Shown: positions 1-64,000 of the stretch, piece by piece | Position numbering within the stretch: the stretch's first letter is position 1 | How the letters are laid out: each line of letters starts with the position of its first letter | Assembly (NCBI RefSeq): GCF_031198435.1 | Contig: NZ_CP133548.1 | Coordinates: 372,001 to 436,000 of the forward strand | Direction: 5' to 3' | Length of the DNA: 64,000 nucleotides | Source: Pleionea litopenaei | GTDB lineage: Bacteria > Pseudomonadota > Gammaproteobacteria > Enterobacterales > Kangiellaceae | Made by a program: the position numbers and the translations under genes | The notes under the pieces: generated by a model | Database searches by the model: none | The model's input: the letters and a program-made list of their open reading frames with translations, nothing else | What the model was told of the DNA's origin: nothing

Positions 1-887
1 TGCCCTTATCAGCAAGAGCCGTCGCAACCCAAATGTTAAAAATCGCGTTGATGAAGCCACAGAAACAGCGGTTATCAATTATGCCATTGAGTTTCCGGCA
101 CACGGCCAACACCGAACCAGTAACGAGTTGCGAAAGAAAGGAGTCTTTGTATCAGGGAGCGGTGTCCGGTCGATATGGCTCAGGCATGACCTAGAAAACT
201 TTAAGAAGCGCTTGAAGGCACTGGAAGATAAGGTTGCTAAAGAGGGCATCATACTGACCGATAGCCAAATAGCTGCACTTGAGAAGAAGAGAAAATGATG
301 ATGAAGCCTGTGGTGAGATTGAAACAGCTCACCCTGGCTACTTAGGCTCACAAGATACCTTTTATGTCGGTAACCTAAAGGGCGTTGGACGAATTTACCA
401 ACAAACCTTCATCGACACTTACAGCAAAGTTGCCTTTGCCAAACTCTACACCACAAAAACACCTATTACCGCAGCCGACATACTTAATGACAAAGTGCTA
501 CCTTACTTCCAGCAACATGAGTTACCCATGTTGCGAGTATTAACGGATCGCGGCACTGAGTATTGTGGAAAAGTTGAACATCACGACTATCAGCTGTATT
601 TAGCAATCAATGACATCGAGCATACAAAGACTAAAGCAATGTCACCGCAAACCAATGGTATCTGCGAACGATTCCATAAAACGATATTGAACGAGTTCTA
701 CCAGGTTACATTTCGGAAGAAATTATACAGTTCACTGGATGAGCTTCAAAAGGATCTGGACGAATGGATAGTTTACTACAATAATGAACGCACCCATCAA
801 GGAAAAATGTGTTGTGGACGAACGCCCAATGAAACATTAATTGATGGTAAGAGAATTTGGGCTGACAAAAATCTAGCTCAAATCTAA
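1..887 (+). pseudogene. IS481-like transposase, frameshifted and 5' truncated by the window
   Basis: DDE/integrase-core transposase in two frames. The first frame runs from the window edge to a TGA at 296-298 and encodes the helix-turn-helix part (ending ...AALEKKRK). The second resumes near 290 and runs to 887 with the catalytic core: Asp in FIDTYSKVA, Asp in LTDRGTEYCG and Glu in NGICERFHKTILNEF, then the family-typical tail YYNNERTHQGKMCCGRTP. The break lies in an A/G-rich run (about 281-295), where one extra base or two missing bases would join LEKK to ENDDEACGE. The start is outside the window. The element is probably inactive unless the purine run supports programmed frameshifting, which is not usual for this family as I know it. 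Confidence 0.85.
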
Positions 888-888
888 A

Positions 889-924
889 CTGACAGACACC
901 AATTGAAAAACGGGTAACTGTCAG
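889..924. repeat. Inverted 7-mer pair just after the transposase
   Basis: CTGACAG at 889-895 and CTGTCAG at 918-924 are inverted copies separated by 22 bases, immediately after the transposase stop. They may belong to the right end of the insertion sequence. The left end is outside the window, so terminal repeats cannot be matched. Confidence 0.35.
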
Positions 925-927
925 ATT

Positions 928-968
928 AAGTCTGAGCTAGTACAGATTATGTGTACTAGCTCAGACTT
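928..968. repeat. Perfect 17-bp inverted repeat (IS end or terminator hairpin)
   Basis: Arms 928-944 and 952-968 are perfectly complementary around the 7-base spacer GATTATG; the arm begins AAGTCTGAGCTAGTACA. It lies about 40 bases past the transposase stop. There is no T-run on either side, so an insertion-sequence end or a recombination/hairpin site is as likely as a terminator. The rest of 969-1159 shows nothing recognisable. Confidence 0.7.
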
Positions 969-1159
969 CATATCTTCCGGATTCCGAGAGTGCTTTCTGT
1001 ACACCTTTACGCTAGTCAATACTTGAAAAAATTTATTACATTAATTTGTCCGAACTTGAACATATCAATCGACGTTCAACTTGTTAAATCGCCTATGAGC
1101 GAGTATTGTTATTCACATCAACAGATACCTGAATCATTGAACACCATAAGTGGCTTATC

Positions 1160-2161
1160 GTGATTAAGTTTAAGAAGCAGCATATACCTCCAGCTGTATT
1201 TTTATTGCTTGCGATGAGTTGGAGTTTCTACTATCTATCCAATATATGGCTGAACGATTACGGTAAAAGCAAACCAGACTGGTTATTCTTAATCGATATT
1301 TTGGTCGTTGTTCCGATTACCTGCCTCCTTTTTATGAATAACGTAAAAGAAGCGTTACTGAAGTCGCTGGTATACGGCAGTCTATTAATCTTACTAGGCA
1401 GTCTAATCATTCCTGCCAGTGAAAAGATGGTCTGGTTATACCTCGAACCCATTCGCTATGTGATCTTAGGGGTATTTGTACTCTTTGAGCTGAGCATGAT
1501 AATGACGGTTGTGATTACCATTAAGGGATTGCTCAGCGAACGAGTCGATCCCGATGATGCCATATCGACTCCCATTGTCTCTTTTATAGGCCGATCATTG
1601 GTCAGCGATATTCTGTCTTTTGAGGCGCGTGTTTGGACTTATTTTTTCTTTTATAAACGAGTCAATCAAAATGCCTTTAAGGGTCAGAGCCACTACATGT
1701 GTCACGAAAAAGATGGCGTTAAGAGTAATTTACTGGCGTTTATTATTCTTATTTTGATTGAATTGCCCATCGTTCACTTATTAATACATCTGTTTGGATC
1801 TGCATTAGCCGCGAATATAGTGACAGGCTTAACATTGCTAGGGATTATCTATTTTGTGGCCGAATATCGGGCAATATCAATACGACCCATTTCTCTTGAT
1901 GATGACGCCATTATTATTCGATATGGTGTTTGGAATCCGTTGACGATTAAGTACGACAATATTAGTGCTGTATCGATCAACCGAGAAACCATTCGACGAG
2001 CAAGCAATGTTAAGCGCTTCAACCTGTCAGGTGTTCCAAACATTCATTTGCAATTGCAAGATGGTCGCAATGTCTATTTAGGCGTTGACCGACCTCAAGT
2101 GCTTATTAAAGAGTTGAGTACTCGTATTCATAGCCTTAACACCAAGCAACAAGCTTTTTGA
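1160..2161 (+). CDS. Unrecognised multi-pass membrane protein with C-terminal PH-like region
   Basis: 333 residues from a GTG start at 1160. I do not recognise the family. About five to six hydrophobic segments are visible (roughly residues 10-30, 40-57, 67-86, 95-122, 188-212, 216-235). They are followed by a soluble C-terminal region (about 240-325) whose pattern (ISIRPISLDDDAIIIRYG ... IHLQLQDGRNVYLGVDRP) resembles the PH-like domains attached to bacterial membrane proteins; that assignment is inference. The start is uncertain because the ribosome binding site is weak. It stands alone, with 114 bases before the next gene. Confidence 0.7.
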   Translation: MIKFKKQHIPPAVFLLLAMSWSFYYLSNIWLNDYGKSKPDWLFLIDILVVVPITCLLFMNNVKEALLKSLVYGSLLILLGSLIIPASEKMVWLYLEPIRYVILGVFVLFELSMIMTVVITIKGLLSERVDPDDAISTPIVSFIGRSLVSDILSFEARVWTYFFFYKRVNQNAFKGQSHYMCHEKDGVKSNLLAFIILILIELPIVHLLIHLFGSALAANIVTGLTLLGIIYFVAEYRAISIRPISLDDDAIIIRYGVWNPLTIKYDNISAVSINRETIRRASNVKRFNLSGVPNIHLQLQDGRNVYLGVDRPQVLIKELSTRIHSLNTKQQAF

Positions 2162-2275
2162 GACTTTAGCCATTTCAACATGCGATGAAGAAGTGTTTTT
2201 GCGACCTAATTACTTGGTGAATCATTTGGCTTATGGCAAGCTAGCACCCAATTAAATCATTTTTCAGGAAGAACC

Positions 2276-3070
2276 ATGTACCGTATTGTTGTTACCTTAA
2301 TCTTGTCAATCATGTTGCTTTCTTGTGCTATTTCTCCAACTGGTCGAAAACAAGTTTTGCTGTATTCAGACGGCGAAATGAGCAAGATGGGCATCGCAGC
2401 TTATGATTCAATGAAGAAAGAGCAACCCTTGTTAAAAGATGCCAAAACAACCGCGTATGTTCAGTGCATTACTAATCGACTGATCCCGCATTTACCGAAA
2501 AACCTTCAAGGTAATAATTGGGAAGTGAATGTTTTCAAAGACGATACGCCGAATGCGTTTGCGTTACCCGGTGCAAAAATCGGAGTAAACTCGGGCATGC
2601 TTACCTTAGCTGATAATCAAGCCATGTTAGCGGCAGTCATAGGTCATGAGATCGGCCATGTCTGGGCACAGCATGGAAATGAACGGATGAGTCAAAATAC
2701 TCTAGCGCAGGCAGGTATGACTGTCGCATCGGTTGTTGCGGGCGAGTCAACGGCAGAGTCACAATTGGCCTTGGGCGCACTAGGCTTAGCGACCAAAGGC
2801 GTGGTGTTAAGCTACAGCAGAAAGCATGAAAGTGAAGCCGACGGCATCGGTTTAGAGATGATGGCAAAAGCTGGTTTTGACCCTCAACAAGCGGTTGAAT
2901 TGTGGCGTAAAATGGCTGAGAAAAGCGGTGGTAGTCAAGTGCCTGAGTTTTTCTCAACGCATCCTTCAGAAGAACACAGAATCAAAGATCTTCAGAAGAA
3001 AATGAAGTCTGTGATGCCTTTGTATGAGCAAGCTAAAAAGAACGGCAGTCTTGCAAGTTGCACTAAGTAA
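2276..3070 (+). CDS. M48-family metalloprotease lipoprotein (LoiP/YcaL-like)
   Basis: 264 residues. A signal peptide ends in the lipobox LLSC (residues 14-17), so the mature protein should be a lipoprotein with Cys17 at its N-terminus. The zinc site is HEIGH at 124-128, with a downstream ESEADG (185-190) giving the third ligand, as in family M48. Members of this family act in envelope protein quality control at the outer membrane; the substrate here is unknown. The ATG at 2276 has a good ribosome binding site (AGGAAG). A GGCGTGC/GCACGCC hairpin follows at 3119-3144 without a T-run. Confidence 0.9.
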   Translation: MYRIVVTLILSIMLLSCAISPTGRKQVLLYSDGEMSKMGIAAYDSMKKEQPLLKDAKTTAYVQCITNRLIPHLPKNLQGNNWEVNVFKDDTPNAFALPGAKIGVNSGMLTLADNQAMLAAVIGHEIGHVWAQHGNERMSQNTLAQAGMTVASVVAGESTAESQLALGALGLATKGVVLSYSRKHESEADGIGLEMMAKAGFDPQQAVELWRKMAEKSGGSQVPEFFSTHPSEEHRIKDLQKKMKSVMPLYEQAKKNGSLASCTK

Positions 3071-3181
3071 TGGGCGTCACTGCCTAGTTTGATTTTAGAT
3101 ATTGTGTTTTAAAGACTTGGCGTGCAAATGATCACTAGCACGCCTTGTCAAAGGACTCACTTCACAGCGGAATAATACTCT

Positions 3182-3406
3182 ATGCACATTAATATCCTAA
3201 AACGCTCGATTGATTTTCTGGTGGACGATGGTCGTTATGACCGAAGAGAACTAGAGACCTTATTAGCAATGGCTTTAGAAGATAAATCCATCGATGATGA
3301 TGAGAAGCGAGTGTTAAGCGATATTTTTAACACCGCTGCGATTGCTGGCTTAGATCAAGCGACCGAAGCTTGGATTAAGAAGACCCGAGCTAAATACGCT
3401 ATCTAA
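3182..3406 (+). CDS. Small acidic protein of unknown function
   Basis: 74 residues, predicted to be largely helical and rich in Asp/Glu (RRELETLLAMALEDKSIDDDEKRVL). There is no signal peptide or membrane segment. The pattern of a short two-helix acidic segment loosely recalls TerB-like or EF-hand-like modules, but no diagnostic motif is present. It lies alone between the protease and the cys operon. Coding status is supported by its length, ATG start and non-overlapping position only. Confidence 0.65.
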   Translation: MHINILKRSIDFLVDDGRYDRRELETLLAMALEDKSIDDDEKRVLSDIFNTAAIAGLDQATEAWIKKTRAKYAI

Positions 3407-3743
3407 TTCCACTGTTACAAATCCACCGTCTTTCACTTAAAAGGAGAGCGCTTGAAGTTCGCGTGATTCCCATTTTAAGCATCATGATTCGCCTTTGAGT
3501 AACTGCCTTTCCCACTTGTATTAAACTCTCTAAATACTCTGCAAGTCTTTGATCATAAAGACTATATGCATGTGAGTATGATTGCTCAAGCCGCTCCGCG
3601 CTCATTCTCCATCCCCAATCTCTACACCCAGTCTCCATCCCCCATATAGCAAAAAGTTTGGCTGGCATAGCGCGCCATTCGTTCAGTGCTGAAAGGGTTT
3701 TACCTATGCTAGCCGAACTTTATAAACAGTGAAGGCTATTATT
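3407..3743. other. Gene-free leader upstream of cysJ
   Basis: 337 bases with no supported gene. A 14-base imperfect direct repeat (TCTCCATCCCCAAT at 3606-3619, TCTCCATCCCCCAT at 3632-3645) is the only structure seen. The regulatory region of the sulfite reductase operon should be here. I cannot point to a CysB site or a convincing promoter. Confidence 0.5.
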
Positions 3744-5651
3744 ATGCTCGCTAACTTACTACAGGAATTCGCCGCACCTCTAACCAAGGAACAGGTGACC
3801 AAGGTGAAAGATGCATTAGGCGACTTATCCTTGGAGCAGGTTAACTGGCTCAGCGGCTATCTAGCCGGCGTGGCAGCAACGGGGGCAGCAGCGGGTATCA
3901 AAGATATTCGCAGCGTGATTGAAAGCAACGGAGCAATCTCTCAAACGACCACAAACGCTTTGGCTCAAAGCGCCAGCTCAGAGGCTGCATCGGCCAAAAT
4001 TGCAACCATTCTCTATGGATCGCAAACCGGCAATGCGCGTGGTATTGCTGAGCAAGTTTATCAATCGCTACAAACAGAGAATGTCGAAGCTGAACTGGTT
4101 GATATGGCGGAGTTTAATCCGAAGCATTTAAAGAAGTTACAGCGAGTTTTTTTAGTGGTTAGCACTCATGGCGAAGGCGAGCCACCAGACGATGCGATTG
4201 AGTTGCATGAATTTGTGACGGGTAAGAAAGCCCCAAAATTAGATCATCTCGAATTTTCGGTGTTAGCACTTGGCGATTCAAGCTATGAGTTTTTCTGCCA
4301 AACCGGCAAAGACTTTGATCTTGCGTTTGAGCGCGCGGGCGCTACTCGATTGCTAGAGCGAGTCGATTGCGACGTTGATTATCAGCAGCTTAGTGAATCT
4401 TGGCGAGATGAGTTACTTGCGTTAGCTAAGTCTTCGGGAGAATCGAACTCCAATGTTGACTCTGCTTCACAGGTTGCTCAAAAACCACATTTGAGTGTTG
4501 TCACAAAATCAACCGAATTTAATAAATTTAATCCTCTGCTTGCAGAGGTGGTCGATGTCGTCACGATTACTTCTAATCAATCGACTAAGAAAACCTATCA
4601 CATAGAAATTGATTTAGGTGACAGCGGTGTAACTTATTTGCCTGGCGATGCGCTAGGAGTCTGGCCGTTAAATCGTAGTGAGCTCGTAGAAGAAGTGTTG
4701 AATCATTTCGCGTGGTCAGGTGAAGAAGTTATCAGTACGCCGAAAGGTGACGTTTCACTTAGAAGCGGTTTAACTGAAGTTTATGAGTTGACTCAAGTGC
4801 CCCCTAGTTTCGTAAAGTGGCTAGCAGAGAAGATAAATGATGAAAACTTAGTTGCAATGACTCAATCAGCAAGTGAACTAAAAGAATTGCTTGCTGTTTC
4901 ACAAATACCGGATCTGTTGCGAAGAAGTGACAGTGCCGAGCATCGACACTCGCTGCTAACGGTTCAGCCGCAAGAATTTGTAGAGCAACTAAGAGCGATA
5001 ACACCGAGACTTTACTCGATTGCGAGCAGTCAAAAAGAGGTGGACGAAGAAGTGCACCTTACGGTCGGACTCGTGAGCGCCGATCATAATGGCATCGAAC
5101 GCAGTGGCGCTGCCAGTGATTATCTTTCGCAGTTAGAGTCTGGCGAAGAGGTTCGAGTGTATATAGAGCCAAATAAACACTTTAAATTGCCGGCAGATCC
5201 CGCTCAGCCGATTATTATGATCGGCGCTGGTACCGGTATTGCTCCGTTTCGAGGTTTTATTCAAGAAAGAGAACACTCAGAGAGCCCAGCCGGAGAAAGC
5301 TGGCTGTTTTTTGGCAATCAACATTTTGCGGACGATTTTCTATACCAACTTGAGTGGCAAGGCTATTTGAAATCGGGAGCACTGAGCAAAATTGATCTAG
5401 CGTTTTCTCGTGATCAACAAGAGAAAGTTTACGTACAGCACAAGTTGCGTAGCCATGCTCAAGAAGTTTATCAGTGGATCCAAAATGGGGCGCATATTTA
5501 TCTTTGTGGCGACAAAGACCGACTTGGTAAATCTGTTGAACAAACGTTAATTGAAATCATCTCCGAGCAAGGTTTGCTAACAGAAGAGCAAGCGAAGCAA
5601 GAGTTACTGAACTTGAAAAAGCTGGGTCGATACCAGAAGGATGTTTACTAA
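3744..5651 (+). CDS. cysJ: Sulfite reductase [NADPH] flavoprotein alpha subunit
   Basis: 635 residues. It passes electrons from NADPH through FAD and FMN to CysI for the six-electron reduction of sulfite to sulfide in cysteine synthesis. Domains in order: a flavodoxin-like FMN domain with [10 protein letters not shown] (about 91-100), a cytochrome-P450-reductase-type FAD domain with RLYSIASS, and an NADPH domain with [12 protein letters not shown] and [10 protein letters not shown], ending GRYQKDVY as in the family. The ATG at 3744 is preferred because AGTGAAGG lies at ribosome-binding distance; an in-frame GTG at 3729 would add five residues. The stop overlaps the cysI start (TAATG), indicating translational coupling. 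Confidence 0.96.
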
Positions 5652-7423
5652 TGTCTAAAGCACCAGAAAACTTTTTAGCCAGTTATCAGGATCTTTCAGA
5701 ATTACCGGATAACTTAGCTCACAACGAGTACATTAAAAATGAAAGTCGTTATTTGCGCGGAAGCATTGATGGCAGCTTAGCAAATCCTGTCACCGGTCAA
5801 GTTGCAGAAGACGATCAGCAATTGATTAAGTTTCACGGTATCTATCAACAAGACGACCGTGATCAAAGAAATGAACGTCGCAAGCAAAAACTTGAACCAC
5901 TTTATAGCTTTATGCTTCGTGCGCGAGTACCGGGTGGAATTTCTACGCCTCAACAGTGGTTAACTATGGATAAAATTGCCAGTGATTTTGGTAATGACAC
6001 CATAAGGCTAACCACTCGTCAGGCTTTTCAGTTGCACGGAATTATTAAGAAAAATTTACGTCCGACGATGCAAGCGATGGATGATGTTCTATTAGATTCG
6101 ATTGCTGCCTGTGGCGATGTCAATCGTAATGTGATGTGTAATCCTAATCCGGTTGAGAGCCGAGCACATCAAGAAGTCTATCAATGGGCAAAACGCATCA
6201 GTGAGCACTTGTTACCCAATACTCGTGCATACCATGAAATTTGGTTGAACGGTGAGAAGTATCCTGTTCGTCAAAACATTGAAGTGCTAAAAGAGCCGAT
6301 TTATGGCAAACATTATTTGCCTCGAAAGTTTAAGACGGTCGTAGCGATTCCTCCGTACAACGATGTTGATGTCTTTGCTCATGACTTAGGTTTTATTGCA
6401 ATTATTCATGATGGAAAACTACAGGGATTTAATGTGACAGTCGGTGGTGGCATGGGCATGACGCATGGTGATCCAGAAACCCATCCGCGCACTGCAGATG
6501 TGATTGGTTTTTGTTTTCCTCAACAGGTGCTCGCTGTCGCAGAGCAAGTGGTGACGATTCAGCGAGACTATGGAAATCGGGTGCAACGTAAACTCGCTCG
6601 TTTTAAATACACCATTGCTAGTCACGGTTTAGAATGGTTCAAGCAAGAGTTAGAACAACGTTTAGGTTATGCCTTAATGAAAGCGCAACCCTTCGAGTTT
6701 ACCAGTAACAGTGATCGCTATGGTTGGATTAAGGGTCACGATCAGCGCTGGCATTTAAATCTATATATTGAAAATGGTCGAATTAAAGACGAGGGCGATT
6801 ATTTATTACGAACAGGACTGCGTGAGATTGCCAAGATCCATCGTGGCGATTTTCGATTAACCGCGAACCAAAACTTAATTATTGCCAATATTGATGAGCA
6901 ACAAAAGCCAATCATCGAACAGTTGGTTGCTTCACACAACATCAAAACCGGTGAAGAAGTGTCTAAGTTACGTCGACATGCTATGGCCTGCGTTAGCTTA
7001 CCTACGTGTTCATTAGGTATGGCTGAAGCTGAGCGTTATATGCCGAGCTTATTGGATAAAGTAGAGCAGTTATTGGTACGACATGAACTCTCTGATCGTG
7101 CAATCACCATGCGCATGACCGGCTGCCCGAATGGTTGTGCTCGCCCTTACATTGCTGAAATTGGTTTAGTGGGAAAAGGCCCGGGTAAGTACAACTTATT
7201 TCTTGGCGCTGGACACTACGGTCAGAGATTAGGCGTGATTTATCGAGACAATATTGGTGAAAATGAAATCTTGTCTGTGCTAGATGAGTTGCTTGCATTG
7301 TTTGCGAGAGAAGCTGAAGCAAATGAGTCTTTTGGAGATTTTGTGGTTCGCAAAGGCATCGTCGTGCCAACCAATACTGCGCAAGACTTTCATTTCGAGC
7401 TGCAAGCGGCCAAAGCAAGCTAG
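5651..7423 (+). CDS. cysI: Sulfite reductase hemoprotein beta subunit
   Basis: 590 residues. It is the siroheme and 4Fe-4S subunit that reduces sulfite to sulfide with electrons from CysJ. The four cluster/siroheme cysteines are present: Cys447 and Cys453 in [10 protein letters not shown], Cys492 and Cys496 in [10 protein letters not shown]. Substrate-binding arginine and lysine stretches ([21 protein letters not shown]) are intact. Length is close to the family norm. The gene overlaps cysJ by one base, and cysH follows after 28 bases, so the three form one operon. Confidence 0.97.
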
Positions 7424-7451
7424 CGCGGTCGCCAAGGGCGGGGTATACATT

Positions 7452-8183
7452 ATGAGTTTAAAATGTCTTTCGACATCGGTACCCAATCTAGCGGTGAGCG
7501 ATTTTGATTTCGTCGAGGCCAATCAAAATCTTGCCGCTATGAGTGCTCAGCAAAGAGTTGAGTGGTCGTTGCGTAACTTACCAGGAACTCATGTATTAAC
7601 CTCAAGTTTCGGTGCACAATCGGCAGTGAGTTTACATTTGTTCCAACAAGTCGCTCCTGGCATTCCCGTTGTTTTAATCGATACGGGGTATTTGTTCCCA
7701 GAGACGTATCAATTTATTGATCGCTTGACCAATCAGCTCTCGTTAAACTTGAAAGTCTATCGTTCTGCGTTGAGCCCTGCGTGGCAAGAAGCGCGCTTTG
7801 GACAATTGTGGACTCAGGGATTAGAGGGAATAGAGCAGTACAACCAAATGAATAAAGTCGAGCCTCTGGAACATGCGCTTGAAGAACTGGGTGCCAGCAC
7901 ATGGTACGCAGGGCTACGACGAGAACAGTCGTCATCTCGGCAAAGTATTGAATTCATTCGGCCGCAAAAGCAGCGCTTCAAGATGCACCCCATCGCTGAC
8001 TGGAGCAATCGAGACATGCACTTTTATTTAAAGGAGCAAGGACTCGACTACCACCCGCTTTGGGAAAAAGGCTACGTTTCGATTGGTGATACACACACCA
8101 CTCGTCCGATTACCGCCGATATGACAGAAGAAGAAACTCGATTTTTTGGCCTAAAAAGAGAGTGTGGCATTCACGAAATTTAA
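7452..8183 (+). CDS. cysH: Phosphoadenylylsulfate (PAPS) reductase
   Basis: 243 residues. It reduces PAPS to sulfite using thioredoxin, the step before CysJI. Motifs: [13 protein letters not shown] for the nucleotide, [13 protein letters not shown], and the C-terminal catalytic ECGIH. The paired cysteines that bind the 4Fe-4S cluster of APS reductases are absent, so PAPS rather than APS is the expected substrate. The ATG at 7452 is chosen because it gives the family N-terminus and length and follows a G-rich ribosome binding site; the frame stays open upstream to 7284 over the end of cysI. Confidence 0.95.
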
Positions 8184-8260
8184 ACGTTAATTCGAGAATT
8201 TCTTGCATTTAAAAATAAAGGTTGTTTAGACTGTCGCTTGGCTTTTAACTGCATCTGATT

Positions 8261-9334
8261 ATGACCTTACTAGTAATTTATTTAATTCTCGCAATTGGCG
8301 TTTCATTTATCTGTTCTATCCTAGAGGCCGTGCTACTGTCAGTCTCCGATTCATACGTTGCTATGCTAGAGGCCGATGGCCACAAACATGGCAAGTTGTT
8401 GCGCGAGATGAAGGATGATATCGACCGGCCTTTAGCAACCATTTTGAGCTTAAATACTATTGCTCATACGGTGGGAGCCGCAGGTGTCGGCGCGCAAGCG
8501 CAAGTGGTGTTCGGTAGTGCTTATTTGAGTATCACTTCAGCCGTACTAACCCTAATGATTTTAATTTTCTCAGAAATCATTCCTAAAACCCTTGGAGCGA
8601 GATATTGGCGCCAATTAACCTTGCCATCTGCGCGACTGTTGCAAGTATTAATCATCGTGTTGTTGCCTCTGGTTTGGTTTTGCCAAAAAATCACCGGTTT
8701 ACTCGGTTCTAGTGGCCACAGTATTAGTTTTACTCGAGAAGAGTTTGCTGCCATGGCCGAGCGCGGCGCGGAGCAGGGATTGTTCGAAGAGAAGGAAGCG
8801 AGAGCCGTAAAAAATATGGTGTACTTTCAGTCACTGTATGCAAAAGATGTTATGACACCACGTCCGGTGGTTGTGTCGTTAGACCAAAATTCGACCGTTT
8901 CTGAAGCCATCGACGTGATCGGTGGATTGCACTTTTCGCGCTTTCCCGTGTATTGCGATCATAAAGAAGACATTAAAGGCTATGTGTTAAAAAGCGACTT
9001 ATTGTTATCCGCTGCGCAGGGCAATCGAAATGCACGATTGTTTGAATTTCGTCGTGATTTATTAGTCGTTATCGATTCCACACCTTTAAAAGATTTGTTT
9101 GACCAATTAATGTCTCGACATGAGCACATCGCTGCACTGGTTGATGAATACGGTGGATTACGCGGCATCGTTACCATGGAAGATATTGTCGAAACCATTC
9201 TCGGACAAGAAATTATGGACGAAGTTGATACCATTAAAGATATGCAGGTGTTAGCGCGTAAACAATGGGAAAAACGAGCTAAGCGTATCGGTCTAAGCAC
9301 CGAAGAGAAATCAGAAGAATTTCGCACTCTTTGA
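8261..9334 (+). CDS. CNNM/DUF21 membrane protein with CBS pair
   Basis: 357 residues. The N-terminal CNNM (DUF21) transmembrane domain (about 1-175) has the family signature SEIIPKTLGARY and acidic/polar pockets. Two CBS motifs follow (about 190-310; VMTPRPVVVSLD, AALVDEYGGLRGIVTMEDIVE). This family is linked to Mg2+/Co2+ transport and resistance. The extra C-terminal CorC/HlyC domain is missing, so it is the short form. The gene stands alone in this stretch. Exact ion specificity cannot be read from sequence. Confidence 0.88.
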   Translation: MTLLVIYLILAIGVSFICSILEAVLLSVSDSYVAMLEADGHKHGKLLREMKDDIDRPLATILSLNTIAHTVGAAGVGAQAQVVFGSAYLSITSAVLTLMILIFSEIIPKTLGARYWRQLTLPSARLLQVLIIVLLPLVWFCQKITGLLGSSGHSISFTREEFAAMAERGAEQGLFEEKEARAVKNMVYFQSLYAKDVMTPRPVVVSLDQNSTVSEAIDVIGGLHFSRFPVYCDHKEDIKGYVLKSDLLLSAAQGNRNARLFEFRRDLLVVIDSTPLKDLFDQLMSRHEHIAALVDEYGGLRGIVTMEDIVETILGQEIMDEVDTIKDMQVLARKQWEKRAKRIGLSTEEKSEEFRTL

Positions 9335-9422
9335 TTTTAATCATTTACCGGCGAGTCATTGGCGGATTATTCAAAGTGAATTACTGCGAGAGCTTGCCGC
9401 AAAATTCGAAGGAAAGATACTG

Positions 9423-10223
9423 GTGAATCCCCAAACCGATAAACGTGTATCGCTCAATATTAAAAATAATATTGCCTATGTGGAGTTGTTGCGCCCTGAA
9501 AAGCATAATGCCCTTGATATGGCAATGTTCAAGCAAATCGTCGACGTTCAAAAGCAGATTAAAAGGCAGCCCTCGGTTCGTGTGGTGATTGTATCGGGGC
9601 AAGGAGAAAGCTTTTGCTCGGGTCTTGATGTTAAATCTGTTTTAAGCAACCCAGTGTCAGGTTTAAAATTGCTTTTTAAGTGGTTGCCTGGTAATGTTAA
9701 TTTAGCGCAGAAAGTCTCTGTTGGTTGGCGCCGCCTAAAGGTTCCGGTCATTATGGTATTGCATGGAAAATGTTGGGGTGGAGGCATGCAAATCGCACTG
9801 GGCGGCGACTTTCGTATCGCCGCTCCGCAAACGTCACTGTCAATCATGGAAGCTAAATGGGGTTTGATTCCGGATATGGGCGGAACGTTAGCTTTGCGAG
9901 AATGTATGAGCGCCGATCAAGCAAAGAGACTCGCGATGACCGCGAACGTCATTGAAGCAACTGAAGCTCAAGCTATCGGACTGATCTCTCAAGTTGCAGA
10001 ACAGCCCCAAGATGCAGCTAACTTATTAGCAGAGCAGTTAATTAATCGATCACCTGATGTAGTCAATAAAATTAAATCGTTTTATTCACCACTTTCTTAT
10101 TGGCAGGAACGACGATTGTTGTCACAAGAAACGATGGGGCAGATTAAGATCTTAATGGGTAAAAACCAACGCATCGCAGTGGTTAGAGAAACAAAGAAGG
10201 TTGATAAGCCTTATTTTGATTGA
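9423..10223 (+). CDS. Crotonase-fold enoyl-CoA hydratase/isomerase family protein
   Basis: 266 residues from a GTG start at 9423 with AAGGAAAG upstream. The crotonase fold is clear from HNALD, GQGESFCSGLD (oxyanion hole) and HGKCWGGGMQIAL. Of the two glutamates used by classical enoyl-CoA hydratase, the first position is Gln (GGGMQIALGGD) while the second is kept (SIMEAKWG). An Asp follows in LIPDMGGT, as in dienoyl-CoA isomerases. A simple hydratase role is therefore doubtful and an isomerase-like or other CoA-ester reaction is possible. The neighbours give no pathway. Confidence 0.85.
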   Translation: MNPQTDKRVSLNIKNNIAYVELLRPEKHNALDMAMFKQIVDVQKQIKRQPSVRVVIVSGQGESFCSGLDVKSVLSNPVSGLKLLFKWLPGNVNLAQKVSVGWRRLKVPVIMVLHGKCWGGGMQIALGGDFRIAAPQTSLSIMEAKWGLIPDMGGTLALRECMSADQAKRLAMTANVIEATEAQAIGLISQVAEQPQDAANLLAEQLINRSPDVVNKIKSFYSPLSYWQERRLLSQETMGQIKILMGKNQRIAVVRETKKVDKPYFD

Positions 10224-10335
10224 CGCTCCTTAGATTGGCAGGCGTTTGGTTGACAGAAGTTAGGTCGATAGTCGATCGAGTGGAAATTCATCAGTGTTTA
10301 TTTGACCTGGTGAGAATGTTTGAAGGATTAAAAGT

Positions 10336-10680
10336 ATGAAAGTTGATGATATTCGAGTGTTTGTTCCAAGTCGAGATTTCGACGAGTCCAAGGCCTTTTA
10401 TAGCGAACTTGGTTTTGCCAAAGAAGATATAAATGATGAACTAGTTTTGTTTACAAGTGGTGAATGTTCTTTCTTTTTGCAGCGTTATTATCACGAAGAG
10501 TTTGCGAAGAATCTAATGCTTCAGCTTACGGTTCTCGATATAGAGGATACCTTCAAACTTGTCTCGAGTTTGGAAGGCTTTGAAATTAGACATAGTCAGT
10601 TGAGAGTTGAACCTTGGGGGCGTGTTTTCAATCTCTGGGGGCCGTCTGGTGAGTTATGGAATATCACTGAGTTTGATTGA
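10336..10680 (+). CDS. Glyoxalase/bleomycin-resistance (VOC) superfamily protein
   Basis: 114 residues. One vicinal-oxygen-chelate module: the opening DIRVFVPSRDFDESKAFYSELGF and the closing VEPWGRVFNLWGPSGELWNITEF are typical beta-alpha-beta-beta-beta patterns. Proteins of this size work as dimers. Substrate cannot be inferred. It sits between the crotonase gene and a hydroxylase gene flanked by repeats; base composition is somewhat AT-richer than the flagellar genes. Confidence 0.8.
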   Translation: MKVDDIRVFVPSRDFDESKAFYSELGFAKEDINDELVLFTSGECSFFLQRYYHEEFAKNLMLQLTVLDIEDTFKLVSSLEGFEIRHSQLRVEPWGRVFNLWGPSGELWNITEFD

Positions 10681-10705
10681 GACCTATATTTTTTAAGAAC
10701 TAAAT

Positions 10706-10737
10706 TTTCGCGTAGCTTAGCGAAGCTTAATCCAACG
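10706..10737 (+). repeat. REP-like palindromic element, copy 1
   Basis: TTTCGCGTAGCTTAGCGAAG followed by CTTAATCCAACG contains the small palindrome AGCTT-AGCG-AAGCT. It matches, with differences, the element at 11358-11411 (TTCGCGTAG, then GCG-AGC, TAAYCCAAC). The two copies bracket the dioxygenase gene. Confidence 0.6.
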
Positions 10738-10810
10738 CATTTAAGCCAGTTTTTACACAGTTGGCAATCTTTATCTGACTTGTATCGAGTAAGTAGCAGA
10801 GAATTTTAAT

Positions 10811-11350
10811 ATGATTAAATATGATAACGGAGTGTTTGTTGTTAACGATTTTCTAACTCCAAAGGAATGCTCAGATTTAATTGCAAGGAGTGAACAAATT
10901 GGATATCAGCGATCTAAAATTCAATCGAGTTTAGGTGAAGTTGAATCGACATCTATTCGCAATAATGAGCGTATTCTTTTCGATGATTTTGATCTTGCAA
11001 AAGAGTTATTTAATAAGCTGGAAGAGTACCTTCCAAAAGATATTGACTCTTGGGTACCCAGTGGACTCAATGAAAAGTTCCGTTTTTATCGATATGAGGG
11101 TGATCAGTATTTTAATTGGCATGTTGATGGTTCGTTTAAACGAGATTATTTCGAAGTTAGTAAACTGACGATGTTAATTTATTTGAATAATGACTTCGGA
11201 GACGGCGAAACAGAGTTCGATGATATGAAAATACAGCCAAAAACCGGAATGTTAATGGTGTTTCCACATAAATTAAGACATCAAGGGGTTTCTCCTACTG
11301 ACGGCGTTAAATATGTTCTTCGCACAGATGTTATGTACTCAAAACCCTAG
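10811..11350 (+). CDS. 2-oxoglutarate/Fe(II) dioxygenase, prolyl-4-hydroxylase-like
   Basis: 179 residues, a single double-stranded beta-helix domain. Iron ligands are His104 and Asp106 (NWHVDGSF) and His157 (KLRHQG). Arg171 (YVLRTDVMY) sits where these enzymes bind the 2-oxoglutarate carboxylate, in place of the Lys found in many prolyl hydroxylases. It most likely hydroxylates a protein or small-molecule side chain; the target is unknown. Palindromic repeats lie on both sides (10706-10737 and 11358-11411), suggesting insertion or accessory status. Confidence 0.85.
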   Translation: MIKYDNGVFVVNDFLTPKECSDLIARSEQIGYQRSKIQSSLGEVESTSIRNNERILFDDFDLAKELFNKLEEYLPKDIDSWVPSGLNEKFRFYRYEGDQYFNWHVDGSFKRDYFEVSKLTMLIYLNNDFGDGETEFDDMKIQPKTGMLMVFPHKLRHQGVSPTDGVKYVLRTDVMYSKP

Positions 11351-11357
11351 GGTAATG

Positions 11358-11411
11358 TTTCGCGTAGGTTGGGTTAGCGGAGCGTAACCCAACGTAACCC
11401 AACTTAACCCA
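11358..11411 (+). repeat. REP-like palindromic element, copy 2, with tandem half-copies
   Basis: GTTGGGTTA (11368-11376) and TAACCCAAC (11385-11393) form a 9-bp inverted repeat around GCGGAGCG. The right arm is then repeated in tandem: GTAACCCAAC at 11384-11393 and 11394-11403, and a degenerate TTAACCCAAA at 11404-11413. It lies just after the dioxygenase gene and before the end of flgN, so it may also stop transcription from either side. Confidence 0.75.
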
Positions 11412-11420
11412 AAATAACGA

Positions 11421-11903
11421 CTAAGCTTTGGCCGCAGAAATATTTATTGGCGTTTGTTGAGCTTTACCTTTGGCGGTATACGTCGTCAGATTATTGGGTC
11501 GAAGCGATTGTTTGAAAATGTTAATGGTTCGCTCAAGACTTTTTTGCGACAGTGTAATAATTCGACCATTAATTTCATTTTGCGTTTTGCATTTAAACAT
11601 GAGCTCTTTCAAATTATTCCAAATGATTTTTAAACCATCTTCTTGCCCAATCTGTTGCTCAAATAATTGGCTGTGATTTTTCATTAAGGGCTTAATGCCA
11701 AATATGTTTAATCGCTGAGTGGCTGATTTCTCTATCTGATCAAGCGTTGATGCTTTGTCTTTGAGTAGACCTTCAAGAGACGCGAGCTCTTGCTTTTCGT
11801 AGCAGGCTTGCTCATTAACTAATAACTCATAAAGTTTTTGAGTTAAATTAATCTCATGATTCAACGCGGTTGTTAAGTAATCTTTTACGTTTTGCTCTAA
11901 CAT
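11421..11903 (-). CDS. flgN: Flagellar export chaperone FlgN
   Basis: 160 residues, helical. FlgN-type proteins bind the hook-filament junction proteins FlgK and FlgL before export. Identification rests on the helical pattern (LYELLVNEQACYEKQELASLEGLLKDKASTL split over helices) and on its position directly after flgM in the order flgA-flgM-flgN, as in other gammaproteobacteria. Sequence alone is only weakly diagnostic, as usual for FlgN. Confidence 0.88.
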   Translation of the reverse strand: MLEQNVKDYLTTALNHEINLTQKLYELLVNEQACYEKQELASLEGLLKDKASTLDQIEKSATQRLNIFGIKPLMKNHSQLFEQQIGQEDGLKIIWNNLKELMFKCKTQNEINGRIITLSQKSLERTINIFKQSLRPNNLTTYTAKGKAQQTPINISAAKA

Positions 11904-11906
11904 GAT

Positions 11907-12221
11907 CTATCTCACTCTGCTGTAGCCGACTTCGAAGTCGAGCATTTTGCTAGCGACGCGTTCGTTTTCTATTTCGTAACGTCCTTCATCGATTTTTTCT
12001 TTAACGGGATCAACACGGCTTCGGTCAACGGCAGGTTGAGCCATCATTTGTTGAATCATCGCGCCAATCATTGACGCTTTGCCGGTGAGCTCGACTGAAT
12101 CGATCGCGGTATCGCTTCCGCTTTCGCTATCATCAGAGATTTTTCGCCCTTTAACCTTTTGGTTTTGCGTGGTTGCACCGGAAAGTTTCCCTGTTGATAC
12201 TTGTTTAATATCTATCGCCAT
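11907..12221 (-). CDS. flgM: Anti-sigma28 factor FlgM
   Basis: 104 residues. FlgM holds sigma28 (FliA) inactive until it is exported through the finished hook. The N-terminus MAIDIKQVSTGKLSGATT and the C-terminal helices (VKEKIDEGRYEIENERVASKMLDFE) match the family; the C-terminal half is the sigma-binding part. It is three bases from flgN and 52 from flgA. Its targets should be the sigma28-type promoters found before both flagellins, fliD, the sulfotransferase and hsbA. Confidence 0.92.
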   Translation of the reverse strand: MAIDIKQVSTGKLSGATTQNQKVKGRKISDDSESGSDTAIDSVELTGKASMIGAMIQQMMAQPAVDRSRVDPVKEKIDEGRYEIENERVASKMLDFEVGYSRVR

Positions 12222-12273
12222 AAATTAAAACTCTCTCCAAATTGACCCCGTTAATGTTTGAGTTCTCTGCCAA

Positions 12274-13002
12274 TTACTTTTGAGCACTCAACATTAAACT
12301 GACCGATACTTTTCTACTAGCAACAACTGTTCCACGAATTATTCGCTTGGAGTTAGCGTTTTTAACGCGAACGGTTTCACCATAGTGTCCGTCTTCAAGC
12401 GCTTCACCTTCCATCGAGACCGAGAAAGCACTGTTTTGAGCAATCACCGCTAGCTTGTCACCTTTGCAAACCATGCAGGCCATTGCCGATGTTGCTGGCT
12501 GTCCTACACGAGCGTTTTGTTTCAAGATTGAGCCGACAATCTCTTCTTTGCGATTTAAGGTCACGACTCGAAATCTACTTATCTCTATCGGCTCAATGGC
12601 CAAATCTTTAGCACTAATTACTTGTCCTTTGCGTAAGGGACGCTTAAAGACCACTGTTGGTTGATAAATTTGTACGGCAACAGGTACATAAATATGCCAA
12701 CTTACGGCACCAACGCACCGCACACCCAAAACAGAATTGCCTTTTAAATCAGTGCCTTGAGGGATAAAGCCGGTAAGTGGTTGATCGCACTTTGCTAATC
12801 GAAGTCGAGGGTCGACTTTTCCAACGGTAATTTTCACACGACTGGAATCGGTGGATTCTTGAGCGGCAGAATAGTGGCTTTCTAGGAAAGACTTTGCCGT
12901 ATCACGGATCTCTTTTACGTTTTGAATCGTCGACGCATTCCCATGAGCGCCTCCGATCATTCCTAAGCTAAGTATGAATGTTAAAAAGTGACCAAATTTC
13001 AT
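12274..13002 (-). CDS. flgA: Flagellar P-ring assembly chaperone FlgA
   Basis: 242 residues with an N-terminal signal peptide (MKFGHFLTFILSLGMIGGAHG). It acts in the periplasm to help FlgI form the P ring. The SAF-domain part (YQPTVVFKRPLRKGQVISAKDLAIEPIE) and the C-terminal GEALEDGHYGETVRVKNANSKRIIRGTV stretch are characteristic. It is divergent from cheV across 233 bases in which I could not assign a promoter. Confidence 0.95.
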   Translation of the reverse strand: MKFGHFLTFILSLGMIGGAHGNASTIQNVKEIRDTAKSFLESHYSAAQESTDSSRVKITVGKVDPRLRLAKCDQPLTGFIPQGTDLKGNSVLGVRCVGAVSWHIYVPVAVQIYQPTVVFKRPLRKGQVISAKDLAIEPIEISRFRVVTLNRKEEIVGSILKQNARVGQPATSAMACMVCKGDKLAVIAQNSAFSVSMEGEALEDGHYGETVRVKNANSKRIIRGTVVASRKVSVSLMLSAQK

Positions 13003-13235
13003 AAGCTTGTGCCATTTTTATTGAAATAATTTTAAGTAGAAATTTATCGCAAATAGTCAGTTTTCGACTATTCTTAGGGATAACAGGGTTAACAAGGCCT
13101 GTTCCTAACAATAAATTCAGCTTAAACGCGTTAATTTATTTGAACGTTAACCAGAACAATGCAATGAGTGTGCCTAAAGTTTTTAGGTGCAGAATGCCTA
13201 AGCAAAAATGCAGCGGTGAAAGGCGGGGGAGCGCA

Positions 13236-14162
13236 ATGTCCAGTATTTTAGATAGTGTTAATCAGCGAACGCAGATGGTCGGTCAAAATCGACTCGAGCT
13301 GTTGTTGTTTAAACTGCGTGGACGACAGGTTTACGGTATTAACGTATTTAAGGTTCGGGAAGTGTTACAGTGCCCAGAACTAACTCAACTACCGCAACGA
13401 CATGCGGTCGTCCGAGGTGTGGCGCATATTCGCGGGCAAACCATTTCAGTCATGGATCTTAGCCTTGCCACTGGAGGACCTCCATTAGAAAATATTCATA
13501 ATTGCTTTGTGATTATTGCCGAATACAATCGTGCAGTGCAGGGTTTTTTAGTCAGCTCTGTTGAGCGCATAGTGAACATGAACTGGGGAGATATTCACCC
13601 ACCACCGAAGGGCAGCGGTCGAGACCATTATTTAACAGCGGTGACTGAAATCGACAAGCAATTGGTCGAAATTATTGACGTCGAAAAGATACTGGCTGAA
13701 ATCACACCGGCGAGTGACATCGTGTCACAAGAGGTGATCCAAAAGTCTGCAGGCAGAGAGCCGCAAGACAAGATTGTACTTATTGCAGACGACTCATCGG
13801 TTGCGCGGAATCAGATAAAGAGAACCGTCGAGCAGCTTGGAATGAAAGTGGTTACCAAGAAAGACGGGCGAGAGGCGCTCGACTTTTTGAAAGACTTGGT
13901 GGACGAAGGTAAGCGAGTAAACGATGAAATTTTATTGTTAATTTCAGACATTGAAATGCCAGAAATGGACGGATATACCTTAACGGCAGAAATTCGAGGG
14001 AACGAAAGTTTGAAAGACTTGTGGGTGTTGTTACATACTTCACTGAGCGGCGTGTTCAACCAGGCGATGGTTCAAAAAGTTGGAGCCAATGACTTTATAC
14101 CCAAGTTTAATCCTGACGAACTGGCCAGCAGTGTACAAAAACGATTGGAACTCGATCAATAA
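13236..14162 (+). CDS. cheV: Chemotaxis coupling-receiver protein CheV
   Basis: 308 residues: CheW-like coupling domain (about 1-170) followed by a response-regulator receiver domain with phospho-acceptor Asp238 (LLISDIEMPEMDG). It couples receptors to CheA and adapts the array by its phosphorylation. The ATG at 13236 gives the family N-terminus MSSILDSVNQRTQMVGQNRLELLLF and follows an AGGCGGGGGAG ribosome binding site; the frame is open upstream to 13140. The order cheV-cheR next to flgA-flgM-flgN matches Pseudomonas and Vibrio polar systems. Confidence 0.95.
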   Translation: MSSILDSVNQRTQMVGQNRLELLLFKLRGRQVYGINVFKVREVLQCPELTQLPQRHAVVRGVAHIRGQTISVMDLSLATGGPPLENIHNCFVIIAEYNRAVQGFLVSSVERIVNMNWGDIHPPPKGSGRDHYLTAVTEIDKQLVEIIDVEKILAEITPASDIVSQEVIQKSAGREPQDKIVLIADDSSVARNQIKRTVEQLGMKVVTKKDGREALDFLKDLVDEGKRVNDEILLLISDIEMPEMDGYTLTAEIRGNESLKDLWVLLHTSLSGVFNQAMVQKVGANDFIPKFNPDELASSVQKRLELDQ

Positions 14163-14182
14163 CATCAGGAGCTGTTTCGTCG

Positions 14183-15010
14183 ATGATCATCTCTTCTGAC
14201 GAGTATCAAGCGTTCAGGGATCTTCTGAACCAAAAAACCGGAATTTTGCTCGGGGAAAATAAGCAGTATTTAGTTGCGAGTCGTCTTACATCGTTTCTAC
14301 GTGAACAACAAATAGAAACCTTCTCAGACTTCATGGCGCGATTAAAGCAGCCCTTTAGCGATAAAATTTTGCAACAGGTCATAGACCGAATGACCACTAA
14401 TGAAACCTTGTGGTTTCGCGATGGTTTTCCTTTTGATTATCTTTTGAATTCCATTTTGCCAGAAATAAAAACCAACGGCGGTAGCCGATGCAATATTTGG
14501 TGCGCAGCCTGTTCATCTGGCCAAGAACCTTATTCGATTGCAATAGCGGTGGATGAAGCATTGAAAAGTGGTACTCGAGCAAAACTGCCCATGCAAATTG
14601 ATATTTTCGCGACCGATATATCCAGTCGGATGCTCGAGCAAGCTAAGCGAGCGGAGTATCAATCTCTTGAAATCACCCGCGGGTTATCGCCAATTCGTCA
14701 GAAAAACTATTTCACGCAAAGTGAGAATACCTTCTCGCTCAAACCTGAGGTGCGCAGCCGTGTTAGGTTCGCAACGCTCAACTTAATGACAACGCCATAT
14801 CGTGCCGGTGGACCGTTTGATGTTATTTTCTGCCGAAACGTACTGATTTATTTTTCGGGTGAACTGAAAGAGCAAGTCATTAATGGTTTGGCTGACTGTC
14901 TCAAACCCGGAGGTTATTTATTCTTAGGAGCCTCTGAATCTATGCCGCACTCAATTAAATCCTTTGAAATGGTTCGTTGCAACCCAGGTCTGGTTTATCG
15001 TAAGAAATAA
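14183..15010 (+). CDS. cheR: Chemoreceptor glutamate methyltransferase CheR (first copy)
   Basis: 275 residues. It transfers methyl from S-adenosylmethionine to receptor glutamates. The N-terminal helical CheR domain (about 1-75) precedes the SAM-binding domain with NIWCAACSSGQEPYSIA, FATDISSRML and the conserved DVIFCRNVLIYF. It follows cheV by 20 bases with CAGGAG as ribosome binding site. A second cheR lies in the chemotaxis cluster at 53090. A GCCGCT-TTG-AGCGGC hairpin at 15098-15112 follows the gene. Confidence 0.95.
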   Translation: MIISSDEYQAFRDLLNQKTGILLGENKQYLVASRLTSFLREQQIETFSDFMARLKQPFSDKILQQVIDRMTTNETLWFRDGFPFDYLLNSILPEIKTNGGSRCNIWCAACSSGQEPYSIAIAVDEALKSGTRAKLPMQIDIFATDISSRMLEQAKRAEYQSLEITRGLSPIRQKNYFTQSENTFSLKPEVRSRVRFATLNLMTTPYRAGGPFDVIFCRNVLIYFSGELKEQVINGLADCLKPGGYLFLGASESMPHSIKSFEMVRCNPGLVYRKK

Positions 15011-15197
15011 CTCGCCGCGTTGAGCAGGGGTACATTCCTTGCCGTGTCTAGGGTTTGTCTCTATTTAAGTTTCGATGTTATTCATTAGAATCATATTGCC
15101 GCTTTGAGCGGCTTCTCATTGCCGCTTTTCGATTTCTTCGCGCTAGATAATCATAAAATACTATATAAAACATGCAGTTACTAAGTCTCTTAATAGC

Positions 15198-15213
15198 TGG
15201 CATAGGTATTGCT
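15198..15213 (+). promoter_or_regulatory. Sigma54 promoter for the flgB operon
   Basis: TGGCATAGGTATTGCT matches the -24/-12 consensus with GG and GC exactly ten bases apart. It lies 95 bases before the flgB start. FleQ is the expected activator, inferred from polar-flagellum systems. Confidence 0.88.
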
Positions 15214-15307
15214 GTAATCGATACAAAGTTATTAGTTAATACATCGTGGCTTTTAAAATTCAGGGTCTAAATAAAGGCTCTAAGAAAGCTAAAACTGGGA
15301 GAACGGC

Positions 15308-15712
15308 ATGGCCATTTCATTCGATAAAGCGCTGGGTATTCATGAGCACACTTTATCGTTGCGTGCGAAACGAGCAGAAGTGATCGCGAATAACATTGCG
15401 AACGCAGACACGCCTGGGTTTAAGGCACAAGAGCTAGATTTTCAATCGGCCCTGAATAATGTGATGTCACAAGAGGGCTTTAAAGGCTTAACCAAAACCC
15501 ATGAAAAACATTTTAGTAGCCGTACTGGTGAGCTAGGCCCTGGGGCGGTTAAGTATTTAGTGCCTGATCAGCCCGATACAGGAGACGGAAACACAGTCGA
15601 TAGTCAAAAAGAAATCGCTAAATACGGTCGGAACGCATTGGAGTATCAAACCACATTGCAGTTCTTGAGTAATAAATTCAAAGGCATTTCAAAAGCATTA
15701 AAGGGTGAATAA
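15308..15712 (+). CDS. flgB: Flagellar proximal rod protein FlgB
   Basis: 134 residues. It forms part of the proximal rod inside the periplasm. The N-terminal signature [18 protein letters not shown] and the C-terminal helix ([20 protein letters not shown]) that form the rod coiled coil are both present. It is the first gene of the flgBCDEFGHIJ run, behind a sigma54-type promoter, with GGGAG as ribosome binding site. Confidence 0.97.
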
Positions 15713-15714
15713 CG

Positions 15715-16131
15715 ATGGCGCTGTATAACATCTTCGACATTTCTGGATCTGCGATGAGCGCGCAAAGTGTTCGTTTGAATACGACGGCAAGCAATATGGC
15801 GAACGCAGAGAGCGTTGCTAGTAGTGTTAATGAAACTTACAAAGCACGGCATCCTGTGTTCAGCGCGGTCTATCAATCGGTTAATGGCAGCCCTTATGCT
15901 GGCGCCGGCGTTGATGTGGTTGGCGTTGTCGAAAGTGCCGCAGAGGCTCGTGTTAAGTATCAGCCAGACAATCCGATGGCCGATGAAAATGGGAATGTTT
16001 ATTTGCCAAACGTCAACATTGTCGAAGAGATGGCAAACATGATTTCTGCATCACGTAACTATCAAGCCAATGTACAAATTGCCAGCACTGCGAAAACACT
16101 TTTGCAGCGAACTTTAACCTTGGGCCAATAA
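15715..16131 (+). CDS. flgC: Flagellar proximal rod protein FlgC
   Basis: 138 residues. Proximal rod subunit. It has the family N-terminus (FDISGSAMSAQSVRLNTTASNMANAESV) and the C-terminal VNIVEEMANMISASRNYQANVQ helix shared by rod and hook proteins. It follows flgB by two bases, so the pair is translationally close. Confidence 0.97.
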   Translation: MALYNIFDISGSAMSAQSVRLNTTASNMANAESVASSVNETYKARHPVFSAVYQSVNGSPYAGAGVDVVGVVESAAEARVKYQPDNPMADENGNVYLPNVNIVEEMANMISASRNYQANVQIASTAKTLLQRTLTLGQ

Positions 16132-16153
16132 TTGAAAACGTCGGAAACTGATT

Positions 16154-16840
16154 ATGACCACGATAAATAATGAAACTAGCTCACTTTATAACGACCTTGG
16201 CTTGAACCGCGAAGAGAACCTCAATAACGGTAAAAAAGATCAACTTGGTCAATCGGATTTCTTGGCGCTGTTAACAACACAATTGGCGAATCAAGATCCT
16301 TTTGATCCGCTTGATAATAAAGAGTTCATTGCGCAAATGGCTCAGTTCTCAAGCCTTTCGGGAATGGAAGAGTTAAATACCAACTTTAATACGCTTGCGA
16401 CATCGTTGACGGGTAGCCAAGCATTGCAAGCGTCTGCACTTGTCGGTCGATCTGTCATGGTGCCAACCAGTGTCGGGTATTTACAGCAAGGTCAAAGCAT
16501 TGAAGGTCGCTTAAGTTTGCAACAGTCAACGCAAGATATCTGGGCTGAAGTTAAAGACAGTTCTGGCCAGGTAGTGCGTCGATTTGAAATAGGAAGCTAC
16601 AGCCAAGGCGATTTAGATTTTGCTTGGGATGGACTGAGCGATAACGGAGAAGCGATGCCTGAAGGAGCTTATTCTATCAACGTGTTTGGTCGCGTTGGTG
16701 GTTCAACGGAACAATTAGGTACCGTGATTAAAGCGCAAGTCAATAGTGTGAATTTAGCCGGATCGAATGGCCAGGTAGTGTTGAACTTAACTGGGCTCGG
16801 TTCCGTTAATTTAGGCGACATCGATGAAATAGGTTTGTAG
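16154..16840 (+). CDS. flgD: Hook cap protein FlgD
   Basis: 228 residues. FlgD caps the growing hook and is discarded once the hook is complete. The conserved N-terminal core (QSDFLALLTTQLANQDP and the following FIAQMAQFSSLSGME) directs export and assembly, and the C-terminal half has the FlgD Ig-like/tudor domains (FAWDGLSDNGEAMPEGAYS). It follows flgC in the same operon. Confidence 0.96.
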   Translation: MTTINNETSSLYNDLGLNREENLNNGKKDQLGQSDFLALLTTQLANQDPFDPLDNKEFIAQMAQFSSLSGMEELNTNFNTLATSLTGSQALQASALVGRSVMVPTSVGYLQQGQSIEGRLSLQQSTQDIWAEVKDSSGQVVRRFEIGSYSQGDLDFAWDGLSDNGEAMPEGAYSINVFGRVGGSTEQLGTVIKAQVNSVNLAGSNGQVVLNLTGLGSVNLGDIDEIGL

Positions 16841-16911
16841 GTTAAGAAATCGTTTTAACAAGTTTTTATCAAATTTAAATTTAATAACGACAGTGTCGGG
16901 AGAAGTAGAAA

Positions 16912-18192
16912 ATGTCATTTAATACAGCACTGAGTGGTCTGAATGCGGCCCAATCTGATTTAAATGTTACCAGTAATAATATTGCTAACGTATCTACCAC
17001 GGGGTTTAAGTTCAGTCGCGCTGAGTTTGGCGATATTTTCGCAACTTCAACGCTCGGCAGTTCAAAAACCGCGATTGGTAACGGTGTTATTTTAAGTAAC
17101 GTTGCACAGCAGTTTAACCAAGGTAACTTAGAGTTTACTTCTAACACCTTAGATCTTGCTGTTTCAGGTCAGGGTTTCTTTGTATTAGAGCCCAGTCAAA
17201 ATAATGAGAATTTATCGTTCACACGTGCCGGTGAATTTGGCGTGGATGCCAATGGTTTTGTGGTCAATTCATCGGGTGCTCGATTACAAGTGTTTCCAAC
17301 GAATCCCGATGGAACCGTAACCGCAACCGCTTTATCAAGCACTCAGCCATTGCAAATTCCACAGTCAGCGGGTTCTCCTACCATGACAACAGAAATTGAA
17401 GTCGGGGTGAACTTGCCTGCAAATGCATCTGGACTCGATGTAAACTTATTTGACCCACTTTCACCGACAACGTTTAGTGCATCAACCTCATCAACAATTT
17501 TCGATTCGTTAGGTGAGAGTCATATTGCCACTATGTATTACGTTAAAGACGCTGCAACTCCTAATACATGGGCAGCTTACTATTATGTCGATGGAAATCC
17601 GGTGGATATTGCTGGTGGTACACCAGGATCGGGTGGCCAGTTATATCACACCGTTGAATTTGATGCGGCGGGTAGCTTTCAACAAACGACACCTGCAGCG
17701 CCAACCAGTGCTGCGCTAGGTTTTACCAATGGTTCGAACGCCGCGCAAACGATTACGTTTGATTATGCTAACAACAGCCCAACGCAATTTGCGTCTCCAT
17801 TCACGGTAAACACGCTCGATCAAAATGGCGCAACCATTGGACGTTTGGCGGGCATAGAAATTAGTGAGACCGGAACCGTTCGAGCGAATTTCACCAATGG
17901 TCAATCTAATTCAATTGGTAAAATTGCCTTGGTTCGTTTTGCAAATCCACAAGGGTTGTCGCAATTAGGTAACAATGCATGGTCAGATACGATCGATTCA
18001 GGGCAACCACTTGCCGGTGAAGCATTAACCTCAAGTTTCGGTCAGATTCGCTCAGGCGCTTTAGAAACGTCAAACGTTGATCTAACTTCTGAGCTGGTCA
18101 ACTTGATCACGGCGCAACGAAACTTTCAGGCCAACGCACGAACCATAGAAACAAACAATCAGGTCACCCAGACCATTATTCAGATTCGATAA
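16912..18192 (+). CDS. flgE: Flagellar hook protein FlgE
   Basis: 426 residues, the main hook subunit. N-terminal NNIANVSTTGFKFSRAEFGD and C-terminal ELVNLITAQRNFQANARTIE are the rod/hook axial signatures, with the variable outer domains between. Length is typical. A hairpin GCCAGCGGA/TCTGCTGGC at 18203-18224 follows before flgF and may partly attenuate transcription. Confidence 0.97.
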   Translation: MSFNTALSGLNAAQSDLNVTSNNIANVSTTGFKFSRAEFGDIFATSTLGSSKTAIGNGVILSNVAQQFNQGNLEFTSNTLDLAVSGQGFFVLEPSQNNENLSFTRAGEFGVDANGFVVNSSGARLQVFPTNPDGTVTATALSSTQPLQIPQSAGSPTMTTEIEVGVNLPANASGLDVNLFDPLSPTTFSASTSSTIFDSLGESHIATMYYVKDAATPNTWAAYYYVDGNPVDIAGGTPGSGGQLYHTVEFDAAGSFQQTTPAAPTSAALGFTNGSNAAQTITFDYANNSPTQFASPFTVNTLDQNGATIGRLAGIEISETGTVRANFTNGQSNSIGKIALVRFANPQGLSQLGNNAWSDTIDSGQPLAGEALTSSFGQIRSGALETSNVDLTSELVNLITAQRNFQANARTIETNNQVTQTIIQIR

Positions 18193-18282
18193 TAAAGAAT
18201 AAGCCAGCGGATTAGTCTGCTGGCTCTTCAGTTTGGAAGTTTTAATTGATTCAGTTTTATAAATTATTAACAGGTGTAGTCA

Positions 18283-19023
18283 ATGGATAAGATGGTGTAC
18301 TTAGCGATGTCTGGTGCTAAAGAAAATATGTTAGCTCAGACCAAAACGGCGAATAATTTAGCCAACGCAAGTACGGTTGGCTTTCGAGCCGATCTCCATC
18401 AAGCACGATCAATGCAAGCGTTTGGTGATGGTCATCCTACGCGGGTTTTTTCGTTAACTGAGCGCCCCGGCTATCGTTTTGACAGTGGCGCATTAATGTC
18501 AACGGGAAATGACTTTGACGTTGCAGTCGAGGGCCAGGGTTGGATTGCGGTTCAAGGCGAAAATGGCCTGGAATCCTATACTCGACGTGGCGATTTGAAA
18601 ATTAGTCCGAATGGATTGGTTACCAACGGCGCTGGGCATTTAGTGCTGGGTAATGGTGGTCCTATTGCATTGCCTCCATTCGACAAAGTGGACATCGGCA
18701 ATGACGGTACAATTACAATTCGACCACAAGGGGCGGCCGCGACTGAAGCCGTCGTCGTCGATCGTATCAAGTTGGTTAATCCGAATAATGCCGATTTAAT
18801 GAAGAATGAATTTGGTTTATTCCAACGCAAAGATAATGGTGTTGAACCACCTGATGCGGCCGTGACTTTAGTTACGAAAACACTCGAGAGTAGTAATGTC
18901 AATGCGGTTGAAGAAATGATCAATATGATCAGCTTGTCTCGTCAGTTTGAAATGCAAGTTAAGATGATGAAGACGGCCGAAGAAACTGGACAAGCCGCTG
19001 AGCAACTAGCAAGAATCTCGTAG
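18283..19023 (+). CDS. flgF: Flagellar proximal rod protein FlgF
   Basis: 246 residues. Proximal rod subunit. It has the axial signatures NNLANASTVGFRADL near the N-terminus and VEEMINMISLSRQFEMQVKMM at the C-terminus. Length fits FlgF rather than FlgG, and position before flgG agrees. Confidence 0.97.
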   Translation: MDKMVYLAMSGAKENMLAQTKTANNLANASTVGFRADLHQARSMQAFGDGHPTRVFSLTERPGYRFDSGALMSTGNDFDVAVEGQGWIAVQGENGLESYTRRGDLKISPNGLVTNGAGHLVLGNGGPIALPPFDKVDIGNDGTITIRPQGAAATEAVVVDRIKLVNPNNADLMKNEFGLFQRKDNGVEPPDAAVTLVTKTLESSNVNAVEEMINMISLSRQFEMQVKMMKTAEETGQAAEQLARIS

Positions 19024-19134
19024 ATTTAAAGACACTCATAAAAAGTTGGCATGAAAATAGTATTGTTTTTTTAGTGAATCGTTTTTAACACAGAATTTTA
19101 TCATTGAGCTTTATACAGACATTGGGAGTGAGGT

Positions 19135-19923
19135 ATGCACCCGGCACTTTGGATTAGTAAAACAGGTCTTGATGCGCAATCGACAGATTTGCAAGTCACC
19201 TCTAACAACTTGGCGAATGCCAGTACTATTGGCTACAAGAAAAGCCGCGCGATCTTTGAAGATTTGTTTTATCAAACTGTGAGAGCACCTGGCAGTCAGT
19301 CGTCTCAAAATACCGAGTTGCCTTCTGGTTTAATGCTAGGTACGGGTGTTAAAACCGTCGCTACGCAAAAAGATTTTACGCAAGGTTCTTTTCAATTGAC
19401 TCAAAATCAATTGGATATGGCGATTGAAGGTCCCGGATTTTTTCAGATTTTATTACCCGACGGACAAACCGCTTATACTCGCGCAGGAAACTTTGCATTA
19501 GATGATACGGGGCAAGTTGTTACCTCTGGTTCCGGCTATGTCTTGCAGCCTGGTTTAACGGTTCCGCAAGACGCATTGAGTGTTGATATTGCTCTTGATG
19601 GTAATGTGACCGTTCGCGTGCCCGGTAATGCCGCTCCGGTCAATATTGGGCAAATTCAAACCGCTAACTTTATCAATACGGCAGGATTACAACCCATTGG
19701 GCAAAACTTGTTTTTAGAAACAGGGGCCAGTGGCGCACCCATCGTTGGTAACCCATCAGAAAATGGACTAGGCAATATTCGAGGTGGGCAACTCGAGTCT
19801 TCGAATGTTTCGGTCGTTGAAGAGCTGATTGGCTTGATAGAAACCCAGCGTGCCTATGAAATTAATGCGAAGGTTATTTCCGGTGTCGATCAAATGCTGC
19901 AATACGTGAATCAACAACTTTAA
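19135..19923 (+). CDS. flgG: Flagellar distal rod protein FlgG
   Basis: 262 residues, the distal rod subunit. It carries NNLANASTIGYKKSRAIFEDL at the N-terminus and VVEELIGLIETQRAYEINAK at the C-terminus. The YKKSRAIFEDLFYQT stretch is the FlgG-specific sequence linked to a straight rod. The 111-base gap before it holds no promoter with correct spacing. Confidence 0.97.
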   Translation: MHPALWISKTGLDAQSTDLQVTSNNLANASTIGYKKSRAIFEDLFYQTVRAPGSQSSQNTELPSGLMLGTGVKTVATQKDFTQGSFQLTQNQLDMAIEGPGFFQILLPDGQTAYTRAGNFALDDTGQVVTSGSGYVLQPGLTVPQDALSVDIALDGNVTVRVPGNAAPVNIGQIQTANFINTAGLQPIGQNLFLETGASGAPIVGNPSENGLGNIRGGQLESSNVSVVEELIGLIETQRAYEINAKVISGVDQMLQYVNQQL

Positions 19924-19957
19924 TGCTGCGTAAAAAGCTCCCAGTGAGGTTTATATT

Positions 19958-20641
19958 ATGATGTTCCGAAGCCTTGTATCTTCTTTCTCTTTAATCGTGC
20001 TGTGTGGTTGTCAATCCTTTGTACCACCGGCACCTGATGATCCATATTTTGCACCAAAGTTACCGCAGACTGCTCAACAGCAACAGTTGTCTGGAGGTTC
20101 ACTTTTTTCTACTAGCAATGAGATGCTTTTATACGAAGATAAAAAAGCCAATCGTATTGGAGACATCATTACGATTGAGTTAACCGAGGTTACCGACGCA
20201 ACCAAAAAAGCAGATACAAAAACCAAGAAAGAAAGTGATGTGCAATTAGATAACCCTCTAATAGCAGGCAGAAATTATGTGTTTAATTCTGGTCAATCTT
20301 CGTTTGAAACGTCGCTGGGTATGGAGAACGAGTTTCGAGGTGAGTCAGAGTCGAAGCAGAGCAACAAACTTAACGGCACCATTTCGGTGACGGTACAAAA
20401 TGTGTTACCGAATGGCAATTTAGTGGTTCGCGGAGAGAAGTGGATCACGTTGAATCAAGGCGATGAGTTTATTCGAGTCTCTGGCATTCTACGCCCACAG
20501 GATATTTCGGCTGAAAACACCGCAATGTCCTCTAGGTTGGCAAATGCCCGAATACAATACAGCGGCAAAGGCGCGTTGGCTGACTCAAACTCACAAGGCT
20601 GGTTGGCACGATTTTTTAATAGTAGTTGGTGGCCATTCTAA
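19958..20641 (+). CDS. flgH: Flagellar L-ring protein FlgH
   Basis: 227 residues. Outer-membrane L-ring lipoprotein: signal peptide with lipobox LCGC (lipid-bearing Cys18). Conserved SLFSTSNEMLLYEDKKANRIGD and the C-terminal GKGALADSNSQGWLARFF are typical. It precedes flgI by 16 bases. Confidence 0.97.
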   Translation: MMFRSLVSSFSLIVLCGCQSFVPPAPDDPYFAPKLPQTAQQQQLSGGSLFSTSNEMLLYEDKKANRIGDIITIELTEVTDATKKADTKTKKESDVQLDNPLIAGRNYVFNSGQSSFETSLGMENEFRGESESKQSNKLNGTISVTVQNVLPNGNLVVRGEKWITLNQGDEFIRVSGILRPQDISAENTAMSSRLANARIQYSGKGALADSNSQGWLARFFNSSWWPF

Positions 20642-20657
20642 TTCTTGAGAGCAAATT

Positions 20658-21752
20658 ATGAAAAAGCTAACCGTTTTAACCTTACTAACCTTGTCCGTTT
20701 TCTGCGTTTCAATTGGCGCAGAACGAATTAAAGATATTGCATCAATTCAAGGAGTTAGAAGTAATCACCTGGTCGGCTATGGATTAGTTGTCGGCTTAGA
20801 TGGCACGGGTGAGCAGACAGCCTACACAGCGCAAGCCTTTAAAACCATGTTAAGCCGTTTCGGCATAACTTTGCCGCAAGGCTTAACGCCAAAACTGAAA
20901 AACGTTGCCGCTGTTGCCGTACATGCTGAGTTACCGGCTTTTGCTAAGCCTGGGCAGACCATCGATATTACCGTTTCTAGTTTAGGAAATGCGAAAAGTT
21001 TACGCGGCGGCGCTTTATTATTAACACCACTTAAGGCCGTCGATGGGCAAATTTATGCACTAGCACAAGGGAATTTAGTGGTCGGTGGATTCGGTGCTGA
21101 AGGTGCTGATGGCTCTAAAGTGACCGTGAATATTCCAACGGCAGGTCGAATTCCGAACGGCGCAACGGTAGAGCGATTGGTGGCCAATAGTTTTGCCGAG
21201 GGCGATCATTTTGTCTTCAATTTAAACTATCCAGATTTTACGACCGCTAAGCGCCTTGCCAAATCGATCAATGACTTTGTCGGACCTAACACAGCAAAGC
21301 CTTTAGATGCAGCTTCTATTCAAGTAAGTGCGCCTCGTGATCCTTCGCACAGAGTTGCCTTTCTGTCAGCGCTTGAGAATGTAGAAGTTCAACCCGCAGA
21401 TGCTCGCTCGCGTATCATTATCAATTCTAGAACCGGAACCATTGTGGTCGGTAAAAATGTCCGATTGAAAGAAGCGGCGGTTGCTCATGGGTCTTTGGTT
21501 GTCACCATTAATGAAAACCAACAAGTTAGTCAGCCTAATGCGTTTGCAGGTGGGCAAACAGAAGTGACCGAACAGTCGCAAGTAGACTTAGCTCAACAAG
21601 AAGCAAAAATGTTTCATTTTAATCCTGGTGTTTCTTTGGATGAATTAGTTCGAGCGGTAAACGCAGTCGGCGCTGCTCCTGGTGATCTTATGGCGATTCT
21701 AGAAGCATTGAAGCAGGCAGGAGCCATTCAGGGCGAGTTAGTGGTCATTTAG
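20658..21752 (+). CDS. flgI: Flagellar P-ring protein FlgI
   Basis: 364 residues with a cleavable signal peptide ([21 protein letters not shown]). It forms the periplasmic P ring around the rod. [20 protein letters not shown] and the ending [19 protein letters not shown] are highly conserved in the family. FlgA is its assembly chaperone. Confidence 0.98.
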
Positions 21753-21755
21753 GTT

Positions 21756-22844
21756 ATGCCGATGGAAACCTCTAACTATTACGATCTGAATAGCCTTAAC
21801 CAATACCGCGATCAAGCTAAAGGGTCGCAGCGGGAAACGCTGAAAGCTGCAGTGAAAGAGTTTGAAGCCTATTTTTTAAACTTAATGTTAAAGAATATGC
21901 GCTCAGCGAATGAAGTGTTAGGCGGGGAACACGCACTAACCAGTAATGACGTTTCTTTTTACAATGAAATGCATGATCAGCAATTGGCCTTGCAACTTTC
22001 TCGGTCCAGTCAATTTGGCATCGGTGATATGTTATTTCAACAGTTGGCGCGAGCTCTGCCGAATGATAGTGACTCGAAGAACGATAAACTTGACACCGTT
22101 AATTTAGCAAAGTCAACGTCATCTGAAGTAGCTCCTTCAAGAGAGACACTTTCGATAAGAGAAACATCATCAGGAGAAACACCTTCGAGCAATTCGCAAG
22201 ATAGGCACTCGATTTTACGATCGCGCACCAATACAAACATAAACTTCGGCCCTAGCCTAATCAATATCGCTGGCGATAATAAAAAGGTTAATGTTGAAGC
22301 TTCAAAGTTAAAACAAACCAATATTCAAGAAACTCAAGGCAGTCAGCCAAACCAACCGCAAAGCAGTGAGCATTCGACGAAGAAAAACTTTATTGAGCAA
22401 GTTAAACCGTATGCCATTGAGGCAGCCAAAAAAATTGGTGTTCATCCTGGTGTGCTAATCGCACAAGCAGCCTTAGAAACGGGGTGGGGACGATTCTTCA
22501 GTAAAACCAATTCTGGGGAACAATCGAATAATTTATTTGGCATTAAGGCAACGGGCAGCTGGCAAGGGGATTCGGTAAGTGCGATGACCATTGAATTCAA
22601 CGATGGCATTCCGCAGCAAGTTAAACAAAACTTTCGAGCCTATGACAATATCGGTGAAAGCTTTAACGATTACGTCGAATTGATCAGTGAAAACCCTCGC
22701 TATCAAAGCGCTATTGAGAATAAAGATGATCCTGAAGCTTATCTAAGAAACATTCAAAATGGTGGTTACGCCACTGATCCTGATTACGCTAAAAAAATTC
22801 ATCATATTTTTGTGCGCGAATCACTCAATCAAATAGTCGATTAA
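21756..22844 (+). CDS. flgJ: Rod cap and peptidoglycan hydrolase FlgJ
   Basis: 362 residues. The N-terminal rod-cap domain (about 20-105; EFEAYFLNLMLKNMRSANEV) is followed by a low-complexity Ser/Thr/Glu-rich linker (about 115-205), then a C-terminal glucosaminidase domain (IEAAKKIGVHPGVLIAQAAL, ETGWGRF, NNLFGIK) that opens the peptidoglycan for the rod. The dual-domain form is the usual one in gammaproteobacteria. An in-frame ATG two codons downstream (21762) is an alternative start. Confidence 0.96.
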   Translation: MPMETSNYYDLNSLNQYRDQAKGSQRETLKAAVKEFEAYFLNLMLKNMRSANEVLGGEHALTSNDVSFYNEMHDQQLALQLSRSSQFGIGDMLFQQLARALPNDSDSKNDKLDTVNLAKSTSSEVAPSRETLSIRETSSGETPSSNSQDRHSILRSRTNTNINFGPSLINIAGDNKKVNVEASKLKQTNIQETQGSQPNQPQSSEHSTKKNFIEQVKPYAIEAAKKIGVHPGVLIAQAALETGWGRFFSKTNSGEQSNNLFGIKATGSWQGDSVSAMTIEFNDGIPQQVKQNFRAYDNIGESFNDYVELISENPRYQSAIENKDDPEAYLRNIQNGGYATDPDYAKKIHHIFVRESLNQIVD

Positions 22845-22845
22845 T

Positions 22846-22861
22846 CGGCACGATACTTGCT
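22846..22861 (+). promoter_or_regulatory. Sigma54 promoter for flgKL
   Basis: CGGCACGATACTTGCT has GG and GC ten bases apart and matches the -24/-12 consensus except the first base. It starts two bases after the flgJ stop and lies 55 bases before flgK. Confidence 0.82.
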
Positions 22862-22915
22862 CATATTCCTGTATGGACAAACACTTAGTACGATCAATCT
22901 ATCCAGGAATTAATT

Positions 22916-24901
22916 ATGTCAGGTAACTTTCTTGATATCGGTGTTTCTGGGTTACTTTCAACCCAAGCCGCTATAAACACGGTGTCGCATAATATTGCGA
23001 ATGCCAACACTGATGGTTACAGCCGTCAGGTTACTCAAATTGACACGCGAACCCCGCAGTTCTTGGGTGGTAACTACATAGGGTCGGGTGCTGAGCTTGA
23101 TGCGATTAAGCGTATTTTTGACGTCTCAACCGCATTAGAGCTGCAATCTAACCTTTCTCAGTTAAGTGAGCTAGAAGTCTATTTGGAGCAAGCTTCGCGC
23201 GTGGACAACTTGGTTGCAGACAGCTCAACCAGTTTAACAGAAGGCATTCAAGCGTTCTTTGCCGCAGTGCAAACGGTGGCTGACAATCCATCCTCATCGT
23301 CTGCGCGACAAGTCTTGCTGAGTCAAGCCAATTTATTGTCGGGTCGTTTTGAGACTTTGTATAAACAACTCGATTCGCAAACTCGTTCAATCAATATTGG
23401 CATTGAATCGGCCGCGGAAGAAATTACCGCTTTAGGGAAAAGTATTGCCGAGTTAAATGTAAAAATTTCCGCTGCAACCGGCGGCGGTTTAGGTGATCCC
23501 AACGATTTGATGGATCAACGAGATCGTCTCATCAATGAACTAGCCGATTTAGTGGATATAAAAACCATCAATCAGAGTGACAGTTCTATCAGTGTATTTG
23601 TTGGGACTGGGCAAGCATTAGTCGTCGGAGCTACGGCTAACACAATCACCGCGCAACCCAAAACCAGCGATCCTCGTAACTATGATATTTTTATTCAAAG
23701 TGGTGTGGGTAGCCTTCCGATAACTGAGACCATCAGTGGTGGTAAATTGGGTGGCTATTTACGAGTGCGAGATGAAATTATTGAGCCTGCGTACAACGTT
23801 ATTGGCCGAGTTGCCATCGGAATGGCCGACACATTGAATCAACAACAACAGTTGGGCATGGATTTAAACAATGATCTCGGAAACTTATTTTTTACCGACA
23901 TCAATGATCCCAGCGTCATCGGTCGTCGAGTGATCAGCGATACCAATAACACGGGTAATGCGGCGATTCAGATCCAAATTGATGACGTTAGCGCGTTATC
24001 GGATTCTAATTATCAACTGCGCTTTCAAGCCGGTAACTATATTTTAACCGACTCAACCTCCAACGCCACCATCGCAACCTTTCCACCTCCGGGTGCAACA
24101 CCTGCAACGATCGCGGTACCGTCCGAAGGTTTTAGTATTATTATTGACAGCGGTGCGGCCGTGAATGGTGATCGCTTCGCGGTCTTCCCGACGCGAAATG
24201 GTTCGCTCGATATGAACGTAGCCATTACCAATCCTAATCAAATCGCGGCAGCCATGCCGGTAAAAGCCGAAGGTGATGTGAGTAATCTCGGTACTGCCGA
24301 AGTCACCGGTGTCAGTGTATTTGATACCACGACGCCACAATTTACTAACGTCGCTCAAGATCTCGACCCGCCTTTGGTATTTGAGTTTACCTCGGCAACC
24401 ACTTTCAACGTACGAGATGCAAACACTAATGCCATTATCACTGGACCGGTTGCTGGTTTTGTACCGAATCAGGACAATGACATGTTAGCACTTGCTGGCT
24501 TAAATTATGGCTATGAAATTACCGTCAATGGTCAACCACAAAACGGTGATTTGATTAATGTTAGCTATAATACCAATGGTATTGGCGATAACCGAAATAT
24601 GTTGTTGATGGCAGATTTACAACAGCAAAACACACTCGATAATGGGACTTCAAACTATCAGCAAGCATTTGCTCGTTTAGTGAGTGATGTGGGTACGCGT
24701 ACTCAAGAATCTCAAATTAATCGTTCTGCAGCAGATAGCTTGGTTGCTCAAACACGAGAGCGACGTGAGTCAATCTCGGGGGTTAACTTAGATGAAGAGG
24801 CTGCAAAATTGATAAAGTTCGAACAAGCCTATCAGGCATCGGCGCAAATCATTCAAGTTGCACGAACGATTTTTCAGACCATTATTGATTCGACACGGTA
24901 G
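22916..24901 (+). CDS. flgK: Hook-filament junction protein FlgK
   Basis: 661 residues. First junction protein between hook and filament (HAP1). It has the signatures SGLLSTQAAINTVSHNIANA (N-terminal) and NLDEEAAKLIKFEQAYQASA (C-terminal). It is long compared with the roughly 550 residues of enteric FlgK, with extra sequence in the central outer domains. Its partner chaperone is FlgN. Confidence 0.97.
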   Translation: MSGNFLDIGVSGLLSTQAAINTVSHNIANANTDGYSRQVTQIDTRTPQFLGGNYIGSGAELDAIKRIFDVSTALELQSNLSQLSELEVYLEQASRVDNLVADSSTSLTEGIQAFFAAVQTVADNPSSSSARQVLLSQANLLSGRFETLYKQLDSQTRSINIGIESAAEEITALGKSIAELNVKISAATGGGLGDPNDLMDQRDRLINELADLVDIKTINQSDSSISVFVGTGQALVVGATANTITAQPKTSDPRNYDIFIQSGVGSLPITETISGGKLGGYLRVRDEIIEPAYNVIGRVAIGMADTLNQQQQLGMDLNNDLGNLFFTDINDPSVIGRRVISDTNNTGNAAIQIQIDDVSALSDSNYQLRFQAGNYILTDSTSNATIATFPPPGATPATIAVPSEGFSIIIDSGAAVNGDRFAVFPTRNGSLDMNVAITNPNQIAAAMPVKAEGDVSNLGTAEVTGVSVFDTTTPQFTNVAQDLDPPLVFEFTSATTFNVRDANTNAIITGPVAGFVPNQDNDMLALAGLNYGYEITVNGQPQNGDLINVSYNTNGIGDNRNMLLMADLQQQNTLDNGTSNYQQAFARLVSDVGTRTQESQINRSAADSLVAQTRERRESISGVNLDEEAAKLIKFEQAYQASAQIIQVARTIFQTIIDSTR

Positions 24902-24910
24902 GATCACGCG

Positions 24911-26104
24911 ATGCGAATTTCGACCAATCAGTTAAGTATGTCGGGCCTTAGAGAAATTTTAAACCGGCAAGCGGATCTACGTGACTTGCAACTACGTCTT
25001 GCCACGCAAAAAAAGTTTTTAACTCCAGCGGACGATCCTGTTGCCGCGACCAGTGTTTTGAACCTAGATACCGATATTGCGTTAACAGAGCAATATAATC
25101 GAAATGCTGATTTAGCTCAATCAAGTAATGAATTGGAAGAGTCAATTTTAAGCAGTGTGACTACGATCAATTTTAGAATTAAAGAGCTGTTTGTTAGCCT
25201 TGGTGATGGTGCTTACCAAGCAGAAGAGCTCAACGCGATAAAGTTAGAGCTGCAGCAGCGTCGAGATGAGTTAGTAGGGTTAGCAAACTCGAGGAATTCG
25301 TCTGGCGAATATTTATTCTCAGGATTTCAAACACAAACTAAACCATTTACTGAAGATGCCGCTGGCAACATTATCTATAATGGCGATCAAGGGCAAAGAA
25401 ATTTACGTGTTAGCAGTGGCTTAACGGTACCAATCTCCGATTCTGGTTTTGATGTATTTATAAATAGCTTTAACGGTAATGGTAAGATTATAACTGGCTC
25501 AAACGCTGCGAATACGGGTACCGGCGTTATTGAACCCATCAATACCGGAAATGCTTCAATAGTCGATGATTTCGAAATTCAGTTCACATCGGATACAACA
25601 TACGACATTGTGAATTTAACCACCGCGACGGTTATACAAAGTGGGACCTACACAGAAGGTTCTCGAATCAATTTCGCTGGCGTTGCGGTTGAGATCAATG
25701 GCACTCCGCTTAACGGTGATGTTTTTACCGTTAATCCTTCGCAACGTCAAAGTATTTTCGATACCCTCGACAATGTGATCAATGCAATTGAAAACTACGA
25801 TAGTTCTGAACCAGGTCGCGCTCAGTTTCGTAACACAATGATTGCGATGGACGACTCGTTTGAAAACAATATGACAATGGTTGACAATATCCGTAGCAAG
25901 ATAGGTACACGGCTCAACTCAATCGATGAAGAACGATCAACCAATCAAGGATTAATTCTGACTCAAAAGCAAACCTTGTCGAAACTACAAGATTTGGATA
26001 TGGTCGAAGCTGCGAGTGAGTTGTCTCGACAAACAACGGTATTAGAGGCGGCGCAGTCGTCTTTTGTTCGGGTTCAAAACCTCAGTATTTTCCGCTTTCT
26101 TTAA
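24911..26104 (+). CDS. flgL: Hook-filament junction protein FlgL
   Basis: 397 residues. Second junction protein (HAP3), related to flagellin: N-terminal RISTNQLSMSGLREILNRQA and C-terminal ELSRQTTVLEAAQSSFVRVQ helices, with KKFLTPADDPVAATSVL. It follows flgK by nine bases and ends the plus-strand flg block. Confidence 0.96.
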   Translation: MRISTNQLSMSGLREILNRQADLRDLQLRLATQKKFLTPADDPVAATSVLNLDTDIALTEQYNRNADLAQSSNELEESILSSVTTINFRIKELFVSLGDGAYQAEELNAIKLELQQRRDELVGLANSRNSSGEYLFSGFQTQTKPFTEDAAGNIIYNGDQGQRNLRVSSGLTVPISDSGFDVFINSFNGNGKIITGSNAANTGTGVIEPINTGNASIVDDFEIQFTSDTTYDIVNLTTATVIQSGTYTEGSRINFAGVAVEINGTPLNGDVFTVNPSQRQSIFDTLDNVINAIENYDSSEPGRAQFRNTMIAMDDSFENNMTMVDNIRSKIGTRLNSIDEERSTNQGLILTQKQTLSKLQDLDMVEAASELSRQTTVLEAAQSSFVRVQNLSIFRFL

Positions 26105-26186
26105 TCGATCGTTTTAGGGCTTTTATAACCTAGTTTCTCGTTTAGCCAGATTCTTTCGACGATTAGTTATTTTCAGAAAAATTGAG

Positions 26187-26738
26187 TTATTCGAGCATTT
26201 TACGTCGAGAAATTGAGATAGGTTGGTAGCCTTGAGCCTGCCAAAAACCATCGGCCAATGCGTTGTCATAGGTATGCTGGCATTCTATATTCTTGACGCC
26301 AGCGTCTAAACAACTTTGTTCAAAAAATGACAAAAGCTGTTTTCCGAGTTGATGTTTACGCCATTCTGGCTCAACCCACAATATCATGACTTTTCCAATG
26401 AGTGGGTTTGCGACGATGCCTTCGCCACTCAGTTGAATTTCTCCCAGTAAACAGCCCAAGGGTTGTTGCTTGTGATCAACACCGACAAGCGTCAATGCAT
26501 TTTGATTGGTTAAGAGCTGCTGTACCCAAGTGGTTAAATTTTTTTCGATATTGGGATCAAGATCATCTATCTCGGAACTTTCGTGCCGTTGCAAAGATAG
26601 AATGGCGTTAACCAAGTAGGGCAGGTGTGTTTGATCGGCTAACTGTATGGATACATCAAATGGAGATTCACCACTCGATTGTTCAATGTTCGAAGGTGTC
26701 ACAGAGCTTTGTGGGGAGCGTTTAGCGGTTATCGGCAT
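26187..26738 (-). CDS. GNAT-family N-acetyltransferase, overlapping fliT
   Basis: 183 residues from the ATG at 26738 (a TTG at 26774 would add 12). It has the GCN5-related acetyltransferase pattern: VMILWVEPEWRKHQLGKQLL is the beta4/alpha3 acetyl-CoA loop, although the R/QxxGxG/A motif is degenerate. The C-terminal ADGFWQAQGYQPI is typical. Its start overlaps the end of fliT by 17 bases, so it is the last gene of the flagellin-chaperone run. Substrate unknown; a flagellar protein is possible from context but unsupported by sequence. Confidence 0.8.
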   Translation of the reverse strand: MPITAKRSPQSSVTPSNIEQSSGESPFDVSIQLADQTHLPYLVNAILSLQRHESSEIDDLDPNIEKNLTTWVQQLLTNQNALTLVGVDHKQQPLGCLLGEIQLSGEGIVANPLIGKVMILWVEPEWRKHQLGKQLLSFFEQSCLDAGVKNIECQHTYDNALADGFWQAQGYQPISISRRKMLE

Positions 26739-27042
26739 ACGCACGTGCAGCTTTAAATGAACTGCGCAGGTCAAGTCTTTGTTTGACCGATGATTTCTTC
26801 ATTTGTTCCAACCGTAATAATTGGCGATCAATCTGCTGTTTAATTTCACTGGTTAAACGAGTGGTTTCAGTGGTCGCAGAATCGGGAGAAAGCTGTTCAA
26901 AAAAAGTATGTAAAAGGGAATCTCTCTCCGCTGAAAGGGACTCGGCAAAGTCCCACTGTTGATCATCCAAATGCTGATCGATCTCGTCGCCAATACTTAA
27001 TGCTTTAAGTAATGCAGAGTGATTATTTAAGGCGCCCATCAT
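26722..27042 (-). CDS. fliT: FliT-like flagellar chaperone
   Basis: 106 residues, helical and charged. Position directly after fliD-fliS suggests FliT, which binds the filament cap FliD (and, in enterics, the master regulator). Sequence similarity is low, as is usual for this family. The ATG at 27042 overlaps the fliS stop by four bases (ATGA); a longer frame upstream lies inside fliS. Confidence 0.75.
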   Translation of the reverse strand: MMGALNNHSALLKALSIGDEIDQHLDDQQWDFAESLSAERDSLLHTFFEQLSPDSATTETTRLTSEIKQQIDRQLLRLEQMKKSSVKQRLDLRSSFKAARAYADNR

Positions 27043-27431
27043 TGTGCTTCGGCTTGCTCTTTGATGCCATCCCAACCTTCTTTTATTTCACTAAGCACAC
27101 TGAGCACTTTATCGAGCTCTTCTGTTGAGTTCTGTATATTTGCGATGGCTAGCTGAGCGGTACAATAGTCATATAACTCATTAAGAGTGTTGGCGATTTC
27201 ACCGCCTTTCTCTTTATCGAGACTGCCTTGCAATCCACCAATAATCGAAATGGCCCAACTGATGTGTTCACCTTTTTCAGCAACCATACTTTTCTTGATG
27301 AAGTATTTACTGCGATTGACTTTTTCAATAGCACCTTCAAGAAGCATTTGAATTAAGCGGTGAGGACTGGCATTTTCAACGTCAGTCGCTGTTCCGAGTT
27401 TCTTATATGCTAAAGCACCTGTTACGCCCAT
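27039..27431 (-). CDS. fliS: Flagellin export chaperone FliS
   Basis: 130 residues. It binds the C-terminus of flagellin in the cytoplasm and prevents early polymerisation. Conserved ENASPHRLIQMLLEGAIEKV and the closing helices identify it. It lies 22 bases after fliD. Confidence 0.95.
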   Translation of the reverse strand: MGVTGALAYKKLGTATDVENASPHRLIQMLLEGAIEKVNRSKYFIKKSMVAEKGEHISWAISIIGGLQGSLDKEKGGEIANTLNELYDYCTAQLAIANIQNSTEELDKVLSVLSEIKEGWDGIKEQAEAQ

Positions 27432-27453
27432 AGTGAATACCTTAAATAATTAA

Positions 27454-28839
27454 TTAATCATCTTTCGAACTTTTGCCGGATGAGAATCCAGGTAAGTTCG
27501 CGAGTTGTGTTGCTAAAAAGCTGCTGGTGTTATTGTATTGCGCGACTAAAGCATCCATTGCGCCAAACTGTTTTTGTAAGCGAATGGTTAGACTTTCAAT
27601 ACGCAGTGCTAGTTGTTCACGCTCATCATTAATGCGATCGATTTGACCATTAAGCGACTCTTCTCGTTGTGCAATGACTCCTGTGGTACCGGCAAAAGAG
27701 TCGACGATATCAATGAGTCGATTGGCAATCCCATCATCAGCGGTGAACAATTCTTCAAAGGATGAGTAAGATTCGTCGATGGCTTTATCTAAGCGAGTTG
27801 TTGAAAAATTTAATGAGCCGTCGCGAGCAGTAGTAATACCCAGTGAGGTTAAGCTATTAAAGTCAGAACTCACACCTGAGACGGGTGTGGTTAATGCATT
27901 TCGAAGCTGTGATTCAACGGACCGGACTGTCGCATCGCCAACCAGTGGGCCTGGTGCGTTTTCATCAGTCGAACTTAGACCTTGAATGGTTGATATTAAG
28001 TTGTTAAATGCAGCAACTAACGCAGTGACTTTTGATTTGACACTCTCGGTGTCTTGTTTGATTGTTAAGGTTGTGGTTTCACCGGGGTCATTCACCACAC
28101 CCGCAGTGATGGTGACACCTTCAATAATATCTTTAAATTCGTTACTGTCCCCGACTGATTGGTAACCATCGACTTTGATCGAAGCACTCGAAGCTGCTTC
28201 ATCTAAATTTAAGTTAGTGGAGAGGGCGTCGAGCGCTGCATTGTCATTAGTGACAACTAAGTCATTGCCAGTGCCTGTTTCATTCGAGGTCAGTTTTAAC
28301 AAACTACCCGTGTCGACACCGTCGCTCACGTTATTTAAAACGCTCGCAGTCACGCCGAAATTGGATTCATCGTCATTAATTTTAGCTTGAATGTCTTCTA
28401 ATGTGTCAGTTGCTTCAACAACCACATCAAAGGTTTTGCCATTGGCTGAAAAGGTCAGGGTGCCTGCGGCAAATGTGGTTGAGCCTCCGCCAGTAAAAAT
28501 TTGCGAGGTCAGTTCGCTGCCTTGAGCAAGCGATTCTACTTCAATATCGTACTTACCAGGTTGCGCTGAAGTTCCACCATTCACACTGATAAAGTCTTGT
28601 GTCGACAGGCTCGCCGTTTTGTTGTTGAAGGCACTTGGCAAGGTTAATGCGAATAGATTGCTTCGCACCTCTGATAAGGCAGAGCGTAAGTTTCCAAGGC
28701 CCGACAAGGTCAATTGAATATCGGATTCACGCCGAGCAAAAGCAGCTTGTTTTGGGGTCGCTTCAGCTCCGACGATCGCATCGATGATGCTGTTGACATC
28801 GATGCCAGAACCTATGCCACCAAAGGATATTGATCCCAT
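27454..28839 (-). CDS. fliD: Filament cap protein FliD
   Basis: 461 residues. FliD forms the distal cap that folds incoming flagellin. N-terminal IGSGIDVNSIIDAIVGAEATP and C-terminal QKQFGAMDALVAQYNNTSSFL are conserved coiled-coil regions. A sigma28-type promoter lies just upstream at 28880-28906, so fliD-fliS-fliT and the acetyltransferase gene can be expressed with the flagellins. Confidence 0.97.
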   Translation of the reverse strand: MGSISFGGIGSGIDVNSIIDAIVGAEATPKQAAFARRESDIQLTLSGLGNLRSALSEVRSNLFALTLPSAFNNKTASLSTQDFISVNGGTSAQPGKYDIEVESLAQGSELTSQIFTGGGSTTFAAGTLTFSANGKTFDVVVEATDTLEDIQAKINDDESNFGVTASVLNNVSDGVDTGSLLKLTSNETGTGNDLVVTNDNAALDALSTNLNLDEAASSASIKVDGYQSVGDSNEFKDIIEGVTITAGVVNDPGETTTLTIKQDTESVKSKVTALVAAFNNLISTIQGLSSTDENAPGPLVGDATVRSVESQLRNALTTPVSGVSSDFNSLTSLGITTARDGSLNFSTTRLDKAIDESYSSFEELFTADDGIANRLIDIVDSFAGTTGVIAQREESLNGQIDRINDEREQLALRIESLTIRLQKQFGAMDALVAQYNNTSSFLATQLANLPGFSSGKSSKDD

Positions 28840-28879
28840 TCTTTTTTACCTAAGTTATTACTTTGGTCACTTAGTAAGG

Positions 28880-28906
28880 TTATCGGAAAATAAAACACCG
28901 ACTTTA
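28880..28906 (-). promoter_or_regulatory. Sigma28 promoter for fliD
   Basis: On the minus strand TAAA (28906-28903), a 15-base spacer and TCCGATAA (28887-28880) match the TAAA-N15-GCCGATAA consensus with one difference. Confidence 0.85.
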
Positions 28907-29208
28907 ACCTTCGAGTGAAAGATTTCATTAAAATTTCTAGACTGAAAAAGCATTAAAAGCCATTCCTTTGCACTCAATCTCGTTGGTTTAAAAAGGTTTA
29001 AATTTTTAGAACCATCAATCATACACAGTATAGTTGCTGCGAATGATTCTCGCGTGATTTCTGAGCTACAAGCAGTGGCTTAACGGCATTCAGACTAAAA
29101 TTGTTTCAACCTTGTTTAATCAACACAGTCGATGGAACCTATTTGATTAAACACTCTTACTTCTGAAAGCAACATGCATGCCGAAATAGAACATGCAGTA
29201 ATATAAAA
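28907..29208. other. Gene-free stretch between the fliD promoter and flaG
   Basis: About 300 bases of AT-rich sequence without a supported gene or a clear RNA structure. A minus-strand stretch resembling part of a tRNA D arm (GTAGCTCAG near 29061-29080) lacks the other arms. Confidence 0.45.
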
Positions 29209-29224
29209 GGGAGCCGAAGCTCCC
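29209..29224 (-). terminator. Rho-independent terminator after flaG
   Basis: GGGAGC-TTCG-GCTCCC (minus strand) followed by TTTTAT: a 6-bp stem with the stable UUCG tetraloop and a U-run, starting seven bases past the flaG stop. It ends the fliC1-flaG transcript. Confidence 0.9.
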
Positions 29225-29230
29225 TAATCA

Positions 29231-29683
29231 TTACACTTCCTGGCGTATTAAAATGCCAGTGCTGGTTTCGCTTTCACTTTCGTTCAGCTCTTTCAATCGC
29301 TTGGAAAGTGTCAACATGTCTTCTGAAGGAATCTGCCTTATCAACTCGTCGGTTTTACGATCAAACACTTTAATCACTGTGCTTCCTGTAAATTCGTCGA
29401 CTTGAAAGCGTAAACTGCGCTGTATATTTGACGCTGACTGGGTCAGTTCGTCTAATTTTTGTTGCAGTTCAGCAGCAGTTTCCTTAGTGTCGCGTTGGCT
29501 CTCTGGAGCACCAGCTTTCGTCTCGTCACTTGGTTTCAGCTTAGCCACGTTGTTACTGGGTTGGGCTGGAACCGCGTCACTTTTACTCAAGCCATCGGCT
29601 GCTGTTGATGTTTTAGGCGGCAAAGATTGACCGCTCGCCACATCAAGCGACTGAAAGTTTCCGGATAATGGATTAATAGCCAT
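29231..29683 (-). CDS. flaG: FlaG family protein
   Basis: 150 residues. The C-terminal half (about 75-150; LQFQVDEFTGSTVIKVFDR-like sequence, TDELIRQIPSEDMLTLSKRL) is the FlaG domain found beside flagellin genes in polar-flagellum bacteria, where it affects filament length. The N-terminal half is low-complexity. The ATG at 29683 (MAINPLSG) follows AAGGTG; an upstream GTG at 29692 is less well placed. Confidence 0.9.
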   Translation of the reverse strand: MAINPLSGNFQSLDVASGQSLPPKTSTAADGLSKSDAVPAQPSNNVAKLKPSDETKAGAPESQRDTKETAAELQQKLDELTQSASNIQRSLRFQVDEFTGSTVIKVFDRKTDELIRQIPSEDMLTLSKRLKELNESESETSTGILIRQEV

Positions 29684-29706
29684 TTTCGTCACCTTCTATG
29701 AGCCGT

Positions 29707-29800
29707 GTGCAGCGATGTTATCGCTGCACTGAGCTTAATGGTTGCTCGCCATGCCATTAATGTTTGGACGATTAATTTCATGCGTTGTTCACCATTAAGC
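29707..29800. repeat. Inverted repeats between fliC1 and flaG
   Basis: GTGCAGCGA-TGTTA-TCGCTGCAC (29707-29729) is a perfect 9-bp stem. Beside it, GCTTAATGG (29733-29741) and CCATTAAGC (29792-29800) form a second inverted pair. No T-run follows on the minus strand, so these may be mRNA-processing or stability structures at the end of the fliC1 message rather than terminators. Confidence 0.55.
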
Positions 29801-29811
29801 ATTAGCTTGAC

Positions 29812-31473
29812 CTACTGTAAAAGCGATAAGACTGACTGGCCTGAGGCGTTAGCCTGTGCCAAGATCGACAAGCCCGCTTGCTGCAGCACCTGAGACTTAG
29901 CCAAAGCCGCTGTCTCTTGAGCGTAGTCAGTATCTCTGATTCGTGATCGGGCAGCCGATGCGTTCTCAGAAATGTTCTGCAAGTTGTTGATCGTAGAGGA
30001 TAGTCGATTCTGCACCGCACCTAAGCCAGCTCGCGTGTTGTCGATATTGGCTAGGGCACCATCAACGATGTCGATCGCACGTTGTGCGCCGTTGGCAGAT
30101 GAGATATCGATAGATACCGCACTGTCTAGACTCGAACCATCATTGGCTGTGTAGTGACCACCCAGAGTCGCGTTAGCGACAGACACACCGCCTGCACCGC
30201 CGTTCAACTGGATTTGACCGCTGGTGATAAAGCCAGTACCCGTTGCAGTACCCGCAGTTACCGTACCACCCAAGGCGACGGTTTTAGTGCCGTAGAAGTT
30301 CATCACTTTAACTTGGAAGTCAGCAGAGGTAACCGAGGTGGCATTACCAGCGAACTGAATGTTACCCAAGGCGATGTTTTTACCTTCTTCGTTGATTAAG
30401 GTTAATGAAGCACCTTCAGCGACAGCAATGACCCCAGTTTCACCGGTTTTCGCATTGATTGCATCTGCAAAACCCGATAAGTCATAGGAATCATTAACGA
30501 CCGCAGAAACGTCCACAGCGATGTTATTCGCACCGTACAAACGGAACGAGTAGGTACCTTCTTCAAGAAGATTGTTAGTACCACCACCGGCAACTTCACC
30601 ACCGATTTTTACGATAGTTCGCGCATCAGCAGTTACACCACTTTCACCACCTTTACGGTTAATGGCAGCAGCAACATCAGCGGCATCTAACTCAACGTCA
30701 ATGAAGTTTTCATCACTAGAAGCTGCAGAGAAGGTTACTGTGATTTCGGCACGGCCCAGTCCACCAGTAATGGCGAAGGCAGCAGTACCGGTTGCAGTAA
30801 TACCCGCAGTAAGACCTTGCGCCTGGGTACGCTTGTAACGTGAACCGTCAAGGCCGGTTGTTACCGCATCAGCGAAGGTTGCATAACCACCCAACTGTGC
30901 AGCTGAACCTGCTGATCCAGTACCGTTTGACGTTGCGATACCGTTTAAGGTAAGGGCGTTCAAACCGATATCGGAAGCTTTAGCCGACCCAACGCTTACT
31001 GAAATGGTTTCGTTAGCACTTGAGCCAACCTGTAACGAACGTGAACCGAAAGAACCGTTCAATAGCTTTTGGCCACCGTAAGCGGTTGTTTCTGCGATAC
31101 GTTGTAATTCAGATTGCAACTGACTAACTTCTTTTTGCAGTGCTGCGCGCTCTGAAGAGCTGTTGGTACCGTTCGCTGACTGAACCGCCAGGTCACGAAT
31201 ACGTTGTAAGATGTTGGTTGATTCTTGTAATGCACCTTCCGCTGTTTGCGCCAAAGAAATACCATCGTTGGCATTACGAGCGGCCTGGTTAAGACCTCCT
31301 ATTTGTGACGTTAAACGATTAGAAATCTGTAACCCAGCTGCATCATCTTTTGCACTGTTGATTCGTAAACCAGTCGATAAACGCTGGAAAGAAGTTTGCA
31401 GTGCACTGTTGGTGCCGTAAAGGCTACGCTGTGCGTTTAGTGACGAAACGTTCGTCTGAATAACACTACCCAT
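29812..31473 (-). CDS. fliC: Flagellin (fliC1)
   Basis: 553 residues. Filament subunit. The conserved N-terminal D0/D1 region ([38 protein letters not shown]) and the C-terminal D1/D0 region ([40 protein letters not shown]) bracket a variable centre (about 190-440) containing FlgIN-like segments ([18 protein letters not shown]). It has the same length as the second flagellin and aligns with it end to end, a clear duplication. Expression is expected from the sigma28 promoter at 31583-31609; two hairpins lie in its leader. Confidence 0.97.
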
Positions 31474-31498
31474 GATAAGTCTCCTGTTACCTTTGACG

Positions 31499-31570
31499 GA
31501 TCGTCTGAGAAACGATCATCTACAAAGTGTTAACAACTAATGTCCGACCAACAATGCTGAGAACATATTG
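31499..31570 (-). promoter_or_regulatory. fliC1 5' leader: two hairpins with UUCUCAG loops
   Basis: In the predicted leader RNA (start near 31576), the first hairpin is CAAUAUG-UUCUCAG-CAUUG (31570-31552; stem with a two-base bulge, loop 31563-31557). The second is GAUCGU-UUCUCAG-ACGAUC (31517-31499; perfect 6-bp stem, loop 31511-31505). Both loops are the same heptamer. The same arrangement with different stem sequences is found in the fliC2 leader, and the exact complement is in the loops of the candidate RNA at 33868-34086. Confidence 0.7.
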
Positions 31571-31582
31571 GCCTCAAAGCAA

Positions 31583-31609
31583 ATATCGGCGGTCAAAAGG
31601 TCAACTTTA
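31583..31609 (-). promoter_or_regulatory. Sigma28 promoter for fliC1
   Basis: On the minus strand TAAA (31609-31606), a 15-base spacer and GCCGATAT (31590-31583) match the consensus with only the last base different. Predicted leader of about 100 bases. Confidence 0.92.
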
Positions 31610-31664
31610 AACAGGAACGCAAAAAAATCATAACACTATGATTTTTCATGAGTTTTAGTGTTTT

Positions 31665-31692
31665 AAAAAAGGGCTCCGGAAGTGCCGGAGCC
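31665..31692 (-). terminator. Rho-independent terminator after fliC2
   Basis: GGCTCCGG (minus strand 31692-31685), a five-base loop, CCGGAGCC (31679-31672), then a T-run (minus strand of 31670-31665). It lies about 55 bases past the fliC2 stop, so each flagellin has its own transcript. Confidence 0.93.
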
Positions 31693-31746
31693 AATTAAAT
31701 CCCTTAACGTACAGTTTCAAGGGGCCGTATTTCGGCGATCACGGGA

Positions 31747-33408
31747 CTATCCTTGCAGTAGGCTCAACACCGCCTGACTGGAGGAGTTGGCTTGCGCAAG
31801 GATGGATAATCCCGCTTGTTGCAGCACCTGGTTTTTAGCTAGGTTAGCCGTTTCTTGCGCGTAATCGGTATCCTTGATGCGCGAGCGAGCGGCGGCTGCG
31901 TTTTCTGATATGTTTTGTAAGTTAGAGATGGTCGACTCGAGTCGGTTCTGCACCGAACCCAAGCTAGCTCGTAAAGAATCGATGGCAATAATAGCCCCAT
32001 CTACGACTTTAATGGCCGACTGAGCGCCACCGGCCGTTGAGATACTCAAAGCGACGACCGAGTCTAACGAAGAGGCATCGTTAGTCGTATTATGGCCTGC
32101 TAGGTCAGCGTTAGACACCGCGAAACCACTGGCACCACCATTCAATTGGATCTGTCCTGATACCTGTAAGGTATTCGGTGTTCCATTGGCCGTGAAAGAG
32201 GCTGCTTGAGCGATGGTACGAGTGGCATTAAAGTTCATTAACTTCACATCGAATTGAGCACTGGTAACACCGCTTGTTTGTCCGGCAAAGGTGACGTTAC
32301 CCAACGCAATGTTATCGCCATTTTCATTGATGATAGTAAGAGATGGACCATCGGCTATTGCAATGACGCCAGTTTCCCCTGTCGTTTGGTTAATCGAGTT
32401 AGCCAAGTTCGACAAGTCATAGGGGTCGTTCACGGTTGCTGCGACATCGACACCAATTCCATTGGCGCTGAACAGTCTAAAAGAGTAAGTACCTCGAGCC
32501 AGTAAAACTTCGCCACCACCGGCTGGATCGGCACCGCCGATTTGCATAACCGTACGAGCGTCAGCAGACACGCCACTTTCCGATGACTTACGATTAATCG
32601 CTGCGGCTATATCTTTCGCTGAAAGTTCAACATCTAAGCTCTCATCGGCCGTACTGCTGGTAAAGGCGATAGTAATTTCTGCACGACCTAAGCCTCCATT
32701 CACCGCAAATGCGCTGGTACCGGTAGCCGTGATAGCGCTGGTAACACCAAGTCCGCCCGTTCGTTTGAATTGCGAACCATCACCGGCGGTCGTCGCAGTT
32801 GAGAATGCGCCACCGACAGTAATAGCACCTAAACCGGCAGTTGCAGCTGCGGCAGACCCTGTGGTGACTGAATTGGCTTGTACCGTTAGTTTATTTAAGC
32901 CTAATTCAGTGCCGCGAGCCGAACCGATACTGACCGACACGGTTTCATTGGCGTTAGAGCCGACTTGAAAGGCTTGGCTACCAAAGGTTCCGTCGAGAAT
33001 CTTTTTACCGCCAAAAGTCGTTGTATCAGCAATCCGGTTTAGCTCGGCTTGCAGCTGACTGACTTCTTGTTGCAAGGCTTGTCGTTCTGACGCGCCATTC
33101 GAACCATTGGCAGATTGCACCGCTAGATCACGAATACGTTGTAAGATTGTCGTGGCTTCGGCTAGTGCGCCTTCGGCCGTTTGCGATAGAGAAATACCGT
33201 CGTTAGCGTTGCGCACCGCTGCATTGATACCACCAATTTGCGACGTAAGTCGATTAGCGATTTGCAAGCCTGCCGCATCGTCTTTCGCCGAATTAATGCG
33301 AAAGCCTGACGATAATCGTTGAAAGGACGTTTGTAATGCGCTGTTCGTTCCAAACAGGTTTCGCTGCGCATTTAACGATGGAATATTAGTGGCAATCACA
33401 TTACCCAT
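31747..33408 (-). CDS. fliC: Flagellin (fliC2)
   Basis: 553 residues. Paralog of the flagellin at 29812-31473, with the same D0/D1 ends ([39 protein letters not shown]) and a diverged central region. The ATG at 33408 is chosen because GAGGTG lies at the right distance and it gives MGNVIATN, matching the paralog; an in-frame ATG at 33444 would add 12 residues (including two Cys) and has no good ribosome binding site. It has its own sigma28 promoter and terminator, and an unusually long leader of about 200 bases. Confidence 0.97.
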
Positions 33409-33555
33409 AACATACACCTCACACTTTTCAGTGCAACCGCCCATGTATGTTGCGAAGTTTAATTAAATCCTGTTTACCAGGAGAGTTTTTGAGTTGACCG
33501 TCAATGCGCGTTAAACAGTATCAGTTATTGTTTATTGCTTACTTGCCAGTCATGT

Positions 33556-33605
33556 GAAAGCGATCTGAGAAACCGTCTTTCGAAAGGACAACTGAGAACC
33601 TGTCC
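33556..33605 (-). promoter_or_regulatory. fliC2 5' leader: two hairpins with UUCUCAG loops
   Basis: First hairpin in the RNA: GGACAG-GUUCUCAG-UUGUCC (33605-33586), six pairs including one G.U. Second: GAAAG-A-CGGU-UUCUCAG-AUCG-CUUUC (33581-33556), nine pairs with one bulged base and one G.U. Both G.U pairs become A.C mismatches on the opposite strand, so the fold is specific to the fliC2 transcript. The loops are identical to those of the fliC1 leader although the stems differ. Confidence 0.72.
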
Positions 33606-33617
33606 GATTCACCATGG

Positions 33618-33644
33618 GTATCGGCGTGGCAAATTTCGACTTTA
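33618..33644 (-). promoter_or_regulatory. Sigma28 promoter for fliC2
   Basis: On the minus strand TAAA (33644-33641), a 15-base spacer and GCCGATAC (33625-33618). It lies about 210 bases before the fliC2 start; a poly-A/T tract (33645-33660) precedes it. Confidence 0.9.
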
Positions 33645-33841
33645 GAAAAAAAATGAAAAAAGCGGCAATTTTTTGCAGCAAGTGTCTGCAGAGCGGCAAA
33701 ATCTTTCGAATGAAGGGCCGACCTAAAAGTGCAGTCAAATACCATCTTGGTAAGAAATAGTGAGATAAGATAAGGAAGAGTGTTTTCTAACCAATTGAAT
33801 TATAAGAAAATAATAATTGAATAGCGGATATGAAGAAAACT

Positions 33842-33857
33842 TGGCACACCCGTTGCT
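33842..33857 (+). promoter_or_regulatory. Sigma54 promoter of the candidate small RNA
   Basis: TGGCACACCCGTTGCT is a full match to the -24/-12 consensus with GG and GC ten bases apart. Predicted start near 33868. No gene begins before the strong terminator at 34062-34086. Confidence 0.85.
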
Positions 33858-33867
33858 ACTAGGACAG

Positions 33868-34086
33868 TGTCTGAGATATTGAGTGAACAACCTAAAGCCC
33901 ATGATAGGTCTCCACTTCACTATTGACGACATTTTCTCGAGAAAAAAGAGGCGAACTTTATGAATTGCTGAGAACGATGAATAAAGGTAACCCTCAGATA
34001 ATAAAGAGGAGACGATTTAATTGCTGAGAACAATTGAATACTGAACCTCGGACGTACAGACAAGGGGTCGCAAGACCCCTTTTTTC
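33868..34086 (+). ncRNA. Candidate sigma54-dependent small RNA with two CUGAGAA hairpin loops
   Basis: A unit of about 219 bases between a consensus sigma54 promoter and a strong intrinsic terminator, with no convincing ORF (longest ATG frame 20 codons, no ribosome binding site). Two hairpins present the heptamer CUGAGAA. Hairpin 1 (33956-33986): CUUUAU/AUAAAG, a tandem GA/GA internal loop, AUUG/CGAU, loop 33968-33974. Hairpin 2 (34015-34039): a 9-bp stem around loop 34024-34030, with an outer GAGG/CCUC pairing (34006-34009 with 34046-34049). One U.G pair in each stem would be an A.C mismatch on the other strand. The loops are exact complements of the UUCUCAG loops in both flagellin leaders. 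A CUCAG at 33993-33997 could pair internally with either loop. Seen: promoter, hairpins, terminator. Inferred: that it is transcribed and acts on flagellin mRNA. Confidence 0.6.
34062..34086 (+). terminator. Rho-independent terminator of the candidate small RNA
   Basis: AAGGGGTC (34062-34069), tetraloop GCAA, GACCCCTT (34074-34081) and a six-base T-run. It works on the plus strand only. Confidence 0.93.
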
Positions 34087-34095
34087 GTCCTGCAT

Positions 34096-34122
34096 TAAAC
34101 TCACACGTTTTATGGCCGATAT
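34096..34122 (+). promoter_or_regulatory. Sigma28 promoter for the TPR-sulfotransferase
   Basis: TAAA (34096-34099), 15-base spacer, GCCGATAT (34115-34122), identical in its -10 element to the fliC1 promoter. It lies ten bases after the small-RNA terminator and 57 before the gene. Confidence 0.9.
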
Positions 34123-34178
34123 ACTAAATTAATAAGTACCACATCAGTTACGAACGAATATTACATTGGGAGTGCGCT

Positions 34179-35915
34179 ATGGGTAGCAAGCATGCAGTTC
34201 AGTCGACAGGCGGTAAATCGAAAGCGCCGTCGCTGTCATTGGTCGAAAAAAATCATGCCAAACAACATGAACGCGTTGTCAAACTGATGAAGAAAGCCGC
34301 TGCGTTGATGAACGAAGCTGAACTCTCAAAAGCTAAGAAGAAGTTAAGTATGGCATTAAAAATTGAGCCCGATAACTTCGACTGTTTACAAATGATGGCA
34401 TTGATTTATCAACACGAACATAATTTAGAAATGGCGTTTAGCTACTATGAAAAGGCCATGTTGGCATTCAACCCTGAGTACATCAATCCTCGCTCTTACT
34501 TAAAAGTTCTTTTAAACGCAGGTCAGTTGGCGGCCGATATGGATCGGGCGGAAGAAGCGGAAGCTTTTTACACCGCAGTTTTAGAGTTGGATATGACCAA
34601 TACCATGGCTTTAAGTAAACGCGCGCGTCTATATACCGAAATGGGTCAGTTAGAGAAAGCCTATGCTGACTACAAATCGGTAATCTTTTTCCCTGATCGT
34701 GAAGAGTATGCGCCGCTTGGGTTGCGCTTTACTGCTCATACGTCAATTATGCAATCGACTCATATCAAGCCAGATGAGTCAGACATCGAAATGTTAAAGA
34801 AAGATATTGAAGCAACGACTAATGATAATCACAAGATCAAATACGAATTTGCACTGGGTTTTGGACTTGAAAAATTGAATCGTTATGACGAAGCTTTCGA
34901 AGCCTTTAAACGAGCCAATGATCAAAAGCGTAAACGTATTTCTTACAGTCGCAAAGAGAACATGAACTCTTGTGATCGAATTATCGATATTTTTACCAAA
35001 GAAAATGTTGAGCGTTTTGCGGATATTGCCGATCACGACTTCAAACCGATTTTTGTTATTGGTTTGCCGCGAAGTGGTACAACCGTGACCGAATCTTTGT
35101 TAGGCGCACACCCCGAAGTTAACCCTGCGGGAGAATTAACCTATATTTCAGATATTGCCCTGAAAATTGCTTCGTTGGATGAAAAGAAATTTTACCCTGA
35201 ACAGTTTTTAGACGTGTCCAAATCTTTCATCAAATCACAAATTCGATATTACAAAGATAATTCAAAACAGTTTTTAAAAGACGGCGCAACCACCTTCGTT
35301 GATAAAATGCCCGGGAATTTTATGAACATTGGTATCATATTGGCGCTGTTTCCGAATGCTCGCATCATTCATTTATACAAAAATCCGATGGATGCCTGCT
35401 TATCATTGTTTCGACAACATTTCGCTAATGGTCATCTTTATTGTTACAACATGGGTGATCTCGGCGGCTACTACCAGTCGTTTCGCAAGATTATGGAGCA
35501 CTACAACAAAGAGTTCGGCGATAAAATTTATAACGTCTCCTATGAACACTTCGTTGAAAATATTGGTGAAGAAGCGCCTAAAATGTTCGCTCATTGTGGC
35601 CTTGAGTGGGATGACGAATATCTATCATTCTATAAATCAAAACGTCGAGTCAAAACGGCCAGTGTTCAGCAAGTCCGTAAAGGGATTTATACCTCGGCGG
35701 TTGAACGTTGGAGAAAATATGACAATGGCGATAATTTGATCATCTTGAAAAAAGCGTTGGCTGATTATATGGGTGACGAAATAAAAGAACAGGTCGCCGA
35801 GTTTGATCAACGCACCGCTGCAGAGTTAAAAGCTGTGCAAAGTAGTGATGATGTTAAGAATTTTGATATTCAAATAGACGGTGTGAACAAACCTCAGGTT
35901 ATAAAACACGATTAA
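34179..35915 (+). CDS. TPR-containing sulfotransferase in the late flagellar regulon
   Basis: 578 residues. The N-terminal part (about 30-190) is tetratricopeptide-like helices (AEEAEAFYTAVLELDMTNTM, GQLEKAYADYKSVIF). The C-terminal part is a PAPS-dependent sulfotransferase with the 5'-phosphosulfate loop GLPRSGTT (295-302) and a 3'-phosphate region HLYKNPMDACLSLFRQHF. No signal peptide or membrane segment is seen, so it is cytoplasmic. It lies next to flagellin genes and has a sigma28 promoter, so it should be made together with flagellin. A role in sulfating flagellin or its glycan is an inference. PAPS is also the substrate of CysH in this window. A terminator follows. Confidence 0.88.
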   Translation: MGSKHAVQSTGGKSKAPSLSLVEKNHAKQHERVVKLMKKAAALMNEAELSKAKKKLSMALKIEPDNFDCLQMMALIYQHEHNLEMAFSYYEKAMLAFNPEYINPRSYLKVLLNAGQLAADMDRAEEAEAFYTAVLELDMTNTMALSKRARLYTEMGQLEKAYADYKSVIFFPDREEYAPLGLRFTAHTSIMQSTHIKPDESDIEMLKKDIEATTNDNHKIKYEFALGFGLEKLNRYDEAFEAFKRANDQKRKRISYSRKENMNSCDRIIDIFTKENVERFADIADHDFKPIFVIGLPRSGTTVTESLLGAHPEVNPAGELTYISDIALKIASLDEKKFYPEQFLDVSKSFIKSQIRYYKDNSKQFLKDGATTFVDKMPGNFMNIGIILALFPNARIIHLYKNPMDACLSLFRQHFANGHLYCYNMGDLGGYYQSFRKIMEHYNKEFGDKIYNVSYEHFVENIGEEAPKMFAHCGLEWDDEYLSFYKSKRRVKTASVQQVRKGIYTSAVERWRKYDNGDNLIILKKALADYMGDEIKEQVAEFDQRTAAELKAVQSSDDVKNFDIQIDGVNKPQVIKHD

Positions 35916-35944
35916 AAAGTAATCGATTGTTCATTTAGTGATCG

Positions 35945-35970
35945 AAAAGGGGGCTTTAGCTCCCTTTTTT
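35945..35970 (+). terminator. Rho-independent terminator after the sulfotransferase
   Basis: AAAAGGGGGC-TTTA-GCTCCCTTTTTT: stem with one G.U pair and a six-base T-run, 30 bases past the stop. Confidence 0.88.
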
Positions 35971-36006
35971 ATTGTTAAAACACGCGCAAAAAAAAAGGCC
36001 AAAAAA

Positions 36007-36035
36007 TTGACAGATTACAAATGCCTGACTATTTA
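36007..36035 (+). promoter_or_regulatory. Sigma70-type promoter for fleQ
   Basis: TTGACA (36007-36012), 17-base spacer, TATTTA (36030-36035). The -35 is perfect and the -10 has two differences. A second TATAAT-like sequence lies near 36049. Fits FleQ being the top of the cascade. Confidence 0.7.
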
Positions 36036-36086
36036 TTATCATATCTTATTATAATATAAGCATTTCTTACTTTCTTGGGGCCTCCA

Positions 36087-37553
36087 GTGTTTGCTGAACT
36101 TAAAGTGTTGCTAATTGATGATGATCAAAATCGTGCTCACGATATACAGGTGATTCTGGACTTTATTGGTGAGCAAACTGAAATTGCAACATCCGAAAAC
36201 TGGTCTTCAAAACTGAAAGCATCCGATGAATACTTAGCCGTAGCGATTGGACAAACTGACCAATACAATAGTTTTGAATCCATTCTTGCCGAGATCCAAA
36301 AAGTATCTAAACGCATACCGGTATTAATGATCGGCGATGCGGCTTTTTCAGGACAAATTCCCGATGATTTAGCATTTCAAGTGGTCGGTCGCATAGATAC
36401 ACCTCCGAAATACAATGAGTTACTTGAAGTTTTACACGCTTGCCAAGAATGCCGAGGCAATCAACACGTATTAGAGCAGGGGCCTAAGCCATTAGAATTG
36501 TTTCGCAGTATGATCGGTGCGAGCGAAACAGTGCAATCGGTACGAACCTTGATTGCACAGGTTGCCAATAGTGATGCCAATGTTTTGATCCTTGGTGAGT
36601 CGGGGACTGGTAAAGAGGTGGCGGCGCGAAACATTCACTTTTTATCCGACCGAACGGAAAAACCCTTTGTTCCGGTTAATTGCGGTGCCATTCCTGGCGA
36701 TTTACTGGAGTCTGAATTGTTTGGCCATGAGAAAGGCGCTTTTACTGGCGCATTGTCTTCGCGGCAGGGGCGATTCGAGCTCGCTCAAGGTGGTACTTTA
36801 TTTCTCGATGAAATTGGAGACATGCCTTTAGCCATGCAAGTTAAAATTCTTCGAGTGTTGCAAGAGAAAAGTTTTGAGCGCGTGGGTGGAAATAAAACCA
36901 TACAAGCAAACGTACGAATCGTTGCTGCGACACATCGTAATCTCGAAGAAGAGGTGGCGAAAGGGAATTTTCGTGAAGATTTGTACTATCGTTTAAATGT
37001 TTTTCCCATCGAAATGCCCGCTTTACGTGAACGAGCAGAAGATATCCCCTTATTGATCAATGAGTTAACCACTCGTCTCGAGAAACATGGCCGCGATGCG
37101 GTTCGCTTTAGTGGCAATGCCTTGTCTTCCTTAATGCGACATGATTGGCCCGGCAATGTTCGAGAGTTAGCCAACCTAGTGGAACGCATGTGCATATTGT
37201 TTCCGTACGGCGTCGTTGATGTTAATGAACTGCCGGAGAAGTATCAGTACTTAGATGGATTAACACCTTACCAGTCGCCCGAATTGGCCAAGCAGATCCA
37301 ACAAGAAGAGCAAACGACGCCAAAGATAGAGGAGGTGGCTCAAAAGGAGACCATCGCAAAACTGCCCGAAGAAGGTTTAAATCTAAAAGAGTTTATGGCC
37401 AAGCTCGAAGTCGACTACATTCGAAAGTCGTTAGAGCAAAACGATTGGGTGGTGGCGCAAGCGGCACAGCAACTTGGAATGCGCCGTACAACCTTAGTTG
37501 AAAAAATGAAAAAGTACGACATACAACGCGTTAATGCCGAAGATCCTTCATAG
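36087..37553 (+). CDS. fleQ: Flagellar master regulator FleQ/FlrA (sigma54 activator)
   Basis: 488 residues from a GTG start with GGGGCC upstream. It has an N-terminal receiver-like FleQ domain (FAELKVLLIDDDQNRAHDIQ) in which the usual phospho-acceptor Asp is absent (AVAIGQTDQ region), an AAA+ core with GESGTGKE (Walker A), the sigma54-contact loop GAFTGA and FLDEIGDM (Walker B), and a C-terminal Fis-type helix-turn-helix (AAQQLGMRRTTLVEKMKK). It should activate the sigma54 promoters before fleS, flgB, flgK, fliK and fliL. In Pseudomonas FleQ also binds cyclic-di-GMP; that is known for the family, not shown here. A TTG at 36075 is an alternative start. Confidence 0.95.
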   Translation: MFAELKVLLIDDDQNRAHDIQVILDFIGEQTEIATSENWSSKLKASDEYLAVAIGQTDQYNSFESILAEIQKVSKRIPVLMIGDAAFSGQIPDDLAFQVVGRIDTPPKYNELLEVLHACQECRGNQHVLEQGPKPLELFRSMIGASETVQSVRTLIAQVANSDANVLILGESGTGKEVAARNIHFLSDRTEKPFVPVNCGAIPGDLLESELFGHEKGAFTGALSSRQGRFELAQGGTLFLDEIGDMPLAMQVKILRVLQEKSFERVGGNKTIQANVRIVAATHRNLEEEVAKGNFREDLYYRLNVFPIEMPALRERAEDIPLLINELTTRLEKHGRDAVRFSGNALSSLMRHDWPGNVRELANLVERMCILFPYGVVDVNELPEKYQYLDGLTPYQSPELAKQIQQEEQTTPKIEEVAQKETIAKLPEEGLNLKEFMAKLEVDYIRKSLEQNDWVVAQAAQQLGMRRTTLVEKMKKYDIQRVNAEDPS

Positions 37554-37911
37554 ACCTTTAAAGTATCTTTTATTTTATAAAGCTATCAACAATAATTCTC
37601 TTGATGCTTAAAGAGCATTGCCATCCATTTAAGCGTGGTTGCTTCCTAAGCGTAGTTGCTTCCTAAGCGCTTTTGCTTCTTAAGCGCTTTTGCTTCTTAA
37701 GCGCAGTTGCTTTGTCTGCCAGCCTGTCCATATTAATGCAAAACCCAGCGTATTTGTTATTTGCTGGTATCAGCCGCGCTTTCAATCCATTGAACGAGTC
37801 AATTAGAAAACCAAACTCCGAAGGTCGCGAGATCGCCAAAACTTTGACTTGTCATCGTTTTACTCCTTAAAACTATCATTAACTCACTGATAATAAAGGT
37901 AAAATAAAAGT
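37554..37911. other. fleQ-fleS intergenic region
   Basis: About 360 bases without a supported gene. It holds five 17-bp tandem repeats (37630-37714) and, on the minus strand, a possible 18-codon ORF (37855-37799) with AAGGAG ten bases upstream of its ATG. Nothing else is recognised until the sigma54-like promoter at 37912. Confidence 0.5.
37630..37714 (+). repeat. Five 17-bp tandem repeats
   Basis: Units at 37630, 37647, 37664, 37681 and 37698: TAAGCGTGGTTGCTTCC, TAAGCGTAGTTGCTTCC, TAAGCGCTTTTGCTTCT (twice) and TAAGCGCAGTTGCTTTG. The unit length is not a multiple of three and there is no coding frame that looks real. AAGCGCTT within the units is self-complementary. Confidence 0.93.
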
Positions 37912-37927
37912 AGGTATACTTATTGCT
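37912..37927 (+). promoter_or_regulatory. Probable sigma54 promoter for fleSR
   Basis: AGGTATACTTATTGCT: GG and GC ten bases apart, good -12 element (TTGCT) and a weaker -24. It lies 43 bases before fleS. fleSR is a sigma54/FleQ target in Pseudomonas. Confidence 0.65.
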
Positions 37928-37969
37928 AACCTAGTTGATGTACAAATTTAGGTGTCAAAAAGGTGACCT

Positions 37970-39217
37970 ATGACGTTTTCAAATAACTCATTTGCTCAAA
38001 CAGCCTCTCAAGGGCAATCAGCATTCGATAAAGAAGCTAATGGCTTAAATATTGATCAATTACAGCATGCGTTCGAGCAATTTAATCGGTTATCAGAAAA
38101 CTTTGTTCACTCTTACCAGAGTTTAGAAGGACAAGTCGAGTCGCTGGCCGATCGTTTAGCTGAAGAGGTTCAGAACAAACGAATTCAATTTGAAGAAAAA
38201 GAGCGTATGGCTTCACGCTTGCAAAATTTATTGGCCATTTTGCCCGCTGGCGTTGTGGTTTTAGATGGAGCCGGAAGAGTACAAGACTGTAACGCTGTTG
38301 CGATTGACTTGCTCGGTCGACCATTATTGGGTGAAACCTGGTTAAACATCATTAAACGCAGTTTTAGTCCGAGGTTCGATGATGGTTATGAGGTTTCGCT
38401 GAAAGATGGGCGACGCGTACACATTGAAACTCGTGCTTTGGATTACGAGCCCGGTCAACTGATTGTACTAACCGACTTAACCGAAACTCGAAAGCTGCAA
38501 GACAAAGTCAATCAAGACAAGCGTTTATCTAGTATGGGACGAATGATGGCTTCATTAGCTCATCAAATTCGAACGCCACTGTCTACCGCATTAATTTATG
38601 CTGAAAACCTTACCCAACCATCCATCGATGCAACGACTCGAGAAAAATTTGGTTCGAAGTTAGCGGATTGTTTGCAACATTTAGAACGACATATTACCGA
38701 TATGTTGCAGTTTGCAAAAAGTGGTGGTCTACAGCTTTCAGAAGTTGAGTCGACAATTTTGGTGAAAAAGTTAACTCAGCATTTATTGGCTTTGTATCCA
38801 ACCTTAGCTATTGATGTAAAGCCGATTCAAACGTGCTTACTAAATGTTAATTCTGATGCGTTATTCAGCGCGATCGGTAACCTTGTCGAAAATGCGTATC
38901 AAAGCTATTCAAATGAAGTGAATTCAAATGTTACTTGCGAGATAAAGGTGGCTGAAGGAAACCTAAACATTCGAGTGACCGATCAGGGCAAAGGGATTAC
39001 CGAAGAGAAATTAGAGAAAGTATTTGATCCATTTTATACCACTCGAAGCGGTGGCACTGGATTAGGACTTGCTGTCGTTCATGGGGTAGCGAAAGCTCAC
39101 CAGGGACGAGTGGAAATTGAATCAAAGCTTGGACAAGGAACCCAAGTGTCTATTGTTATTCCAACCTTTGAATGTTCAAAGTCGAAAGACTTGGAGCAGG
39201 AGGCAACACCACTATGA
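37970..39217 (+). CDS. fleS: Flagellar sensor histidine kinase FleS/FlrB
   Basis: 415 residues. There is no membrane segment, so it is cytoplasmic. A coiled region and PAS domain (about 85-175) are followed by HisKA with His198 (ASLAHQIRTPLS) and an ATPase domain (NLVENAYQSY, VTDQGKGI, RSGGTGLGLAVVHG). It phosphorylates FleR to switch on middle flagellar genes. Its stop overlaps the fleR start by four bases. Confidence 0.94.
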   Translation: MTFSNNSFAQTASQGQSAFDKEANGLNIDQLQHAFEQFNRLSENFVHSYQSLEGQVESLADRLAEEVQNKRIQFEEKERMASRLQNLLAILPAGVVVLDGAGRVQDCNAVAIDLLGRPLLGETWLNIIKRSFSPRFDDGYEVSLKDGRRVHIETRALDYEPGQLIVLTDLTETRKLQDKVNQDKRLSSMGRMMASLAHQIRTPLSTALIYAENLTQPSIDATTREKFGSKLADCLQHLERHITDMLQFAKSGGLQLSEVESTILVKKLTQHLLALYPTLAIDVKPIQTCLLNVNSDALFSAIGNLVENAYQSYSNEVNSNVTCEIKVAEGNLNIRVTDQGKGITEEKLEKVFDPFYTTRSGGTGLGLAVVHGVAKAHQGRVEIESKLGQGTQVSIVIPTFECSKSKDLEQEATPL

Positions 39218-40551
39218 GCAGTACCCATGTTTTAGTCTTAGAAGATGACGCCATGCTTCGTGAAGCACTTGTTGACTCTTTGGCTATGTCGGGCTATCGA
39301 ACAACCCAAGCAAAAGACATTGATGAGGCCATGGTTAAATGGTCAGAAGTCACACCTGATATTGTAGTCAGTGACGTTAATCTTGGTGAGCGAAACGGAA
39401 AAGAATTTCTTTCATTTGTGCGTCAAAAAGACATCGCAACACCGTTTATATTTATGACGGCTTACGGCACCATAGAAATGGCGGTGGAAGCTATGCAAAA
39501 TGGTGCGAACGAATTCATTCAAAAACCATTTAAGCCACAAGCGCTGATGGAAATTGTTGAACGTTACCGTCATCAAGATGCGAATGATCAGGCGATTGTT
39601 AGTGACGAAAAAAGCATTCAGCTTTATCGCTTAGCCGAACGAATTGCCGCAACCGACTCGACGGTATTGCTTAATGGACCTAGCGGAGCTGGTAAAGAAG
39701 TCATGGCTCGATATATTCATAATCATTCAAATCGCAAAGATAAGCCTTTCATTGCTTTAAATTGTGCTGCGATTCCAGAAAATATGCTAGAGGCTACGTT
39801 ATTTGGCTATGAAAAAGGAGCGTTTACGGGTGCTCACCAAGCATGTCCTGGAAAGTTCGAACAAGCACAAGGCGGCACGATTCTTCTTGATGAAATTTCA
39901 GAAATGGACCTCGCTTTACAAGCTAAGCTATTGCGCGTTTTACAAGAACGCGAAGTAGAGCGACTGGGTGGACGAAAAACAATTCAATTAGATGTTCGTG
40001 TCATTGCGACAACTAACCGCGATTTAAAAGTGGAGGTTTCTGAAAAGCGTTTTCGCGAAGATTTGTATTTTCGCTTGAATGTTTTTCCTTTAACTTGCCT
40101 TGGTTTAGCGCAACGACCTAATGATATTTTACCGCTTGCACAGCACATGCTTAAAAAGTATGCCGCACAAAATAAAATGCCAGTACCCAGTATTTCAGTT
40201 GCCGCGCAATCGGCTCTTATGAGTTACGCTTGGCCTGGAAATGTTCGTGAACTTGATAATGTAATTCAACGAGCATTGATTTTATGCAACGGACATAAAA
40301 TTGAGTCTGAACACTTAATGTTTGAGTCGATTAGCAGCAATTTAGAAATTAAAGATGACGTTGATTCCGGAGAAGATATTTCAACGCTCGGCGCTGGTGT
40401 AAGACAACATGAGTTTCAGATTATTGTAGAAGCGCTAAAACAGTTTAACGGTAAAAAGAAAAAAGTTGCAGAAGAACTGGGTATCAGCCCCCGAACCTTG
40501 CGCTATAAGTTAGCAAAAATGCGCGAGTTAGGTTATGAAATGCCAGCTTAG
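39214..40551 (+). CDS. fleR: Flagellar response regulator FleR/FlrC (sigma54 activator)
   Basis: 445 residues: receiver domain with Asp54 ([12 protein letters not shown]), AAA+ domain with NGPSGAGKE and GAFTGAHQ, and Fis-type helix-turn-helix ([18 protein letters not shown]). The start at 39214 follows AGGAGG and gives [12 protein letters not shown]; an open frame upstream lies in fleS. It is the partner of FleS and, with FleQ, the second sigma54 activator here. Confidence 0.95.
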
Positions 40552-40563
40552 TGAGGTAAAAAA

Positions 40564-40881
40564 ATGACGCAAATTACACCACAACAATTATTGGCTCAGA
40601 TGCGGCAGTTAACCGCAGCGGCTCAAAATACCACGCAACCAACAGCGGGCACGCAGAATCAAGCCTTCACCTCAGCTTTATCTGATGCATTGAAGACAGT
40701 CAATGACTATCAATCACAAGCTGCGGCAGCGGCTAACCGAATCGAATCGGGTGATGGCGGGGTCAGTTTGGTCAAAGCCATGATCGCATCGCAAAAATCC
40801 AGTGTCGCTTTCGATGCCGCGGTACAAGTTCGAAATCGAGTGGTCAGTGCGTATCAAGACATCATGAATATGCCGATTTAA
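40564..40881 (+). CDS. fliE: Hook-basal body protein FliE
   Basis: 105 residues. FliE joins the MS ring to the rod. Its conserved C-terminal half (VSLVKAMIASQKSSVAFDAAVQVRNRVVSAYQDIMNMPI spread over two helices) is clear. It follows fleR by 12 bases, and I see no sigma54 promoter in that gap, so it may be read through from fleSR or use a promoter inside fleR. Confidence 0.96.
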   Translation: MTQITPQQLLAQMRQLTAAAQNTTQPTAGTQNQAFTSALSDALKTVNDYQSQAAAAANRIESGDGGVSLVKAMIASQKSSVAFDAAVQVRNRVVSAYQDIMNMPI

Positions 40882-40898
40882 AATGTTGGAGATAAGTC

Positions 40899-42536
40899 GT
40901 GGCTGAAGCAACATCTGAACTAAGTAATTTAAACTCTACGCCTAATTTCTTGCCGGGCATGAATAACTTAGGTGTTTTTAAACAACTGGGTTTAATGATT
41001 GGCCTAGCAGCCAGTGTCGCGTTGGGCGTTTTTCTGGTTTTATGGGGAAGCGAGCCGAATATGAGACCACTTGGCCAAATGGATCCTGCAACCTCACTTG
41101 ATGTGGTTTCTTATCTTGAACAAAGCAATGTTCAGTATAAGATTGATGGAACTGGAAACATTTTGGTTGAGCAAGACAGCTTTCAGCGAATTAAAATGGA
41201 GCTAGCCGGACAAGGTGTGATGGTTGGCTCGCAATCTGATCAGTTGTTAGATCAAGAATCAGGTTTTGGCGTTTCTCAGCGCTTAGAGCAAGCTCGGTTG
41301 CAGCGAACACAAGAGCTGACATTAGCAAAAACGATCAGTGACTTTAGCGGTGTCCGAGCTGCAAAAGTGCACCTTGCGTTACCCAAAGAAACCGCATTTT
41401 TAAAGCATCGTCGTAAGCCATCCGCTTCGGTACTTCTCAATCTCTATCGCAATCAAACCATGGATAGCGAGCAAGTGCGAGCGATCGTCGATCTCGTAAC
41501 AGGGAGCGTACCAAGCCTCGAAGCCTCTAAAGTGACGGTTACCGATCAGTTTGGACGTTTGCTGCACTCCGGGAGTCAAACCGATCAAGAACGAGAAACC
41601 AATCGTGAAATGAAATTGATTCGCGAACAACAGGCGGATTATCGTTCTAAAATTGAAGAAATTTTATTACCCATTGTTGGCGAAGGAAATTTCACTGTAC
41701 AAGTGAATGTCGATATGGACTTCACTAAAAAAGAACAAACCCAACAAATTTATAATCCAGAACAACCCGCTATTCGTAGTGAGCGAACCTTAGAAGATTC
41801 GTCGAATTCAGCGAGTGCCTCCGGTGTTCCTGGGGCATTGAGTAATCAACCACCCGCAGCGGCTAATATTCCAGAGCAACTGCAACAACAAAACGCTCAG
41901 TTGGCGGAGAATCAAAGCAACGGTAACAAACGATTAGAAGCCGAAAGAAACTACGATCTAGATACAACGATAAGTCATATTCGTCAGCAAGTAGGGCAAG
42001 TCAAACAAGTGAGTGTCTCTGTTGGATTGGATTATGTTCCTGATGCACAAGACAACAATCAGTTAATTCCTCGAGCGCAGGAACAGGTTGATGATATCAA
42101 TCGCTTAATTCGTGGAGCGATTGGCTTCAACGCGAATCGTGGCGATCGAGTCGAAATTGAAAGCTTTCGTTTTGTCCGACCAGAGAGAATTCCGGATCCT
42201 GCTCCATTGGCTTTTTATGAACAGCCGATTTTCGAAGCTCTTTGGAAACCGGTAACGGCCCTGTTATTAGGTTTGCTTTTAATATTTGGTTTACTTAAGC
42301 CATTAATGAATAAGTTAACCACACAGCCTCATGTTCCTATCGCAACGCCCGACGAAGATGATCTATCATTAGGAATGGGCGATGATAAGCTGAGTCTTGA
42401 ACATGACTCGACATTAGAATTACCAGGCCCGAGTTTAGCTGGCTCTCCGAAAGGTGAACGAGCCAAAGCGATTGCGGGCAATGATCCAACCATGGTGGCA
42501 CAATTAGTGAGAAACTGGGTAGAAGAAGATGAGTGA
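40899..42536 (+). CDS. fliF: Flagellar MS-ring protein FliF
   Basis: 545 residues from a GTG start with GGAG upstream. Two membrane segments (about 30-50 and 445-468) surround the large periplasmic ring-building region (SVLLNLYRN-type YscJ/FliF domain), and the C-terminus binds FliG. It overlaps fliG by eight bases. Confidence 0.97.
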   Translation: MAEATSELSNLNSTPNFLPGMNNLGVFKQLGLMIGLAASVALGVFLVLWGSEPNMRPLGQMDPATSLDVVSYLEQSNVQYKIDGTGNILVEQDSFQRIKMELAGQGVMVGSQSDQLLDQESGFGVSQRLEQARLQRTQELTLAKTISDFSGVRAAKVHLALPKETAFLKHRRKPSASVLLNLYRNQTMDSEQVRAIVDLVTGSVPSLEASKVTVTDQFGRLLHSGSQTDQERETNREMKLIREQQADYRSKIEEILLPIVGEGNFTVQVNVDMDFTKKEQTQQIYNPEQPAIRSERTLEDSSNSASASGVPGALSNQPPAAANIPEQLQQQNAQLAENQSNGNKRLEAERNYDLDTTISHIRQQVGQVKQVSVSVGLDYVPDAQDNNQLIPRAQEQVDDINRLIRGAIGFNANRGDRVEIESFRFVRPERIPDPAPLAFYEQPIFEALWKPVTALLLGLLLIFGLLKPLMNKLTTQPHVPIATPDEDDLSLGMGDDKLSLEHDSTLELPGPSLAGSPKGERAKAIAGNDPTMVAQLVRNWVEEDE

Positions 42537-43569
42537 AGAAGCTCAAGCTAAACCGGAAGAAAAGAAAAAGGAAAAGCCGAGTTACAGTGGTACTGAAAAG
42601 GCTGCCGTTCTATTACTTTCTCTTGGCGAAGAAAATGCCGCTCAGGTTCTGAAACATATGGGGCCAAAAGAGGTGCAAAAAATTGGCCTTGCGATGGCCT
42701 CTTTGAAAAATGTTGAGAAAGAGTCGGTTGAAGGTGTGTTGGATGAATTTCTAGAGAAAGTTGAAGATCAAACCGGTATTGGAATTGGAACGGAAGACTA
42801 TATTAAGAATACTTTGAAGTCAGCACTCGGAGATGACAAAGCCGATGCATTGATTGATCGCATTTTACTGGGAGCCAATACCAAAGGTCTCGATACATTG
42901 AAGTGGATGGATCCTCGTGCGGTTGCAGACATCATTCGATACGAACACCCTCAGATTCAATCCATTGTTTTATCCTATTTGGATCCTGACCAAAGTGCCG
43001 AGATTATGGGACTGTTTCCAGAGAAAGTTCGTCTCGATCTGGCCCTACGTATTTCCGCCTTAGAGTCGGTACAGCCGACGGCACTCCAGGAATTAAACAC
43101 CATCATGGAAAAACAGTTTTCTGGGAGTACCTCATCTAAGGCTGCTCAGATTGGCGGTGTGAAAAAAGTTGCGGATATCATGAACTTTTTGGATACCGGC
43201 ATAGAAAGCTTATTAATTGAAAATATTAAAGAAGTCGATGAAGATCTAGGTCAGCAAATTCAAGACATGATGTTTGTCTTTGATAATCTGGTGGATGTTG
43301 ATGATCGTGGAATTCAATCACTGCTTCGAGAGATTTCAACCGATACATTGGTCTTAGCCTTAAAAGGTGCTGACGAAGCGATTAAGGAAAAAGTGTTCAA
43401 TAATATGTCGAAACGGGCTGCTGAATTAATGAAAGATGATCTTGATGCAATGGGGCCTGTGAAAGTAAGTGAAGTTGAAAATGCTCAGAAAGAAATTCTT
43501 TCCGTCGCTAGACGAATGGCTGACGCTGGTGAAATTGTTCTCGGTGGAGTTGGCGAGGATATGATCTAA
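42529..43569 (+). CDS. fliG: Flagellar motor switch protein FliG
   Basis: 346 residues. FliG links the rotor to FliF and takes torque from the stator. It has the N-terminal FliF-binding domain (SGTEKAAVLLLSLGEENAAQVL), the EHPQ motif region (RYEHPQIQSIVLSYL) and a C-terminal torque helix with charged residues (DRGIQSLLREIS). The stop codon lies within the first unit of a degenerate 17-bp tandem repeat. Confidence 0.97.
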   Translation: MSEEAQAKPEEKKKEKPSYSGTEKAAVLLLSLGEENAAQVLKHMGPKEVQKIGLAMASLKNVEKESVEGVLDEFLEKVEDQTGIGIGTEDYIKNTLKSALGDDKADALIDRILLGANTKGLDTLKWMDPRAVADIIRYEHPQIQSIVLSYLDPDQSAEIMGLFPEKVRLDLALRISALESVQPTALQELNTIMEKQFSGSTSSKAAQIGGVKKVADIMNFLDTGIESLLIENIKEVDEDLGQQIQDMMFVFDNLVDVDDRGIQSLLREISTDTLVLALKGADEAIKEKVFNNMSKRAAELMKDDLDAMGPVKVSEVENAQKEILSVARRMADAGEIVLGGVGEDMI

Positions 43570-43660
43570 TTAGAATATGATCTAATTAGAATCATGATCT
43601 AATAAAAATCATGATCGAATTAAAGGCATCATCTAATGCAAGACATGGTCTAAACCAGAG
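43561..43660 (+). repeat. Six degenerate 16-17-bp tandem repeats at the end of fliG
   Basis: Units begin at 43561, 43577, 43594, 43611, 43628 and 43645, consensus ATGATCTAATTAGAATC, with decay increasing from left to right. The first unit contains the last two codons and the stop of fliG (ATG ATC TAA). The array is not coding beyond that. Nothing is recognised between 43661 and fliH. Confidence 0.88.
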
Positions 43661-43811
43661 TGAATAGAAAGAAAATTGTACAAGAGAGTTTGAGCTGATT
43701 AAGTTCGATCAGAGAAAATCTGATTTAAGAGAAGATGAATGAAACAATTAAGAGCGTTACATCTTGAATAAGTTGAAGCAAGAGAACAATGAGCTTGACA
43801 CTAGGGATCCG

Positions 43812-44543
43812 ATGACGGTTGGACAAGGTGATTCTGATCAGCACGAGCTCGGAGTTATCGATGCCTCTGATGCCGAGTCGTCGGAGCGCTGGGAATTACC
43901 ATCATTTGATCAGCGACAAAGAGGTAGAAAAGCAAAAGAAGAAGCAGAAGCGCCAAAATTACCAACGGCACAAGAAATTGCTGCGATTCGAGAGGCTGCT
44001 TATGAAGAAGGCATGCAGCAAGGATTAGACGCAGGTCGACAGCAAGCTAAACAAGAATTAGCTAAAATGGCAAAGCAGTTTGAAGCCTTGATGCAAGAGC
44101 TAGAACATCCATTTAAACAACAAGAAGAACAATTGACCGAAGAGTTCGCTGAGTTGGCGATGATGGCTACTCGTCATATCATCCGACGTGAACTGCAACA
44201 AGATCCGCAACAAATCATTGCGGTGATTCGTGATAGCATAAAATTACTTCCTAGTTATCGCCGTCAAGTCATGATTCAATTGCATCCTGAAGACGCCAAT
44301 TTGGTCCGCGAAACTTTTTCTGTCGGTAAACAGCAAGAAAGTAGCTGGATCATTGCCGATGATCCTTCGATCGCCCGGGGCGGCTGTTTAATTACCACGG
44401 ATACCTCGAGAATTGATGCAACGTTAGAAAAACGGATCGCCGAACTATTCAATCATATTTTTGGTGATGTAAGACGCAGCGAAACTCGAAACTCGGAAGA
44501 GGCCTCTGAGTCAGCTCCTTCAAATCAGCGACAGGAGCCCTAA
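43812..44543 (+). CDS. fliH: Flagellar export ATPase regulator FliH
   Basis: 243 residues. FliH binds and restrains the FliI ATPase and brings it to the C ring. ERWELPSFD near the N-terminus, a Glu/Gln-rich coiled coil (about 55-115) and the C-terminal [15 protein letters not shown] and [20 protein letters not shown] are family features. The ATG at 43812 follows AGGG at ideal spacing; a TTG at 43764 would add 16 residues. Confidence 0.93.
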
Positions 44544-44550
44544 TTTAATT

Positions 44551-45933
44551 ATGTCAGAATCCAGTCGCTATCAGTTTGATTTGTTGAAGCAATTAAAAAT
44601 GTGCGAAGACAAATTCGTTAATGCACCAGAGCTGCAAGTGGAAGGCCGCTTAACTCGAATGGTTGGTTTAACGCTTGAGGCTGTAGGGTGCCAGGTGAAC
44701 ATAGGCGAGCGTTGCTTGGTTACGACGCATCAAGGTACGCAAGAACCGGCGGAAGTCGTTGGCTTTTCTGACGATAAAATCTATTTAATGCCGACTGGCG
44801 ACATTCAAGGGCTTGGTCCGGGTGCTGCGGTTATCCCAACGGGAAAAACCGCAAGCGTTGCAGTAGGAGAAGAGTTACTTGGGCGTGTGCTCGACGGCTA
44901 CGGAAATCCGTTGGATTTTGGGAAACCCCTGAACACTAAAGATGCTTACCCCTTACAAGGTAAGCCAATTAATCCACTGCGACGTCATCCGATAGACGCG
45001 CCGCTTGATGTGGGCGTCGCGGCCATTAATGCCTTACTCACGGTTGGCCGAGGTCAACGGATGGGGTTATTTGCTGGGAGTGGTGTCGGTAAGTCGGTGT
45101 TGTTAGGAATGATGACACGCTTTACCTCAGCTGACGTTATTGTGGTGGGTTTAATTGGTGAACGGGGTAGAGAGGTCCAAGAATTTATTGAGCATATTTT
45201 GGGTGAAGAGGGTCGCAAACGCGCCGTCGTAGTAGCGGTGCCTGCCGATAATTCACCATTGATGCGACTGCAAGGGGCTATGGTGGCTACCAGTATCGCT
45301 GAGTATTTCCGGGATAAAGGCAAGAATGTGCTATTGTTAATGGACTCCTTAACGCGTTTTTGTCAGGCACAACGAGAGATAGCCTTGGCGATTGGCGAAC
45401 CTCCCGCCACTAAAGGTTATCCACCGTCTGTGTTTGCTAAGCTCCCACAGTTAGTTGAAAGAGCTGGAAATGCTGAAAAGGGTGGTGGCTCTATCACGGC
45501 CTTTTATACGGTACTTGCTGAAGGGGATGATCAACAAGATCCCATTGCCGATGCAGCGAGAGCGATATTAGATGGTCACGTCGTATTATCGAGAGATTTA
45601 GCCGACGAAGGGCATTACCCAGCGATTGATATAGAGCAATCGGTCAGTCGAGCGATTACGCAAATTAGTGAAGATGAGCATCTGTTTAATGTGCGTGCTC
45701 TTAAGCGTATTTACGCAACGTTTATGCGTAACCGTGACTTAATTAACATTGGTGCTTACGAAAGAGGAAGTGACAGAGAAATTGATGAAGCCATCGCCTT
45801 GATGCCGCAAATTAGGGCGTTCTTACAACAAAATGTGAGTGAAAGTCGTTCAATGAGTGAGAGTTTAGAAGGACTGCAAGATCTTTTGAATCAAGTTGAA
45901 GAGCCACCTAGACAAGCCATGAGGACACAATGA
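44551..45933 (+). CDS. fliI: Flagellum-specific ATPase FliI
   Basis: 460 residues. Export ATPase of the flagellar type III system. Walker A is AGSGVGKS (175-182), Walker B is [12 protein letters not shown], and [21 protein letters not shown] (in two parts) is the type III ATPase signature. It overlaps fliJ by four bases. Confidence 0.98.
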
Positions 45934-46373
45934 AGCCAGTATCACAGCGAATCGAACCGGTTAAGAAAGTTGCTCAACAACGAGAGCAGCGAGCGGCCGA
46001 CCAACTGAATAAAACGCAAACCGATTACCAGTCAGCGCAACACAAATTGCATGAATTGGTTCAGTATCGAACGGATTATTTAGCGGAATTTCAATATCGG
46101 GCGGCGAAAGGAATGTCAGGTATTCAATTGCAACACTATAAAAGTTTTCTAAGTCAGCTCGATAAGGCAATTGCCGCTCAGCAGCAACAAATTTTACAGT
46201 TGCAAACTCAAGTATCTCAAAGCAGAAAGCAGTGGCAGTCGCAGAACCAGCGAACTCAAGCGGTGAATAAATACCAAGATAAATTAAAGCAAAAAGAGCG
46301 CCTACAATCAGAACGTAAGCAAGCACGGGTGCTAGAAGATGATTTTAATAGCCAAACTCACACCACGCACTAG
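45930..46373 (+). CDS. fliJ: Flagellar export protein FliJ
   Basis: 147 residues, almost entirely a Gln/Lys-rich antiparallel coiled coil, as expected for the stalk protein that works with the FliI hexamer. Identification rests on this and on its position after fliI. It is the last gene before the chemotaxis cluster. Confidence 0.93.
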
Positions 46374-46380
46374 TTTCCGC

Positions 46381-46412
46381 ATTTCAACTACTTTATTTTA
46401 AGTGGTTGAAAT
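46381..46412 (+). terminator. Hairpin after fliJ
   Basis: TTTCAACTACTT (46382-46393) pairs with AAGTGGTTGAAA (46400-46411) with one wobble, loop TATTTT, extended by A46381-T46412. There is no long T-run, so it is a weak terminator or RNA-stability hairpin separating fliJ from the chemotaxis genes. Confidence 0.6.
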
Positions 46413-46533
46413 AAAACAATTATCTTTATGTTCATTGATACGCCAAGTCAGAAGAAAAATCCGCTCTATTTTTAGCAAACTTTCTAATATCTGCTATAAC
46501 CTAACTATCTGTAATTACTTTTTGTGAGCGGCT

Positions 46534-46836
46534 ATGTCAGACAAAGCTTCATTCGCTTGTGGAAGTGACCTTAATATTCAGTCGGCAAGTAAATTAAAAG
46601 CTCGTCTGGAAAAAACATTAGAGAAGCAAGTTAAGACATACACATTAAATGCGAGCAAGGTTGAGAAGGTCGATACGGCAGGTTTGCAGCTGTTGATTGC
46701 TTTTGTCCAAGAAGCGATGAGTCAAGGCAGTGAGATTCAATGGCAAAAGCCCAATGATGTTTTCTTAAACTCAACTAAACTTTTAGGTATGCAACAACAA
46801 TTAAACATTTCTGTTGATGGGGGAGAAGCTCTATGA
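46534..46836 (+). CDS. STAS-domain protein preceding cheY
   Basis: 100 residues, one STAS domain (SADLNIQSASKLKARLEKTL-like start, KVEKVDTAGLQLLIAFVQEA). At the position where anti-anti-sigma factors carry the phosphorylated Ser there is a Thr (VDTAGLQ). It overlaps cheY by four bases. STAS proteins at the head of chemotaxis clusters are common in this class, but their role there is not well defined; it could compete for a kinase or bind an array component. Confidence 0.85.
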   Translation: MSDKASFACGSDLNIQSASKLKARLEKTLEKQVKTYTLNASKVEKVDTAGLQLLIAFVQEAMSQGSEIQWQKPNDVFLNSTKLLGMQQQLNISVDGGEAL

Positions 46837-47195
46837 CCAAAATCCTTGCTGTGGATGACTCTAGTTCTATGCGACAAATGGTGTCATTTACACTCAAGAG
46901 CGCTGGTTACGATGTCGATGATGCTGCAGACGGGCAACAAGCTCTTAAATTAGCTCAGGGTAAGCAATACGACGTGGTTATTTCGGACGTGAACATGCCC
47001 GTTATGGATGGAATCACTTTGGTCAAAAATCTTCGGCAGCTCCCAGCTTACAGGTTCACTCCAATTTTGATGTTGACCACTGAATCTGCGGGAGACAAAA
47101 AATCTGAAGGAAAGCAAGCGGGTGCAACCGGATGGATTGTTAAGCCATTTAATCCTGACCAGTTAGTTGCGACGGTACAAAAAGTTTTAGGATAG
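46833..47195 (+). CDS. cheY: Chemotaxis response regulator CheY
   Basis: 120 residues, a single receiver domain. Acidic pocket DD at 8-9, phospho-acceptor Asp52 (VISDVNMPVMDG), conserved Thr (LMLTTES) and Lys (WIVKPFN). It belongs to the CheA of this cluster; whether it binds the FliM switch or acts as a phosphate sink cannot be read from sequence. Confidence 0.95.
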   Translation: MTKILAVDDSSSMRQMVSFTLKSAGYDVDDAADGQQALKLAQGKQYDVVISDVNMPVMDGITLVKNLRQLPAYRFTPILMLTTESAGDKKSEGKQAGATGWIVKPFNPDQLVATVQKVLG

Positions 47196-47264
47196 ACAAC
47201 CAAATCTCGATGAAGCGCTGCAATAGGTTATTCCATAATTAGCCTAAAGGATGAAAGCGGAAAT

Positions 47265-49472
47265 ATGAGTATTGATTTAAGTCAGTTTCACCAAGTTTTC
47301 TTCGAAGAAAGCTTCGATGGCTTGGAGGTAATGGAACAGAATTTACTCGGCTTAACCCCTGAGAGTTCAGACCCAGAAGTTATCAATACGATATTTCGAG
47401 CAGCGCATTCTATTAAAGGCGGCAGTGCGACTTTTCATTTTACCTCAGTTGCTGAATTTACTCATATTCTAGAAACCCTTCTTGATGAGATGCGTAACGG
47501 CGAGAGAGCCGTTACGACGCCAATGGTTGATTTGTTATTGCAGTCGGTTGATTGCTTGCGAAACATGTTGAGCAAACTACAAGATGATCAGCCCGTTGAA
47601 CATGCTGATTATGCTGAATTGGAAGCGGCTTTGAAAAAAGCCATTGATAACGATGGTGACCATGAAAGTGTCAACCAACAAGCGTCCGATTTAACGTCAA
47701 AGGAGGCACCCAGTACCGCTGGACTAGAGTCTGATGCTTCTGCTCAGCATTCAGAAGACTCAGCATGGTTAATCACCTTTATTCCCGAGCCACAGATTTT
47801 ACAAACGGGTAATGAACCCATTCGAATGTTTCGAGAGTTAAATCTTCTTGGTGAAATAAAGGTGGTGTCGCAAATCTTGGAACTGCCAACACTCGCTGAA
47901 ATGGATGAGACCTTGTGTTATAGCCAATGGATGATCGGTCTGTTCGCAGAGGTCGACGAATCTGCTATTCGTGAAGTATTTGAGTGGGTCGACGATGAGT
48001 GTGAGCTTAAGCTCGAAGCATTAACGGAAGATCAAGTGAATGCTCGACTCTCTGGAGAACCGCTTCCCGAGCAAACACTTTCTGAACCAGAACGCGCTAA
48101 TGCGCCCGGTTCAAAACAGGATAAGATTGCGGACAAAAATGCTAAGGCGTCTGCGCAATCGACATCTGCATCTCCGAACAAACCGCAATCTAATTCGAAC
48201 ACTGATTTACAGGTTAGGGATAAAAGTGAAGTAAAAGATCCGAATCAGGCGAACAAGTCAGCGCCTGTGGCTACCGGTGGAAGTTCGATACGGGTAAGTA
48301 TCGATAAAGTCGACAGTTTAATTAATCTGGTTGGCGAATTAGTCATTACTCAGTCGATGCTTGGGCAAATGGGTGAAGACTTTAATATTACTAAGCTCGA
48401 ACGTTTAAAGGAAGGCTTGATTCAGTTGGAGCAGAATACTCGAGAGTTGCAAGAGAGTGTTATGCAAATTCGAATGCTGCCCATTAGCTTTGTATTTAAC
48501 CGCTTTCCGAGAATGATTCGAGATCTCTCCAGCCGTTTAAATAAGAAAGTAGAGTTGGAGATTTTTGGTGAAAATACTGAATTAGATAAAACGGTAATGG
48601 AGCAAATCGGAGATCCTTTGGTTCATTTGGTTCGAAACTCATTGGACCATGGTATCGAAACCCCTGATAAACGAGCCGCAGCCGGAAAAAGCGAAACTGG
48701 AAAAGTACAGTTAAATGCTTTCCATCAAGGTGGCAATATCGTTATCGAAATCATCGATGATGGTGCTGGCATTAACCGAGAGCGAGTTTTAAATAAAGCC
48801 ATAGAACGCGGTTTGGTGTCTGAACAACAAGAGTTGTCTGACGAAGATGTCTATCAGTTAGTGTTTGAGCCAGGTTTCTCTACAGCCGAAAGTATTTCAG
48901 ATGTGTCTGGACGTGGTGTCGGCATGGACGTCGTGAAAAAGAATATTCAATCACTGGGTGGCAGTGTTGAAGTTCGCTCGGAGCCCGGATTTGGAAGTAC
49001 GTTTACCATTCGCTTGCCATTGACTCTTGCCATTCTAGATGGCCAGCTGATTCGTGTTGGTAATCAAATTTATGTGGTGCCTCTCACGTCAATTGTTGAA
49101 TCACTGCAAATCAAAACTCATGAGGTTGTCAGTATTACAGGAAGTTTTGACGTGTATAAGTTACGTGACGATCATGTGCCAATTTTAAGACTGTACGAAA
49201 CATTTGAGGTGAAACCAGACTTTACTGACTACAACGATACCGTGTTAGTTGTGGTCGAGGTTGGTGGTAAGAAAGTCGGATTTATGGTCGATGAGCTGCT
49301 CGCCCAGCAACAAGTGGTGATAAAGAGTTTAGAAACAAACTTTATTTCGATAGAAGGTATTTCTGGCGCGACCATACTCGGTGATGGAAAAGTTGCATTG
49401 ATATTGGATATTCTAGGAATGCTCAATCGATTAAATAAACAAAAAAGCTCGTCTAAGGGGATCGCAGCATGA
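47265..49472 (+). CDS. cheA: Chemotaxis histidine kinase CheA
   Basis: 735 residues. P1 Hpt domain with His48 (FRAAHSIKGG), a P2-like CheY/CheB-binding region (about 165-265, WLITFIPEPQILQTGNEP), an acidic/Ser-Lys linker, P3 dimerisation (SLINLVGELVITQSMLGQM), P4 ATPase (VRNSLDHGIE, DDGAGI, GRGVGMDVV) and P5 CheW-like domain. All catalytic parts are intact. It overlaps cheW by four bases. Confidence 0.96.
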   Translation: MSIDLSQFHQVFFEESFDGLEVMEQNLLGLTPESSDPEVINTIFRAAHSIKGGSATFHFTSVAEFTHILETLLDEMRNGERAVTTPMVDLLLQSVDCLRNMLSKLQDDQPVEHADYAELEAALKKAIDNDGDHESVNQQASDLTSKEAPSTAGLESDASAQHSEDSAWLITFIPEPQILQTGNEPIRMFRELNLLGEIKVVSQILELPTLAEMDETLCYSQWMIGLFAEVDESAIREVFEWVDDECELKLEALTEDQVNARLSGEPLPEQTLSEPERANAPGSKQDKIADKNAKASAQSTSASPNKPQSNSNTDLQVRDKSEVKDPNQANKSAPVATGGSSIRVSIDKVDSLINLVGELVITQSMLGQMGEDFNITKLERLKEGLIQLEQNTRELQESVMQIRMLPISFVFNRFPRMIRDLSSRLNKKVELEIFGENTELDKTVMEQIGDPLVHLVRNSLDHGIETPDKRAAAGKSETGKVQLNAFHQGGNIVIEIIDDGAGINRERVLNKAIERGLVSEQQELSDEDVYQLVFEPGFSTAESISDVSGRGVGMDVVKKNIQSLGGSVEVRSEPGFGSTFTIRLPLTLAILDGQLIRVGNQIYVVPLTSIVESLQIKTHEVVSITGSFDVYKLRDDHVPILRLYETFEVKPDFTDYNDTVLVVVEVGGKKVGFMVDELLAQQQVVIKSLETNFISIEGISGATILGDGKVALILDILGMLNRLNKQKSSSKGIAA

Positions 49473-50029
49473 GTGAACTCCTCGAGATAGAAAACGATTC
49501 CCTTCCGATTGAAATTGAATATAACGAAGACCAGGTGCATGAGAATTTAGGCGCCGAATATCTTGGCTTTGATTTACAAGGTGAAACCTATTGCGTTGAT
49601 ATTCTTTCGGTAAAAGAAATTCGAGGTTGGACTGAGCCTACTGCGCTTCCCAATTCGCCGAAATATGTTAAAGGGATTATTAATATTCGAGGCGATATTG
49701 TTCCAATTCTTGATATACGTGATCGCTATGGCATGAAACATAAAGACTACAATAAAACCACCGTTATTATGATTCTTAATATTCAAGAAGAGAAAAAGTC
49801 GAGAGTGATGGGAATCGTCGTTGATGCTGTTAATGACGTATTGAATATAAAGCCCGAAGAGATCAAAGAAGCTCCAAAAAGTGGGCATAAGCTGAATGAT
49901 GAGAATATTGAAGGTTTATACAATAATAAAGATAAAGTTTATGTCATTCTTTCTGTTATGTCGCTCTTAGATTTAGCTGATATCAAAAAGCATTACAGTA
50001 AACAGTTCTCTACGGAGTTTTCTGAATGA
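49469..50029 (+). CDS. cheW: Chemotaxis coupling protein CheW (first)
   Basis: 186 residues, CheW domain (about 28-175) after a short acidic N-terminal extension. Typical motifs: VDILSVKEIRGW, LPNSPKYVKGIINIRGDIVPI, GIVVDAVNDVLN. It connects CheA to receptors. It overlaps the second cheW by four bases. Confidence 0.95.
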   Translation: MSELLEIENDSLPIEIEYNEDQVHENLGAEYLGFDLQGETYCVDILSVKEIRGWTEPTALPNSPKYVKGIINIRGDIVPILDIRDRYGMKHKDYNKTTVIMILNIQEEKKSRVMGIVVDAVNDVLNIKPEEIKEAPKSGHKLNDENIEGLYNNKDKVYVILSVMSLLDLADIKKHYSKQFSTEFSE

Positions 50030-50496
50030 CTGGCCAGATGCACCAATATTTATCCTTTGACTTAGACTCTAATGAGTACGCAGTAAGTATTCTAAGAATT
50101 CAAGAGATACGAGGATACGAAAAAACCAAATCGTTACCCAATGTTCCCAAGTACATCGTCGGTGTAATTAATCTTAGAGGTTCTGTCATTCCCATCGTCG
50201 ATTTGCGGCTCAGGTTTGGTTTAGAAAAAAGGGACTACACGGCAACCACCGTTGTGATTATTGTGCACATTAAATTTAATGGTCGGTATAGAAAGGTAGG
50301 TATTATTGTTGATGCGGTTAATGAAGTCTATGACGTGCCAGATAATCAAATTCAAGAATGTACTGAGATAATGCAAGAGATAGATATTCGGTTTGTCAAA
50401 GGTATTACTACCATCAGTGATGCCATGATCACCATTATTGATCTAGATAAGGTTTTTAACTTTAAAGAAGTTGAAGCAGCTGTGGCCGTCCAGTAA
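50026..50496 (+). CDS. cheW: Chemotaxis coupling protein CheW (second)
   Basis: 156 residues, one CheW domain (VSILRIQEIRGYEK, LPNVPKYIVGVINLRGSVIPI, GIIVDAVNEVYDV). It is a diverged paralog of the preceding gene; the two may pair with different array positions (P5 ring and CheW-only ring). Confidence 0.95.
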   Translation: MTGQMHQYLSFDLDSNEYAVSILRIQEIRGYEKTKSLPNVPKYIVGVINLRGSVIPIVDLRLRFGLEKRDYTATTVVIIVHIKFNGRYRKVGIIVDAVNEVYDVPDNQIQECTEIMQEIDIRFVKGITTISDAMITIIDLDKVFNFKEVEAAVAVQ

Positions 50497-50543
50497 GCGG
50501 TGAGCTGAAACAATGAAATGAAATTTATTGTTGGAGAAATATT

Positions 50544-53075
50544 ATGTTAGCAAAACTTTTTGGAAGCAGTCAGGAAAGCGGTGCTGATAAAAAAGTCGAT
50601 TTAATGAAATCTTCACTCGTCGATTTGACCACCGTGAACTTAATGATTGCGGACCTCTCCGGCAAGATTCTCTATATGAATGATTCTGTAGAACAAATGC
50701 TTCGTGGCCGTGAAAGCAAAATTAAGGAAGCACTACCTAACTTTAACGTTTCTTCAATCGTCGGGAGTAATTTTGCGCAGTATCATAAAAATCCAGCTCA
50801 TCAACAAAATCTGCTCTCTAATCCTGATAACTTGCCTTATGAGAGTGAAATAGAAGTTGCTGGTCTGTCATTTCGATTAAAAGCATTCGCGCTTAGAGAT
50901 TCACAGGGTATTCATATTGGTAACGCAGTACAGTGGGAAGATATTACTGAGCATAAAAAACGTGCCGTCGAAATAGGGCGACTAGCCTCTACCGTTGAAA
51001 ATGCAACGGTCAATATCATGATGGCGGATAATGATGGCAACATCATGTACATGAACCCGGCCGTTCAATCGATGTTGAAAGGTCGCGAAACGCAACTTAG
51101 AACAGTGATTCCTGACTTTTCTGTTGATAAATTGATTGGTCAAAACTTCGATCGCTTTCATCGAAACCCGGCACATCAGAGAAACTTGTTAGCGGATGAA
51201 AGTAAGTTGCCGTATCAATCAGAGATCAATGTCGCAGGTCTCGATTTCCGGTTAACCGCATTTGCATTGAAAGATAATGAAGGTAATCGTATTGGTAGTT
51301 CGGTGCAATGGGAAGATATTACCGAAGAGAAAATTGCCAATAAACAAATTGGACAACTTACTTCAACGGTTGAGAACGCCACCGTCAATATCATGATGGC
51401 TGATAATAATTTCAATATCACCTATATGAACCCATCTCTTATCAAAACACTAAAGCGTCGAGAGTCGCAGGTACGACGTGAGTTGCCTGGCTTCGATGTG
51501 GATAAGCTAATTGGTAAGAATATCGATGAGTTTCATAAGAATCCGAGTCACCAACGGTCAATTTTAAGTGATGAAAATCGACTTCCGTTTAGCTCTGATA
51601 TTACGGTCGCTGGAATCAAATTTCGGCTGACAGCATTTTCGTTAAAGGATAAAGATGGCAATCGAATTGGCAGTTGTGTGCAATGGGAAGATTTGATGGC
51701 GGATGAAGAGTTTGCCAACTTTGCTGGACAAATTCATGCCATTAGTAAGTCAAACGCGGTTATTGAGTTCAAAATGGATGGAACCATTATGACGGCGAAT
51801 GACAACTTTTGTAATGTGTTGGGTTATCGCGAAAGCGAAATTGTTGGCCAACATCATCGAATATTTGTTGAATCTTCTGAGGCGAACTCAAGGGAATATC
51901 AGCAGTTCTGGGAACAGTTGGGCCGTGGTGAATTTCAAACCGGTGAATACAAGCGAATCACTAAAAGTGGTGAAGAAATTTGGATTTCTGCTTCTTATAA
52001 TCCGATTTTAGACATGGATGGAAAACCCTTTAAGGTGGTCAAGTATGCGACCGATGTGACGCCACGGGTTAGAGCCGTTGCGTTGATTCGCGATGCCCTA
52101 CAGTCGCTTTCTGACGGCGACTTAACTAAACCGATTGAAGAAATGGTTGACCCAGATTTCGAGACGTTAAAGCAAGCAATGAATACCACCATTGAGCGAC
52201 TTAACTCGATGGTTATTTCGATCATTGAAGCGAGTAGCCATGTTTCGAGTTCTGCGAAGGAGATTTCACTGGGTAACGCCGATTTAAGTCAACGCACTGA
52301 AGAGCAGGCGTCAAGCTTAGAAGAAACCGCGTCGAGTATGGAAGAGTTTACCAGTACTGTGCGAGAAAACGCTTCTAATGCCAAGAATGCCTCTACACTT
52401 GCCGATAATGCGAAAGAGTTGGCTGAAAAAGGAGGCTTGGTGGTTGGTAAAACCGTTGAAGCGATGCAAGAGATTGAAGCCTCTTCGAAGAAGATTTCCG
52501 ATATTATCGGTGTCATTGATGAAATCGCCTTCCAAACGAATTTATTAGCGCTGAACGCTTCGGTTGAGGCGGCGAGAGCCGGCGATCAAGGACGCGGTTT
52601 TGCGGTAGTAGCGGCAGAGGTGAGAAACCTAGCGCAACGCAGCGCCGATGCAGCGAAAGAAATTAAAGAGCTAATTCAAGACAGCGTCACTAAGGTATCG
52701 GATGGCAGCAAGTTGGTTGCTGAATCTGGCGATACATTGAATGATATTGTGTCATCAGTCGCTGATGTTTCAAAAATTATTAATGACATCGACAATGCAT
52801 CACAGGAACAAGCATCAGGTATTGAACAGGTCAATGAGGCCGTTAGCCAAATGGATGAAATGACGCAGCAAAATGCGGCATTAGTGGAAGAGGCTGCAGC
52901 GTCAGCTGAATCACTCGAGGAGCAAAGTGCGAACCTTTTAGAAATGATGAGATTCTTCAATACGGGTGACGATAATGTCGGAAAACGCGGGCTGAAATCT
53001 CCCGTTAAACGAAATAATGTTCCTGCCGCTCAACCTCAAGTAGGGGGTGGAGACGATGATTGGGAAGAATTCTAG
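50544..53075 (+). CDS. Soluble methyl-accepting chemotaxis protein with triplicated PAS domains
   Basis: 843 residues without membrane segments, so a cytoplasmic receptor. Three near-repeats of about 118 residues (roughly 20-140, 141-260, 261-378) each carry [12 protein letters not shown]-type PAS starts, GxNFxxFHKNPAHQRxLL and [10 protein letters not shown]..GNRIGSxVQWED. A fourth, different PAS domain (about 385-510) follows, then a short HAMP-like segment and the MCP signalling domain with tip [20 protein letters not shown]. The C-terminus is DWEEF, fitting the aromatic-x-x-aromatic pentapeptide that tethers CheR/CheB. Signal unknown; redox or small-ligand sensing is plausible for PAS. Confidence 0.93.
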
Positions 53076-53089
53076 AAGACACTTAGTCG

Positions 53090-53905
53090 ATGGCTAAAGA
53101 ATTCGAATTTACTCGGAATGATTTTAAAGCGGTGCAAAAAACAGTGCTGCACATATCGGGTATTAATTTAAGCGATCATAAATTTGAAATGGTTTATGGT
53201 CGATTAGCGCGTAGGTTGAGAGCAACAGGGTTTAGAGCGGTCAGTGATTATTTAAGCTTTATAGAAGAGGATCACGAAGAAGGCATTCAGTTTATCAATG
53301 CAATAACGACCAATCTAACCTACTTTTTCAGAGAAAAGCATCATTTTGAATTCATCGAAAGTAAAGTGATCGATGAGTTGAAGGTTAAGCATCAAAATGA
53401 CAAGCGAGTAAGGCTATGGTCTGCTGGCTGTAGCACAGGCGAAGAACCTTATTCACTCGTTTTTACTCTAGAGAGCTTTCTTAAAGATCGTTCGTCTTGG
53501 GATATTAAAGTCTTGGCGACTGATTTAGATACAGAAGTTCTGAAAAAGGCCAGTATTGGAGCTTATTCTTCCGACAGAATCGAGTCTATTGCAAGCGAAA
53601 AAAGAAAGTCATGGTTCGATATTCAAAACGACCACGCGTTGGTGAAGGACCGTTTTAAGCAATATATTCACTTTAAACAATTAAATTTAATGCAGAGCTG
53701 GCCAATGAAAGGTCGGTTTGATGTGATATTTTGTCGGAATGTACTGATTTATTTTGACCGGCAAACACAACAAAAATTAATTGCACGATTTAGACAACAA
53801 TTAGATTTAGGTGGGTATCTTATTCTTGGGCATTCAGAATCGATTGGTCAAGAAGGCAACTACTTTACTCCCATCGGAAAAACAATTTTTAGGAGGAAGT
53901 CTTAA
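53090..53905 (+). CDS. cheR: Chemoreceptor methyltransferase CheR (second copy)
   Basis: 271 residues. SAM-binding motif SAGCSTGEEP (111-120), LATDLDTEVL and DVIFCRNVLIYF. Its receptor partner is probably the adjacent soluble receptor with a C-terminal DWEEF tether. The stop overlaps the cheD start (TAATG). Confidence 0.95.
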   Translation: MAKEFEFTRNDFKAVQKTVLHISGINLSDHKFEMVYGRLARRLRATGFRAVSDYLSFIEEDHEEGIQFINAITTNLTYFFREKHHFEFIESKVIDELKVKHQNDKRVRLWSAGCSTGEEPYSLVFTLESFLKDRSSWDIKVLATDLDTEVLKKASIGAYSSDRIESIASEKRKSWFDIQNDHALVKDRFKQYIHFKQLNLMQSWPMKGRFDVIFCRNVLIYFDRQTQQKLIARFRQQLDLGGYLILGHSESIGQEGNYFTPIGKTIFRRKS

Positions 53906-54546
53906 TGACTCCACTTGGTCGACCCGATGCTGAGAAGGTATTGCCGGGGTTCGAAGACATCAATCGATATTATGACCGCTCCAATCAAATGTATGCGGCA
54001 AAAATAAAACCCGGTGAGTTCTATGTTTCGAAATCGCCTGAACTTATTGTAACGGTATTGGGTTCCTGTGTTTCCGCTTGCATTACCGATAGAGTGAATC
54101 AAATAGGTGGTATGAATCATTTTATGCTGCCAGTTACTCCGGGGGCAAAATCTGACCCTACGAATGTCACTAGTGAGTCTGCTCGATACGGAAACTTTGC
54201 AATGGAGTTTTTGATCAACAACATTATTCGAAATGGTGGTGAACGTCGTTATTTAGAGGTTAAGATTTTCGGCGGCTCAAAAGTTATTAAACGAATGTCT
54301 GATGTTGGAGAAAAGAATATTCAATTCATTTTAAAGTATGTCGAGTCAGAGGCATTGAATGTATTAGCCAAAGACTTGGGAGGTGAGAGCCCAAGGAAAG
54401 TGGTCTATAACCCAATGAATGGCATAGTTCGAATTAAAAAGCTTCGTAACCTTCATAACGACACCATTATCCGCCGAGAAGATAATTACCTTCATCAGAT
54501 TGAGGGTGATACACAATCTGCGGGTGAAATTGAGTTGTTCGATTAA
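53905..54546 (+). CDS. cheD: Chemoreceptor glutamine deamidase CheD
   Basis: 213 residues. It deamidates receptor Gln residues. Catalytic Cys55 (VLGSCVSACI) and His72 (GGMNHFMLP) are present. The C-terminal NPMNGIVRIKKLRNLHNDTI stretch is a conserved extension. A strong AGGAGG lies upstream, and both ends overlap neighbours by one base. Confidence 0.95.
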   Translation: MTPLGRPDAEKVLPGFEDINRYYDRSNQMYAAKIKPGEFYVSKSPELIVTVLGSCVSACITDRVNQIGGMNHFMLPVTPGAKSDPTNVTSESARYGNFAMEFLINNIIRNGGERRYLEVKIFGGSKVIKRMSDVGEKNIQFILKYVESEALNVLAKDLGGESPRKVVYNPMNGIVRIKKLRNLHNDTIIRREDNYLHQIEGDTQSAGEIELFD

Positions 54547-55580
54547 TGACTAAAAAGATTAAAGTTCTGATTGTTGATGACTCGGCGTTAATTCGGCTGT
54601 TGTTATCAGAGATACTCAATAGTGATCCCGAAATCGATGTAGTCGGGGTCGCGACCGATCCTTATGAAGCTCGAGATAAAATAAAGCGGACGCAACCGGA
54701 TGTCATTACCCTTGATATTGAGATGCCAAAGATGGATGGTCTTACATTTTTAGCAAACTTAATGCGCCTTCGGCCCATGCCGGTGGTCATGATATCGACG
54801 TTAACCGAAAAGGGCGCTGATGTTACTCTAAAAGCGCTTGAGTTAGGCGCATTCGATTTTGTTTGTAAGCCTTCCACCGATGTCAAAGGCAACTTAAATT
54901 CCTATGCAGAAGAAATTTGTGAAAAGGTTAAAGCGGCAGCTCGCTCGCGAATACATCCTAATGATCTGCCACCGACGGCTAAACCAACAAGGTATAAAGC
55001 GGTCAGCGATACGTCTATCCAGCTTATTTCAATTGGCGCGTCGACGGGAGGCACCGAAGCCATTAAAGAAGTGATCCGCCGCCTACCGACGAATCTTCCT
55101 CCCATTGTTGTGACTCAACATATACCAGATGTCTTTTCGACTTCTTATGCCAAGCGACTGAATACGCTCACCGATATCGAAGTAATTGAGGTCAGAGAGC
55201 GCTTGCCCTTGGAGAGTGGAAAGGTTTATATTGCTCCCGGTGACGATCATCTTTTTGTAAGCAAGTCCGGTAGTGGCCTGTATGCGAATATCAAAAAGAC
55301 TGAGTTGGTGAATCGTCATCGTCCCAGTGTTGACGTATTGTTTCTTTCTGTTTTAGACGCCGTCGGAGACAAATCATTGAATGTTATTTTGACTGGGATG
55401 GGGAGTGATGGAGCAAAAGGAATGCTCGCTTTGAAACAAGCTGGTGCCATCAATTTGGCTCAAGATAAAGAGTCCAGTGTGGTATGGGGAATGCCCGGAT
55501 CGGCGGTTGCTCTTGGAGCGGTTTCTAAAGTTTACCCACTTGATAAAATGGCTGAAGCTATTATTAAACACCTAAAGTAA
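54546..55580 (+). CDS. cheB: Chemoreceptor methylesterase CheB
   Basis: 344 residues: receiver domain with Asp57 (ITLDIEMPKMDG) and C-terminal methylesterase/deamidase with Ser in IGASTGG, His in TQHIPDVFS and Asp in GMGSDGA. It reverses CheR action. It is the last gene of the chemotaxis cluster. Confidence 0.96.
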   Translation: MTKKIKVLIVDDSALIRLLLSEILNSDPEIDVVGVATDPYEARDKIKRTQPDVITLDIEMPKMDGLTFLANLMRLRPMPVVMISTLTEKGADVTLKALELGAFDFVCKPSTDVKGNLNSYAEEICEKVKAAARSRIHPNDLPPTAKPTRYKAVSDTSIQLISIGASTGGTEAIKEVIRRLPTNLPPIVVTQHIPDVFSTSYAKRLNTLTDIEVIEVRERLPLESGKVYIAPGDDHLFVSKSGSGLYANIKKTELVNRHRPSVDVLFLSVLDAVGDKSLNVILTGMGSDGAKGMLALKQAGAINLAQDKESSVVWGMPGSAVALGAVSKVYPLDKMAEAIIKHLK

Positions 55581-55706
55581 AGCTATCTAATTGATTATTA
55601 ACAATAAACTCTGGTTTTTCTGACTATTTTGTTGGCCGTTAGAGCGGAACCGTCTAAGCGTGAGATTGTTTGAAATTCTTGCGCATTTACGTTGATAAAC
55701 TATTAT

Positions 55707-55733
55707 TAAATCAGAACTTATAACAACCGATAA
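55707..55733 (+). promoter_or_regulatory. Sigma28-type promoter for hsbA-hsbR
   Basis: TAAA (55707-55710), 15-base spacer, ACCGATAA (55726-55733): one difference from the consensus. It lies 35 bases before the STAS gene. Confidence 0.8.
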
Positions 55734-55768
55734 ACGATATTTGTATTTTCGTGTAATGGAGTCAAAGC

Positions 55769-56068
55769 ATGTCTGTATCCAGTGTCAAGTCCGGAAATGA
55801 GCTGGTCATAAAAGTTTCGGGAAAATTCGACTTTAGTTGCCATCAAGATTTTCGAGCGACCTATGAAGATCTGCCGGAAAAGCCTGAGAAATATAAAATT
55901 GATTTAGGAGAAACCACTTACCTAGACTCTTCAGCCTTGGGTATGTTGTTGCTACTTCGAGATTTTGCTGGCGGAGACAATTCAAAAGTCCATATCGTTA
56001 ATGCAAATAGCGAAATCAAAAAAATCCTCTCTATCTCCAATTTTGAACAGCTCTTCGCGATCGACTAG
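55769..56068 (+). CDS. hsbA: STAS anti-sigma-factor antagonist, HsbA-like
   Basis: 99 residues, STAS domain with the phosphorylatable Ser in TYLDSSALGMLLL. Adjacent genes encode an HsbR-like phosphatase/kinase and an HptB-like phosphotransfer protein. In Pseudomonas aeruginosa HsbA switches between FlgM and a diguanylate cyclase to set swimming or biofilm growth. Assignment is by domain, gene order and flagellar context; the function here is inferred. Confidence 0.85.
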   Translation: MSVSSVKSGNELVIKVSGKFDFSCHQDFRATYEDLPEKPEKYKIDLGETTYLDSSALGMLLLLRDFAGGDNSKVHIVNANSEIKKILSISNFEQLFAID

Positions 56069-56090
56069 ACCCTTGTGAACTGTTGAACTC

Positions 56091-57782
56091 GTGAATATTC
56101 TAATCGCTGAGGACAATTTCACGGATCGGTTGATTTTAAGAAAACTTGTTGAGGCGCAAGGTCATCACGTTGTAGAAGCAGAAAACGGCTTTATTGCATT
56201 AGAACGCATCGAGGAATCTCTACCTGACATTATTTTGCTCGATGCGATGATGCCGGAGTTGGATGGTTTCGAAGTCGCACAAAGGGTCAAAGCAAACTAT
56301 CCAGCCCATTATATCCCAATTATTTTTATCACATCGTTATCTGAAAATGATTCATTCGTTAAATGCATCGAGTCTGGCGGTGATGACTTTTTTACCAAGC
56401 CCTTTAACAAAGTAATTTTGCAAGCCAAAATTTCTGCATTTCAGCGAGCTAAAAATCTATACGAGACGGTCATCAAACAAAAGCAAGAGATTGAGTTTCA
56501 TACCGAACATTTGATTCAAGAGCAGCAAGTTGCAAAAAAGATCTTCGATAATATTGCCCATAAAGGAGCTCTAGCCGAACCCTATATACAATACGCAGTC
56601 TCACCAATGTCAATTTTTAATGGTGACATATTGCTTGCAGCAAAGCGTCCTTTGGGCGGAATTAATGTTTTTCTTGGTGACTTCACCGGACATGGTTTAC
56701 CCGCATCTATTGGTGCAATGCCCGCGAGTGATATTTTTTTTGGAATGACGGCTAAAGGATTCGAGCTCTATGAAATTGTGCAAGAGTTAAACTCCAGATT
56801 ACATGCAATCTTACCAACGGGCTTCTTCTGCTGTGGTTTAATGGCAGAAATTGATTTCGAAGAAAGCAGTTTGAAACTTTGGAATGGTGGTCTCCCAGAC
56901 GCTTATATTTTGGATAAAAAAAGCGGTGAAGTACAAGAGTTACCATCCAACCATTTACCATTGGGGATATTGTCAGAAGAACAGTTTAAGATAAATTTAG
57001 ATGTAAGAAGCTTTGAACATGGCCAGAGCTTATTTGTTTACTCTGATGGAGTTATAGAAGCTGAAAATGCTGAAGGCGAGCTTTTTGGAAGAGATAGGTT
57101 GCTTGTTGCTTTATGCGAATCAGTAACGGAAGGTCGCGGATTCTCCACCGTTAAAAAGGCCATTAAATCCTTCGTCGGAGAGATGGAGCAGGGTGATGAT
57201 ATTACCTACATCGAAGTAAAGAATCACGAAGAACTTAATTATGAATCTTTTAATCAGGTTGCTGGACATTTTCACATTTCAGGGCCCAGTGATTCTTCAT
57301 TTGTTCTTACATTAGGACCAGAGTCGTTAAAAAGTTTTAACCCCTTACCGGCGCTTTCTCAGCATTTAATGGAGATAGGCAGCTTACGCAGCTATCGAAC
57401 GCAAGTTTTAACCATCTTAACCGAGCTGTACTCAAACAGTTTTGAACACGGTGTTTTAGGTTTAAGTTCAGAACTGAAAAAGTCGGCTGACGGATTTGCT
57501 GAATATTATCGGCAGCGTGAAAAGAGAATCAAAGAATTATCTGATGGTTATGTCAAGATCAGCATGGAACATGAGAACATTGAAAGAGGTGGGCGGTTAG
57601 TTATTGAAGTTTGCGATAGTGGTGATGGGTTTGATTACAACAAACTGCAAAATAGCTTTGATGAAAAATATTTGAGTGGAAGAGGTTATCCACTGATCAA
57701 CCAGTTAGCTGAGTCAATAGAGTTCTTCGATAATGGTAGTCGTGTAAAAGTCGTTTACAAATGGCAAGTTGAAGAAGTTTAA
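56091..57782 (+). CDS. hsbR: Receiver-PP2C phosphatase-HATPase protein, HsbR-like
   Basis: 563 residues from a GTG start. Receiver domain with Asp51 (ILLDAMMPELDG), a PP2C/SpoIIE phosphatase domain (about 170-380; VFLGDFTGHGLPASIGAMPA, VYSDGVIEAENAEGE, GDDITYIEVK) and a C-terminal RsbW-type ATPase domain (about 430-560; ELYSNSFEHGVLGL, VCDSGDGFDY). It can both dephosphorylate and phosphorylate the STAS protein encoded 22 bases upstream, the HptB-HsbR-HsbA arrangement known from Pseudomonas. Confidence 0.9.
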   Translation: MNILIAEDNFTDRLILRKLVEAQGHHVVEAENGFIALERIEESLPDIILLDAMMPELDGFEVAQRVKANYPAHYIPIIFITSLSENDSFVKCIESGGDDFFTKPFNKVILQAKISAFQRAKNLYETVIKQKQEIEFHTEHLIQEQQVAKKIFDNIAHKGALAEPYIQYAVSPMSIFNGDILLAAKRPLGGINVFLGDFTGHGLPASIGAMPASDIFFGMTAKGFELYEIVQELNSRLHAILPTGFFCCGLMAEIDFEESSLKLWNGGLPDAYILDKKSGEVQELPSNHLPLGILSEEQFKINLDVRSFEHGQSLFVYSDGVIEAENAEGELFGRDRLLVALCESVTEGRGFSTVKKAIKSFVGEMEQGDDITYIEVKNHEELNYESFNQVAGHFHISGPSDSSFVLTLGPESLKSFNPLPALSQHLMEIGSLRSYRTQVLTILTELYSNSFEHGVLGLSSELKKSADGFAEYYRQREKRIKELSDGYVKISMEHENIERGGRLVIEVCDSGDGFDYNKLQNSFDEKYLSGRGYPLINQLAESIEFFDNGSRVKVVYKWQVEEV

Positions 57783-57889
57783 TTACTGTTGCATGATTGA
57801 ACCATTCTCATTCATACTGTGGCTTTATAACTTTCGCACAAGTTATTCAGTTTTAAAAATTTAAACAAGGGCATGTTGAGCAATTGACT

Positions 57890-58207
57890 ATGAGAGAGAC
57901 CTTAGAACAGTTAAAAGAGTTACTTGGTGCCGACTTTGGTGAGCTTGTGAGCGCTTTTGATATTGATAATCGGCAACATTTAAGTAACCTTCGACAAGCG
58001 ATTGTTGAATCAGATGCAGATACCGTTGCTCGCGAAGCTCATAGTATCAAAGGGGCAAGTAGTAATTTAGGTGCCTTGGAACTGGCCGAGAAGTGTCAAC
58101 TACTCGAAAGTGCAGGAAAAGCCAATGATCTTTCGGGGGCTGACGATCTTTTAGATCAGATTGAGCAGCTTTTTGAACAAGCCGTCAGTATTATTCGATC
58201 GGTTTAG
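57890..58207 (+). CDS. hptB: Histidine phosphotransfer protein, HptB-like
   Basis: 105 residues, single Hpt domain with His51 (AREAHSIKGASSNLG). It likely passes phosphate from hybrid kinases encoded elsewhere to the receiver domain of the HsbR-like protein. ATG at 57890 chosen; a TTG at 57884 would add two residues. It is separated from the previous gene by about 100 bases. Confidence 0.87.
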   Translation: MRETLEQLKELLGADFGELVSAFDIDNRQHLSNLRQAIVESDADTVAREAHSIKGASSNLGALELAEKCQLLESAGKANDLSGADDLLDQIEQLFEQAVSIIRSV

Positions 58208-58400
58208 AGATAAATTCAATGTCCGGCGGCTGATGGGTGAAGCCGCTATACCGCTCGAAACGTTCCATTCACGTTCAACTAATCATTGCTTAGATATTAG
58301 TAAATTAATTGAAGCTATTTCGCTGCCCTAAATTATCCGACCTTAATATTCCAGCCTCACTGTTCGTAGTAATCTGTTCTGTTTCCTAGTTTTTCGTACT

Positions 58401-58416
58401 TGGTACTCTGTTTGCA
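58401..58416 (+). promoter_or_regulatory. Sigma54 promoter for fliK
   Basis: TGGTACTCTGTTTGCA matches the -24/-12 consensus with GG and GC ten bases apart, 46 bases before fliK. Confidence 0.83.
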
Positions 58417-58461
58417 TTCATCTCACTTAGTCTTGTTTTCAATGCTAGTTGGGAGTTGCCA

Positions 58462-59922
58462 GTGGCAAACATAATCAGCCAAATTTTTGATACAAATCGC
58501 AGCAATCAGAGCGCCAGTGAGTCGTCATTGAGTACGCGTGGCTCTTCTGTCGGGGATGCTAACTCTTTGAAATTTAGAGAGTATTTAACTTCGAATCAAA
58601 AAAGCGTTGCAATAGAGTACTCAGCAACGGTAGCGGCCGATGGAGAGTTTGAAGGGAGCTCTGGTAATGATTTTATCAATAAAGTCATTTTTGAAAACGG
58701 CAAATCCTTGCCGTTGGAGCAGTTAGAACGGTTGTTGGATAATGATAGTGGCAAGGGTAAAGCTTTTGCCGAACAAATTGCATTAGAGCAAGAGTCTGTT
58801 TCTGAGCTGCAAGTGGGCTCATCCACTCTTCAAAGTGGTGACGCGGCGAGTGAACTTTTAACCGAGATAGATGATGCAGAGCTACTTAACGGGATAAACT
58901 TAACATCGAAAGGCGAGGTTAGTGTCTCGTCCGACGGTTTAAGCGGTCAAATTAACCTTCCAATTCATACTAAAGAGTTCACCCATCTTAAAGACTCGGC
59001 TCAAAGTAAAGAGATTATTCAAAACAAAGAGGCAATTCAAAACAAAGGCGCTTTAGCTGAATCTTTAACGCCTTCGGGTTTGTTCCCGTTGAATAGTAAG
59101 TTGAAGGATGTATCTATTCAAAATATAGATGGTTACAAAGCCGGTGCTAGTCAGATCGGTCAGGCATTCTTTAATCAGCTTGAAGTAAAAACACAACCAG
59201 GCGAGAAAACATCACTCGTCGGGTTACGTGAAATGCTTGAAAAAGCTTCATCAGATTCTGGCAAATTGAGCAATAATCCTCGACAACTCGTCGATGGTAT
59301 TTCTCTTGATAAACAAACAATCAATGAAGCGATGCGAAAAAAGGAAGTGTTTGAGCAGATTATTCGCTCGGCCACTGAGTCTTCAATTAAATCAACTCAA
59401 GCCACTGATGAAGCGACAAAGCCTTCTAATTTCACCGATCCTCTGAATTCATTCATGGCAGCGAAGGATCCGTCGGCTTCAGCGACCAAGACCGTGGCTC
59501 CATTGGCCGCGCCAATCGTTTTACATCAAAAGGGCTGGCAAGGAAACTTTAGTCAAATGGTTAACTGGATGAGTGCTAAAGGCATTGAACAGGCAGAGAT
59601 ACAGCTGGACCCTAAAGAGTTAGGACCATTGACCTTAAGAGTTTCGCATAATCAAGGCGATGTTCAAGTCGTCGTGCAAGCGCAACATGCTCAAACTCGA
59701 GATCTGTTCGAAATGAATCAAGATCGACTACGAGAAATGCTTTTGCAGCAAGGAATTAATCTGTCGCAGTTTGACGTGAAGCAGAATAATTCACAACACC
59801 GAGAAGGTGATTCTAATTCAGAGAGTTTCACCGAGCAGCCAAGCGGCAGTGTTGATGAGATAAGTGAGCAACGCTCAATGTCGACCATTAAGCCACAAGG
59901 ACTGCTCGACCTATTCGCCTAA
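58462..59922 (+). CDS. fliK: Hook-length control protein FliK
   Basis: 486 residues from a GTG start placed six bases after GGGAG; a TTG at 58456 would touch that site. The long N-terminal part is low-complexity Ser/Gln/Glu-rich, as expected for a molecular ruler. The C-terminal domain (about 355-450; AEIQLDPKELGPLTLRVS, MLLQQGINLSQFDV) is the conserved substrate-switch domain. A hairpin AAAACCCAA/TTGGGTTTT follows at 59938-59968. Confidence 0.94.
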   Translation: MANIISQIFDTNRSNQSASESSLSTRGSSVGDANSLKFREYLTSNQKSVAIEYSATVAADGEFEGSSGNDFINKVIFENGKSLPLEQLERLLDNDSGKGKAFAEQIALEQESVSELQVGSSTLQSGDAASELLTEIDDAELLNGINLTSKGEVSVSSDGLSGQINLPIHTKEFTHLKDSAQSKEIIQNKEAIQNKGALAESLTPSGLFPLNSKLKDVSIQNIDGYKAGASQIGQAFFNQLEVKTQPGEKTSLVGLREMLEKASSDSGKLSNNPRQLVDGISLDKQTINEAMRKKEVFEQIIRSATESSIKSTQATDEATKPSNFTDPLNSFMAAKDPSASATKTVAPLAAPIVLHQKGWQGNFSQMVNWMSAKGIEQAEIQLDPKELGPLTLRVSHNQGDVQVVVQAQHAQTRDLFEMNQDRLREMLLQQGINLSQFDVKQNNSQHREGDSNSESFTEQPSGSVDEISEQRSMSTIKPQGLLDLFA

Positions 59923-59937
59923 CCTTTTTCAATGTTC

Positions 59938-59968
59938 AAAACCCAAGCAAATTTTTGTATTGGGTTTT
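59938..59968 (+). terminator. Possible terminator after fliK
   Basis: AAAACCCAA (59938-59946) pairs with TTGGGTTTT (59960-59968) across a 13-base loop, ending in four T. Weak, because the stem is AT-rich and the loop is long. Confidence 0.5.
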
Positions 59969-60135
59969 GCCATCAAACTTCTCGCTAACTTCTATACTTA
60001 TTTGAAGCTGATCGCTTGCGCCGAAACTTTGGCAGGTTAAGAAGTTTAGTTCCAACTGTCTGAATATACCCGTCAAATATTCGTCGCTTTTCATTAACCT
60101 ATTGATATTAAAAGATTAATGTATGGCTTTTTTTC

Positions 60136-60151
60136 TGGCACTAACCTTGCA
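60136..60151 (+). promoter_or_regulatory. Sigma54 promoter for fliLMNOPQR
   Basis: TGGCACTAACCTTGCA is a full match to the -24/-12 consensus with correct spacing, 56 bases before fliL. Confidence 0.9.
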
Positions 60152-60206
60152 GAAGAGCATGTAAAGTTATTTCTAGAGATAAGCCATTCACCGACAGGAG
60201 CAGAAT

Positions 60207-60716
60207 ATGGCTGAAGAAGAACAAGAATTAGAGTTGGATGTTGAAGAGAAAGGGGGCAAAGGAAAGCTCATTATTATCATTGCAGCTGCCGTCGTTTTGA
60301 TCGGCGGAGGCATAGCGGCTTGGTTGTTTCTTGGTGGAGATGATGAGCCTGTGCAAGAAGAGGTGAGTGAAGAACAGCAACAAGAGCCCGAAAAGGGCCC
60401 TGCCATATACGTGGGTGTTCCTGAAGCGATTATTTCTCCGTTATCTGGAAATTCTCGAAATCGAATGGTGCAAATTAAAGTGAGCTTTGTCGTGCGCTCC
60501 CCTGAGTCTGAAGATGTCGTTAAAAAGCATATGCCACGGTTAAAGAATGACTTGCTCACTTTGGTTAGCGGCGCTAATGCTGATGAAATTATTACCCCAG
60601 AAGGTCGACAGAAACTTCAGCAAGATTGTCTGAAAACGGCGCAGCAAACCATGGTCACTCTTGAGGGAGCTGAGCATATTGAGAAAGTTTTATTCGTTAG
60701 CTTTGTGATGCAATAG
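60207..60716 (+). CDS. fliL: Flagellar basal body-associated protein FliL
   Basis: 169 residues with one membrane segment (about 19-41; KLIIIIAAAVVLIGGGIAAWLF) after an acidic N-terminus, and a periplasmic domain that surrounds the stator. The ATG follows AGGAG. Confidence 0.95.
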   Translation: MAEEEQELELDVEEKGGKGKLIIIIAAAVVLIGGGIAAWLFLGGDDEPVQEEVSEEQQQEPEKGPAIYVGVPEAIISPLSGNSRNRMVQIKVSFVVRSPESEDVVKKHMPRLKNDLLTLVSGANADEIITPEGRQKLQQDCLKTAQQTMVTLEGAEHIEKVLFVSFVMQ

Positions 60717-60718
60717 AT

Positions 60719-61729
60719 ATGGTTACTGATTTATTAAGTCAAGATGAAATAGATGCATTACTCCATGGAGTCGATGACGGTGACATTGAAGTTGATGAAA
60801 CGGCGTCAGCGCCTGGTGAGGCAACGCCTTACGATTTTACTTCACAAGATCGTATTGTCCGTGGAAGGATGCCGACGCTTGAAATGATCAACGAGCGATT
60901 CGCGAGACACATGCGCATTAGTTTATTTAACCTAATGCGTCGTAGTGCTGACATTTCAATTAATGGAATTCAAATGATCAAGTTTGGTGAATATGTTCAT
61001 AGCTTGTTCGTTCCTACTTCTCTCAATATGGTCCGTATCCGTCCATTAAGGGGAACGGCACTTTTCACTCTAGAAGCCAAATTAGTTTTCATTTTAGTTG
61101 ACAACTTCTTCGGTGGAGACGGTCGTTTTCACGCAAAAATTGAAGGTCGAGAATTTACTCCGACGGAACGCCGTATCATCCAAATTTTACTGGAACAATC
61201 ATTCATTGACTTAAAAGAAGCATGGTCTCCTGTGATGAAAGTCGACTTCGAGTATATGGACTCAGAAGTTAACCCGGCACTGGCAACCATTGTTAGTCCA
61301 TCTGAAGTGGTTGTGGTTTGTAGCTTTCATATCGAGCTAGACGGAGGCGGCGGTAATTTTCATGTAACCATGCCTTACTCCATGATAGAGCCCATTCGCG
61401 AAAAGTTAGATGCTGGTGTTCAAAGTGATAGAGATGATGTTGATTCGCGTTGGACCGAAGCATTACGAGAAGAGGTGATGAGTGCTGAAGTTGAATTAAA
61501 CTCAACCTTGTTGCACAAACAAGTCACTTTGAAAGAAGTTATGAAGTTTAAAGCCGGCGATATCATCCCAATTGAATTGCCCGAAAAAGTCGTGGTTGAT
61601 GTTGGCGGTCTTCCATCATTCCGTGCGAAATATGGGCAGTCAAAAGATAAAGCGGCGTTACAAATCATTGAGCAAATACCAAGAGGGCACATCACCCGAG
61701 CATTAATTGAGGATATAAGTGATGACTGA
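60719..61729 (+). CDS. fliM: Flagellar motor switch protein FliM
   Basis: 336 residues. The N-terminal LLSQDEIDALLHG is the CheY-phosphate binding peptide. The middle domain and C-terminal FliN-like domain (about 250-325) are complete. It overlaps fliN by eight bases. Confidence 0.97.
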   Translation: MVTDLLSQDEIDALLHGVDDGDIEVDETASAPGEATPYDFTSQDRIVRGRMPTLEMINERFARHMRISLFNLMRRSADISINGIQMIKFGEYVHSLFVPTSLNMVRIRPLRGTALFTLEAKLVFILVDNFFGGDGRFHAKIEGREFTPTERRIIQILLEQSFIDLKEAWSPVMKVDFEYMDSEVNPALATIVSPSEVVVVCSFHIELDGGGGNFHVTMPYSMIEPIREKLDAGVQSDRDDVDSRWTEALREEVMSAEVELNSTLLHKQVTLKEVMKFKAGDIIPIELPEKVVVDVGGLPSFRAKYGQSKDKAALQIIEQIPRGHITRALIEDISDD

Positions 61730-62108
61730 AGAAAATGATGTGAATCAGGATGAAATGGCTGATGAATGGGCTGCTGCTATGGCAGAACAAGATGACACAG
61801 AGTCCGCTCCCTTGGAGAATTTAAAGGACGAAGGTAAGCCTTTAAATAATGAGAACCTGGATGTGATTCTCGAAATTCCTGTGACGCTTTCGATGGAAGT
61901 GGGCCGAACCAACATTGCCATTCGTAACTTATTGCAATTGAATCAAGGTTCTGTCGTGGAGCTCGATCGACTTGCTGGAGAGCCATTAGACGTTTTGGTT
62001 AATGGAACCTTGATTGCTCATGGCGAAGTGGTCGTTGTTAATGAGAAGTACGGCATTCGTTTGACCGATGTGATGAGCCCAAGTGAACGCATTAAAAAGT
62101 TAAAATAA
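61722..62108 (+). CDS. fliN: Flagellar motor switch protein FliN
   Basis: 128 residues. Acidic N-terminal extension (about 1-50) and conserved C-terminal domain (IPVTLSMEVGRTNIAIRNLL, RLAGEPLDVLVNGTLIAHGE). The ATG at 61722 follows GAGG; the GTG one codon before it is less likely. The stop overlaps fliO. Confidence 0.97.
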   Translation: MTEENDVNQDEMADEWAAAMAEQDDTESAPLENLKDEGKPLNNENLDVILEIPVTLSMEVGRTNIAIRNLLQLNQGSVVELDRLAGEPLDVLVNGTLIAHGEVVVVNEKYGIRLTDVMSPSERIKKLK

Positions 62109-62536
62109 TGATGAAACTTGCCTTCTACACGTTCGCTTTTTTAGTTACTACGCCGTTATTTTCTGCATCAGAGACGAAGGCAACGGTTCCTTCGGCGTCT
62201 AATTCATTGATGTCAGTCGGTGTAGCATTACTGTTTATTTTATTAGTGATTTTCGCGTGTGCTTGGCTACTACGAAAGTTAAGTGGTCAAAACCTTGGTC
62301 GTAACAGCTTAATCAAACTTAAGTCCAGTTTTATGCTAGGCGCAAAAGAGCGTTTGATTGTTGTTGAAGTAGATGGAAAGGTTTTATTACTTGGCGTGAC
62401 GGCTCAGAATATTTCAAAAATTGAAGAACTATCGACTGACTGTTTAGAGCAATCAGAGAGTGCTCAGCGTCCGACCTTTCAAGAGGCATTTAAAAGTCAG
62501 CTAAAAAAAGCGATGGGGAAATCTGATGATGTCTAA
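62108..62536 (+). CDS. fliO: Flagellar export apparatus protein FliO
   Basis: 142 residues: signal-like N-terminus, one membrane segment (about 37-58; [20 protein letters not shown]) and a cytoplasmic tail with [20 protein letters not shown]. It assists FliP assembly. The stop lies inside fliP (11-base overlap). Confidence 0.94.
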
Positions 62537-63281
62537 GTTGAGCAAAGCGTTTTTGGTCATTTGCATCTTCTTTGCTTTACCGGCCTTTGCGCAGCAGACC
62601 TCTGGAATTTTACCTGCGGTGAAAATGGTAACGACACCCGAAGGTGCTCAAGAATACTCGGTAACGTTACAAATTCTGATATTGATGACATTGCTGACGT
62701 TTTTACCAGCCATTGTCATTATGATGACCAGCTTTATAAGAATTTCTGTGGTGTTTGCGATTTTACGACAAGCACTGGGCCTACAACAAACACCATCAAA
62801 TCAAATATTAATTGGGCTAACTTTATTCTTAAGCTTATTTATTATGGCGCCAGTCATTAATCAAGTAAATGACGAAGCCATTCAGCCTTATTTAAACGAA
62901 CAATTAACCTCGACTCAAGCGCTAGAAATTGCAAAAGGGCCTTTTCGTGAATTTATGTTAGCGCAAGTGAGAGAAAATGATTTGATGATGTTTGCTGACA
63001 TAGCCGAGCATGCCATACAACCGGGCCAGTATGACGACGTACCTTTTACGATATTGGTTCCTGCGTTTATTACTAGTGAGCTAAAAACCGCTTTCCAAAT
63101 TGGGTTTCTAATTTTTATTCCATTTCTTGTTATCGACCTTGTTATCGCGAGTATCTTAATGGCGATGGGTATGATGATGTTGTCGCCGATGATTGTCTCG
63201 TTGCCATTCAAGATTATGTTATTTGTGTTAATTGATGGTTGGGCGCTTATTGTTGGTACATTAGCAAATAGTTTTGGGTGA
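62526..63281 (+). CDS. fliP: Flagellar export gate protein FliP
   Basis: 251 residues with a signal peptide (ending ALPAFAQQ) and four membrane segments. [20 protein letters not shown] and [20 protein letters not shown] are the family signatures. Forms the core pore with FliQ and FliR. Confidence 0.98.
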
Positions 63282-63286
63282 CCGAG

Positions 63287-63556
63287 ATGACTCCAGAAAT
63301 TGTTGTTGATGTTTTTAGTCAGGCATTTGGTTTAGTGATTTTACTGGCAGGTTTTATTTTATTGCCAGGGCTAGTGATCGGGTTAATCATTGCTATATTC
63401 CAAGCGGCAACCAGTATTAATGAACAAACGTTAACCTTCTTACCCCGTTTACTCGTCACATTATTGACGCTGTCATTTCTTGGGCACTGGATGGTAGGCA
63501 ACTTAGTGGAGTTTGCTACCACACTTTACAACAGTATTCCTGAGCTGATTGGATAA
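63287..63556 (+). CDS. fliQ: Flagellar export gate protein FliQ
   Basis: 89 residues, two membrane segments. The ATG at 63287 gives MTPEIVVDVF, like other FliQ proteins, with GGGTGA upstream; a GTG at 63278 would add three residues. Confidence 0.97.
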   Translation: MTPEIVVDVFSQAFGLVILLAGFILLPGLVIGLIIAIFQAATSINEQTLTFLPRLLVTLLTLSFLGHWMVGNLVEFATTLYNSIPELIG

Positions 63557-64000
63557 ATGGTCGTTGAATTCGCAGCTATCAATGACTGGTTAGCACAGTA
63601 TATTTTATCTTTTTGCCGAATTTCTGGAATGCTCATGGCAATGGTGATTATTGGCACTCGTGCGGTTAATCCTCGAGTTAGACTTTTTCTAGCACTAACC
63701 ATCACCGTGGTTGCAGCACCGATGATTAAAGCAAGTTTTGCAGTCGATTTATTCAGCTTATCAGCGGTTTTCCATATTGTTCTACAGACACTGATCGGTG
63801 TCGCTATTGGTTTTATTTCTCGTATTGTGTTCGAGACCTTTGTGGTCGCCGGACAAGTCATTGCGATGCAAACTGGCCTGGGTTTTGCTTCATTAGTTGA
63901 TCAGAATACCGGCGTCAGTGTTCCGACGCTTGGTCAAATGTTTGTAATGATGGCGACACTTATTTTTCTAGCCATTGATGGACACTTAAAATTAATCGAA
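63557..64000 (+). CDS. fliR: Flagellar export gate protein FliR (cut by window end)
   Basis: First 148 residues of FliR, starting directly after the fliQ stop. Hydrophobic segments and QTGLGFASLVDQNTGVSVPT with LGQMF are characteristic. The rest lies beyond 64000. Confidence 0.96.
   Translation, partial: MVVEFAAINDWLAQYILSFCRISGMLMAMVIIGTRAVNPRVRLFLALTITVVAAPMIKASFAVDLFSLSAVFHIVLQTLIGVAIGFISRIVFETFVVAGQVIAMQTGLGFASLVDQNTGVSVPTLGQMFVMMATLIFLAIDGHLKLIE

Follow-up and report, generated by a model that had tools for sequence, protein, structure and literature searches.

The window analysed here is a 64,000-nt stretch of the 4.42 Mb genome of Pleionea litopenaei (family Kangiellaceae; positions 372001-436000), which carries two flagellin genes on its minus strand, here termed distal and proximal (fliC1 and fliC2 in the initial annotation). 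To the right of both lie an intergenic region and then a TPR-sulfotransferase gene and fleQ on the plus strand. Each flagellin leader contains two copies of the motif UUCUCAG behind a predicted sigma28 promoter, and a small RNA with two copies of the complementary motif CUGAGAA is predicted on the plus strand behind a sigma54 promoter (Table 1). Both kinds of promoter are consensus matches and are to be read as predictions.

Table 1 Features of the flagellin locus and the predicted small RNA (window coordinates)
Feature	Position	Strand	Basis or remark
Predicted sigma54 promoter of small RNA, TGGCACACCCGTTGC	33842..33856	+	Consensus match
Small RNA, predicted, ~220 nt	33868..34086	+	Promoter, terminator, fold; 5′ end inferred from promoter
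Anti-start element GCCCAUGAUAGGUCUCC in RNA	33897..33913	+	Antisense to distal flagellin SD and start codon; 17 pairs, covariation
RNA hairpin 1	33956..33986	+	Loop CUGAGAA at 33968-33974
RNA hairpin 2	34015..34039	+	Loop CUGAGAA at 34024-34030
Intrinsic terminator of small RNA, predicted	34062..34087	+	Terminator match at 34062-34081; stem 8 bp, loop 4 nt, T run
Distal flagellin gene (fliC1)	29812..31473	-	ORF; 67% identity with proximal flagellin
Distal flagellin predicted sigma28 promoter, TAAA-N15-GCCGATAT	31583..31609	-	Consensus, 11/12 positions
Distal leader loop 1, UUCUCAG	31557..31563	-	13 nt past predicted transcript start
Distal leader loop 2, UUCUCAG	31505..31511	-	Motif position and folding
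Anti-start target GGAGACUUAUCAUGGGU (SD and start codon, distal flagellin)	31468..31484	-	Pairing with RNA element
Proximal flagellin gene (fliC2)	31747..33408	-	Pfam Flagellin_N and Flagellin_C
Proximal flagellin predicted sigma28 promoter, TAAA-N15-GCCGATAC	33618..33644	-	Consensus, 11/12 positions
Proximal leader loop 1, UUCUCAG	33592..33598	-	13 nt past predicted transcript start
Proximal leader loop 2, UUCUCAG	33565..33571	-	Motif position and folding

With its own predicted promoter and terminator and without a conserved ORF, the RNA gene has the make-up of a trans-acting base-pairing sRNA, and it lies at least 500 bp away from the predicted 5′ UTRs that the RNA matches in the window. 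A cis-encoded kissing antisense RNA was rejected because the RNA is not encoded opposite its target. A protein-coding RNA was likewise set aside (small ORFs with a Shine-Dalgarno (SD) sequence occur in 5/24 of the genomes compared below and none is shared), as was a CsrA sponge of the CsrB/RsmZ type, given that the repeated loops read CUGAGAA, lack GGA, and belong to an RNA for which an Rfam search matched no family.

The initial annotation had proposed that two hairpins in each flagellin leader present UUCUCAG and that two hairpins in the RNA present its complement. All six heptamers lie at the places it gave, each reading CTGAGAA on the plus strand, and all six hairpins fold on their predicted strands; the description as heptaloops needs one correction, as the first heptamer of the proximal leader folds as an 8-nt loop. 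The 10-nt complementarity that it noted between the first distal leader hairpin and the RNA (GUUCUCAGCA with UGCUGAGAAC) is also present. Folding z scores were -3.30 for the whole small RNA and -3.56 and -2.85 for its loop-hairpin domains; folding energy was unremarkable for the RNA 5′ part (-0.56), the distal leader (-0.96), and the proximal double hairpin (-1.51). A spread of the heptamers over the whole genome, a concern raised at the outset, was not seen: the heptamer is not enriched, with 602 occurrences (312 + 290) versus 604 (333 + 271) for the reversed control. Its count in the window is mildly high (16 versus a shuffle mean of 9.59, with 3/100 shuffles reaching 16), and with this mild excess and no genome-wide enrichment, the evidence for the loops is comparative. 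The genome holds four tandem heptamer pairs with a gap of 20–50 nt, and both leaders and the RNA account for three of them.

Spread of the RNA gene among relatives

The comparison set comprised 24 genomes from three families with 55 flagellin leaders (outside this number are G017:C25, the partial G010:C305, a copy in G095 (on L135), and copies that overlapping stretches show twice; G003, G004, and G076 are metagenome-assembled genomes). The small RNA was found in 24/24. For 23 of them it was picked by a CCCATG-like element behind a sigma54 match, complementarity to flagellin being no criterion, and the G018 RNA was located by its loops; the RNA alignment holds 23 genomes, G012 being omitted for its Ns. 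The anti-start element begins 23–36 nt from the inferred RNA 5′ end, and a sigma54-like match lies this distance plus ~26 nt upstream of the element in 24/24 genomes (ending in GT for GC in G076). In G005, G006, G016, and G017, the RNA gene is found at a distance from the flagellin locus.

Within the window’s own family (f1, 40 genomes), the RNA occurs in all 19 genomes that have a flagellin. There are 21 f1 genomes without flagellin (20 of them of genus g6), and the 18 of these contained in our order sample gave no match to the tandem-loop or the loop-independent pattern. Outside f1, the RNA is present in 3/3 genomes of family f14 and 2/2 of family f4. The order sample consisted of 394 genomes (G012 and G013 lie outside it), among which the tandem-loop pattern matched 23 (17 of f1, three of f14, one of f4, where the match lies in a leader and not in the RNA, and two unrelated) versus one for the reversed control; the tandem-loop matches in G316 and G381 were set aside, there being no flagellin among their listed ORFs. 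A loop-independent pattern (sigma54 match plus CCCATGATA) matched 20 genomes (15 of f1, two of f14, two of f4, and one unrelated) versus none for the reversed control; G009, G018, and G076 escaped it because their sequences deviate from the pattern, and its match in G082 was set aside because a flagellin is absent within 1.5 kb.

A looser pattern gave 87 places versus 37 for the reversed control in the 19 flagellated family genomes, and was at background in the 21 family genomes without flagellin (17 versus 22). At the level of the class, where the exact tandem-loop pattern alone was scanned and divergent versions are possible, matches were confined to 2/369 genomes, namely the window’s own and G754 (a short direct repeat in three copies). 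Separately, a leader pattern run over named genomes matched 18 stretches, some of them in unrelated phyla; in the two other gammaproteobacterial stretches inspected, from Paraglaciecola polaris and Sediminihaliea, flagellin was absent, and the Paraglaciecola match falls inside an ABC-type ATPase gene.

Constant loops on changing stems

UUCUCAG is present in 51/55 flagellin leaders, at 126 sites across the 24 genomes (131 sites less three dropped as antisense-read RNA loops and two upstream of the predicted start). Over seven flanking positions, the stems at these leader sites contain 557 Watson–Crick and 116 G·U pairs of 882 versus 32 A/C combinations, and those at 50 loop sites in 23 RNAs contain 271 Watson–Crick and 48 G·U pairs of 350 versus 3 A/C (the G067 RNA, having a variant loop, is outside this count). 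As background, 75 other TTCTCAG sites of the same loci gave 103 Watson–Crick and 49 G·U pairs of 375 versus 40 A/C over five positions. In partition-function folding, the expected number of stem pairs was two or more at 125/126 leader sites and 49/50 RNA sites. The first pair of the leader stem differs in kind (G-C 39, A-U 28, U-A 27, U-G 17), so that leader stems vary yet keep pairing; the closing pairs of the RNA loops are nearly constant (G-C 47/50, the next pair U-A 40). By the same test, a single leader hairpin (in G015) had a one-mismatch loop, and no RNA hairpin did. Two proposals of the initial annotation are thereby extended to 24 genomes: stems drift under constant loops and keep pairing, and G·U pairs, which outnumber A/C combinations in leaders and RNAs alike, mark the predicted strand.

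It is extremely improbable that the repeats are DNA elements, namely regulator binding sites, and the hairpins incidental. The common plus-strand reading of all six window sites would suit such elements, but their flanks pair though not conserved in sequence, the excess of G·U over A/C on the predicted strand disfavours them, and the covariation at the flagellin start described below would be left unexplained.

The RNA carries two or three CUGAGAA loops, 45–58 nt apart, and one in family f4. A similar spacing separates the last two leader loops in G000, G001, G003, G004, and G007 (50–52 nt); other clades differ widely, the number and spacing of loops varying much between leaders, and a fixed geometry is therefore not claimed. 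In the 47 leaders with both the heptamer and a sigma28 match of at least 10, the first UUCUCAG follows the predicted start by 13 nt in 17/47 and by 7–16 nt in 27/47.

As expected if loop and complement change together, no relative among the 24 genomes was found to keep one loop sequence while altering its partner. The sole natural loop variant found occurs in f4, where G042 combines an RNA loop CUGAGAA with two leader loops that read UUCUCAG, and its sister G067 has the RNA loop CUGAGAG together with CUCUCAG in the second leader hairpin. This single event is compensated on both sides; the first G067 leader loop is still UUCUCAG and can pair with CUGAGAG through a U·G. With the heptamer nearly frozen and one paired change, the case for kissing rests mainly on complementarity. 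The proposed circuit of a sigma54 RNA and complementary heptaloops in sigma28 leaders is thus conserved in 24 genomes, with the exception that the proximal flagellin of the two f4 genomes is without loops.

Antisense complementarity at the distal flagellin start

The initial annotation, borne out as to the complementary loops, was incomplete in that it missed a second contact: in its 5′ part the RNA is complementary to the distal flagellin’s SD and start codon, with 13–25 uninterrupted pairs in 24/24 genomes (measured as the longest uninterrupted run between RNA nt 1–110 and flagellin positions -30 to +15). In the window, the run is 17 nt with the distal flagellin (15 Watson–Crick and 2 G·U) and 10 nt with the proximal one. 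Across the 55 flagellins, to which G012 contributes no proximal one, runs of at least 12 nt were found in 29 and of at most 11 nt in 26, with every proximal flagellin among the 26. One G052 flagellin has a loop yet a start match of 9 nt only, and a third G067 flagellin has a 12-nt start match without a loop. Furthermore, the duplex energy of the distal start surpassed that of all control starts of its own genome in 24/24 genomes (255 controls in all, with between 2 and 43 from each genome; a 256th, in G095 at -94.3, was dropped as it overlaps the RNA gene).

Positions -8 to +4 are paired in 22/22 genomes of common register (G005 and G018, whose register differs, are not in this table), with position -6 occupied by CG in 6, UA in 14, and UG in 2, and position -5 by CG in 9, UA in 10, and UG in 3. 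Mismatches over 21 positions total 37, a number reached by 0/10000 partner permutations, although kinship inflates this figure. Per pair, own partners average 1.68 mismatches and swapped partners are only slightly worse at 2.18; swapped pairs also pair well (mean run 16.3 versus 19.5 nt), and 8/24 RNAs have more Watson–Crick pairs with some other genome’s target than with their own. The clearest covariation is seen in G018 (Pleionea sp. CnH1-48), where the start region differs and the RNA is perfectly antisense, over 25 nt, to that genome’s own sequence. In G005, start region and RNA element are each 1 nt longer than usual (uninterrupted run 13 nt). Where most relatives have AAUG, G010 has AGUG and its RNA CACU; G013 likewise has AGUG, with CAUU in the RNA (a U·G).

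The exact target GGAGAYYTATCATGGG occurs in 21/394 genomes of the order, at 33 places versus none for the reversed control, of which 22 are starts of flagellin genes, 10 are RNA genes, and one is a lipoprotein-like gene of G021, which has no flagellin; in the 20 RNA-carrying genomes with this sequence, all 32 places are flagellin starts or the RNA gene and no other gene is hit. A search for other recurrent contacts between RNA and leaders found none that was consistent, 8-mer matches to the conserved 3′ element TCGTACGGTA lying upstream of flagellins in 3/24 genomes. Comparison thus strongly supports the conservation of the RNA gene, RNA hairpins on their predicted strands, and pairing in trans that co-evolves. 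Covariation is best for the predicted antisense pairing to the ribosome binding site and start codon, a pairing confined to the distal flagellin. It is a conserved and covarying complementarity to a target encoded elsewhere, and the predicted duplex would mask the SD, as in a dual-contact repressor of the RNAIII kind.

Given the length of this contact, the anti-start element could act by itself to repress the distal flagellin, the loops being shared protein sites or relics of an inverted leader copy. Almost invariant heptamers are what a protein site would show, and, read antiparallel, the RNA (anti-start, loops) has its elements collinear with those of the leader (loops, start), in keeping with an inverted origin. 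We consider this reading unlikely: protein sites would not be expected to include two conserved heptaloops that are exactly complementary, stems diverge fully while loops remain, the only loop variant is compensated, and loops are found in the proximal leader as well, which is without a start-region match. Less probable still is an RNA that stabilises or activates the flagellin messages, with the docked 5′-terminal hairpin protecting the mRNA from decay. The first UUCUCAG does lie near the predicted start, where docking could affect 5′-end decay, and loop docking is the proximal leader’s only contact, but a duplex that covers the distal SD and AUG, the best-covarying contact, should block initiation.

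Known systems and proposed role

A sigma54 RNA that combines complementary loops with start-codon pairing on a flagellin was not found in open PubMed Central, outside which subscription papers and preprints mostly lie; the neighbours in that literature are flagellar small RNAs of E. coli and Campylobacter, plus RNAIII. The plasmid RNAs RNAI/RNAII and CopA/CopT recognise each other through complementary hairpin loops of 6–7 nt, several per molecule, as the flagellin RNA is predicted to do; unlike it, they are encoded opposite their targets, whereas the flagellin RNA is encoded elsewhere and has diverged stems and several targets.

The closest mechanism, by analogy, is that of Staphylococcus aureus RNAIII on coa mRNA, in which a trans-acting RNA masks the SD in a duplex, makes a separate loop–loop contact, and blocks translation (PMC2837412). 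Both RNAs thus unite an SD-masking duplex and a separate loop–loop contact on one mRNA, the contact here being predicted; in coa the loop–loop contact is described as single and downstream in the coding region, whereas here it is upstream, repeated, and common to two flagellin messages. RNAIII belongs to another organism and acts on another gene, the sequence relation being judged by absent Rfam matches only. In Campylobacter jejuni, the flagellar sRNAs CJnc230/FlmE and CJnc170/FlmR, one of them RpoN-dependent, are reported to tune filament assembly; CJnc230, a processing product of flgE mRNA, is a repressor of flgM and Cj1387c and thereby raises flagellin indirectly (PMC11187230). The available text on CJnc230 mentions no kissing loops (PMC11187230), in contrast to the complementary loops of the flagellin RNA. 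E. coli UhpU, MotR, FliX, and FlgO pair with fliC mRNA, as the flagellin RNA is predicted to pair with flagellin messages, but they are UTR-derived and sigma28-dependent, with most fliC contacts inside the coding sequence and flagellin lowered by FliX overexpression (PMC10578931).

In the flagellar hierarchy, sigma54 serves the middle genes and sigma28 the late flagellins (PMC11882849). We judge it likely that the RNA described here is a trans-acting, sigma54-dependent regulator made early in flagellar assembly that uses kissing loops to dock on flagellin leaders and prevents the distal flagellin from being translated. We infer its transcription, the physical loop–loop contact, repression and its timing, and a role as a checkpoint or in flagellin order. 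The sigma54 promoter would produce the RNA together with the middle (hook-basal body) genes, transcription ending at its own terminator; CUGAGAA loops would then dock on UUCUCAG leader loops, after which the 5′ element would pair with the distal SD and start codon and block 30S binding. The RNA–leader duplex may also attract RNase III, as is reported to happen with RNAIII and coa (PMC2837412). The flagellins would be transcribed late from sigma28 promoters. A simple use of the RNA would be that the distal flagellin stays untranslated until the hook is done.

The proximal message has docking loops without a start match and so should not be blocked like the distal one; as a speculation, it may act by titrating the RNA, or its own stability may be affected. 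It is conceivable, though doubtful, that a three-way circuit fixes flagellin order, the RNA silencing the distal flagellin until the proximal one, translated first, soaks up the RNA and releases it.

Overall, P. litopenaei probably has a small RNA by which both flagellin messages are docked and the start signal of one is covered. Since relatives kept the matches although the sequence around them changed, the RNA has the look of a switch dedicated to filament building. If so, it would constitute a checkpoint after transcription that acts on flagellin translation directly, with kissing loops common to a single RNA and several messages, and it can be traced through three bacterial families. The locus would offer a natural experiment in RNA–RNA co-evolution, in which loops are frozen, stems are free, and an antisense element tracks its target. 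It would also suggest an answer, open to testing, to the question of how several sigma28 flagellins are ordered or metered in the bacteria that have them.

Conserved 3′ stretch and leader elements in relatives

Across most of the aligned small RNAs from the window's own family (f1) and a second family (f14), a conserved stretch with the consensus TCGTACGGTAAGGGG leads into the terminator (alignment A1, small RNAs from 23 genomes), and a search of the flagellin leaders for its partner returned no consistent one. In two genomes of a further family, f4 (G042 and G067; loci L100 and L132), the proximal flagellin leader carries neither UUCUCAG nor a good sigma28 match.

Small-RNA and neighbouring features in the window
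Feature	Position	Strand	Basis or sequence
Predicted small-RNA gene	33868-34086	+	
Conserved pre-terminator stretch	about 34050-34062		GACGTACAGACAAGGGG
TPR-sulfotransferase gene, between small-RNA gene and fleQ	34179-35915		Pfam Sulfotransfer_3

Sulfotransferase genes near flagellins

At three loci in relatives (L021, L022 and L023), flagellins are adjoined by other sulfotransferase or sugar-nucleotide genes. Such genes near flagellins perhaps have a role in flagellin modification.

Possible origin and proposed trans action of the small RNA

Read in antisense, the small-RNA gene presents loop hairpins followed by a Shine-Dalgarno sequence and start codon, and because this element order matches that of a flagellin leader, it suggests that the gene arose as an inverted leader copy. 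The exact target sequence (the distal flagellin's Shine-Dalgarno sequence and start codon) also occurs in G021 (L169), a family member that lacks flagellin, where it covers the start of a gene resembling those for lipoproteins; this match is probably due to chance. Whatever the origin of the RNA, it would act in trans in G005, G006, G016 and G017, since in these genomes the flagellin genes lie distant from the RNA gene (loci L104, L105, L106 and L107).
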